Assembly: GCF_001418415.1 (NCBI RefSeq)
Contig: NZ_LIQT01000317.1
Coordinates: 451-37,259 of the forward strand
DNA from: Streptomyces hirsutus
GTDB taxonomy: Bacteria; Actinomycetota; Actinomycetes; Streptomycetales; Streptomycetaceae
DNA length: 36,809 nt
Direction: 5' to 3'
Shown here: in pieces, positions 1 to 36,809 of the stretch
Layout of the letters: each line of letters opens with the position of its first letter
Numbering within the stretch: position 1 is the first letter of the stretch
Made by a program: the position numbers and the translations under genes
The notes under the pieces: generated by a model
What the model saw: the letters and a program-made list of their open reading frames with translations, nothing else
Databases searched by the model: none
Told to the model about the DNA's origin: nothing

Positions 1-2310
1 GCCGCCGCCGCGCTGCGCGGCCGGTCCGCCCGTGCGGACGAGGCCGAACTGCGGGAGCTGGCCACCGAGGCGGCGGCCGGGCTCATCTCCGAGGACCCCG
101 TCTACTCCCGGCTCGCCGCCCGGCTGCTGACCCTCGGCATCCGCACCGAGGCCGCCTCGCAGGGGGTCACGTCGTTCACCTCGTCGATCGCCGCCGGGCA
201 CCGCGAGGGCCTCATCGCGGACCGGACCGCCGAGTTCGTCCTGCTGCACCCGGACCGTCTCGACGCGCTGATCGACCCCCGCGCGGACGACCGGTTCGGC
301 TACTTCGGGCTGCGCACCCTGTACAGCCGCTATCTGCTGCGGCATCCGGTCACCCGCAAGGTCGTCGAGACACCGCAGCACTTCCTGCTGCGGGTCGCCT
401 CCGGTCTCGCCGAGGACGGCACCCCCCGCTCGGTGGACGAAGTCGCCTCGCTGTACGGCCTGATGAGCCGCCTGGAGTACCTGCCCTCCTCCCCCACCCT
501 GTTCAACTCAGGTACCCGGCACCCCCAGATGTCCTCCTGCTACCTCCTCGACTCCCCCAAGGACGAACTGGACTCCCTCTACGACCGCTACCACCAGGTG
601 GCCCGCCTCTCCAAGCACGCCGGCGGCATCGGTCTGGCCTACTCCCGCATCCGCTCCCGGGGGTCGCTGATCCGCGGCACCAACGGGCACTCCAACGGCA
701 TCGTCCCGTTCCTGAAGACCCTGGACGCCTCCGTCGCCGCCGTGAACCAGGGCGGCCGGCGCAAGGGCGCGGCGGCGGTCTACCTGGAGACCTGGCACTC
801 GGACATCGAGGAGTTCCTGGAGCTGCGCGACAACACCGGCGAGGACGCCCGCCGTACGCACAACCTGAACCTCGCGCACTGGGTGCCGGACGAGTTCATG
901 CGCCGGGTCGACGCCGACGCCGCCTGGTCGCTGTTCTCCCCGTCCGACGTCCCGGACCTGGTCGACCTGTGGGGCGAGGAGTTCGACGCGGCCTACCGGG
1001 CCGCCGAGGCCGCGGGTCTGGCGCGGAAGACGATCCCCGCCCGGGAGCTGTACGGGCGCATGATGCGGACCCTCGCCCAGACCGGCAACGGCTGGATGAC
1101 GTTCAAGGACGCCGCCAATCGCACCGCCAACCAGACGGCCGAGCCCGGTCACGTCGTCCACTCGTCCAACCTGTGCACGGAGATCCTCGAGGTCACCAGC
1201 GACGGGGAGACGGCGGTGTGCAACCTGGGCTCGGTCAACCTAGGCGCGCTCGTCGACCTGGCGGCCGGTGACCTCGACTGGGAGCGGCTGGACGAGACCG
1301 TGCGCACGGCCGTCACCTTCCTCGACCGGGTCGTGGACATCAACTTCTACCCGACCGGGCAGGCGGCCCGTTCCAACGCGCGCTGGCGGCCGGTGGGGCT
1401 GGGGGTGATGGGCCTCCAGGACGTCTTCTTCGCCCTGCGCCTGCCCTTCGACTCCCCCGGCGCCCGGCGGCTCTCCACCCGGATCGCCGAGCGCATCATG
1501 CTCGCCGCGTACGAGACCTCCGCCGGCCTCGCCGAACGCCCCCAAGCGCCTGCGACAGGCTCCGGTGCAGGAGGGACCCCCGTCGGCCCCCTGCCGGCGT
1601 GGGAGCAGACGCGGACCGCCCGGGGCGTGCTGCACCCCGACCACTACGACACCGAACTCGCCTGGCCCGAGCGCTGGTCGGCGCTGCGCGAACGGATCGC
1701 CTCCGTCGGCATGCGCAACTCGCTGCTGCTGGCGATCGCGCCGACCGCCACCATCGCGTCCATCGCCGGCGTGTACGAGTGCATCGAGCCGCAGGTGTCC
1801 AACCTGTTCAAGCGCGAGACGCTGTCCGGGGAGTTCCTCCAGGTCAACTCGTATCTGGTGAACGACCTGAAGCGGCTGGGCGTGTGGGACGCGCGGACCC
1901 GCGAGGCACTGCGCGAGGCCGGCGGCTCGGTGCAGGACTTCACCTGGATCCCCGAGGAGGTGCGCGGCCTGTACCGGACCGCGTGGGAGATCCCGCAGCG
2001 CGCCCTGATCGACATGGCCGCCGACCGCACCCCGTTCCTGGACCAGTCGCAGTCGCTGAACCTGTTCATGGAGACGCCGACCATCGGCAAGCTCTCCTCG
2101 ATGTACGCCTACGCCTGGAAGCGGGGCCTGAAGACCACGTACTACCTGCGCTCCCGGCCGGCGACCCGCATCGCCCGCGCGGCCCAGGCGCAGACCACTG
2201 CCGCCACCGGCCCCGTTCCCGCCCCTGTCCCCACCCCGCAGCCGGCCGCCGATCCCGAAGCCGTCGCCTGCTCCCTTGAGAACCCCGAGTCCTGCGAGGC
2301 CTGCCAGTGA
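1..2310 (+). CDS. nrdA: Class Ia ribonucleoside-diphosphate reductase alpha (large) subunit, 5' end outside window
   Basis: This large subunit reduces ribonucleoside diphosphates to deoxyribonucleotides together with the beta subunit encoded next. The frame is open from base 1, so the start and probably an N-terminal ATP cone lie upstream; an internal GTG at 433 is not the start. Visible class I hallmarks are SSCYL (first redox cysteine), SNLCTEI (thiyl-radical cysteine with flanking Asn and Glu), CNLGSVNL (second redox cysteine), the Tyr pair in KTTYYLRS, and a C-terminal CEAC tail that re-reduces the active site. A low-complexity Pro/Gly/Ala insertion lies around bases 1535-1600 just before the EQTRTARG segment. 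The stop overlaps the nrdB start. In S. coelicolor the nrdABS operon is under a B12 riboswitch; any such element would be upstream of this window. The alpha-subunit call is secure, the operon regulation is by analogy. Confidence 0.95.
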   Translation, partial: AAAALRGRSARADEAELRELATEAAAGLISEDPVYSRLAARLLTLGIRTEAASQGVTSFTSSIAAGHREGLIADRTAEFVLLHPDRLDALIDPRADDRFGYFGLRTLYSRYLLRHPVTRKVVETPQHFLLRVASGLAEDGTPRSVDEVASLYGLMSRLEYLPSSPTLFNSGTRHPQMSSCYLLDSPKDELDSLYDRYHQVARLSKHAGGIGLAYSRIRSRGSLIRGTNGHSNGIVPFLKTLDASVAAVNQGGRRKGAAAVYLETWHSDIEEFLELRDNTGEDARRTHNLNLAHWVPDEFMRRVDADAAWSLFSPSDVPDLVDLWGEEFDAAYRAAEAAGLARKTIPARELYGRMMRTLAQTGNGWMTFKDAANRTANQTAEPGHVVHSSNLCTEILEVTSDGETAVCNLGSVNLGALVDLAAGDLDWERLDETVRTAVTFLDRVVDINFYPTGQAARSNARWRPVGLGVMGLQDVFFALRLPFDSPGARRLSTRIAERIMLAAYETSAGLAERPQAPATGSGAGGTPVGPLPAWEQTRTARGVLHPDHYDTELAWPERWSALRERIASVGMRNSLLLAIAPTATIASIAGVYECIEPQVSNLFKRETLSGEFLQVNSYLVNDLKRLGVWDARTREALREAGGSVQDFTWIPEEVRGLYRTAWEIPQRALIDMAADRTPFLDQSQSLNLFMETPTIGKLSSMYAYAWKRGLKTTYYLRSRPATRIARAAQAQTTAATGPVPAPVPTPQPAADPEAVACSLENPESCEACQ
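1535..1600. repeat. Hairpin-forming insertion inside nrdA
   Basis: This short GC-rich stretch contains GCCTG-cga-CAGGC and a second imperfect stem (GCAGG...CCTGC) enclosing GGGACCCCC. It encodes a Pro/Gly/Ala-rich run (about residues 514-530 of the partial protein) that I do not expect in class Ia alpha subunits. It resembles the small GGGACCCCC-type hairpin units scattered through Streptomyces genomes. A similar element lies in the hydrolase gene at 14097-14139. Confidence 0.4.
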
Positions 2311-3329
2311 TGACCACCGCCCCCCGAACCCAGAACCTGCTTGACCCGGGCTTCGAACTCACCCTGCGCCCCATGCGTTACCCCGACTTCTACGAGCGCT
2401 ACCGGGACGCGATCAAGAACACCTGGACCGTGGAGGAGGTCGACCTCCACTCGGACGTCGCCGACCTCGCGCGGATGAGCCCCGCCGAACAGCATCTGAT
2501 CGGCCGTCTGGTGGCCTTCTTCGCCACCGGCGACTCGATCGTGGCCAACAACCTGGTGCTCACCCTCTACAAGCACATCAACTCCCCGGAGGCGCGGCTG
2601 TACCTGTCGCGGCAGCTCTTCGAGGAGGCGGTGCACGTCCAGTTCTATCTGACCCTGCTGGACACCTACCTGCCCGATCCGGAGGACCGGACGGCCGCGT
2701 TCGCGGCGGTGGAGAACATCCCGTCCATCCGGGAGAAGGCGGAGTTCTGCTTCCGGTGGATGGACTCGGTGGAGAAGCTCGACCGGCTGGAGACACGGTC
2801 CGACCGCCGCCGCTTCCTCCTCAACCTGATCTGCTTCGCCGCGTGCATCGAGGGCCTGTTCTTCTACGGGGCGTTCGCCTACGTGTACTGGTTCCGCAGC
2901 CGGGGCCTGCTGCACGGTCTCGCGACCGGCACCAACTGGGTGTTCCGGGACGAGACGATGCACATGTCCTTCGCCTTCGACGTGGTCGACACCGTCCGCA
3001 AGGAGGAGCCGGACCTGTTCGACGACGAGCTTCAGCAGCAGGTGACGGACATGCTGCGCGAGGCGGTCGAGGCGGAGCTGCAGTTCGGGCGCGACCTGTG
3101 CGGTGACGGGCTGCCGGGCATGAACACCGAGTCGATGCGGCAGTACCTGGAGTGCGTGGCCGACCAGCGGCTCACCCGGCTGGGCTTCGCCCCGGTGTAC
3201 GGCTCGGACAATCCGTTCTCGTTCATGGAGCTCCAGGGGGTCCAGGAGCTGACGAACTTCTTCGAGCGGCGCCCGTCCGCGTACCAGGTCGCCGTGGAGG
3301 GCACGGTCGACCTGGACGAGGAGTTCTAG
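2310..3329 (+). CDS. nrdB: Class Ia ribonucleoside-diphosphate reductase beta (radical) subunit
   Basis: This subunit houses the di-iron/tyrosyl-radical cofactor that starts catalysis in NrdA. The metal ligands are visible in order: Asp in TGDSIV, ExxH in EEAVH, Glu in CIEGLFF, and ExxH in DETMH. The radical Tyr follows the first His by four residues (HVQFY), as in E. coli NrdB. The C-terminus DLDEEF is the acidic tail that docks on the large subunit. The ATG at 2310 overlaps the nrdA TGA (TGATG), giving 339 residues and implying translational coupling; a GTG one codon earlier is also possible. A hairpin follows the stop. Confidence 0.95.
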   Translation: MTTAPRTQNLLDPGFELTLRPMRYPDFYERYRDAIKNTWTVEEVDLHSDVADLARMSPAEQHLIGRLVAFFATGDSIVANNLVLTLYKHINSPEARLYLSRQLFEEAVHVQFYLTLLDTYLPDPEDRTAAFAAVENIPSIREKAEFCFRWMDSVEKLDRLETRSDRRRFLLNLICFAACIEGLFFYGAFAYVYWFRSRGLLHGLATGTNWVFRDETMHMSFAFDVVDTVRKEEPDLFDDELQQQVTDMLREAVEAELQFGRDLCGDGLPGMNTESMRQYLECVADQRLTRLGFAPVYGSDNPFSFMELQGVQELTNFFERRPSAYQVAVEGTVDLDEEF

Positions 3330-3339
3330 AGCCGGTCCG

Positions 3340-3366
3340 GCCCGGGGAGGTCCCTCCTCCCCGGGC
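3340..3366 (+). terminator. Hairpin terminator after nrdB
   Basis: The arm CCCGGGGAGG (3341-3350) pairs perfectly with CCTCCCCGGG (3356-3365) across a 5-nt loop, with one more closing G-C pair. It starts 10 bases after the nrdB stop. There is no T-run, as is usual in Streptomyces. It would limit read-through from nrdAB into nrdS. Confidence 0.7.
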
Positions 3367-3401
3367 TGCCGGCCCGGGTGCCGCCCGCCGGCGCCCGCAT
3401 C

Positions 3402-3653
3402 TCACGCCGCGCGCGCGGTGCGGTGCGGGGTGGCACTCCGCGCGGAACGGGACCCCGGGGTCCGCTCCGGCCGGGACGGCCCGGTGGGGGCGTGGCGCCG
3501 CTCGGCGGCGGCGCGGTCGGTCCCGGCCCGCTCGAGCTGTCGGTCGATCCTCCGCTCGTGCGCGATGCCGATGACGGCGGGGAGGACCATCAGGGCGAGC
3601 AGTCCGAGAACGGTCAGCATTCCGATCAGTGCTTCCACATGTGTCGTCTCCAT
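3402..3653 (-). CDS. Small single-pass membrane protein, function unknown
   Basis: I do not recognise a function. The predicted protein is 83 residues. A short N-terminus (METTHVEAL) is followed by a hydrophobic segment of about 20 residues (about 8-28) and then a basic, Arg-rich cytoplasmic tail beginning AHERRIDRQL. This topology is common for small Streptomyces membrane proteins. The ATG at 3653 is preferred; two in-frame GTG codons at 3662 and 3659 are alternatives, and no strong ribosome site decides between them. It lies antisense in the gap between nrdB and the AraC-type gene. The low-complexity tail makes it less certain than its neighbours. Confidence 0.5.
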   Translation of the reverse strand: METTHVEALIGMLTVLGLLALMVLPAVIGIAHERRIDRQLERAGTDRAAAERRHAPTGPSRPERTPGSRSARSATPHRTARAA

Positions 3654-3692
3654 GGACACCACTGTCGCGCCGGACGCTCCTTACCGAACAGT

Positions 3693-3733
3693 GGCAGGAC
3701 TGCCGCACACCCTCGATTTACTGCCAGCGGCAG
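3693..3733 (+). promoter_or_regulatory. Paired inverted repeats upstream of nrdS-like gene
   Basis: Two palindromes share the same half-site: GGCAG-GA-CTGCC at 3693-3704 and CTGCC-AGC-GGCAG at 3721-3733. A weak -10-like CACACT (3736-3741) lies six bases before the ATG of the regulator gene. The arrangement looks like a pair of operators and could serve autoregulation. No binding protein can be named from sequence alone. Confidence 0.4.
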
Positions 3734-3747
3734 GGCACACTGGGGCC

Positions 3748-4710
3748 ATGCTCCGCAATGTGGCCGCCGTCCTGCTCGACCGCGTGAACCCCTTCGAGCT
3801 CGGTGTCGTCTGCGAGGTCTTCGGCGTTGACCGCAGTGACGACGGCCTGCCCGTCTACGACTTCGCGGTCGCCTCCGCCGAAGGCCCCTCGCTGCGCAGC
3901 AACACGGGCTTCTCGATCCAGGTCGAGCACGGCCTGGACCGGCTGGAGGCGGCGGACCTCATCGCCGTGCCCGCCGGGTCGTGCTACGAGACGCGGGACT
4001 TCCCGCCCGGGCTGCTGGACGCGCTGCGCCGGGGCGTGGACCGGGGCGCCCGGGTGCTCAGCGTCTGCTCCGGCGTGTTCGTCCTCGCCGCCGCCGGCCT
4101 CCTCGACGGCCGGCGCGCCGCCGCCCACTGGCGGCACGCGGACGCGCTGACCAGGAGGTACCCCCACCTGACCGTCGAACCGGATGTGCTCTACGCCGAC
4201 GAGGACCCGGTGATCACCTCCGCGGGCACCGCCGCCGGGATCGACGCCTGTCTGCATCTCGTGCGCAAGGAGCAGGGTCCCGAGGTCGCCAACCGGATCG
4301 CCCGGCGCATGGTGGTGCCCCCGCACCGCGACGGGGGCCAGGCCCAGTACATCGAGCGCCCGCTGCCTCCGCCCGGCGGCGACAGCGTGTCCGAGGTGCT
4401 GGTGTGGATGGAGCGGCATCTCGACGAGGAGGTGACCGTCGAGCAGCTCGCGGCCCGCGCCCACATGTCCCCGCGCACGTTCGCCCGCCGTTTCCAGCAG
4501 GAGACCGGCACCACGCCCTACCGCTGGGTCCTGCGCCAGCGGGTGCTGCTGGCGCAGCATCTGCTGGAGGCCACGGACGAGACGGTGGACGCGATCGCGG
4601 GCCGCACCGGTTTCGGTAACGCGGCGGCGCTGCGCCACCACTTCGTGCGCGCCGTGGGGACGACTCCGCACGCCTACCGGCGCACGTTCAGGGGCCCGGA
4701 GGCCGCCTGA
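3748..4710 (+). CDS. nrdS: AraC/GlxA-family regulator with DJ-1/PfpI-like domain (NrdS-type)
   Basis: The protein is 320 residues and has two domains. Residues 1-190 look like a DJ-1/PfpI (class I amidotransferase-like) sensor with a nucleophile-elbow Cys107 in SVCSGVF. From about 210 to the end is an AraC-type double helix-turn-helix (EQLAARAHMSPRTFARRF, then AIAGRTGF and HHFVRAVGTTPHAYRR). The position next to nrdAB and before CYP170A1 matches S. coelicolor nrdS, described as an AraC-like gene of the nrdABS locus. Here a hairpin and about 418 bases separate it from nrdB, so it probably has its own promoter. The ATG at 3748 is chosen because the longer frame upstream is low-complexity and lacks domain homology. 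The regulator call is strong; the symbol rests on synteny. Confidence 0.85.
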   Translation: MLRNVAAVLLDRVNPFELGVVCEVFGVDRSDDGLPVYDFAVASAEGPSLRSNTGFSIQVEHGLDRLEAADLIAVPAGSCYETRDFPPGLLDALRRGVDRGARVLSVCSGVFVLAAAGLLDGRRAAAHWRHADALTRRYPHLTVEPDVLYADEDPVITSAGTAAGIDACLHLVRKEQGPEVANRIARRMVVPPHRDGGQAQYIERPLPPPGGDSVSEVLVWMERHLDEEVTVEQLAARAHMSPRTFARRFQQETGTTPYRWVLRQRVLLAQHLLEATDETVDAIAGRTGFGNAAALRHHFVRAVGTTPHAYRRTFRGPEAA

Positions 4711-4720
4711 ACGTGCGCCG
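4678..4720. terminator. Bidirectional terminator overlapping the nrdS stop codon
   Basis: The arm CGGCGCACGTTCAGG (4678-4692) pairs perfectly over 15 bp with CCTGAACGTGCGCCG (4706-4720). The nrdS stop TGA (4708-4710) is inside the right arm, and the convergent P450 gene ends at 4730, so the same stem can serve both strands. Confidence 0.75.
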
Positions 4721-4729
4721 CGCGGCCGG

Positions 4730-6100
4730 TCAGCGGGGCAGCGCCGACAGCATCAGCCGGCGCGGCCGGAGGGTGATGCCGATCCGGGGCCGGGTATCGG
4801 AGCCGGGCACGTGCTCGAACCGGTAGGCGGAGGCGATCGCTGCGGTGATGAGCGTGAGCTCGGCCATCGAGAAGTGGTCACTGGGGCATTTCCGGTTGCC
4901 CACGCTGAACGGGCTCATCGCGTGCTTGGGCACGTCCTTGGCCCGCTCCGGAAGCCAGCGGTCCGGGTCGAACTCCTCGTTCCGCTCGTACGACCGCCGG
5001 TCGCGTTGGATGGCGTACGGACTGTAGATGAGGTCCGCCCCCCGGGGAATGCGGTATCCGCCGAGTTCCGTTTCGGTCACCGCCCGGCGCGTCAATATCC
5101 ATACGGCCGGATACAGCCGCAGGGTCTCGGTGACGACATTCGCGGTGTACGTCAGCTTTCGGACGTCCTCGAATGCGACGGGCCGGTCACCGACGACGGT
5201 TTTCACCTCGTCGCGGATCTTGTCACCGAGTTCCGGGTGCTCGGTGAGAACCAGGAGGAGCGACATGACGGTGGCTCCGACGGTTTCGCTGCCGGGGGTG
5301 AGGATGGCGATGACCTGGTCGTGGATCTCCTGTTCCCCGATGGGCTCACCATTCTCATCCTTCGCCTCCAGCAAAGCCGTCAGCAAATCGTCCGGCTTTT
5401 GACCGCTCGCCCGTCGGTCGGCGACGATCTCGTCGACCAGGACATGCAAATCGGCCAGCGCCCGGTTGAATTCTCGGTTGGCCGGAAGCGGCACCTTATA
5501 AAGCGGTCCGAGCGGTACCACCATGCGCTGGTACATACCGCTGAACAACGTGGCGAGGTCGGCACAGATGCGCTCGGCCCGGGCGTCCATGTAGCTGCCG
5601 CGCATCAGGCAGCGGGCGGTGACCCGGACGGCCACGCGGAAGGACTCCGCCGTGACGTCCAGTGCCTCGCCGGAGCGCCAGCGCTCCACGAGCGCGTACG
5701 CCTCCTCCGCCATGATCGGCCCGTACGCGGGGATCGCGTCGAGCCGGAACGCGGGCTGGATGGTGCGGCGCTGACGCCGGTGCAGCGGGCCGTTGGCGGT
5801 GGCGACGCCCTCCTCTCCGAGCAGTCCCTCCAGGGACTCCCACAGCGGCCCGGCGATGATGTAGTCGGGGCTCAGCGCCACCGCCCCGGTAAGGGCGGGG
5901 GTGGTGACGGCGTACACCGTCTTCGGTCCGATCCTGATGCGCACGACGTCGCCGTGATCGCGCAGTTGGGCCATGAAGGCCAGCGGATCGCGCACCAGCT
6001 TCCAGCCGTGGCCGAGGAGGGGGACACCTCCGCCGGCCAAGGGCGGCTCGCGCAGTGCGGTCGCCGCGGACGCTCCGGGTTCCACCGACTCGACGGTCAT
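4730..6100 (-). CDS. cyp170A1: Cytochrome P450, CYP170A1-type albaflavenone synthase (epi-isozizaene oxidase)
   Basis: In S. coelicolor the CYP170A1 enzyme oxidises epi-isozizaene through the albaflavenols to the sesquiterpene antibiotic albaflavenone. This 456-residue protein shows the I-helix TPGSETVG (268-275), the K-helix E325-TL-R328 and the heme-thiolate loop with F398, G401, R403 and Cys405. The usual Gly two residues after the Cys is Ser407 (CPSDHF), which I recall as also present in CYP170A1. Residues 236-260 (PDDLLTALL, then KDENGE) fall in the acidic region for which CYP170A1 was reported to have a moonlighting terpene-synthase site. Its ATG overlaps the TGA of the upstream synthase by 4 bp (ATGA), so the two are coupled. 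Base composition is lower in GC than the surrounding core genes. Confidence 0.92.
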
Positions 6101-7182
6101 TTCTCACCTGCCGCTTCGTTGTTGACGTACGGGGGCGTGGACCGGTCGTCCCAGCTGTCGACCATGTACCGGCCGGACTCGTGGTGGAACCAGTAGACGG
6201 AACTGAACCAGTTCCGCATGTTTCCGAGGCAGGCCCGCACGGCCGCGCCCCGTTCCTTCCCTCCCACCGTGCCGTCGTCGAGACCGTCGGCGAATCGCAA
6301 GACTCCCTGTTCCGCGTCGAGGAATTCGGTGATGCATTTCTCGACGCGGCGCCTCACATCGACGACCGCCTCTTCGAGGGTGAGCCCCTCATGGACGATG
6401 AGACTGATTCCGAGATTATGCACCTCATGGCCCGCTAATTCCTTCGGGAGCGAGCAGAGGTCGTTGTACCAGGCGGCGAATTCCTGACTCAGCAGGGCCG
6501 CCTTCCGATAGGACGGGTTCTTTCGTACGCTGTCCGGCAGTTCACAGCCCGCGCTCGGCTCCAGGAGATCGGTCCAGATCCAGTGCGCGAAGGTGAGCCG
6601 GCGCAGTTCCAGATATTCCTCGACAGTGGGGACGATTCCCTCCGTACGATTGCGGAATTCCCGGTCGTACGCCTCGATCACCGTGTGGAAGTGCCGGGCG
6701 AACCGGGCGTTCCACGTGTCCGGAAGGAACGAGTACAGCCGCCGCACACTGTCCGCGAGCCCGGACACCAGTGCGTCCCCGTGATGCAGGTGGTCCGTGG
6801 GACTGTCGAGAGCCGTGTGCAGGTGGTCCTTCAGCCGCCGCCAGGCGTCGGGGCGGCCGTGCACGATGTCGCGGTCGTGCCGGTCGTCCCAGACGAAGAA
6901 CCACGCGCTGTAGTCCGCTATCGCCTGGAGGACCTCGTCGGCGGCATCTGTGTAGTAGCCCGCCATGAGGTCCGTGTAGCACAGTCCATCGGCATATTCC
7001 TCCACCTTGTCCGCCGGCATGAGCCGCTTTTCGAGCAGCCACGCGCGGGTTTCCTCCTGGAGCTTCGGCCAATACGGATGGAGTTGCCGAGGAAACGCCG
7101 CCTCGATCACCGGGAGAGACAGCGCCGGTGGAACTGCGATGGTGGTCGGTTTCGATGTGGTGCCGTGTGACAAAGCATGCAC
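6097..7182 (-). CDS. cyc1: Epi-isozizaene synthase (class I sesquiterpene cyclase)
   Basis: This enzyme cyclises farnesyl diphosphate to epi-isozizaene, the first step of albaflavenone synthesis. The GTG start at 7182 follows an AGGGG ribosome site and gives 361 residues, the length I recall for the S. coelicolor enzyme; a longer frame from 7266 is low-complexity. The first metal-binding motif is DDRHD at 99-103, followed by the second Mg-binding triad N240-xxx-S244-xxx-E248. The aromatic-rich YSAWFFVW before the first motif and the C-terminal [16 protein letters not shown] are typical. Leu249 is encoded by TTA (6438-6436), so translation should depend on the bldA tRNA. The gene heads a two-gene operon with the P450. 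Confidence 0.95.
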
Positions 7183-7399
7183 GAACAATCCCCTCTCAGC
7201 CGCCAGTCGGCGTGCGCCCCTTCCCCCGTGCCGGACGCACGCCCATGCGTATCCCCACCCCACCATTCAGCACCACAACTGACCGTCCTGGGAACGCATT
7301 TGCCTCCTTCACTACCCGACGGTGCCGAGATCCTCCCCTTGCGTGTCCGGTTTCGGGCCGTCCATCCGTCGAGGGGTCGAACGCTTGACGGAAAGACGA
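7183..7399 (-). other. Leader and promoter region of the albaflavenone operon
   Basis: This gene-free stretch lies between the deformylase terminator and the sesquiterpene synthase. Reading toward the synthase it contains the ribosome site AGGGG about 7-11 bases before the GTG. I see no convincing -35/-10 pair; a TTGTGG element near 7281 is the best -35 candidate but lacks a good partner. Together with the hairpin at 7400-7439 and its short flank it makes up the 321-base gap. Confidence 0.4.
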
Positions 7400-7439
7400 A
7401 CGGCGCCTGGTCCGGAGGGAACACCGGACCAGGCGCCGT
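7400..7439 (-). terminator. Strong terminator after peptide deformylase gene
   Basis: A 16-bp perfect stem (ACGGCGCCTGGTCCGG at 7400-7415 against 7424-7439) closes an 8-nt loop. It lies 65 bases past the deformylase stop and insulates the albaflavenone operon downstream. Confidence 0.85.
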
Positions 7440-7503
7440 GCGCGAGGGAGTTCTGCGAACCAGGGGGACGAAGCACCCTGGCGGTCATGAAGGTGACAGG
7501 GGG

Positions 7504-8154
7504 TCAGTCGTTGGCGACCACGGGATAGCGCGGCTCGTTCTCGGCCATCTGCCGCAGCGCGTCCTTGCGTTCCCGCTTGGAGAGCCGGTCGATGTACAGG
7601 TAGCCGTAGAGATGATCCGTCTCGTGCTGCAAACACCGTGCGAAGTAGCCGGTGCCGCGCACCTTGACCGGGTTGCCCAGCTCGTCCTGACCGGTCACCT
7701 CGGCGTAGTCGGGCCGGGCCAGCGGCGCGTACGCGGTGGGGACCGACAGGCAGCCCTCGTTGGAGTCGTCCAGCCGGCGCTTCTCGGCGGGCAGTTCGAC
7801 CAGCTCGGGGTTGCAGACCACGCCGACGTGGCGCGCGCCGTCGTCGTCCGGGCAGTCGTAGACGAAGACCTTCAGGTCGACGCCGATCTGGTTGGCGGCC
7901 AGGCCCACGCCCTCGGCGGTGCGCTGGCTGGCGAACATGTCCGCGACCAGCTGCTGGAAGTCCGGGCCGAAGTCGGTGACGTCCCGGCACTCCTTGTGCA
8001 GCACCGGGTTGCCGACCACGGTGATCGGCCGCGAGGTGCCGCGCTCGACCCAGGCGGCCTCGCGCTCCGCGCCGCCCTCCGTGTCGATGACGTACCCCTC
8101 CTCGTCGACGGGGAGCACGCCCGCGTGCTGCTGATCGGTGTCCTGCTGAGCCAT
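7504..8154 (-). CDS. def: Peptide deformylase
   Basis: This metalloenzyme removes the N-formyl group from nascent proteins. All three family motifs are present in the 216-residue product: [10 protein letters not shown] (82-91), EGCLSVP (133-139, metal ligand Cys135) and QHETDH (176-181, ligands His177 and His181, catalytic Glu178). An N-terminal extension of about 40 residues precedes the core (TVVGNPVLH), common in actinobacterial paralogues. The ATG at 8154 has AGGAAGG about 13 bases upstream. It is transcribed alone or with the TPR gene upstream (gap 114 bases) and is followed by a strong terminator. Streptomyces carry several def genes; which paralogue this is cannot be told from sequence alone. 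Confidence 0.95.
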
Positions 8155-8268
8155 GACCGACGTACGCCTTCCTGGAAAACATGGGGTGTGATGCTGGTAC
8201 AGGGTACGGCGAACGGCCCGCCCGCCGACCGGCCCGCGCCCTGTCCGACGACCGGCCCGGTGAACGCC

Positions 8269-9249
8269 CTAGCAGACCTCTTCGAGATCCCGCCAGTCCC
8301 GCGAGTCCGGACTGTCCGCGACCCATCCGTCCAGCAGACCGCGGACCAGTGAGGGCGGCGCGGCGAGCCCGCACTCGCGCTCCGGCACCCACAACTGCCC
8401 GTCGGTGCGGTGGCCGAGCGGTCCGGGATGCCCCGGCTCACTGTGGTCGTGCGGGTCGAGGTGCTCTCCTTCGCCCTCGTCGGACGGCATCCGGGACTCC
8501 GAGCACATCCGGCACAGCAGCCGCACCGACGACGACCAGTCCTCGGCGGCGAACCCGGCGTCCGCGGCCAGTTGCTCCAGGGCGTCCCGGTCGGCCTCGC
8601 TCGCGGCCTCCAGCAGGACCACCCAGGTCGGCACCGGTGAGGGCGCCCACAACTCGATCTCGTCGAACACCGGGTAGGTGTGCCCGGCGACCGTGCTCCG
8701 CTCGCCGTGCGGCACCCCGTCGTGCAGGACGACCTCGCCCCAGCGGCGGCCGGAGGACGGCAGCGGAATGGACAGCACCTCGATCCGGGCGGGATCGAGC
8801 CGCCGGCCCCAGACGACCTCGGCCTCCCCCTCCGGGGACAGCCGTACCGCCGCGCTGCCCAGGTCCATACCGAGCGGTTCGCCGGAGTCGGTGGGGCTCC
8901 CGGGCACCTTCAGCCCGTAGGCCTGCCAGGCGCGGCGGGCCAGCGGCCAGTCCTGCAGGGCGGTGGCGGCGATGCCGACGTTCCACCAGTCCGGCGCTCC
9001 GGCGTCCCGGTCGAGCAGGGCCACGGCCCTGAGCCCCGCGGACCGCGCCTGCTCCCAGTCGTGGCGGAACTTGTGCAGCAGCGCGAGGTTGAACCAGGAC
9101 TCCGACAGCCAGGGCTCCAGATCGGCGGCCCGGGTGAGCAGCGCGCCCGCGTCCTCGTAGCGGCCGTCGCCGATGAGTGTGAACGCGCGGTCGGTGGCCT
9201 GCCGCCAGGAGGCGGAGGGCCTGTTCCGTCCCTTGCCGAAGATCCTCAC
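8269..9249 (-). CDS. TPR-repeat protein, function unknown
   Basis: The product is 326 residues from a GTG at 9249 (VRIFGKGRNRP), which has a GGCGGGA ribosome site; the extra upstream frame to 9342 is low-complexity. The N-terminal third holds two or three tetratricopeptide-like helix pairs (ATDRAFTLIGDGRYEDAGALL, SWFNLALLHKFRHDWEQAR, WNVGIAATALQDWPLARRAW). The C-terminal part contains a CRMC motif and a His/Asp/Glu-rich stretch (GEGEHLDPHDHSEPGH), which could bind metal. This gene sits next to def at this locus in streptomycetes as far as I recall. No enzymatic function can be assigned; a protein-interaction role is inferred from the TPRs. Confidence 0.8.
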   Translation of the reverse strand: MRIFGKGRNRPSASWRQATDRAFTLIGDGRYEDAGALLTRAADLEPWLSESWFNLALLHKFRHDWEQARSAGLRAVALLDRDAGAPDWWNVGIAATALQDWPLARRAWQAYGLKVPGSPTDSGEPLGMDLGSAAVRLSPEGEAEVVWGRRLDPARIEVLSIPLPSSGRRWGEVVLHDGVPHGERSTVAGHTYPVFDEIELWAPSPVPTWVVLLEAASEADRDALEQLAADAGFAAEDWSSSVRLLCRMCSESRMPSDEGEGEHLDPHDHSEPGHPGPLGHRTDGQLWVPERECGLAAPPSLVRGLLDGWVADSPDSRDWRDLEEVC

Positions 9250-9541
9250 GATTCCCGCCTGCCAGTTCCGTGCGGTGGGCGGCCTAGCCCCCGGACACCG
9301 TCTCCTTCGCATCCAACCACGTACGGCTGGAAGGGCGCTCATTACCCATGGGTTACCCCGGGCCCGCCCGGGTCAGACCGTCCCGTTCGCGGCTCTCGCC
9401 GCGCTCGGGCGCCGTCCTCACGCCGGTCCTCGCGCCCCTTCCCCCGGCACACCCGCAGTCGTCCTCGTCCCCCCTTGCTCACCGCGCCGTCCTCATCCTC
9501 ACATCCCGGCCCCCGCAATGCCCCGACGGCCTCCCGCTGCC
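9250..9541. other. Gene-free gap with small palindromes
   Basis: This 292-base stretch between two minus-strand genes contains ACCCATGGGT (9344-9353) and the nested CCCGGG palindromes around 9357-9371. These could form a weak terminator for the HD gene. I see no supportable gene and no clear promoter. Confidence 0.35.
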
Positions 9542-10876
9542 TCACGGCCGGCCGCCTCCGTCCTCGTACCCGTCTGCGTGCTCCCCTGCCCCGGCTGCCC
9601 TGGACAGCACCCGGGCCAGGGATTCGACGACCTGGGGTGCGTACTCGCCGGCGGTGCCGAGGCGCAGTTCCTCCAGTGCCGTCAGAGGCCCGCCGGGGCC
9701 TCCTGCCCGGGACTTCTCGTCGTACGCGTTCACCACCCGGACGATCCGCGCGGCCAGCGGCTGCTCCCGGTGGGGTTCGGCCTGCCGCTCCACGATCCCG
9801 GCCACCTTCGGGTCCACCCCGGTCTGGCGGACCACGGCGCCGCCGAGCAGGGCGATCCGCCGCTGTTCCGGGGCCGGCAGGGCGGCGGTGGCACCTGCGG
9901 GCACCGGGTCGACAAGGCTGAGCTGACCGATGTCGTGCATCAGGGCCGCGTACTCCAGCACGGTCAGGTCCGGCTCGGTCAGCCCCAGGTCCCGGCCCAC
10001 CGACTGGCTGAGGTCGGCGACCCTGCGGGCGTGCCCGGCCGGGGTGCAGCCGGCGATCTCGGTGGCCCGCGCGAGGGAGGCGATGGTCTGCCGGTAGGTG
10101 GCACGGACGGCCGCGTACCGCCGGTAGGACAGCTGCGCGAGCAGCAAGGGCACGGAGAGCAGGGGCAGCGCCCACAGCCCCACGACCGCGACACCGAGCG
10201 CCATCACCGCGCCCGTCGCGACGACGGCGGCCCCGATACCGGGCAGCGCCCGCAGTTCGTCGCGCAGCACCGGTGGGAAGGGCCAGCCGGTGCGGGAGTG
10301 GGCCAGCGCGGCGGCGAGCACGGCGTCGCACAGCGCGGACAGCGACAGCAGGGCGAGCAGCAGCAGCGCGTGGGCGGGGCCGCCCCAGTCGTCGAACGTC
10401 CCCCGGCCGTACAACGGCTGGAAGCACACGGCGACGAACCCGACGGTGAGGGTCCGGCGGGCCAGCCGGTCGCGGGTGGGCCCGCGCCCGCGCCCGATGT
10501 GCGGCACGCTGCCGAGCAGTGAGGCCGCGAGGACCACGGTGACGACCTGGGCCGCGCCGTGGTGGCTGGGCCGCCCGCCGGCCTCGCCGAGCAGCGCGTA
10601 CGCCAGTGACCCGGCGGCGGCGAGCGGCGCGGCCTGCCGGATCCGCGGTCCGTCACGGGGCTGCGTTCCGGCGCCCGGCGGAGCTCCTTCGCCGGGCCGT
10701 CGTCCGTCGCGGGGCCGCGGTCCGTGGTGCCGGGTGAGTTCGCCGACGGCGACGAGGAGACCGAAGGCGAGGGCGGCACCGCGTTCCGCGATCCCGTGCC
10801 ACAGGGTGGCGCCGAGACAGCCGGCGGCGAGCGCGGCGGCGCAGGCGTGCACGAGGGTGTGCGGCCGGAGGGTCAT
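9542..10876 (-). CDS. Membrane protein with degenerate HD phosphohydrolase domain
   Basis: The 444-residue protein has several hydrophobic segments through about residue 250 (for example 8-45, 110-125, 143-155, 168-192, 213-250). A cytoplasmic HD-like domain follows from about 275. His282 and His314-Asp315 are present (GHARRVADL, LMHDIGQ), but the Lys usually following the HD is Gln318, and the GYP motif is absent. This suggests a diverged or inactive partner of the HD-GYP protein encoded just upstream. The ATG at 10876 overlaps that gene's TGA (ATGA), indicating coupled translation. A longer frame to 11053 only reads through the upstream gene. A role in cyclic-di-GMP signalling is inferred, not shown. 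Confidence 0.8.
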   Translation of the reverse strand: MTLRPHTLVHACAAALAAGCLGATLWHGIAERGAALAFGLLVAVGELTRHHGPRPRDGRRPGEGAPPGAGTQPRDGPRIRQAAPLAAAGSLAYALLGEAGGRPSHHGAAQVVTVVLAASLLGSVPHIGRGRGPTRDRLARRTLTVGFVAVCFQPLYGRGTFDDWGGPAHALLLLALLSLSALCDAVLAAALAHSRTGWPFPPVLRDELRALPGIGAAVVATGAVMALGVAVVGLWALPLLSVPLLLAQLSYRRYAAVRATYRQTIASLARATEIAGCTPAGHARRVADLSQSVGRDLGLTEPDLTVLEYAALMHDIGQLSLVDPVPAGATAALPAPEQRRIALLGGAVVRQTGVDPKVAGIVERQAEPHREQPLAARIVRVVNAYDEKSRAGGPGGPLTALEELRLGTAGEYAPQVVESLARVLSRAAGAGEHADGYEDGGGRP

Positions 10877-12390
10877 CGGCGCGCTCCGGGCGGATCGGCG
10901 ACCTGAGTGGCAACCGGCTCGTCGGCGGGCGGGGCGGGCGGGCCAGGAGGCTGCCGGACGTCCTCGGCCGTCACCGCGGGATGCCAGCCGGTCCGGCCGA
11001 TCGCCCGCACCAGCGCTTCCACCATCCGCGGGTCGAAGTGGTCGCCCGCACACCGCTGGAGCTCGTCCAGCGCCACGGGCACCGGCCGGGCCCTGCTGTA
11101 GGACCGGTTGGAGGTCATCGCGTCGAAGGCGTCGGCGACCGCCACCACTCGCGCGGACTCCGGAATCTGAGCGCCCGCCAGCCCGTAGGGGTAGCCGCTG
11201 CCGTCCAGCCGCTCGTGATGGTGCAGCACCGCCGCGCGGGCCTCGCCCAGGAAGGAGATCCCGCGCACCATCTCGTGCCCGTACTCGGGGTGCAGCTCGA
11301 TCACCCGCCGCTCCTCGGGGGTCAGCGGCCCGTCCTTGGTGAGCAGCCGGGTGGGCACCCCGAGCTTGCCGACGTCGTGCAGGATGCCCGCGAAGCGCAG
11401 CACCTCGGTCCGCTCGTCGTCCATGCCGAGCTCACGCGCGATCATCGTGGAGGCCTGGCCGACCCGCTCGCTGTGCCCGCGCGTGTACCCGTCCTTGATG
11501 TCGACCGCCTGCACGAGCGCCCGGATCGTCGCCTGATGGGCGGCCCGCTCCCGGTGGTACTGGGCGAACGCCCACCACGAGACGCACATCGGCAGCAGCA
11601 CGAGGAGCGCGGCCACGGGCCCGTAGGGGCTGCGCCACAGCAGGGCCATCATCAGTCCGGCGAGCCCGTGCACAGTGACCGGTGCGAGCGACCGCAGGAA
11701 CAGCCGCCACCAGGTCGTCTGCCGGGTGTTCCGCCGGCTTGTCCGCCGGGGCCTCCGTCGCGTCCTCCGCCAGGTCGTCCGCCGGCACTCCGGACGGGGC
11801 GCCCGGTTCCCGCGTCGAAACGGCACACCGCCCGCCAGTGCCAGGATGCCGCGGTCCAGCAGTGTGAGTACCAGGCAGAACACCAGTACCGAGGCGCCGG
11901 CTGCGCCCAGCGCCGCCGGAACGTCCCCGTCCGCGACCGCTTCCCGGCCGCCGGCCGCGAGGTGCGCCCGGCCCGCGGCCCACACGGCGAGGGTCAGCTG
12001 GCCGGCCCGCCAGATCCGCCGCGCGAGGAACGGCCGCTGTTCCACGGGGGTGAGCAGCGCGCCGGGCAGCGCGACCAGCGCGGCGGCGGACGGCGGCAGC
12101 AGAAAGGCCGCGGCGAGCAGAACGGGGTGGAAAGTGCCGCCCGGGTTCGGGGCACCGAGGTGCCGGGACCGGGCCAGGCGCTCGCAGCCGGCGTACAGCA
12201 CGGCGAGCAAGGCGACGGCTCCCCAGGGGACGTCCGGACCGGACGCGGCCGACAGCGGCAGCTGCAGTGGCAGCGGCAGTGTCTGCGACAGCGGCGCGGA
12301 CGACAGGGGCACCGCCGGCAGCAGACAGAGCAGGCCCGCCACGGCGACACCGGTCACGTACATGCGGGCCCGTGCCGGTAACGCCTCCAT
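10873..12390 (-). CDS. Membrane HD-GYP domain protein, putative cyclic-di-GMP phosphodiesterase
   Basis: The 505-residue protein has an N-terminal membrane region of about six segments to residue 275, then a short linker and an HD-GYP domain. Catalytic features are complete: His306 (GHSERVG), His338-Asp339-x-GK (HDVGKLG), the HHH at 390-392, GSGYP (397-401) and DAFDAMTSNR (421-429). Active family members hydrolyse cyclic-di-GMP, which in Streptomyces controls development through BldD. Codon 4 is TTA (12381-12379), so expression should require the bldA tRNA. A strong GGGGGAGG ribosome site precedes the ATG. Residues 192-230 form an unusual Arg/Thr/Trp-rich loop; a neighbouring frame there encodes a more typical Ala/Asp/Pro linker, hinting at compensating frameshifts. 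Confidence 0.88.
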   Translation of the reverse strand: MEALPARARMYVTGVAVAGLLCLLPAVPLSSAPLSQTLPLPLQLPLSAASGPDVPWGAVALLAVLYAGCERLARSRHLGAPNPGGTFHPVLLAAAFLLPPSAAALVALPGALLTPVEQRPFLARRIWRAGQLTLAVWAAGRAHLAAGGREAVADGDVPAALGAAGASVLVFCLVLTLLDRGILALAGGVPFRRGNRAPRPECRRTTWRRTRRRPRRTSRRNTRQTTWWRLFLRSLAPVTVHGLAGLMMALLWRSPYGPVAALLVLLPMCVSWWAFAQYHRERAAHQATIRALVQAVDIKDGYTRGHSERVGQASTMIARELGMDDERTEVLRFAGILHDVGKLGVPTRLLTKDGPLTPEERRVIELHPEYGHEMVRGISFLGEARAAVLHHHERLDGSGYPYGLAGAQIPESARVVAVADAFDAMTSNRSYSRARPVPVALDELQRCAGDHFDPRMVEALVRAIGRTGWHPAVTAEDVRQPPGPPAPPADEPVATQVADPPGARR

Positions 12391-12470
12391 GAGTCCCTCC
12401 CCCGACTGTGACGGCCGCGCTCGGCCTGTCGCCTGTCAGGGTCCGGAGCTTAGGGGGACGAACGGCACCT

Positions 12471-12491
12471 CCGCGGGGTCATGACCCGCGG
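12471..12491. promoter_or_regulatory. Near-perfect palindrome upstream of HD-GYP gene
   Basis: GGTCATGACC is a perfect 10-bp palindrome flanked on both sides by CCGCGG/CCGCGG-type arms, with one unpaired G. It lies about 80 bases upstream of the HD-GYP start, between that gene and the rsrA terminator. It could be an operator for the HD-GYP operon; no promoter hexamers are obvious. Confidence 0.4.
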
Positions 12492-12510
12492 ATTAGCACG
12501 TACGAGTGAC

Positions 12511-12534
12511 GGCACTCCCCTTTCGAGGGGTGCC
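12511..12534 (-). terminator. Terminator after sigR-rsrA
   Basis: GGCA-CCCCT pairs with AGGGG-TGCC around a TTCG loop with a 2-nt bulge. It is located about 40 bases past the rsrA stop. Confidence 0.65.
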
Positions 12535-12574
12535 TTCCTGGGCAGGTGTTCGCAGAGCGCTCGAACAGCGGGGT

Positions 12575-12937
12575 TCAGGAGTCCTGCGGCGCCGGAGCGG
12601 TCCGGGGTGCCTGCGGCGCCGGAGCGGTCCGGGGCGGTGCGGTCGTCTCGGAAACAGCGACGTCCTGGTCGGGGACGGCCTGGCCCGAGCGGATCACGTC
12701 GATCCGGCCCATGACCTTCGCGCGCAGGTCGCCCGGCACGTCGTCCTGCCCGCAGCACCGCTTGACCAGCTTCTTCACCGCCTGCTCGAGCCCGTACTTC
12801 TCGAGACAGGGCGAGCACTCCTCGAAGTGGTGCTCGAACTTCGCGCAGTCGGAATCCGGCATCTCACGATCGAGGAACTCGTAGAGATGATCGAGGATTT
12901 CGCTGCAATCCGTCTCGTGCGGCTCTCCGCAGCTCAT
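12575..12937 (-). CDS. rsrA: Zinc-binding redox-sensitive anti-sigma factor RsrA
   Basis: RsrA binds and inhibits sigma-R under reducing conditions and releases it on disulfide stress. The 120-residue product has the ZAS signature: Cys11, His37, Cys41 and Cys44 (HHFEECSPC), plus Cys3, Cys31, Cys61 and Cys62. This is the same seven-cysteine pattern I recall for S. coelicolor RsrA. The ATG at 12937 overlaps the sigR stop (ATGA). The protein is about 15 residues longer than the 105 I recall for S. coelicolor. The extra part is a Pro/Ala/Thr-rich tail built from a 27-bp tandem duplication (12583-12634) encoding APRTAPAPQ twice. Confidence 0.96.
12583..12634. repeat. 27-bp tandem duplication in the rsrA 3' end
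   Basis: A 25-base sequence beginning CCTGCGGCGCCGGAG occurs at 12583-12607 and again at 12610-12634 with a period of 27 bases. It keeps frame and yields two copies of APRTAPAPQ in the RsrA C-terminal tail. Confidence 0.85.
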
Positions 12938-13620
12938 GACCTCGAGCCTTTCGCTTCGTTCGACTCTCCGGCGCCCGCCGGAACCAGTCCGCGCTCGCGC
13001 GCGTAGTCCTCGAGCATGCCGCGCAGCTGGCGGCGGCCACGGTGCAGGCGGGACATCACGGTACCGATGGGTGTGCCCATGATGTCGGCGATCTCCTTGT
13101 AGGCAAAGCCCTCGACATCCGCGAGATACACGGCGATGCGGAACTCCTCGGGGATCGCCTGGAGCGCTTCCTTGACGTCCGAGTCGGGGAGGTGGTCCAG
13201 CGCCTGCGACTCCGCGGAACGCAGACCGGTCGACATGTGCGACGCGGCCCGCGCGATCTGCCAGTCCTCGATCTCCTCGGCCCCGCTGCGCTGCGGTTCC
13301 CGCTGCTTCTTGCGGTACGAGTTGATGAACGTGTTGGTCAGAATCCGGTACAGCCACGCCTTGAGGTTGGTGCCCTCGCGGAACTGGTGGAAGGACGCGT
13401 ACGCCTTGGCGTACGTCTCCTGGACCAGATCCTCCGCGTCCGCCGGGTTGCGCGTCATGCGCAGGGCGGCCGAGTACATCTGGTCGAGGAACTCGAGCGC
13501 GTCCCGCTCGAAGCGCGCGTTGCGCTCGGCGGCCGATTCCGCCCGCCTGTCGCCCTGGCCCTCGGGCTGCTCCGCCTGGCCGTGATCGGTCCCTGCGCCG
13601 GTACCGGGAACCGGACCCAC
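12934..13620 (-). CDS. sigR: ECF sigma factor SigR (thiol-oxidative stress), with longer SigR' start at 13782
   Basis: Sigma-R directs transcription of thioredoxin, mycothiol and protein-quality genes after disulfide stress. Region 2 is visible as the [13 protein letters not shown] and [14 protein letters not shown] segments, with RAWLYR-like [15 protein letters not shown]. Region 4 follows as [23 protein letters not shown], then [18 protein letters not shown]. The GTG at 13620 (VGPVPGTG) gives 228 residues, near the S. coelicolor length. An in-frame ATG at 13782, with a GAGGAAG ribosome site, adds 54 residues. This fits the unstable SigR' isoform known from S. coelicolor, made from the sigma-R-dependent promoter. 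The stop overlaps rsrA, so regulator and anti-sigma factor are coupled. Confidence 0.96.
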
Positions 13621-13848
13621 CTCCTCCGTTGTCGCGAGACCGGGAACGGCCTCACCCGAATCGGAGGATAGACGACGATCCGGTCCGTCCGCCGCCCGAA
13701 GGGGGACGGTCCTGGCCGCGTGCAGCACCGTCCAGTCCAGGTCGGTGCGGCCCTTGCGGCTCGGGCAGAAGGTCGAACCCATGCGGCGGACTTCCTCTCC
13801 TATACGACTACGACGGCTGTGCCGGAGACCGGCGAACACGTCGGCGTC

Positions 13849-13875
13849 AACAGCGGAGGGCGTCCGGACATTCCC
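13849..13875 (-). promoter_or_regulatory. Sigma-R-dependent autoregulatory promoter (sigRp2-like)
   Basis: On the minus strand GGGAAT (13875-13870) is followed by exactly 18 bases and then GTT (13851-13849). This matches the sigma-R consensus GGAAT-N18-GTT. It lies about 67 bases upstream of the SigR' ATG at 13782, giving a positive feedback loop. Confidence 0.9.
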
Positions 13876-13929
13876 GAAGCTTTACCCGGGCGGGCCAAGC
13901 GGCCGCCGCCACGGGAGAGAGGTGACCTC

Positions 13930-14712
13930 CTACGGCACGAGGGAGCCGGCCCACCGCACGACGGCGTCCGTGACGACCGTCAGGGCCTCCTCCTGCGTGA
14001 TGTCCGCCCGCTTGGGAACGGCGAGGCCGTGATCGCCGTGCGCCACCTCGACCAGTTCGTACGCCCACCCGTCTCCCGCCACCGCCCTTGCACCGGCGCT
14101 CCCCCGGAGCTGAACGCCCGGGGGGACCCCCATCGCGCGGCCCCTCCCGTACTCGGGGAACTCCCCGGGCCTGCCGAAGGGGTCGTTGCCGCCCTGTACG
14201 ACGAGGGTGGGCACCCCGGCCCCGAGCAGCTCGTCGGCGCGGGACTTCTCGGGTCTGCCGGGCGGGTGCAGGGGGAAGCCGAGGGCCAGCACGGCACGGG
14301 CGCCCAGTTCACCGGCGGTCCGGCAGGCGACCCGGGCTCCGGCGCTGCGCCCGCCGGAGATCACCGGCAGGCCCGGCTTCGTCAGCGCGGGCCAGAGGCC
14401 GCGCCAGCCGATGTCCAGGGTCTTCGGGGCGGGAGCCACCTTCTTGCCGGCCACCCTCCAGGGTTGCTCCACCAGGGCCACGGTCACGCCGTGCGCGGGC
14501 AGCACGGTGGCCAGGGCCTTCAGGTCCCGCGCCTCGATGCCGCCGCCGGCGCCGTGACCCAGCGCGAGGACGAGGCGCGCGGTGGGCCGGGCGGGGTGCC
14601 AGGTGACGCGGGCGAGGCCCGCGTCCGTCTCCACGGTCTCGGCCCACGGTTCCGCCGTACCGGCGGCGGCAGGGGTGTGCTTCGGGCTCTTCGCGTTCTT
14701 CGCATGCGTCAC
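13930..14712 (-). CDS. Alpha/beta hydrolase (KANL3/Tex30-type, dienelactone-hydrolase-like)
   Basis: The 260-residue protein has an alpha/beta-hydrolase fold: oxyanion strand LALGHGAGGG, nucleophile elbow GGRSAGAR (GxSxG), the acid-bearing VVQGGNDPFG and a terminal HGDHGL with the catalytic His. These features match the KANL3/Tex30 family of small hydrolases, whose substrates are unknown. The GTG at 14712 begins one base after the SRAP stop, so the two genes are probably co-transcribed. Before the last strand lies a non-conserved insert (around AMGVPPGVQLRGSA) encoded by a GGGGGACCCCC-type hairpin element at 14097-14139. Fold assignment is firm, substrate unknown. Confidence 0.85.
   Translation of the reverse strand: MTHAKNAKSPKHTPAAAGTAEPWAETVETDAGLARVTWHPARPTARLVLALGHGAGGGIEARDLKALATVLPAHGVTVALVEQPWRVAGKKVAPAPKTLDIGWRGLWPALTKPGLPVISGGRSAGARVACRTAGELGARAVLALGFPLHPPGRPEKSRADELLGAGVPTLVVQGGNDPFGRPGEFPEYGRGRAMGVPPGVQLRGSAGARAVAGDGWAYELVEVAHGDHGLAVPKRADITQEEALTVVTDAVVRWAGSLVP
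14097..14139. repeat. Streptomyces-type small hairpin element inside hydrolase gene
   Basis: CTCCCCCGGAGCTG...CCGGGGGGACCCCC contains complementary CTCCCCCGG and CCGGGGGGA arms followed by GACCCCCAT. It resembles abundant small hairpin units of Streptomyces, usually seen between genes. Here it is in frame and adds about 13 residues near the C-terminus of the hydrolase. Confidence 0.5.
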
Positions 14713-14713
14713 G

Positions 14714-15529
14714 TCAGAAGAGTGTGCTCTCTTCCGGTGCTTCCAGTTCCCTCAGCAGGTCCGGGCCGTTGTTGCGGACGTTGCTGACCGCCGTGGAGAC
14801 CGGGAAGGCGCGCATCAGGCCGGAGGGCGGCGGTGCGAGCAGCCCGCGCACCTCCTCGGTGTCCGTGCGGGCGGGGTCGAGCCAGGCGTCCCAGCGGTCC
14901 GGTGTGAGCATCAGCGGCATCCGCGGGTGGATGTCGGCCAGGGTCGTCGGGCCGTCCGCCGGTGCCATCGCGAGCGACTCGGTCTCCGCCTCGGTGGTGA
15001 TGACGGAGCACGTCGCCCACCAGGCCCGGGGATGGTCGTCCGGCAGGGTCCGGTCCCGCCAGAACTCGTACAGACCCGCCATCGCGAGCACCGAGCCGTC
15101 GGCCGGTGTCACGAAGTACGGCTGCTTGCGGGGGCGCTTCCGCTTGCCCTCGACCTCCAGGTCCCGCTCCTGCGTGCCGGTGACCCACTCGTAGTAGCCG
15201 TCGGCGGGCAGGATGCAGCGCCGGGTGGCGAAGGCACGACGGTAGGACGGCTTCTCGTGGACGGTCTCCGCGCGGGCGTTGATCAGCCGGGCCCCGCCCT
15301 CGGGTGTCTTGGCCCAGGAGGGCACGAGGCCCCACTTCAGCTTCCGCAGCTGCCGAACCGGCCGCGGGTCGTCCGCGTCCTTCACCGCACGGTCGAGTAC
15401 GGCGAAGACCTCTTTGGTGGGCGCCACGTTGTAATCGGGCTCCAGGGCCTCTTCCGGCTCCCACTGTTCGACCTCAAAGACTTCTGCGAGATCCTCGGGC
15501 CTGCGACTAGCTGCATACCGTCCGCACAT
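14714..15529 (-). CDS. SRAP domain protein (HMCES/YedK family, abasic-site DNA-protein crosslinker)
   Basis: Family members crosslink their N-terminal Cys to abasic sites in single-stranded DNA, protecting them during replication. The ATG at 15529 places Cys at position 2 (MCGRY), required after Met removal. Further conserved residues are YNVAPT (33-38), N84-ARAE88 (INARAE), the GYYEW with Glu114, and the active His in IHPRMP. The length, 271 residues, fits the family. The ribosome site is weak. It is divergent from the M50-type gene (105-base gap) and leads the hydrolase gene. Confidence 0.93.
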   Translation of the reverse strand: MCGRYAASRRPEDLAEVFEVEQWEPEEALEPDYNVAPTKEVFAVLDRAVKDADDPRPVRQLRKLKWGLVPSWAKTPEGGARLINARAETVHEKPSYRRAFATRRCILPADGYYEWVTGTQERDLEVEGKRKRPRKQPYFVTPADGSVLAMAGLYEFWRDRTLPDDHPRAWWATCSVITTEAETESLAMAPADGPTTLADIHPRMPLMLTPDRWDAWLDPARTDTEEVRGLLAPPPSGLMRAFPVSTAVSNVRNNGPDLLRELEAPEESTLF

Positions 15530-15634
15530 ACATGCAACACTGCCAGGCCCACCCGTCTCCCTGCCACCGCCCCTTGCAATGAGGCGCTTCGCGCCGCCCC
15601 CTCGGTTCGCGACCACGAGGAGTCCCCGCCGAAC

Positions 15635-16357
15635 ATGGACAGCACCGCATCCGCCTCGCTCGCCTCCCTCTGGGACGAGGTCACGGGCACCCAGCCCGAC
15701 CCCGACCTGTGGGTGGTGCTCGCCGCCCTGGCCGCCGCGCTCGCCGTCGTCGCGCCGCACGGGCTGTGGAGACTCTCGCGCAACGCCATCACCATCGCCC
15801 ACGAGGGCGGTCACGGGCTCGTGGCGCTGCTCACCGGCCGCACCCTCACGGGGATACGCCTCCACTCGGACACCAGCGGCCTGACCGTCAGCCGGGGCAA
15901 GCCGACCGGTATCGGCATGATCCTCACCGCCGCGGCCGGCTACACCGCTCCCCCGCTGCTGGGCCTCGGCGGGGCGGCGCTGCTGGGCGCCGGGCGCATC
16001 ACGCTGCTGCTGTGGCTGGCCACGGTGCTGCTCGTGGCGATGCTGGTGATGATCCGCAACGCGTACGGGGCGCTGACGGTGCTGCTCACCGGCGGCACGT
16101 TCGTCCTCGTCTCCTGGCTGGCCGGCCCGCAGGTCCAAGCGGCGTTCGCGTACGCCGTGGTGTGGTTCCTGCTGCTCGGCGGAGTGCGCCCGGCGTTCGA
16201 ACTCCAGGCCAAGCGGGCGCGCGGGGGCGCGGGCGACTCGGACGCGGACCAGCTGTCCCGGCTGACGCACGTACCGGCGGGTCTGTGGTTCTTCCTGTTC
16301 CACGCGGTGTCCCTGTGCTCGCTGCTCGGCGGAGGGCGCTGGCTGCTGGGGCTGTGA
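15635..16357 (+). CDS. M50-family membrane zinc metallopeptidase
   Basis: The 240-residue integral membrane protein carries the zinc motif HEGGH (HExxH) in AHEGGHGLVALLTG, at about residues 53-57. About six hydrophobic segments surround it (for example LWVVLAALAAALAVV, MILTAAAGYTAPPLL, ITLLLWLATVLLVAMLV). This is the M50B-like family; substrates are unknown, and some members act in regulated intramembrane proteolysis. The ATG at 15635 has GAGGAG 12-17 bases upstream. It is a single-gene unit with a weak hairpin after it. Confidence 0.85.
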   Translation: MDSTASASLASLWDEVTGTQPDPDLWVVLAALAAALAVVAPHGLWRLSRNAITIAHEGGHGLVALLTGRTLTGIRLHSDTSGLTVSRGKPTGIGMILTAAAGYTAPPLLGLGGAALLGAGRITLLLWLATVLLVAMLVMIRNAYGALTVLLTGGTFVLVSWLAGPQVQAAFAYAVVWFLLLGGVRPAFELQAKRARGGAGDSDADQLSRLTHVPAGLWFFLFHAVSLCSLLGGGRWLLGL

Positions 16358-16372
16358 CGCCGCAGGGGGGAC

Positions 16373-16400
16373 TCGGGGACGGTGTTCGTTGGCTCCCCGA
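16373..16400 (+). terminator. Possible weak terminator after M50-type gene
   Basis: TCGGGGA (16373-16379) pairs with TCCCCGA (16394-16400) over a 14-nt loop. Further down, ACTCCACC (16421-16428) pairs with GGTGGAGT (16450-16457). Either could end the M50-type transcript before aroA. Confidence 0.4.
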
Positions 16401-16525
16401 CAGGGGTGCGCACGCGCGGGACTCCACCCGTAGTCGGCCGGGGATGCCCGGTGGAGTGGCCCGACCAGGGGACGACGGCTCGGGGCCGGACGGTCCCGGG
16501 CACGCCCGGCGGACCGGGCCGCCAT

Positions 16526-16531
16526 TAAAGT
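16526..16531 (+). promoter_or_regulatory. -10 element for leaderless aroA transcript
   Basis: TAAAGT fits the TANNNT -10 consensus and ends seven bases before the aroA ATG, so transcription would begin at or next to the start codon. No ribosome site is seen. No good -35 hexamer is visible. Confidence 0.45.
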
Positions 16532-16538
16532 GGTGCGC

Positions 16539-17855
16539 ATGACCGCTAATCCCGCATCCACCGCCCTCTGGCCCGCCCCGCACGCAAGCGGAGCCGTCGA
16601 CGCGACGGTCCATGTGCCGGGGTCGAAGTCGGTCACCAACCGTGCCCTCGTGCTCGCCGCCCTGGCCTCCGAGCCCGGCTGGCTGCGCCGCCCGCTCCGC
16701 TCGCGCGACACACTGCTGATGGCCGACGCGCTGCGGGCCATGGGGATCGAGATCGAGGAGGGCGTGGGCCCCGACGGCACCGGTGAGGCCTGGCGGGTGC
16801 TGCCCACCGGCCTGCGCGGACCGGCCACCGTGGACGTCGGCAACGCCGGCACGGTGATGCGGTTCCTCCCCCCGGTCGCCACGCTGGCCGACGGTCCCGT
16901 CCGTTTCGACGGCGACCCGCGGTCGTACGAGCGCCCGCTGAACGGCGTCATCGACGCGCTGCGTCACCTCGGTGCCCGGATCGACGACGACGGCCGGGGC
17001 GCGCTGCCGCTGACCGTGCACGGCGGCGGCGCCCTGGAGGGCGGCACCGTGTCGGTGGACGCGTCCTCGTCGTCGCAGTTCGTCAGCGCGCTGCTGCTGT
17101 CCGCGCCGCGTTTCAACCAGGGCGTCGAGGTCCGGCACACCGGCGCGACGCTCCCCTCCCTGCCGCACATCCGGATGACGGTCGACATGCTCCGCGCGGT
17201 GGGCGCCCAGGTGGACAGCCCGGAGTCGGGCGGCGAGCCCAACGTCTGGCGGGTCACCCCGGGGGCCCTGCTCGGACGGGACCTCACCATCGAGCCCGAC
17301 CTGTCCAACGCCCAGCCCTTCCTGGCGGCGGCGCTGGTGACCGGCGGCCGGGTCGTCGTCCCGGACTGGCCGGCCCGCACCACCCAGCCCGGTGACCGGC
17401 TGCGGGAGATCTTCACCGAGATGGGCGGTTCCTGCGAGCTGACCGAGCAGGGGCTGGTGTTCACCGGTTCCGGATCGATCCACGGCATCGACGTGGACCT
17501 CGGCGAGGTCGGTGAGCTGACGCCGGGCATCGCGGCCGTCGCGGCGCTCGCGGACTCGCCGTCCACGCTGCGCGGTGTGGCCCACCTCCGGCTGCACGAG
17601 ACGGACCGCCTGGCCGCGCTCACCAAGGAGATCAACGAGCTCGGCGGCGACGTCACCGAGACCGCCGACGGTCTGCACATCCGCCCGCGCCGGCTGCACG
17701 GCGGCCTCTTCCACACCTACGAGGACCACCGCATGGCCACCGCGGGCGCGATCATCGGCCTCGGGGTGGAGGGCGTACGGATCGAGAACGTGGCGACCAC
17801 GGCGAAGACGCTCCCGGACTTCCCCGAACTGTGGACCGGGATGCTCGGGGCCTAG
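16539..17855 (+). CDS. aroA: 3-phosphoshikimate 1-carboxyvinyltransferase (EPSP synthase)
   Basis: This enzyme catalyses the sixth step of the shikimate pathway to aromatic amino acids and is the target of glyphosate. Recognisable motifs are [10 protein letters not shown] (27-36; Lys30, Ser31, Arg35), GNAGTVMRF (101-109), [10 protein letters not shown] (172-181), [12 protein letters not shown] and the C-terminal EDHRMA. At the position equivalent to E. coli Pro101 there is Phe109. The ATG at 16539 gives 438 residues; a GTG pair at 16530 and 16533 is also in frame. Only 10 bases separate the stop from rsgA, so the two are co-transcribed. Confidence 0.97.
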
Positions 17856-17865
17856 GACCAAGACG

Positions 17866-18876
17866 ATGCGCCGTTACGGCAAGCACACCGACGAGGACGA
17901 CATCCGCTCCCGCCCGAACCGCAAGGGCAACCGGCCGCGCACCCACATCCGGCCCAAGCACGAGGACGCCTCCGAGGGCCTGGTCCTCACCGTCGACCGG
18001 GGCAGGCTGACCTGCCTAGTCGAGGACCGCACGGTGTTCGCCATGAAGGCCCGTGAGCTGGGACGCAAGGCGGCGGTGGTCGGCGACCGGGTCGCGATCG
18101 TGGGCGACCTCTCCGGCCAGAAGGACACCCTCGCGCGGATCGTCCGCATCGAGAAGCGGACGTCGGTACTGCGCCGTACCGCGGACGACGACGACCCCTA
18201 CGAGCGGGTCGTCGTCGCCAACGCCGACCAGCTGGCCGTCGTCACCGCCCTCGCCGATCCCGAGCCCCGCCCGCGTCTGATCGACCGCTGTCTGGTCGCG
18301 GCGTACGACGGCGGGCTGACCCCTCTGCTCGTCCTGACGAAGTCGGACCTCGCGCCGCCGGACAAGCTGCTGGAGCTGTACGGCGATCTCGACATCCCGT
18401 ATGTCGTCACCAGCCGTGAGGAACTGGAGAACGGCAAGGCGGCCGACCGGGTGCGGGAGCAGCTGGCGGGCCGGATCACGGCGTTCGTGGGGCACTCCGG
18501 GGTCGGCAAGACGACGCTGGTGAACGCGCTGGTGCCCGAGGAGCGGCGACGGTCGACCGGGCATGTCAACGCGGTGACGGGGCGGGGGCGTCATACGACG
18601 ACGTCCGCGCTGGCGCTGCCGCTGGCGGGTGCCGAGGGGTGGGTGGTCGACACTCCCGGAGTCCGGTCGTTCGGTCTCCACCATGTCGATCCGTCGCGGG
18701 TCATCCTCGCCTTCCCCGACCTCGGGCCGGGCACGGAGGGCTGCCCCCGCGCGTGCAGCCACGACGAACCGGACTGCGCGCTGGACGCCTGGGTCGCCGA
18801 GGGACACGCGGACCCGGCGCGGTTGTACTCGTTGCGGCGGCTGCTGGCGACCCGGCAGCACACGGAGGGCGACTGA
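17866..18876 (+). CDS. rsgA: Ribosome small-subunit-dependent GTPase A
   Basis: RsgA is a circularly permuted GTPase that checks maturation of the 30S ribosomal subunit. The motif order shows the permutation: G4-like TKSD (158-161) precedes the P-loop GHSGVGKT (209-216) and the G3 motif DTPG (262-265). A C-terminal zinc knuckle is formed by Cys293, Cys297, His299 and Cys304. An N-terminal OB-fold-like domain spans about 36-100. The first 33 residues are very basic (MRRYGKHTDEDD, then Arg/Lys-rich). It is 336 residues and lies downstream of aroA in an operon. Confidence 0.95.
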   Translation: MRRYGKHTDEDDIRSRPNRKGNRPRTHIRPKHEDASEGLVLTVDRGRLTCLVEDRTVFAMKARELGRKAAVVGDRVAIVGDLSGQKDTLARIVRIEKRTSVLRRTADDDDPYERVVVANADQLAVVTALADPEPRPRLIDRCLVAAYDGGLTPLLVLTKSDLAPPDKLLELYGDLDIPYVVTSREELENGKAADRVREQLAGRITAFVGHSGVGKTTLVNALVPEERRRSTGHVNAVTGRGRHTTTSALALPLAGAEGWVVDTPGVRSFGLHHVDPSRVILAFPDLGPGTEGCPRACSHDEPDCALDAWVAEGHADPARLYSLRRLLATRQHTEGD

Positions 18877-18952
18877 CCCGGGCACCCCGGAGCGGCAGGG
18901 ACCGGCCGGGCCCCCCTCGGGCCACGACGCGGGATCGTCGGCCCTCGCGTGT

Positions 18953-18984
18953 TTGTCAGGGGCCGCGGGCGGTAAGTGCATAAT
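18953..18984 (+). promoter_or_regulatory. Possible promoter of SMR transporter gene
   Basis: TTGTCA (18953-18958) and CATAAT (18979-18984) resemble -35 and -10 hexamers but are 20 bases apart, longer than ideal. A leader of about 90 bases would follow. I looked there for guanidine riboswitch motifs and found none. Confidence 0.35.
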
Positions 18985-19078
18985 CGCACCGAGCCGGATC
19001 CGAAGCCGTCGAACCCGGCGGAACCGGCCACTCTGCGTAAAGCGGTCACTGTACGTGGGGACAACGGGAGGACGACAC

Positions 19079-19402
19079 ATGGCGTGGCTGCTGGTCGTGG
19101 TGGCCGGGTTGCTCGAGACCGGTTTCGCCGTGTGCCTGAAGCTGTCCCACGGCTTCACCCGACTCTGGCCGACGGTCGCCTTCTGCGTGTTCGCGCTGGG
19201 CAGCTTCGGCCTGCTCACCCTGGCCCTGAAGAAGCTGGACGTCGGGCCCGCGTACGCCGTGTGGACGGGCATCGGGGCCGCGGGTACGGCGATCTACGGG
19301 ATGGTGTTCCTGGGAGACCTGGTGTCGACGCTGAAGATCGTCTCGATCACCTTCGTGATCGTCGGCGTGATCGGGCTGCAGCTGTCGGGATCGGCGCACT
19401 GA
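19079..19402 (+). CDS. Small multidrug resistance family transporter (SugE/Gdx-like)
   Basis: The 107-residue protein has four transmembrane helices and the essential Glu13 in helix 1 (GLLETGFAV) that couples proton and cation exchange. The segment GPAYAVWTGIGAAGT is typical of the SMR family. Several features resemble the SugE/Gdx guanidinium exporters rather than EmrE drug exporters, but the distinction is not decisive from sequence. The ATG is preceded by GGGAGG. It is convergent with a TetR-type gene across a shared terminator; that regulator may control it, which is inference only. Confidence 0.88.
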   Translation: MAWLLVVVAGLLETGFAVCLKLSHGFTRLWPTVAFCVFALGSFGLLTLALKKLDVGPAYAVWTGIGAAGTAIYGMVFLGDLVSTLKIVSITFVIVGVIGLQLSGSAH

Positions 19403-19406
19403 ACAC

Positions 19407-19434
19407 CGCCCCCCGGTGAGCACGGGGGGGGGCG
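19407..19434. terminator. Convergent terminator between SMR and TetR genes
   Basis: CGCCCCCC (19407-19414) pairs with GGGGGGCG (19427-19434) across a 12-nt loop. It fills the whole gap between the two convergent stop codons and so can act on both transcripts. Confidence 0.65.
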
Positions 19435-20046
19435 CTACGGCACCGGCTGACGGCGCAGGGCACTGCGGACCAGGTCGGCGACACCGCCCTCGGCCGGCGG
19501 CGCGGCGATGCAGGACAGGGCGAGGCGCACCACCAGTTCACAGACGCGGGCCAGCTCCGCGGTGTCGGCCGCCCCGGGCACGCCGGGGCCGTTCAGGACG
19601 GCCACCGCGCGGTCGCGGACGAGCGCGACGAGGTCACCGGGCGAGGGCAGCGGGCCGTCGGCGCGGCGCTGGGCGGGGACGGCGGAGCCGGACCGGACCG
19701 GTGACAGGGCCGGGGAGGGCAGGCGCTCACTCCAGCAGCCTGTGAGCAGGGCCCGGACGAGGGCGTTCCGGCGGGCCGCGGCGGCGGTCCACTCGGCCGC
19801 CGCCGCGAGCCGGTCGCGGGGGTCGTCGTGAACCGTGAGGGCGCGGTCGACACCGGCGAGGTAGCCGTCGGCCTCCCTGCGGACCAGGGCCCTGGCGAGC
19901 CCCTCCTTGCTGCCGAACTCGTTGTAGAGCGTCTGCCGGGACACTCCGGCCGCCGCGGCCACGTCCACCATCCGTACCGCGGACCACGGACGGCACGCGA
20001 GGGCCGCGTAGGCGGCGTCCAGCAGAGATTCCCGCGCTGCGGGCAT
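19435..20046 (-). CDS. TetR/AcrR family transcriptional regulator
   Basis: The 203-residue protein has an N-terminal TetR helix-turn-helix (about 22-47): VRMVDVAAAAGVSRQTLYNEF followed by GSKEGLARAL. The ligand-binding C-terminal domain is Ala/Arg-rich and gives no ligand clue. Two consecutive ATG codons (20049 and 20046) follow GGGAGG; the second has the better spacing. A promoter with a perfect TTGACA lies upstream, and TTGAC...GTCAA half-sites overlap it, so autorepression is likely. Confidence 0.88.
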   Translation of the reverse strand: MPAARESLLDAAYAALACRPWSAVRMVDVAAAAGVSRQTLYNEFGSKEGLARALVRREADGYLAGVDRALTVHDDPRDRLAAAAEWTAAAARRNALVRALLTGCWSERLPSPALSPVRSGSAVPAQRRADGPLPSPGDLVALVRDRAVAVLNGPGVPGAADTAELARVCELVVRLALSCIAAPPAEGGVADLVRSALRRQPVP

Positions 20047-20085
20047 CATCGCCTCCCTCGGGGCGGGCGAGCGGCTCTGCGCTTC

Positions 20086-20114
20086 AGATTTGACGCGCCG
20101 TCGGGCACTGTCAA
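20086..20114 (-). promoter_or_regulatory. Promoter and putative operator of the TetR gene
   Basis: On the minus strand TTGACA (20114-20109) is 17 bases from AAATCT (20091-20086). The inverted half-sites TTGAC (20090-20094) and GTCAA (20110-20114) flank the spacer, as in many self-regulated TetR genes. Confidence 0.6.
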
Positions 20115-20157
20115 GGGTTCGCGCGGGGTGCGGAGTCCCGGTGCCCGCGCGGTGTGC

Positions 20158-20189
20158 GGGCTTCCGGCCCGTACGCGGGCCGGAAGCCC
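20158..20189. repeat. Strong hairpin in a divergent intergenic region
   Basis: The arm GGGCTTCCGGCCCG (20158-20171) pairs perfectly over 14 bp with CGGGCCGGAAGCCC (20176-20189) across TACG. It looks like an intrinsic terminator. However, it lies between the divergent TetR and hisN genes, where no transcript is expected to end. Confidence 0.8.
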
Positions 20190-20217
20190 CCTGTAGCCCT
20201 GGCCCCACCTCGGCAGA

Positions 20218-20223
20218 TACGGT
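20218..20223 (+). promoter_or_regulatory. -10 element for leaderless hisN transcript
   Basis: TACGGT matches TANNNT and is followed by exactly seven bases before the hisN ATG, with no ribosome site. The same layout is seen at aroA and catR. No clear -35 is visible. Confidence 0.5.
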
Positions 20224-20230
20224 TTGTCGC

Positions 20231-21031
20231 ATGCCCGACTACCTTGATGACCTGCGTCTCGCCCATGTCCTCGCGGATGCCGCCGACGCCGCGACGATGG
20301 ACCGGTTCAAGGCCCTCGACCTCAAGGTGGAGACCAAACCCGACATGACGCCGGTGACCGAGGCGGACAAGGGCGCGGAGGACGTCGTCCGCGGCCACCT
20401 CCAGCGCGCCCGTCCGAGGGACGCGGTGCTCGGCGAGGAGTACGGGGTGGAGGGCACGGGGCCGCGGCGCTGGGTGATCGACCCGATCGACGGCACCAAG
20501 AACTACGTGCGCGGCGTTCCCGTCTGGGCCACGCTGATCTCCTTGATGGAGGCCGGTGAGGGGGGCTTCCAGCCCGTCGTCGGTCTCGTCTCGGCTCCCG
20601 CGCTCGGCCGCCGCTGGTGGGCGGCGAAGGGCCACGGCGCCTACAGCGGCCGCAGTCTGTCCTCGGCCTCCCGGCTCCAGGTCTCCCGGGTCTCCAAGCT
20701 CGCCGACGCCTCGTTCGCGTACTCCTCGCTCAGCGGCTGGGAGGGGCAGGGACGCCTGGACGGCTTCCTGGACCTCACCCGCGAGGTGTGGCGTACGCGC
20801 GCGTACGGCGACTTCTGGCCGTACATGATGGTCGCCGAGGGGTCGGTCGACATGTGCGCCGAGCCGGAGCTGTCGCTCTGGGACATGGCCGCTCCCGCGA
20901 TCGTCGTCACCGAGGCCGGCGGCAGTTTCACCGGACTCGACGGCCGCCCCGGACCGCACAGCGGCAACGCGGCCGCCTCGAACGGCCTGCTGCACGACGA
21001 GCTGCTGGGCTACCTCAACCAGCGTTACTAG
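20231..21031 (+). CDS. hisN: Histidinol-phosphate phosphatase, inositol-monophosphatase type
   Basis: The enzyme removes phosphate from histidinol phosphate in histidine synthesis; in Streptomyces this step was assigned to an IMPase-fold protein unlinked to the main his operon. The 266-residue product shows the metal-binding motifs GEE (68-70), DPIDGTKNY (84-92) and WDMAAPAIVVTEAGG near residue 217. The ATG at 20231 follows a -10-like hexamer at leaderless distance. Family members overlap in substrate (inositol phosphate, PAP); the hisN call rests on length and synteny. Confidence 0.88.
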   Translation: MPDYLDDLRLAHVLADAADAATMDRFKALDLKVETKPDMTPVTEADKGAEDVVRGHLQRARPRDAVLGEEYGVEGTGPRRWVIDPIDGTKNYVRGVPVWATLISLMEAGEGGFQPVVGLVSAPALGRRWWAAKGHGAYSGRSLSSASRLQVSRVSKLADASFAYSSLSGWEGQGRLDGFLDLTREVWRTRAYGDFWPYMMVAEGSVDMCAEPELSLWDMAAPAIVVTEAGGSFTGLDGRPGPHSGNAAASNGLLHDELLGYLNQRY

Positions 21032-21107
21032 CGCTGCCGGCGTTCACGGGGCCGTTCGGTGTCCACGGTGTGACCGACGACGGCGCCACCGGCGCTCCGG
21101 GTCGTAC

Positions 21108-21133
21108 GAGGCCCGCGCGCGAGGCCCGCGCGC
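21108..21133. repeat. 13-bp perfect tandem repeat
   Basis: GAGGCCCGCGCGC is present twice head to tail (21108-21120 and 21121-21133) in the gap between hisN and the CBS gene. Confidence 0.85.
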
Positions 21134-21204
21134 GCCCTCGATCCGCCGCACACGCCCTCTTGTTGACCCGGGCTTTGCCTGCGACTCTGAAGACCTGCCC
21201 ACTT

Positions 21205-21236
21205 GTGAACTTGTGAAACCGTGAACCAGTGGACCG
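21205..21236. repeat. Four 8-bp direct repeats upstream of the CBS gene
   Basis: GTGAACTT, GTGAAACC, GTGAACCA and GTGGACCG follow one another with an exact 8-base period. They end 47 bases before the chosen ATG and could be a binding-site array or a short duplication tract. Confidence 0.6.
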
Positions 21237-21283
21237 CCCCGGCGTCCGACGGCACGGTTTCCGGTAGGAGGTGGCTCCATCCC

Positions 21284-21688
21284 ATGCTCGTCCGCGACGC
21301 CATGAGCTCGGTGGTCCTCACCATCGGCCCCGCCCACACCCTTCGCCAGGCCGCCACCCTGATGTCCGCCCGCCGCGTCGGAGCGGCCGTGGTCCTCGAC
21401 CCCGAGGGCACCGGCATCGGCATTCTCACCGAACGGGACGTCCTCAACTCCCTGGGCCTGGGACAGGACCCGGACTCCGAGCGCGCCCACGCCCACACCA
21501 CCACCGACGTCGTCTTCGCCACCCCGTCCTGGACGCTCGAGGACGCCGCCCATGCCATGACCCACGGCGGCTTCCGTCATCTGATCGTTCTGGAGCGGGG
21601 CGAGCCCGTGGGCATCGTCTCGGTGCGCGACATCATCCGCTGCTGGGTTCCCTTACGACGCCAGGCCGCCCAGCACACACCGGCGTGA
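21284..21688 (+). CDS. CBS-domain pair protein
   Basis: The 134-residue protein consists of two CBS motifs forming one Bateman module: residues 1-55 (VRDAMSSVVLTIGPAHTL to GIGILTERDVL) and 70-120 (DVVFATPSWTLEDAAHAM to VGIVSVRDIIR). Such modules bind adenine nucleotides and regulate partners; no partner is evident. The ATG at 21284 is chosen because TAGGAGG lies 12 bases upstream; an in-frame GTG at 21221 is possible. Leu124 is a TTA codon (21653-21655), predicting bldA dependence. Confidence 0.88.
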   Translation: MLVRDAMSSVVLTIGPAHTLRQAATLMSARRVGAAVVLDPEGTGIGILTERDVLNSLGLGQDPDSERAHAHTTTDVVFATPSWTLEDAAHAMTHGGFRHLIVLERGEPVGIVSVRDIIRCWVPLRRQAAQHTPA

Positions 21689-21719
21689 CCGCCGCGCCGG
21701 GACCCGCTCGGCACGCGAA

Positions 21720-21754
21720 ACGGGCCGGGTTCCCCGTGAGGGAGCCCGGCCCGT
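21720..21754. terminator. Bidirectional terminator between CBS and catalase genes
   Basis: ACGGGCCGGGTTCCC (21720-21734) pairs with GGGAGCCCGGCCCGT (21740-21754) over 15 bp with one T-G wobble and a 5-nt loop. It lies between convergent genes. Confidence 0.85.
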
Positions 21755-21782
21755 CGCCACGGCAAGCGGTCCAGCGCTGGAA

Positions 21783-22232
21783 TCAGCCGCGAAGGGCCTG
21801 GACCGCGGCCTCCAGCCGCTTGCCGAAGTCTTCGTCCGCCCGGCGGAAGTCGTTGCCGACGAGGTCGTGGTCGCCCTCTTCGGTGGAGAACTCCAGCGCG
21901 AAACCGCGCGGGGCGCGCACGGCGTCCGGGGCGCCCAGATCGCCGACCACGGTCGAGAAGCGCTGGAAGACCTCGGTCCCCTCGCCCACCTCGGAGAGGA
22001 ACCCGGCCCTGGTGCACTTCGTCACGTCGGCGGTGGCCGTGAAGGTTCCGTAGGCACCGGCGCCGCGGGCGTGCACCACGCGCTCCGGAATGCGCTCACG
22101 GTCGAAGCGGGCCGGCTTCTCCAGGAGCACCTGGTCCTGAACGAGCACCGGGCCGCCGACGCCGGCACTCTCACTGTTCCGATTGCCGGGTATCGGAGCC
22201 CAGGCCTCCGCAGTAAGCGGTCCTTGCGTCAC
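21783..22232 (-). pseudogene. Internally deleted heme catalase (N-terminus fused to C-terminal end)
   Basis: Monofunctional heme catalases are about 480 residues or more; this frame encodes only 149. Residues 1-127 are a good catalase N-terminus: distal His54 in VVHARGAGAYGTF, RFSTVVGDLG (91-100), APRGFALEFSTEEG and DLVGN. The sequence then jumps from the distal Asn region directly to FRRADEDFGKRLEAAVQALRG, which resembles the extreme C-terminus. The heme-ligand Tyr and most of the barrel are absent, so catalase activity is very unlikely. The promoter, the AGGAG ribosome site before GTG 22232 and the terminator are intact. It is divergent from a CatR-like gene. A small surviving function cannot be excluded. 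Confidence 0.8.
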
Positions 22233-22289
22233 ACGCGTCTCCTGAAAATCGTTCCAACCCGCTGCACCCCTTGGCCGAAGCCGTCTCCG

Positions 22290-22325
22290 ATCCTACGATG
22301 GACAATGTCTAAGTCAAGCAAGACT
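22290..22325 (-). promoter_or_regulatory. Catalase promoter with peroxide-repressor-like inverted repeat
   Basis: On the minus strand TTGACT (22317-22312) and TAGGAT (22295-22290) are separated by 16 bases, a good housekeeping promoter. The inverted half-sites AGTC (22312-22315) and GACT (22322-22325) overlap the -35 and are a candidate site for the CatR-like protein encoded next door. Confidence 0.6.
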
Positions 22326-22365
22326 CCAAAGTCACACTCATTCGAACTCGCTTCCTCCTAGCTGT

Positions 22366-22371
22366 TAGGCT
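22366..22371 (+). promoter_or_regulatory. -10 element for leaderless catR transcript
   Basis: TAGGCT fits the -10 consensus and is followed by seven bases and the ATG, with no ribosome site between. Confidence 0.5.
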
Positions 22372-22378
22372 GGTGTTC

Positions 22379-22795
22379 ATGAGCGACCTTCTGGAACGAC
22401 TGCGCGGACGCGGCTGGCGGATGACCGCACAGCGTCGTGTGGTGGCCGAGGTCCTCGACGGCGATCACGTCCATCTGACGGCCGACGAGGTGCATGCCCG
22501 AGCCGTCACCAAGCTGCCCGAGATCTCCCGGGCGACCGTCTACAACACGCTGGGCGAGCTGGTGACGATCGGCGAGGTGCTGGAGGTCTCCACGGACAAA
22601 CGGGCCAAGCGTTACGACCCGAACGCCCACCAGCCGCATCACCACCTGGTGTGCGGGCAGTGCGGCGCCATCCGTGACGTGCATCCGGTCGGCAATCCGC
22701 TGGCCGACCTCCCCGACACGGAGCGCTTCGGCTTCACGGTCTCGGGCGTCGAGATGACGTACCGCGGTGTCTGCCCGAACTGCGCGACGGCATAA
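22379..22795 (+). CDS. catR: Fur-family peroxide-responsive repressor, CatR-like
   Basis: The 138-residue protein is a Fur/PerR family metalloregulator. The winged-helix domain includes MTAQRRVVAEVL (15-26), LTADEVHARA and the recognition segment ISRATVYNTLGEL (49-61). The dimerisation domain has His84 and His87-89, and two CxxC pairs (Cys92/Cys95, Cys132/Cys135) that bind structural zinc. It is close to S. coelicolor CatR, which represses the catalase gene catA until peroxide oxidises it. Here the divergent neighbour is a deleted catalase, so its targets may lie elsewhere. The family is sure; the symbol is by resemblance. Confidence 0.88.
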   Translation: MSDLLERLRGRGWRMTAQRRVVAEVLDGDHVHLTADEVHARAVTKLPEISRATVYNTLGELVTIGEVLEVSTDKRAKRYDPNAHQPHHHLVCGQCGAIRDVHPVGNPLADLPDTERFGFTVSGVEMTYRGVCPNCATA

Positions 22796-22832
22796 CGACG
22801 ACGGACCCGGTAGAGCGCCCACTCCCTTCACA

Positions 22833-22879
22833 CGCGCGACGAAGCCCCGGCACCGATGATGCCGGGGCTTCGTCGCGCG
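22833..22879 (+). terminator. Very strong terminator after catR
   Basis: A perfect 20-bp stem (22833-22852 with 22860-22879) encloses a 7-nt loop; the arm begins CGCGCGACGAAGCC. It starts 38 bases after the catR stop. Confidence 0.9.
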
Positions 22880-22924
22880 ATGTCCGGATGTGTGGACGCG
22901 TGGATGTACGAACGCGTACATGCG

Positions 22925-22960
22925 CCGAGGGCCGGAACCCTTTCGAGTTCCGGCCCTCGG
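22925..22960 (-). terminator. Terminator of the first fMet tRNA gene
   Basis: CCGAGGGCCGGAAC (22925-22938) pairs perfectly with GTTCCGGCCCTCGG (22947-22960) across 8 bases. It lies just past the 3' end of the minus-strand tRNA. Confidence 0.8.
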
Positions 22961-22967
22961 TCTTCAG

Positions 22968-23041
22968 TAGCGGGGACAGGATTTGAACCTGCGACCTCTG
23001 GGTTATGAGCCCAGCGAGCTACCGAGCTGCTCCACCCCGCG
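22968..23041 (-). tRNA. Initiator tRNA-fMet (CAU), copy 1
   Basis: The 74-nt cloverleaf begins CGCGGGG and has the anticodon loop CTCATAA (CAU). The three consecutive G-C pairs of the anticodon stem (GGG...CCC) mark initiator tRNAs. The T-loop is GGTTCAAATCC. The acceptor end CCCCGCT leaves the first pair unpaired (C1 opposite U72), the other initiator hallmark. CCA is not encoded. It is identical to the copy at 25208-25281. Confidence 0.97.
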
Positions 23042-23053
23042 CCGTTGAATGCA

Positions 23054-23083
23054 ACATTACGTCAAGGATGCTGACGGAGGCAA
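23054..23083 (-). promoter_or_regulatory. Promoter of the first fMet tRNA gene
   Basis: On the minus strand TTGCCT (23083-23078), 18 bases and TAATGT (23059-23054) form a promoter whose start would be about five bases before the tRNA 5' end. Confidence 0.55.
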
Positions 23084-23166
23084 ATCCCTTTCGGAGCGGC
23101 CGTACACCGCGGAGGTGCGGCGACACGGCCGCCCGCCTCCGGGCACGCAGGCACGCGGTCACGCGG

Positions 23167-24984
23167 TCACGCGGAGAGTTCCTCGCGGAGGGCGTCGCGC
23201 AGGCGGATCGCGCGCTCCGTCACCGCCGCCGGGCCCAGTGCCGCCGCGCGGTCGGCCCAGCCCTGGCCCTCGGCGAGTTCGCCGCGGCGCGCGTAGACCA
23301 GGGCGAGCCGCAGGGCGGCGCGCCCGTGCCCGGCATTGGCCGCACGGGCCCACCACACGGCCGCCTCGGGCTCGCTGCCCTCCCGGGCCAGCAGCAGGCC
23401 CAGGTTGAACGCGCCGTTGCGGGAGCCGGCCTCGGCCGCCTCGCGGTACCAGCGGGCCGCCTCGACCACGTCGCCACGGGCCGCGGCGAGCATGCCGACC
23501 CGCACCTGTGCGCGCCGGTGGCCCTGCAGGGCGGCACGCTCGTACCACTCCTCGCACTCACTGCGCCGGTTCACCGGCTCGCCCAGCTCGTGCGCCGGCT
23601 CCGGCGGACGGCGGGCGTCCAGCACGGCCGCCAGACGGTAGGCGGCCTCGGCGCTGCCGCCGCCCGCCGCGCACCGCAGGAACCGCTCCGCCTCGCCCTC
23701 GTCTCCGTCGCGCAGCCGGGCCATGCCCACCTGGAGCGCGGCCTCCGTGTGCCCGGCGCCCGCCGCCCGCTCGTACCAGCGCAGTGCGGCCGTCTCCTCG
23801 TCCCGGCCCGCGTGCAGGATGCCGAGGTTGAAGGCGGCGTCCACGCTGCCCGCCTCCGCCGCCTTGGAGAACCAGGGCTCCGCGCCCTTCTCGTCGCCGG
23901 CCGTCAGCAGCAGGATCGCCAGCGCGTTGGCCGCCTCGCGGTGACCGGCGTAGGCGGCGCGGCGGTACCACTGCTCGGCCGGTACGGTCCGGCCCTGTTC
24001 GGCACAGAGCAGCCCGAGGTTGTACGCGCCGTTGACGTCACCCGCGTCCATCGCGGCCCGGTACCAGCGTTCGGCGGTCTGGGTCTCGCCGCGCTCGGCG
24101 TGCAGGGCGCCCAGCGCGTTGGCGGCGTTGCCGTCTCCGTCCTGGGCGGCGCGCAGCCACCACACGGCAGCGTTCTCGGTGTCGCCGGCGTCACGCAGCA
24201 GGAACCCGAGCGCGCAGGCGGCCCGGGCCTCCCCGTCCTTGGCGGACATCAGGTACCAGCGGCCGGCCTCCTTGAGCTCGCCGCGCTTCTCCAGGATCGC
24301 GCCGAGGTGCAGCGCGGCCCTGCGGTGCCCCCGCGCGGCGGCCTGCAGGTACCACTGCTCGGCCTCCTCCACGAACGGGACGGTGTCGTCGCCGGTCTCC
24401 CGTGCGGCCTTCCGGTCCAGCGTCCTCGCCAGCCGGTAGGCCGCTTCCCGGTGTCCCCGCTCGGCGGCCGCCCGCATCCAGCGCTCGGCTCCGACCGCGT
24501 CCCCGCGGTGTTCCAGCAGGTCGGCGAGTGCGTAGGCGCCCAGGGCGTGGTCCTGCTCGGCGGACTGGCGCAGCCAGTACTCGGCGGCGGGTTCGTCGCC
24601 GCGCTCACGGTGGTGCCGGCCGAGCGCGTGCGCCGCCGGGGCCGAGCCGGCGACCGCGGCGATCCGCCACCATCCCGCGGCCTCCTCCGGGTAGCCGCGC
24701 TGGAACAGGAGGACACCCAGGTTGTTGGCGGCGGCACGGTCGCCCGCGGCGGTGGCGGCACGCAGATGGGATTCGGCTCCGGCGAGGTCACCGCGGCGCA
24801 GCAGCATGGCACCGAGGACGCTCATCGCCTCGACGTCGCCGGCTTCGGCGGCGAGCCGCCGGCGCAGCTCCTCGGCTGCCTCGTCGGCGGCCTCCGCGGT
24901 CTCGTCGCGAGGTTCCTCCCGAGGGGAGGGCTGCTCAATACGCCCTGTCTCGAACAGAGTTGTCCTGTCCCCCATAACATCCAT
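23167..24984 (-). CDS. Large Sel1/TPR-repeat solenoid protein, function unknown
   Basis: The 605-residue protein is almost entirely helical repeats of about 35-36 residues. Each has a core like A-A-x-x-L-G-x-L-x-x-x-x-G-D-x-x-x-A-E-x-W-Y-x-x-A-A-x-x-G-H, for example EAEQWYLQAAARGHRRAALHL and EAARWYREAAEAGSRNGAF. About 14 to 15 units run from residue 40 to 590. Sel1-like solenoids act as protein scaffolds; no catalytic domain, signal peptide or membrane segment is visible. The ATG at 24984 is used, with another ATG three codons later (24975) as alternative. It lies alone between two identical initiator tRNA genes. Confidence 0.9.
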   Translation of the reverse strand: MDVMGDRTTLFETGRIEQPSPREEPRDETAEAADEAAEELRRRLAAEAGDVEAMSVLGAMLLRRGDLAGAESHLRAATAAGDRAAANNLGVLLFQRGYPEEAAGWWRIAAVAGSAPAAHALGRHHRERGDEPAAEYWLRQSAEQDHALGAYALADLLEHRGDAVGAERWMRAAAERGHREAAYRLARTLDRKAARETGDDTVPFVEEAEQWYLQAAARGHRRAALHLGAILEKRGELKEAGRWYLMSAKDGEARAACALGFLLRDAGDTENAAVWWLRAAQDGDGNAANALGALHAERGETQTAERWYRAAMDAGDVNGAYNLGLLCAEQGRTVPAEQWYRRAAYAGHREAANALAILLLTAGDEKGAEPWFSKAAEAGSVDAAFNLGILHAGRDEETAALRWYERAAGAGHTEAALQVGMARLRDGDEGEAERFLRCAAGGGSAEAAYRLAAVLDARRPPEPAHELGEPVNRRSECEEWYERAALQGHRRAQVRVGMLAAARGDVVEAARWYREAAEAGSRNGAFNLGLLLAREGSEPEAAVWWARAANAGHGRAALRLALVYARRGELAEGQGWADRAAALGPAAVTERAIRLRDALREELSA

Positions 24985-25148
24985 CGTCGCACCACCTGCA
25001 ACCTGGGTACACCTGGTATGCCGCAGTCAGTGAGGTCACTTCAGCGTTTTGTCGACATGCCCACAGAGAGACAAGTGAAACACAGATCCGCCAACTCCCG
25101 TCGCCGGCGCGGCCGTCACATGTCCCGGCACATGCGTTCGCACACCAC

Positions 25149-25182
25149 AAAGGCCCGGATTCCTTGAGGAATCCGGGCCTTT
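25149..25182 (-). terminator. Terminator of the second fMet tRNA gene
   Basis: AAAGGCCCGGATTCC (25149-25163) pairs perfectly with GGAATCCGGGCCTTT (25168-25182) around TTGA. It lies 26 bases past the tRNA 3' end. Confidence 0.88.
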
Positions 25183-25207
25183 GCTGTCGCCGACTTCGCG
25201 ACTTGAG

Positions 25208-25281
25208 TAGCGGGGACAGGATTTGAACCTGCGACCTCTGGGTTATGAGCCCAGCGAGCTACCGAGCTGCTCCACCCCGCG
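25208..25281 (-). tRNA. Initiator tRNA-fMet (CAU), copy 2
   Basis: The sequence is identical to the copy at 22968-23041. Identity extends a few bases beyond both ends (25206-25287 versus 22966-23047). It has the same initiator features and no encoded CCA. Its 5' end takes part in an unusual inverted repeat with upstream sequence (25272-25317). Confidence 0.97.
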
Positions 25282-25317
25282 CCGTTGTGTGTACAACCGT
25301 ACCACGGCGCGGGGTGG
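25272..25317 (-). repeat. Inverted copy of the tRNA-fMet 5' end just upstream of the gene
   Basis: CCACCCCGCGCCGT (25272-25285, containing the complement of tRNA bases 1-10) is matched perfectly by ACGGCGCGGGGTGG (25304-25317). The loop is 18 bases. On the transcribed strand the upstream arm could pair with the acceptor and D-arm start of the tRNA. It also lies 20-65 bases past the UPF0182 stop and could serve as that gene's terminator. Confidence 0.75.
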
Positions 25318-25337
25318 GCCTTTGACCAGCCGAATCG

Positions 25338-28280
25338 CTAACTGCTCGGGCTCGGGGCGGGGCTGGGACTGCTGTCCGACGCGCCCGAGCCGCCTCCGCC
25401 TCCGCCGTCCCCGGACTGGGCCTCCTCGGCCTTGCGCAAGGCCGCCTCGAGGTCCTTCTGCGCCTGACCGTAGGCTTCCCAGTCGTTCTTCTGCAGGGCT
25501 TCCTGGCCGGCCTGGAAGGCATCCTGGGCGTCGTTCAGGGCCTCTTGGACCGACGGATTGTCGGACTTCGGCGGCGGCTGCGTGCCTTCGTCCCGGCCCG
25601 GCGGCGGCTCGGTGGCCGAAGCCTCCGTCCCGAAGACCTTGTCGAGAGCCTGCTCGAGCGTGTCCTCGAAAGCGGTCTGGCCTCCGTAGGTCACCAGCAC
25701 CTTCCGCAGCAGCGGGTACTTCAGTCCGCCACCGCGCACGTAGACCGGCTCCACGTACAGCAGTCCGCCGTCGAGCGGGACGGCCAGCAGGTTGCCGTAC
25801 TCCACTTCGGAGTCGCCGCCCCTCAGCAGCCTGATCGACTCCGCGATGTCCTGTTCGGAGTTGAACTGGCTCTGGACCTGTTTGGGTCCGGCGGCCGTGG
25901 TGCTCGTCGGCAGTTTCAGAACTCTGATCTTGCCGTACCCCTCGCTGCCCGCCTCGGCGTCGACCGCCATGAACGCGCTGAGGTTGTCACGGCCGTTCGG
26001 AGTGAACGTCGTGGTGAGCGAGAAGGCCTGTTCCTTCTGGTCGGGCATCTTCATGCTCTGGTAGTACGGCGGGACCGCATCGCCCGTCTTGTTCGTCGGG
26101 TCGTCCGGCACCTGCCACACCTCGCTGCCGCTGAGGAACGTGGTGGCGTCCTTCACGTGGTAGCGGGTCAGCAGTTCGCGCTGCACCTTGAACAGGTCCT
26201 GCGGGTACCGCAGATGGTCCATCAGACCGCTGGAGATCTCGCTCCTCGGCTCCACCGTGTCCGGGAACGCCTTCATCCACGTCTTCAGGATGGGGTCCTT
26301 GGTGTCCCACTGGTAGAGCTTGACCTCGCCGCTGTACGCGTCGACGGTCGCCTTCACCGAGTTGCGGATGTAGTTGACCCGGTTCTCCTGGGCCACCACC
26401 GCGCGGTTGTCGTTGGTGGCGGTCAGCGAGTCGGCCGTGGTGTCACCGAGGGTCGTCCGCGACGCGTACGGATAACCGTTGGTGGTGGTGTAGGCGTCGA
26501 CGATCCACTGGATCCGGCCGTCCACCACCGCGGGGTAGGCGTCACCGTCGATGGTCAGCCACGGGGCGACCGCCTCGACACGCTCCTTGGGTGTGCGGTT
26601 GTACAGAATCCGCGAGCCCTCACCGATGGCGCCGGAGTACAGGATCTGCGGCTCGCTGAACGCCGCGGCGTAGGCGGCCCGGTTGATCGGGTTGGCGAGG
26701 TTGACCCCGCTGTCGCCCTTGTAGCTGGTCGTCTTCTCGCCGCTGTCGTCGGAGTAGTCGATCTCCTTCTGGGGACCGCCGACGATCGAGTACGTCGTCG
26801 TCCGCTCGCCGTAGTAGACGCGCTGCTCGTACGTACCGAGGTCACCCTTGGACGGCAGGTCGGACTCGGTGAACACCGGACGGCCGTCGTCGGCACTGGT
26901 GCCCTTGGCGGCGACCGCGCCGTATCCGTGGGTGTACCGGAAGTGGTCGTTGATCCAGTTCCGCTTGGGGATGCCGTTGAGGTTGATCTCGCGCAGACCG
27001 ATGACGGTGTCCTGCTCCGTGCCGGTCTTGGGATCGGGATAGCGGTCCACGTCCAGGTTGGTCGGGAACGCGTAGTAGTTCCTGATCTGCTGGAGCTGCT
27101 GGAACGTCGGCGAGACGATGTTCGGGTCCATGATCCGGATGCTCGCCGTCTCGGAGACCTGGTCCCGGAGCTTGGTCTTGTCCTTGGTCTGGCTGGTCCC
27201 CGGGTACTCGTCGACCTGGGCGTCGTCGATGCCGTAGGCCTCACGCGTCGCCTTGAGGTTCTTCTCGACGTACGGCGCTTCCTTGGCCTGCTCGTTCGGC
27301 TGGACCTGGAACTTCTGCACGATCGCCGGGTACAGGCCGCCGATGAGGATGGCCGACAGCACCATCAGGCCGAAGCCGATCACGGGCAGCTGCCAGGTAC
27401 GCCGCCACAGGGTGGCGAAGAACAGCAGCGCGCAGATGACGGCGATGCAGAACAGGATCGTCTTCGCCGGCAGATAGGCGTTGGCGTCGACGTACCGCAG
27501 ACCGGTCCAGTTGTCGGTCGCCTTGAAGTCGCTGGACTTGACCGCCAGGCCGTACCGGTCGAGCCAGTACGCGACCGCCTTCAGGGTGACGAAGACGCCG
27601 AGGAGCACCGACAGGTGCCCGGTGGCCGCGGACGTGGCACGCGCGCCGGGGCTGGTGACCCGCAGGCCGCCGTACAGGTAGTGGGTGAGCGCGGCGGCGA
27701 TCAGCGACAGGACGGTGGCCGCGAAGCCGAACCCGAGCAGGAACCGGTACCAGGGCAGGTCGAAGGCGTAGAACGCGACGTCGAGCTTGAACTGCGGGTC
27801 CTTCTGGCCGAACGGCACGCCGTTGACCCACATCAGCCAGGTGCGCCACTGGCCCGAGGCCGAGGCGCCGGCGATCAGCCCCAGCAGCGCGGTGATACCG
27901 AGAAGCAGCCACTTCTTGTACGGGGCGATGCTCATCCGGTACCGGTCGAGGTTCTGCTGCTCCATCGACATGGCGCTCAGCGGCGGCCTCATCCGGTGCG
28001 CCAGCCAGATGTTGAAGCCCACCGCGAGGGCCATCAGCAGGCCGAAGACGAAGAAGAGTCCGATCTTGGTCCACAGGGTCGTCGTGAACACCGACGAGTA
28101 GTCGACCGAGCGATACCACAGCCAGTCGGTCCAGAACCCCGCGAACATGGTGAACACCATGCCGAGGACGGCCAGGACGCCCAGTGTCATGAGCAGGGTC
28201 CGGACCCGCCGGGACGGGCGGCCCACTCTCATCCGTGGCCCTGTCGGGCCTCCGCCACGGTCCGGCATCTGGAAAGCCAA
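25338..28280 (-). CDS. UPF0182 family membrane protein (COG1615)
   Basis: The protein is 980 residues. The N-terminal third has seven predicted transmembrane helices, starting with [18 protein letters not shown] and [20 protein letters not shown] large hydrophilic domain of about 550 residues follows, with typical family blocks ([35 protein letters not shown]). The C-terminus is an Ala/Gln-rich helix and a Gly/Ser/Pro-rich tail. Its function is unknown. I choose the TTG at 28280, giving [10 protein letters not shown], because GAGG lies about 8 bases before it; ATG 28268 and GTG 28289 are in-frame alternatives. It is divergent from the PPA1309-like gene. Confidence 0.9.
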
Positions 28281-28336
28281 GGTAGGCACCTCGAAGTTCG
28301 CTGTCGATTCGTCAGGTCCGCGAGTTCGTGGACCGT

Positions 28337-28366
28337 GTGTGGGCCCCCTTGTTCACGGGCCCACAC
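28337..28366. repeat. Hairpin in the UPF0182/PPA1309 divergent region
   Basis: GTGTGGGCCC (28337-28346) pairs perfectly with GGGCCCACAC (28357-28366) across 10 bases. It is located between two divergent starts, so it is not positioned as a terminator for either. Confidence 0.7.
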
Positions 28367-28432
28367 CTATGCAACTTACTCACCCTTTACTCGGTTCCCG
28401 ATTTCGGCCCTCAACGAGAGAGGATTGTGACC

Positions 28433-28975
28433 ATGTCCAACACACCCATGGCGGCGAGCCCGCTCACCCGGGCCGTGCTCGAGATCGACGAGTACGTCTC
28501 CGGCCTCGGCTGGGACCAGCCCGCCCGTCTCTTCGCCCTCGTAGACACCGCACGGCTGCGCGCCGAGCAGCCCTCTCTCGCGGACCGGCTCGGTCCGGGC
28601 GACGAGCAGGCGGCAACGGCCCTCACGCCGATCGAGCAGGACGCCATTCCAACGGGCAAGCCGCTCGACGAGTTCCTGGGCACCGTCGCCTGGCCCGACT
28701 CGGTGGCCGGCTGTGCCCTGACCGTGGAGCGCCTGATGCTGCCGCCGTCCGCGGAGGCCCAGGTTCCGCAGGATCTGGACGAGGCCGCGCTGGCGGCGTG
28801 GGTGGCGAAGCACCCGGAGCGTCAGGAGGTCCGCATGACGGTCGCGGTGCTGCGCGACGGTGCCCGCGATTCCGCCTTGCGGCTGCGGGCGAAGGACTCA
28901 CCGACGGAGGTCCTCACCGGTTCCGCCCTGGTGCCGGGCCTGGCGGAGGCCCTGACGGCGACGTTCGAGGCGTAG
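28433..28975 (+). CDS. PPA1309-family actinobacterial protein, function unknown
   Basis: The 180-residue soluble protein begins ASPLTRAVLEIDEYVSGLGWDQPARLFALVDT and ends LVPGLAEALTATFEA. It matches the actinobacterial PPA1309-like family usually found divergent from UPF0182 genes. Later segments PTGKPLDEFLGTVAWPDSV and RQEVRMTVAVLRDGARDSAL are typical. No catalytic motif or membrane segment is visible. The ATG at 28433 follows AGAGGA. Its conserved position beside UPF0182 suggests a functional link, which is inference. Confidence 0.82.
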   Translation: MSNTPMAASPLTRAVLEIDEYVSGLGWDQPARLFALVDTARLRAEQPSLADRLGPGDEQAATALTPIEQDAIPTGKPLDEFLGTVAWPDSVAGCALTVERLMLPPSAEAQVPQDLDEAALAAWVAKHPERQEVRMTVAVLRDGARDSALRLRAKDSPTEVLTGSALVPGLAEALTATFEA

Positions 28976-29020
28976 TTCGAGGCGCGGCCCTCGGGAAGCC
29001 GCGGCGAGCGGTCCGCCCGG

Positions 29021-30115
29021 TCAGGAGGCCGTGCACGTCGGCAGGTCGGCGGGGTCGCCGGAGCCGAGGTCCTTCAGGGCGCCGAGGGCGTCGTGGATGG
29101 TGTCCACCTTGATGAGCGTGAGGCCCTCGGGGGCGTCAGCGGCGGCGGCCTCGCAGTTGTCGGCGGGCGTGAGGAAGTACTCGGCGCCCTTGGCACGCGC
29201 GCCGACCGTCTTCATCTCGATCCCGCCGATCGGCCCGACCTTGCCGGCGTCGTCGATGGTGCCGGTGCCGGCGACGAACTCGCCGCCGGTCAGGCTGCCC
29301 GGGGTGAGCTTGTCGTAGATGCCGAGCGCGAACATCAGGCCGGCGCTCGGCCCGCCGACGTCGGCGAGCTCGATGTCGATGGTGAACGGGAAGGTGTGGT
29401 CGGTTCCGGCGGCGATCCCGACGACGGCGCGTTCGTCCCCGGCGTCGTCGGAGGCCCTGGTGGTGATCGTGATCTTCTCGGTCCGCTTCGGTGTCCGGTT
29501 CTCCTTCTCGGCGGCGGCCTGCTCCTTGGCGGGCACGATCGTGAAGTCGACATCCTCGCCGGGCTTGTGCTTGGTCACCAGCTCGGCGACGTCGGCCGGC
29601 TCGCGCACCACGCTGCCGTCGACGCTCTTGATCACGTCACCGGCGTGCAGCTTGCCCTCGGCGGGCGAGCCCTTGACGACCGTGGAGACGATCACCCAGG
29701 ACTTCACCGGGACGTCGAGCTCCTTCAGGGCCGCGACCTTGGCGCTCTCCTGGGACTGGCTGAACTCCTCGGCGTTCTCCTGCGTGGACTGCTCCTCCGT
29801 CTTGCCGTCGGGGTAGAGCGTGTCGTGCGGCACGACCTTGTTGTCGTGCGCGAGCCATCCGTAGACGGCCTCGACCAGGTTCATCCGGTAGTCGGCGCTC
29901 GTGACCCGCACCGTGGTCATGTTGAGGTGGCCGTCGGTCGGATAGGTCTTGCGCCCGTCGATCCGCAGCACCGGCTCGCCGTCGTGGTCGCCCAGGGTGT
30001 TCACCGTCGGCCCCGGGGACATCTCCGCGTACGGCACGGGGAGGAACACACCCGCGCACAGAAGCACGATCAGCATGAGGGTGGAGGCGAGCATCGTCGC
30101 GGTGCGGCGTGGCAT
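29021..30115 (-). CDS. Membrane-anchored PDZ and Lon-like (S16) serine protease
   Basis: The 364-residue protein has an N-terminal signal anchor (about 7-27, TMLASTLMLIVLLCAGVFL) followed by the conserved PVPYAEMSPGPTVNTLG. A PDZ domain follows (about 138-195, SPAEGKLHAGDVIKSVDG), then a Lon-type protease domain. The catalytic dyad is Ser257 (GGPSAGLMFAL) and Lys302 (GGIEMKTVGA), with 45 residues between as in Lon. This is the YlbL/SdrC-like family of extracytoplasmic proteases found in Gram-positives; its substrates here are unknown. It is convergent with the PPA1309-like gene, with only 45 bases between stops. Confidence 0.93.
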   Translation of the reverse strand: MPRRTATMLASTLMLIVLLCAGVFLPVPYAEMSPGPTVNTLGDHDGEPVLRIDGRKTYPTDGHLNMTTVRVTSADYRMNLVEAVYGWLAHDNKVVPHDTLYPDGKTEEQSTQENAEEFSQSQESAKVAALKELDVPVKSWVIVSTVVKGSPAEGKLHAGDVIKSVDGSVVREPADVAELVTKHKPGEDVDFTIVPAKEQAAAEKENRTPKRTEKITITTRASDDAGDERAVVGIAAGTDHTFPFTIDIELADVGGPSAGLMFALGIYDKLTPGSLTGGEFVAGTGTIDDAGKVGPIGGIEMKTVGARAKGAEYFLTPADNCEAAAADAPEGLTLIKVDTIHDALGALKDLGSGDPADLPTCTAS

Positions 30116-30214
30116 GCACCGACAGTACGGGACGGGCCTGTCAGCGCACTGTCAGGGCCGCCCGTCCGGGCAGCCCTGGCCTTGCCCTACGCCGGTGACC
30201 TGCTGTTTCCGTCC

Positions 30215-30394
30215 CTAGGGCCGGAGCTCTTCCTCCGACGGCCGGGACCTCTCCATGGCCTCGCGGAAGCGGGCGTAACCGATGAGCTCGGGGCCGTCGC
30301 TCCGCACCCGGCGAGTCCGGCTGGCCCAACTGCCCCACAGTCCCGCGCCGACCGCGGCCACAAACGGAATCAGCAACCAGGCGAGTGCCGCCAT
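30215..30394 (-). CDS. 59-residue single-pass membrane protein
   Basis: This small gene begins at ATG 30394 with a well-placed GGGAGG six bases upstream and ends at TAG 30215. The product is 59 residues: a hydrophobic N-terminal helix (MAALAWLLIPFVAAVGAGLW), then a basic patch (ASRTRRVRS), then a charged cytoplasmic tail (YARFREAMERSRPSEEELRP). Codon usage is typical of the genome. It lies upstream of the PDZ-Lon protease gene on the same strand, so co-transcription is possible; a role with that protease is a guess. I recognise no named family. Confidence 0.8.
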   Translation of the reverse strand: MAALAWLLIPFVAAVGAGLWGSWASRTRRVRSDGPELIGYARFREAMERSRPSEEELRP

Positions 30395-30607
30395 GCCGAC
30401 CTCCCATCCCCATGAGCGTCCGCGACTGACTGATCAGCAGATTAACCATCCGCAGTGACAACGCTCATACCCGGGGTGCGGTTGCGCAAGCGGAGTGGAG
30501 CGGGAACAGAGATCCGAGAGGGGGAGCGGGAGCCGTGGACCGGTTCCGAGGCGTCCGGCCGGCGGCCCGCCCTCCCGTCGCCCGACCACCACCCCCCAAC
30601 GACGCCG
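30395..30607. other. Gene-free gap upstream of the small membrane protein
   Basis: This stretch contains the palindrome CTGATCAG and a TTGTCA element near 30448 (minus strand) that could be part of a promoter for the 59-residue protein. No clean -10 partner is visible, and I see no other gene. Confidence 0.35.
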
Positions 30608-31066
30608 CTACGCGCCGACCCACTCCTCTGTACCGTCGGAGAACTTCTGGTGCTTCCAGATGGGCACCTCGTGCTTGAGGTCGTCGATCAGCTTCCGGCA
30701 GGCCTCGAAGGCCTCGCCCCGGTGCGCGCACGACACACCGACGACGACGGCGAGATCCCCGACCTCGAGGTCCCCCACCCGGTGCACGGCCGCCAGCGCC
30801 CGTACGGGGTACTCGGCGACGATCTTCTCGGCGATCCGCCGCATCTCGTCCTCGGCACTCGGGTGACACGAATAGCCCAGTTCGTCGACGTCGGTCCCGT
30901 CGTCATGATTGCGCACGGTCCCCACGAACAGTGCCGTCCCGCCGGCCGCGTCGTCGCCGACGGCCCGGAGGACCTCGTCCACGGACAGCGGCACGTCCCG
31001 GATCGCGATCAGCTTGATCGGGTCCTGCGCGGCCTGCTCACCGGGGTGATCGTTCGTGGATGCCAT
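30608..31066 (-). CDS. moaE: Molybdopterin synthase catalytic subunit
   Basis: MoaE, with the sulfur carrier MoaD, converts precursor Z (cPMP) to molybdopterin. The 152-residue product has the family motifs FVGTVRNHDDG, AVHRVGDLEVGD, SCAHRGEAFEACRKLIDDLK and VPIWKHQKFSDG, the last with the catalytic Lys. The ATG at 31066 has GGAGGG just upstream; an ATG at 31075 is an alternative. No moaD lies nearby, so the pathway genes are scattered. Confidence 0.95.
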   Translation of the reverse strand: MASTNDHPGEQAAQDPIKLIAIRDVPLSVDEVLRAVGDDAAGGTALFVGTVRNHDDGTDVDELGYSCHPSAEDEMRRIAEKIVAEYPVRALAAVHRVGDLEVGDLAVVVGVSCAHRGEAFEACRKLIDDLKHEVPIWKHQKFSDGTEEWVGA

Positions 31067-31152
31067 GCCCTCCATCGTGCCCCACGGCCCGGCAGTGCGG
31101 AAGCACCCTCGGGTGCTCCGCGGCGACCCGTCGCCGAGGGGTCCGCCCCTCC

Positions 31153-32268
31153 TCAGATCCGCCGCCGGGCCTTCCGCGCCCGCCGCACCACCGCGGCCGC
31201 GCCCAGCAGGGCCACGGTCGCTCCCGCGGCGCCCGCCGCCGTCGCGTCCTTGCGTCCGAGCCGCCGCCCGACGACCGTGTGTCGGCCGGCGACCTCCTCC
31301 AGGAGCTCGGCCAGCACCTGCTCGTTGGTGTAGGCGGGCCGCCACCCGGCGTCGTGCAGCCGGCTCCCGCTGACCACCCAGGGGTGCATCGTGTACGCCA
31401 GGTCACCGGCCGGGGACGGGGTGAGTCCGATCCGGTGCAGCCGGGCCGCCGCACCCAGCGCGACCGCCGACGGCAGCTCCATCCGCCGGATCCCGCTGAG
31501 CTCCTCGACCTCCTCCTGCTCCAGCCATCCGTCGCACCCGACGGCCAGCTCCCCCTCGACTTCTTCCCGGACGGCGTACTCCAGGGCGCTGCACAGATCG
31601 TCGACGTGGCAGAACTGCCACGCGGGCCGCGATCCGGCCACCACGAGCAGCCTGGGCGACTCGAAGTACCTGGTCAGCGCGGTGTCGGTGCCGCCGACGA
31701 GCACAGCGGGCCGTACGACCGTGACGTTGAGCCCGGGGTGCGCGCGGGGTGCCCTGCGCGCGAGCCGCTCGATCTCCAGGAGGTCGCCCACGCCGGTGGC
31801 CTCGGCGGTGGCCCGCAGCTCCGCGTCCTCGGACAGCGGCAGCTCGTTGTCCGGGAGCGCTCCGTAGACCATCGTCGAGGTGCACAGCACGACCCGGTGC
31901 ACTCCGGCCGCCGCGGCGGCGGTCAGTACGGTCTGCGTCCCGCGGACGTTGTAGGCCGTCCGGGCGGCGGCGTCGCTCTCCAGGTCGAGGTCGAGCGCCA
32001 GATGCACCACGACGTCCGCTCCGCGCAGTCGTTCCGCGATGGCCGGATCCCGTACGTCCAGAATGTGCCACTGTGCCTCGGCGCAGTCGCCGCGGCGCTC
32101 GTCGATGGCGATGACCTGCCTGATCTCCTCCGAGGCGGCGAGCCGCTCGGTGAGCAGCGCACCGACCCCGGAGGCGGCGCCGGTGACCGCGACGACGGGC
32201 CCCCGCGCGGGCGAGGAGCGGGTTGACCGGTTTCGCGCTGCGCGAACCTGTGGATCTGGGGAACTCAC
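31153..32268 (-). CDS. NAD-dependent epimerase/dehydratase-like SDR protein with C-terminal tail anchor
   Basis: The 371-residue protein is an extended short-chain dehydrogenase. It has the dinucleotide motif TGAASGVGA near the N-terminus, VIAIDERRGD, DVRD and VVVHLALDLD. The usual active-site YxxxK is degenerate: the STMVYG segment lacks the following Lys, so catalysis is doubtful. The C-terminus has a hydrophobic stretch (ATAAGAAGATVALLGAAAVV) followed by RRARKARRR, suggesting a membrane-anchored tail. The GTG at 32268 with GGAG upstream is preferred over a longer frame to 32364, which runs into the divergent promoter region. Confidence 0.85.
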   Translation of the reverse strand: MSSPDPQVRAARNRSTRSSPARGPVVAVTGAASGVGALLTERLAASEEIRQVIAIDERRGDCAEAQWHILDVRDPAIAERLRGADVVVHLALDLDLESDAAARTAYNVRGTQTVLTAAAAAGVHRVVLCTSTMVYGALPDNELPLSEDAELRATAEATGVGDLLEIERLARRAPRAHPGLNVTVVRPAVLVGGTDTALTRYFESPRLLVVAGSRPAWQFCHVDDLCSALEYAVREEVEGELAVGCDGWLEQEEVEELSGIRRMELPSAVALGAAARLHRIGLTPSPAGDLAYTMHPWVVSGSRLHDAGWRPAYTNEQVLAELLEEVAGRHTVVGRRLGRKDATAAGAAGATVALLGAAAVVRRARKARRRI

Positions 32269-32302
32269 CGGGCGTCTCCAGCGGTTGTCTTCAGTACGAG
32301 CG

Positions 32303-32315
32303 CATGCGAAGCATG
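32303..32315. promoter_or_regulatory. Inverted repeat in divergent promoter region
   Basis: CATGC-GAA-GCATG lies between the epimerase-like gene and the divergent zincin-like gene. It is a possible operator; the cognate factor is unknown. Confidence 0.35.
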
Positions 32316-32389
32316 TGTACCAGGTGGCATCCATCCTGCCGCAGGCCTTCTGTCGGCGAAGCATCGAGGCTCGAACCGCCTCAGGTGTC

Positions 32390-32395
32390 TACGCT
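32390..32395 (+). promoter_or_regulatory. -10-like element upstream of zincin-like gene
   Basis: TACGCT fits TANNNT and would give a leader of about 60 bases before the GTG at 32461. The -35 is unclear. Confidence 0.35.
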
Positions 32396-32460
32396 GGGTG
32401 GTGTTGTCGGGCAGCCGTGCCGCCGGAAAGAACCGGTGGCCCTATCAGCCGAGGAATCCC

Positions 32461-33945
32461 GTGAGTGACACCCCATTCGGATTCGGCCTTCCGCCGGAGG
32501 AGCCGGACGACGGCGACGAGGGCAAGAAGAAGGACCAGCAGAGCGGTGGTGGTCAGGACCCGGCCAACCCGTTCGGTTTCGGCATGTCCGGAGCCGGCGG
32601 CTTCGGCGCTCCCGGCGCGGACAATCCGTTCGCCGCGATGTTCGGTTCCCTGAACCCCAACGACCTGGGCGCCGCGTTCCAGCAGCTCGGCCAGATGCTC
32701 TCCTACGAGGGCGGCCCGGTGAACTGGGACATGGCCAAGCAGATCGCCCGCCAGACGGTGTCCCAGGGCACCGCCGACGGCACGAAGGACGCGAGCGTCG
32801 GCCCCGCCGAGCGCAGGGCCGTCGACGAGGCCGTCCGGCTGGCCGACCTGTGGCTGGACGACGCCACCTCGCTGCCGTCCGGTGCGGCCTCCTCGGTGGC
32901 CTGGAGCCGCGCGGAGTGGGTCGAGGCGACGCTGCCGGCGTGGAAGGAGCTCGTGGACCCGGTCGCCGAGCGCGTCGGCATCGCCATGGGCGACGTGCTG
33001 CCGGAGGAGATGCAGGCCATGGCGGGCCCGCTGATCGGCATGATGCGCTCGATGGGCGGCGCCATGTTCGGTACGCAGATCGGGCAGGCGGTCGGCGTGC
33101 TGGCCGGTGAGGTCGTCGGCTCCACCGACATCGGCCTGCCGCTCGGGCCGGTGGGCAAGGCCGCGCTGCTGCCGGTGAACATCGCGGCGTTCGGCAAGGA
33201 CCTGGGCGTCCCGCAGGAAGAGGTGCGGCTGTACCTCGCCCTGCGTGAGGCCGCCCATCAGCGCCTGTTCGCGCATGTGCCGTGGCTGCGCTCGCACCTG
33301 TTCGGTGCCGTCGACGGCTATGCGCGCGGGATCAAGGTCGACACCGCCAAGCTGGAGGACGTGGTCGGCCAGTTCGATCCGCAGAACCCGGAGCAGCTCC
33401 AGGAAGCTCTTCAGCAGGGCATGTTCCAGCCGGAGGACACTCCGGAGCAGAAGACGGCACTGGCTCGTCTCGAGACGGCACTGGCTCTCGTCGAGGGCTG
33501 GGTGGACGCCGTGGTGCACGCGGCGGCGAAGCCCCGCCTGTCGTCGGCGGACGCGCTGCGCGAGACGCTGCGCCGCCGCCGCGCCTCGGGCGGCCCCGCG
33601 GAGCAGACGTTCGCCACGCTGATCGGCCTGGAGCTGCGCCCGCGCCGGCTGCGGGACGCCTCGCGGCTGTGGGCCTCGCTCACGGACGCGCGCGGTGTCG
33701 ACGGGCGGGACGCCCTGTGGGCCCACCCGGACATGCTGCCGACGGCCACCGACCTGGACGACCCGGACGGCTTCGTGCACCGCGAGCAGATCGACTTCTC
33801 CGAGCTGGACAAGATGCTCGGCGAGGCGGCGGGCAAGCACGACCTCGGCAAGCGGGGCAAGGACGAGGACGCCACCGGGGACAGCGGCGAGGGAAGGAAC
33901 GACGGCGGCGAGGGCGACGACCGCAAGGGTGACGGCGCCGAGTGA
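32461..33945 (+). CDS. Zincin-like actinobacterial protein (DUF2342 / zinc-dependent metalloprotease family)
   Basis: The 494-residue protein starts with a Gly/Phe-rich, charged N-terminus (PFGFGLPPEEPDDGDEGKKK). Family blocks follow: VNWDMAKQIARQ, WVEATLPAWKELVDPV, GAMFGTQIGQAVGVLAGEV, LREAAHQRLFAHVPWLRSHL and GLELRPRRLRDASRLW. The EAAHQRLF segment takes the place of the zincin helix. Members are annotated as putative metalloproteases or F420-associated hydrolases; biochemical proof is lacking. The C-terminus is very acidic and Gly-rich. The GTG at 32461 has GAGG upstream. The stop overlaps the Nudix start by 4 bp. Confidence 0.85.
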   Translation: MSDTPFGFGLPPEEPDDGDEGKKKDQQSGGGQDPANPFGFGMSGAGGFGAPGADNPFAAMFGSLNPNDLGAAFQQLGQMLSYEGGPVNWDMAKQIARQTVSQGTADGTKDASVGPAERRAVDEAVRLADLWLDDATSLPSGAASSVAWSRAEWVEATLPAWKELVDPVAERVGIAMGDVLPEEMQAMAGPLIGMMRSMGGAMFGTQIGQAVGVLAGEVVGSTDIGLPLGPVGKAALLPVNIAAFGKDLGVPQEEVRLYLALREAAHQRLFAHVPWLRSHLFGAVDGYARGIKVDTAKLEDVVGQFDPQNPEQLQEALQQGMFQPEDTPEQKTALARLETALALVEGWVDAVVHAAAKPRLSSADALRETLRRRRASGGPAEQTFATLIGLELRPRRLRDASRLWASLTDARGVDGRDALWAHPDMLPTATDLDDPDGFVHREQIDFSELDKMLGEAAGKHDLGKRGKDEDATGDSGEGRNDGGEGDDRKGDGAE

Positions 33946-34469
33946 GTCTGTACGACGACGCGGTTCTCGTACTCAAGGGGTACGAGGACCAGCCGGAGCT
34001 GCGCCAGGCCTACCTGGACCACCTCGCCGCGCATCCGGACGGCATGGGGAAGGCCTGCCACGCGGGCCATCTCACCGCCAGCGCCCTGGTGGTCGACCCC
34101 GGACGCGGCCGGGTGCTGCTGACCCTGCACCGGAAGCTGCGGATGTGGCTGCAGATGGGCGGGCACTGCGAGCCGGGCGACCCGTCGCTGGCGGCGGCGG
34201 CTCTGCGGGAGGCCACCGAGGAGTCGGGCATCGCGGGGCTGACCCTCCTGGCGGGCGGGCCGGTGCGCCTGGACCGGCATGCGATCCCGGCACCCTGTCA
34301 CTGGCACTTCGACGTCCAGTACGCGGCCGTGGCCGCTCCCGATGCCGTGCACGCTATCAGCGACGAGTCGCTCGACCTGCGCTGGTTCCCGTACGACGAG
34401 GTGGCGGGGGTGGCGGACGCCTCGGTCGTCCGTCTGCTGGAGGCGACCCTGACACGGCTGGGCACCTGA
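33942..34469 (+). CDS. Nudix hydrolase
   Basis: The 175-residue protein carries a Nudix box: GGHCEPGD followed by LREATEESGI (about 73-97), with the REATEESG metal-binding core intact. The E normally eight residues before the Arg is replaced, a variation seen in this subgroup with GGHxEPGD. Nudix enzymes hydrolyse nucleoside diphosphates linked to another group; the substrate here is unknown. The GTG start overlaps the preceding stop (GTGA), so the two are translationally coupled. Confidence 0.9.
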   Translation: MSLYDDAVLVLKGYEDQPELRQAYLDHLAAHPDGMGKACHAGHLTASALVVDPGRGRVLLTLHRKLRMWLQMGGHCEPGDPSLAAAALREATEESGIAGLTLLAGGPVRLDRHAIPAPCHWHFDVQYAAVAAPDAVHAISDESLDLRWFPYDEVAGVADASVVRLLEATLTRLGT

Positions 34470-34548
34470 TCTGCGGGAGTGGCCGGCCGGCACCCGGCTG
34501 TTCCACGGATAGCGGGAAGCAGCCCGGTACCCGGGCCGCTTTGCGGAT

Positions 34549-34589
34549 ACGGGTGAGGGGCGACCGCTCGGCGGTCGCCCCTCACCCGT
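34549..34589. terminator. Strong convergent terminator after the Nudix gene
   Basis: ACGGGTGAGGGGCGACCG (34549-34566) pairs perfectly over 18 bp with 34572-34589 across a 5-nt loop. It separates the Nudix gene from the opposing AIM24 genes. Confidence 0.9.
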
Positions 34590-34608
34590 CGTGTCTTCCG
34601 GACGCCGC

Positions 34609-35364
34609 TCAGCTCCAGACGTTGCCCTGGTTCTGTCCGCGGGCGCCCTGCTGTCCCATGCCGTACTGCGCGGCGACGCCGGAACCGATCTGGGCGTTCT
34701 GCGGCGGCAGCAGCTCGCTGGGCTGAACGAGTGCGAAACCGCTGCCCATGAAGCTGAGCTCCCAGCCCTCGCCGGTGTTGCCGCGGCGCCGCCACACCCC
34801 GGAGGAGTGCGTCTGGGCCTGCAGCTGCACGCGCAGCCCCGTGGACCAGGCGACGATCGCGTCGGCGTCGCAGTTGACGTACTTGTCCGGCGTGACCTGC
34901 ATCAGCAACGGCATCCCCGAGGTCATCAGGGCGACCTTGCCCTGACCGGTGATGTTGAGCTGGTACTTTCCGGAGCCGGAGATGCCGTACAGGCTGTCGA
35001 CGGCGATGACCTCGTGATGCAGCGAGGAGTCCATGGCGAGCACGTAGCTGCTGTCGACGGTCAGTCCCTCATGGTCCACGTCCATGACATGGATGTGCTG
35101 GGCGAGGTTGGCGAGGTAGACCGTGCCCTGTCCGTGGCAGCGCATCAGGTCCAGTCCCTCGCCGGTGCGCGAACGGCTGCGTGCCTGGCCGCGGCTCTGG
35201 TACTCCGCGTCGAACTCGACGAGTCCCTGGTAGGCGATCATGCTGCCCTTGCGGGCGAGGATGTCGTCGTGCCCTCCCAGAGCGACCCGGAGCATCTGCT
35301 TGTTCTGCAGGCTCCAGCGTTCCTGGGTCTGCTGGTCGTTGAAGGCGAAAAGCGGGCTCTGCAT
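34609..35364 (-). CDS. AIM24-family protein, paralogue 1 of 3
   Basis: The 251-residue protein is a beta-rich AIM24/TIGR00266-type protein. Typical features are ILARKGSMIAYQGLVEF, GLDLMRCHGQGTVYLAN, the LTVDSSYVLAMDSSL strand pair, GQGKVALMTSG and ADAIVAWSTGLRV. The C-terminus has a Gln/Gly tail (QYGMGQQGARGQNQG). The molecular function is unknown; the yeast namesake is mitochondrial. It is last in a minus-strand cluster with 17 bases to the preceding paralogue. GGGGGAG precedes the ATG. Confidence 0.9.
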   Translation of the reverse strand: MQSPLFAFNDQQTQERWSLQNKQMLRVALGGHDDILARKGSMIAYQGLVEFDAEYQSRGQARSRSRTGEGLDLMRCHGQGTVYLANLAQHIHVMDVDHEGLTVDSSYVLAMDSSLHHEVIAVDSLYGISGSGKYQLNITGQGKVALMTSGMPLLMQVTPDKYVNCDADAIVAWSTGLRVQLQAQTHSSGVWRRRGNTGEGWELSFMGSGFALVQPSELLPPQNAQIGSGVAAQYGMGQQGARGQNQGNVWS

Positions 35365-35381
35365 GGTGTGGTTGCTCCCCC

Positions 35382-36062
35382 TCAGCCCCGGACCCGGAGA
35401 CGGTCGGTGCTGTCCTCACTGGGCTGGACGACGACGATGCCCTGACCGGAGAACGCCATCTGGTAGGCCTCGCCGCTGCCGCGGCCGATCAGAGACTGCG
35501 CCCGGAAGCTGCGCTTGCCCTTCACCTTGAGGTTCGGGGACCAGGCGACCAGTGCGTCCGGGTCGACGTACGTCTCGTCGTCACCGCCGCCGCAGTCGAC
35601 GACGATCGGCTTGCCCCGGGAGGTCAGCGCGACCCAGCCCTGCCCGGAGATCTTGGTGTTCCACAGGCCCTGACCGGCGAACTTCGCCAGGCCCTTCACC
35701 CGCTCCACGCCCCAGGTCAGGCCGGCGTCGAAGGCGAGCAGGTTGGTGGCGTTGACGGAGATGCCGTCGCCGTTGAGGTTGAGCACGACGACGTTCGCCC
35801 CGTAGTCGGCGAGGTAGAGCAGTCCGTCGCCGGAGCACTTCATCAGCGGGGTGCCCTCCCCGGTGGCCCAGTCCCGGGCGATCTGGCGCACGGCCGACGG
35901 GTTGGGCTCGTACTGGATGAATCCTTCGTAGGCGATCATCGACCCGACGCGCGCGAGGAGGTCGTTCCCGGTCTGCAGGGCGACCTTGAGCATGTGATCG
36001 CCGTGGTTCTCCATGCGCGCGGTGACCGGTGCGGGGGCGTAGCCCGCGAGTGGCTGGTTCAT
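35382..36062 (-). CDS. AIM24-family protein, paralogue 2 of 3
   Basis: The 226-residue protein shares the paralogue pattern: DLLARVGSMIAYEGFIQY, TPLMKCSGDGLLYLAD, ISVNATNLLAFDAGL, GQGWVALTSRG and PDALVAWSPNLKV, ending in GQGIVVVQPSE. The ATG at 36062 has GAGGGAG upstream and lies 11 bases after the stop of paralogue 3. No glutamine-rich tail is present. The function is unknown, probably shared with its neighbours. Confidence 0.9.
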   Translation of the reverse strand: MNQPLAGYAPAPVTARMENHGDHMLKVALQTGNDLLARVGSMIAYEGFIQYEPNPSAVRQIARDWATGEGTPLMKCSGDGLLYLADYGANVVVLNLNGDGISVNATNLLAFDAGLTWGVERVKGLAKFAGQGLWNTKISGQGWVALTSRGKPIVVDCGGGDDETYVDPDALVAWSPNLKVKGKRSFRAQSLIGRGSGEAYQMAFSGQGIVVVQPSEDSTDRLRVRG

Positions 36063-36073
36063 GACGGGCTCCC

Positions 36074-36809
36074 TCAGATCTCGTACGGCTGGACGACGAT
36101 GAAGTTGCCGGGCGCGCCCCGGAACTGGAGGTTGACGCTCTCCCCGGTGTCGCCGGGGTAGGAGTTGCGGCGCATCCGCACCTGGCTGGAGACGATCACC
36201 TGGGAGGCGGCCGACCAGGCGACCACGGCGTTGGCGTCGGCGAACGTGGTGGGTGTCACCGGCAGGACCACGGGCACCCCGTGCGTCTTGACGACGATGG
36301 TGCCGGTCCCCTGGAACTGCATCGTGAACAGCGCGCCGCCGGGGATGCCGTGTCCCTCGATCCGGCGGACCTCGTACTGGAGGCTCTCGTCGAAGGCGAG
36401 AACGCTCTCGGCGGAGACACACACGGCGTCTCCCTGGAGCTCGATCGGGTGCAGCATCGTGGCGTTCTCGGCGAAGAACACCTGGCCCTGGCCCGTGCAG
36501 CGCATCAGCTGCATCTCCTGGCCGGTCGCGTTGCCGACGATCCGGCCGCTGAACCCGGCGCCCTTGTAACTGAAGTCGACCTTGCCCTGGTAGAGCACCA
36601 TGCTGCCCTGACGGGCCAGCACCGGCTGTCCGCCCATGCCCAGGTCGGCGCGGACCAGCTTCGGGTTCTGCTGGGTCCAGCGCTGCCCGGTGGGCGTCTC
36701 CTTGAACATCTGGAGCGCGCCGAGCACACCCGGACTCTGCGGCGCGCCCTGCGGTGCCCCGTAAGAGGCCTGCTGACCCGGCATCTGCCCCGGAGGCATC
36801 TGTCCCGGA
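36074..36809 (-). CDS. AIM24-family protein, paralogue 3 of 3, 5' end outside window
   Basis: At least 241 residues are visible and the frame continues past the window edge through repeats of MPPGQ/MPGQ type. The Pro/Gly/Gln-rich N-terminus (PGQQASYGAPQGAPQSPG) is followed by the AIM24 fold: PVLARQGSMVLYQGKVDF, MQLMRCTGQGQVFFAE, VCVSAESVLAFDESL, TGTIVVKTHG and ANAVVAWSAASQV. It ends in GNFIVVQPYEI. It is the first of the three in transcription order among those visible. Because of the repeats the true start cannot be set; an ATG at 36799 is in frame. Confidence 0.88.
   Translation of the reverse strand, partial: PGQMPPGQMPGQQASYGAPQGAPQSPGVLGALQMFKETPTGQRWTQQNPKLVRADLGMGGQPVLARQGSMVLYQGKVDFSYKGAGFSGRIVGNATGQEMQLMRCTGQGQVFFAENATMLHPIELQGDAVCVSAESVLAFDESLQYEVRRIEGHGIPGGALFTMQFQGTGTIVVKTHGVPVVLPVTPTTFADANAVVAWSAASQVIVSSQVRMRRNSYPGDTGESVNLQFRGAPGNFIVVQPYEI

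Follow-up and report, generated by a model that had tools for sequence, protein, structure and literature searches.

A truncated catalase gene beside an intact catR in Streptomyces hirsutus, a probable catA pseudogene with the marks of a short-repeat deletion

The short reading frame between catR and a CBS-domain gene in Streptomyces hirsutus is, judged from comparison with intact relatives, almost certainly a pseudogene of catA (also katA1), the H2O2-inducible monofunctional catalase repressed by CatR. It lies in a stretch of 36,809 nucleotides (the window) and joins the first 127 codons of a catalase to the last 22, with 334 codons missing relative to the intact gene of genome G315. An earlier note, made from the letters of this DNA, had described it as a catalase gene with a large in-frame internal deletion, and the comparison bears this out. 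A pseudogene of this form, with its deletion at a short repeat, has so far been seen in one genome. The features of the locus are as follows.

21284..21688, plus strand: gene for a CBS-domain protein, a conserved convergent neighbor
21720..21754, no strand: terminator-like 15-bp inverted repeat separating catA from the CBS gene, which converge here; similar sequence in G315
22232..21783, minus strand: catA/katA1 remnant, putative pseudogene, 149 codons, GTG start; compared with intact relatives
21852..22232, minus strand: 5' part of the remnant, catalase codons 1-127; His54, Ser93 and Asn127 kept
21849..21855, minus strand: deletion junction, where a single 7-bp repeat copy is left (G315 has CAACAAC, the window CAACGAC); 1,002 bp missing
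21783..21851, minus strand: 3' part of the remnant, the catalase's final 22 codons and stop
22239..22243, minus strand: ribosome site AGGAG; intact relatives mostly have GCAGGAGGC, the window TCAGGAGAC
22290..22295, minus strand: catA -10 box TAGGAT, 16-bp spacer; aligned with intact loci
22299..22312, minus strand: palindromic, putative CatR-type operator TTAGACATTGTCCA; position converted from contig C243
22312..22317, minus strand: catA -35 box TTGACT; aligned with intact loci
22379..22795, plus strand: catR, intact, 138 aa, Fur/PerR-family repressor (PF01475)

The part before the junction is a recognizable catalase N-terminus. His54, RFSTVVGDLG and DLVGN, on which the earlier note had based this reading, are all present in the translation, and the Pfam Catalase profile (PF00199) matches residues 10-129 (E 4.6e-46). 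The N-terminal active-site region of monofunctional heme catalases is therefore represented by His54, Ser93 and Asn127, which we take to be the distal residues of the active site. The match ends at profile position 123 of 383 (it begins at 4), and with 334 codons gone the complete barrel and the region of the heme-ligand Tyr are absent, in line with what had been said of the heme ligand and most of the barrel. The C-terminal catalase-related domain (PF06628), which the G315 catA and all three further catalases encoded by the window's own genome possess, is absent as well. After the junction the remnant reads DFRRADEDFGKRLEAAVQALRG, where G315 has NFRQADEDFGKRLEAAVQALRG, and the junction codon itself is altered (Asp for Asn). 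The frame had been thought to join the last 20 residues of a catalase; the join to the C-terminal end holds, and its length is 22.

Among the fetched loci, G315 (L038/L162) is the nearest relative, with 93.0% identity in catR and 93.1% in the CBS gene. In a tree of these two neighboring genes, the node uniting the window and G315 has 100% ultrafast-bootstrap support. Identity to G315 is 95.4% along the 153 bp of the 3' end with the hairpin and 88.5% for the remnant together with the region upstream of it; in all of these stretches G315 was the best match. The G315 catA, of 483 codons, is placed between the same CBS-domain gene and catR as the remnant, an arrangement also found in other relatives. 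An unbroken full-length catalase was present in 152 of the 156 fetched loci with a catalase match, a set that includes some loci in repeated copies, the window itself and a paralog at 70% (L179). The four exceptions are the window itself (L039), a locus at a contig end (L073) and two loci with a single break in the frame (L032 and L127). These last two, from G099 and Streptomyces sp. I6, respectively, have catA at the same locus, and the break is either a sequencing error or early decay.

In G315, the sequence CAACAAC occurs at both ends of the 1,002-bp segment that the window lacks; the two copies encode Asn-Asn (residues 127-128 and 461-462) and lie 1,002 bp apart. When the window was aligned from both sides with nine intact catA loci, the alignments overlapped by exactly 7 bp in six of them; of the remaining three, two overlapped by 2 and 5 bp and one had no overlap. 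From this we infer that slippage or recombination between the two 7-bp repeats removed 1,002 bp, a loss that comprises most of the catalase domain, the heme-ligand region and the C-terminal domain; it is in frame because both copies of CAACAAC encode Asn-Asn. The G315 gene contains 81 distinct direct repeats of at least 7 bp with a separation of 300 bp or more, and 64 of these are in frame (121 pairs, 97 in frame, if counted as 7-mer pairs). Twenty-seven repeats from this set, at 8-14 bp, exceed the length of the one at the junction and were left unused by the deletion, which counts against the explanation. We also considered the in-frame deletion as a sign of selection and rejected this, since with 64 of the 81 repeats in frame such an outcome is the common case.

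With the genome in a draft state of 783 contigs, one rival is an assembly or sequencing error, in which the strain would have a full-length catA from which 1 kb was dropped. Such an error is highly improbable. The junction codon differs from that of G315, and a search of the draft for the missing middle gave three matches, all of them paralogs, with 55, 52 and 43% identity. A repeat of 7 bp is much too short to make an assembly collapse. Moreover, the load of replacements and the near-neutral substitution rate described below would be unexpected for an intact gene.

A codon model of the MG94 type was fitted, on a fixed six-taxon tree, to codons 2-127. The dN/dS was 0.66 on the window branch and 0.05 on the other branches (difference p=1.8e-7), and the window value was not different from 1 (p=0.48), within a wide likelihood 95% range of about 0.27-3.0. 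Three base-frequency settings agreed (0.66-0.88 for the window branch), and four other tips, used as foreground as controls with the window in the background, gave 0.025-0.115, none of them significant. Thus, the window branch behaved as expected for neutral evolution, and purifying selection on the remnant was not detected, although the wide range may be compatible with weak selection on the fragment. The same model applied to 135 codons of catR gave 0.089 on the window branch, a value below 1 (p=6e-4) that did not differ from that of the other branches (p=0.19). By this measure the remnant appears to be drifting freely, unlike catR.

Private changes point the same way. Where 90% or more of 112 orthologs agree, a filter that favors replacement sites, the remnant has 20 replacement and 3 silent changes, and the replacements fall on otherwise near-invariant positions of the catalase. 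Its first 127 residues show 78-80% protein identity to the ten orthologs nearest by DNA (85-87% DNA identity); intact pairs at 84-88% DNA identity average 90-93% in protein, with a minimum of 84%. On the coding strand, ten of the 20 replacements change A to G. A-to-G hypermutation was considered and set aside by a hand estimate: codon positions 1 and 2 hold 64 A and 46 T, the ratio of A to G to T to C is 10:3, and 15 of the 20 replace A/T by G/C, the direction to be expected in a high-GC genome when selection is relaxed.

Several observations count against a pseudogene: no stop or frameshift has accumulated, the promoter and operator are intact, the three active-site residues are kept, and there is one draft genome. 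The open frame would be expected anyway, because in a neutral simulation of substitutions (indels not simulated) the 127 codons remained stop-free in 68-90% of cases. The earlier note had offered a choice between a recent pseudogene and a retained mini-protein. The second would be a mini-protein, or else a small regulatory product, that CatR controls and that does a separate job, such as binding heme or protein after peroxide induction, and it could draw on the same open frame, on the surviving promoter, operator and ribosome site and on His54, Ser93 and Asn127. We regard it as very unlikely, with no positive support in the sequence data: dN/dS is not different from 1, the short form is absent from relatives among the matches listed, replacements have reached near-invariant positions, and survival of the frame is expected by chance. 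The near-neutral rate and the lack of a short form among those matches favor the pseudogene. The word "recent" fits less well. If evolution has been neutral since the deletion, roughly two thirds of the branch would postdate it, a point estimate derived from 0.66 relative to 0.05 and 1 and with a correspondingly wide range; the promoter remains complete.

The gene could also have been inactivated earlier by another lesion in the part that is now missing, with the deletion following later. The data do not give the order of events, and the substitution load spans the N-terminal part. Nothing requires such a lesion, and a dN/dS below 1 would fit selection over part of the branch while being silent on which lesion ended it. 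We consider this sequence of events unlikely.

Searches for the joined form returned it from the source genome. When the 149-aa product was compared with 392 genomes of the genus, its own included (E<=1e-61), seven matched, and the match extended beyond residue 128 in its own genome only. An overlapping search covered 150 genomes, where all matches listed except its own ended at residue 128, and the best 80 relatives in a named collection, all titled Streptomyces, were covered over residues 1-128 only. A pattern for the junction had 0 matches in that collection, from which the genome itself may have been left out; since the pattern is built on codons after the junction that have changed in the window, the same deletion with unaltered codons would escape it, and the protein searches carry this test. 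Close relatives sharing the short gene under purifying selection, which according to the earlier note would make it a distinct family, were thus sought and not found among the matches listed. Likewise, among the matches listed, the open-licence PMC text searched held no account of a truncated Streptomyces catA.

Control elements around the remnant persist. The promoter, ribosome site, peroxide-type inverted repeat and terminator had been reported as remaining, and this was confirmed: the -35 box, -10 box and palindrome between catR and the remnant are the same as in intact loci, the ribosome site is slightly changed, and the terminator-like 15-bp inverted repeat is at 21720-21754. By its place and conservation, TTAGACATTGTCCA is probably the CatR operator. 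The window CatR has the Fur domain (PF01475), two CxxC zinc sites and the regulatory His, and NCBIfam PerR models match it below their cut-offs. Operator binding and a peroxide response are known for relatives from published work, and the window offers an operator-like sequence. Peroxide would presumably still derepress the promoter, giving a non-functional, probably unstable fragment.

The locus appears to be the same gene pair as katA1/catR of S. natalensis, on the evidence of gene order and sequence. In that species katA1 is the H2O2-inducible catalase, CatR is its repressor, and katA1 is the sole known CatR target (PMC4530454, PMC3219662); its deletion gives bald colonies (PMC4530454), and SAV_3052 is named as its closest catalase (PMC3219662). 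The catalase and CatR genes are divergent there as here, the catalase has 487 aa compared with 483 in G315, and C92/C95, C132/C135, H32 and H87 are found at the same positions in the window CatR (PMC3219662). The difference is that the window lacks 334 codons, which by position cover the heme-ligand motif reported at residues 337-345. In S. coelicolor, SCO5206 (CatR) is described, in PMC2464607 and PMC5288332, as a group D Fur homolog regulating the monofunctional catalase CatA; the likeness extends to the type of regulator and target, whereas in the window the adjacent target is apparently dead.

The own genome encodes three other full-length catalases, as does G315. It also carries katG, the gene for a catalase-peroxidase, 71% identical to its G014 counterpart; G315 shows no katG match, and the other 17 of the 18 genomes searched have one. 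We considered the possession of katG as the cause of catA loss, and G009, G027, G159 and G130 each carry both genes. A catalase on contig C48 of the own genome (L067) adjoins a second CatR gene, 77% identical and divergent, with the same operator sequence between them; contig C48 ends about 0.1 kb past this second catR. In five other loci (L190, L193, L195, L199 and L200), katG lies beside a CatR paralog about 82-86% identical to the window CatR (partial in L193), with the same palindromic operator, and nine further katG loci have a distant Fur (31-36%) nearby. A search of the own genome for the operator as TTRGACNNNGTCYA gave 5 hits in 4 places (this locus, the C48 catR-catalase promoter, C338 inside katG, and C246), compared with 11 for the reversed control. 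A genome-wide CatR regulon based on this search was rejected for lack of enrichment; the interpretable places are this locus and the C48 promoter only.

Loss of catA beside catR occurs elsewhere in the genus. We sampled 36 other genomes, 34 with a readable locus: catA adjoins catR in 23, the CBS gene and catR are present without catA between them in 11, and 2 are unreadable (G001, 79% complete, with no hit to either neighbor in L179; and G028, whose CBS gene is at a contig end and whose catR hit is a katG-linked paralog). For S. coelicolor, we assume that catA is located away from SCO5206. A tree of CBS and catR was built for 36 taxa, namely the 11 without catA, 24 with it (21 of the 23 plus G315, G159 and G130; G029 and G010, which have catA and no CBS hit, were left out) and the window. 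Scoring the window as having catA, Fitch parsimony on the best tree gave 7 changes of state. Several inner nodes of this tree are weak (20-31%); well-supported groups that mix both states are G009/G026 (99%), G033 with G003, G016 and G020 (95%), and G008 with its sisters (100%).

Like the window, the catA-less loci (e.g., those of G011, G033 and G014) keep the CBS gene and catR and have lost catA at the same place. Unlike the window, which retains both ends of the gene and its promoter, they have no catA match left, and the catA -10 box is changed in 10 of the 11 (L054-L064; G014 is the exception). The -35 box is changed in 8 of 11; G014, G024 and G008 retain it. Nine of the 11 preserve the palindrome, four of them exactly, three with a single mismatch and two with two mismatches, and G002 and G021 lack it; this retention fits continued use of the palindrome by catR. 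In G014, a katG of 736 aa (NCBIfam PRK15061, TIGR00198; L056:1279-3489, contig C142) stands in the place of catA behind a complete CatR-type promoter and operator. When the katG-to-catR stretch was compared with 392 genomes (E<=1e-55), 229 matched, and among the matches listed only G014 itself covers the whole; other matches take in either the katG end or the promoter end, and G078 reaches the leader and not the promoter.

The remnant itself is ordinary decay, and it is more useful to ask why CatR persists where the only target known for it is gone. CatR may be kept through control of itself and of other genes, perhaps including the C48 catalase with the same operator sequence. Because catA has been lost or replaced repeatedly, once by katG, and yet catR stays and the operator mostly stays, it is conceivable, if rather less than probable, that CatR has a conserved job in Streptomyces beyond catA and serves a new set of genes here, for example the C48 catalase. 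For annotation, the remnant passes the curated Pfam catalase cut-off and could be labeled a catalase, which it cannot be. By sequence, this strain lives without catA, as do 11 of the 34 genomes readable at this locus, although loss of the gene in S. natalensis gives bald colonies (PMC4530454). Strains that have CatR and lack its only reported target make it testable what else CatR controls.
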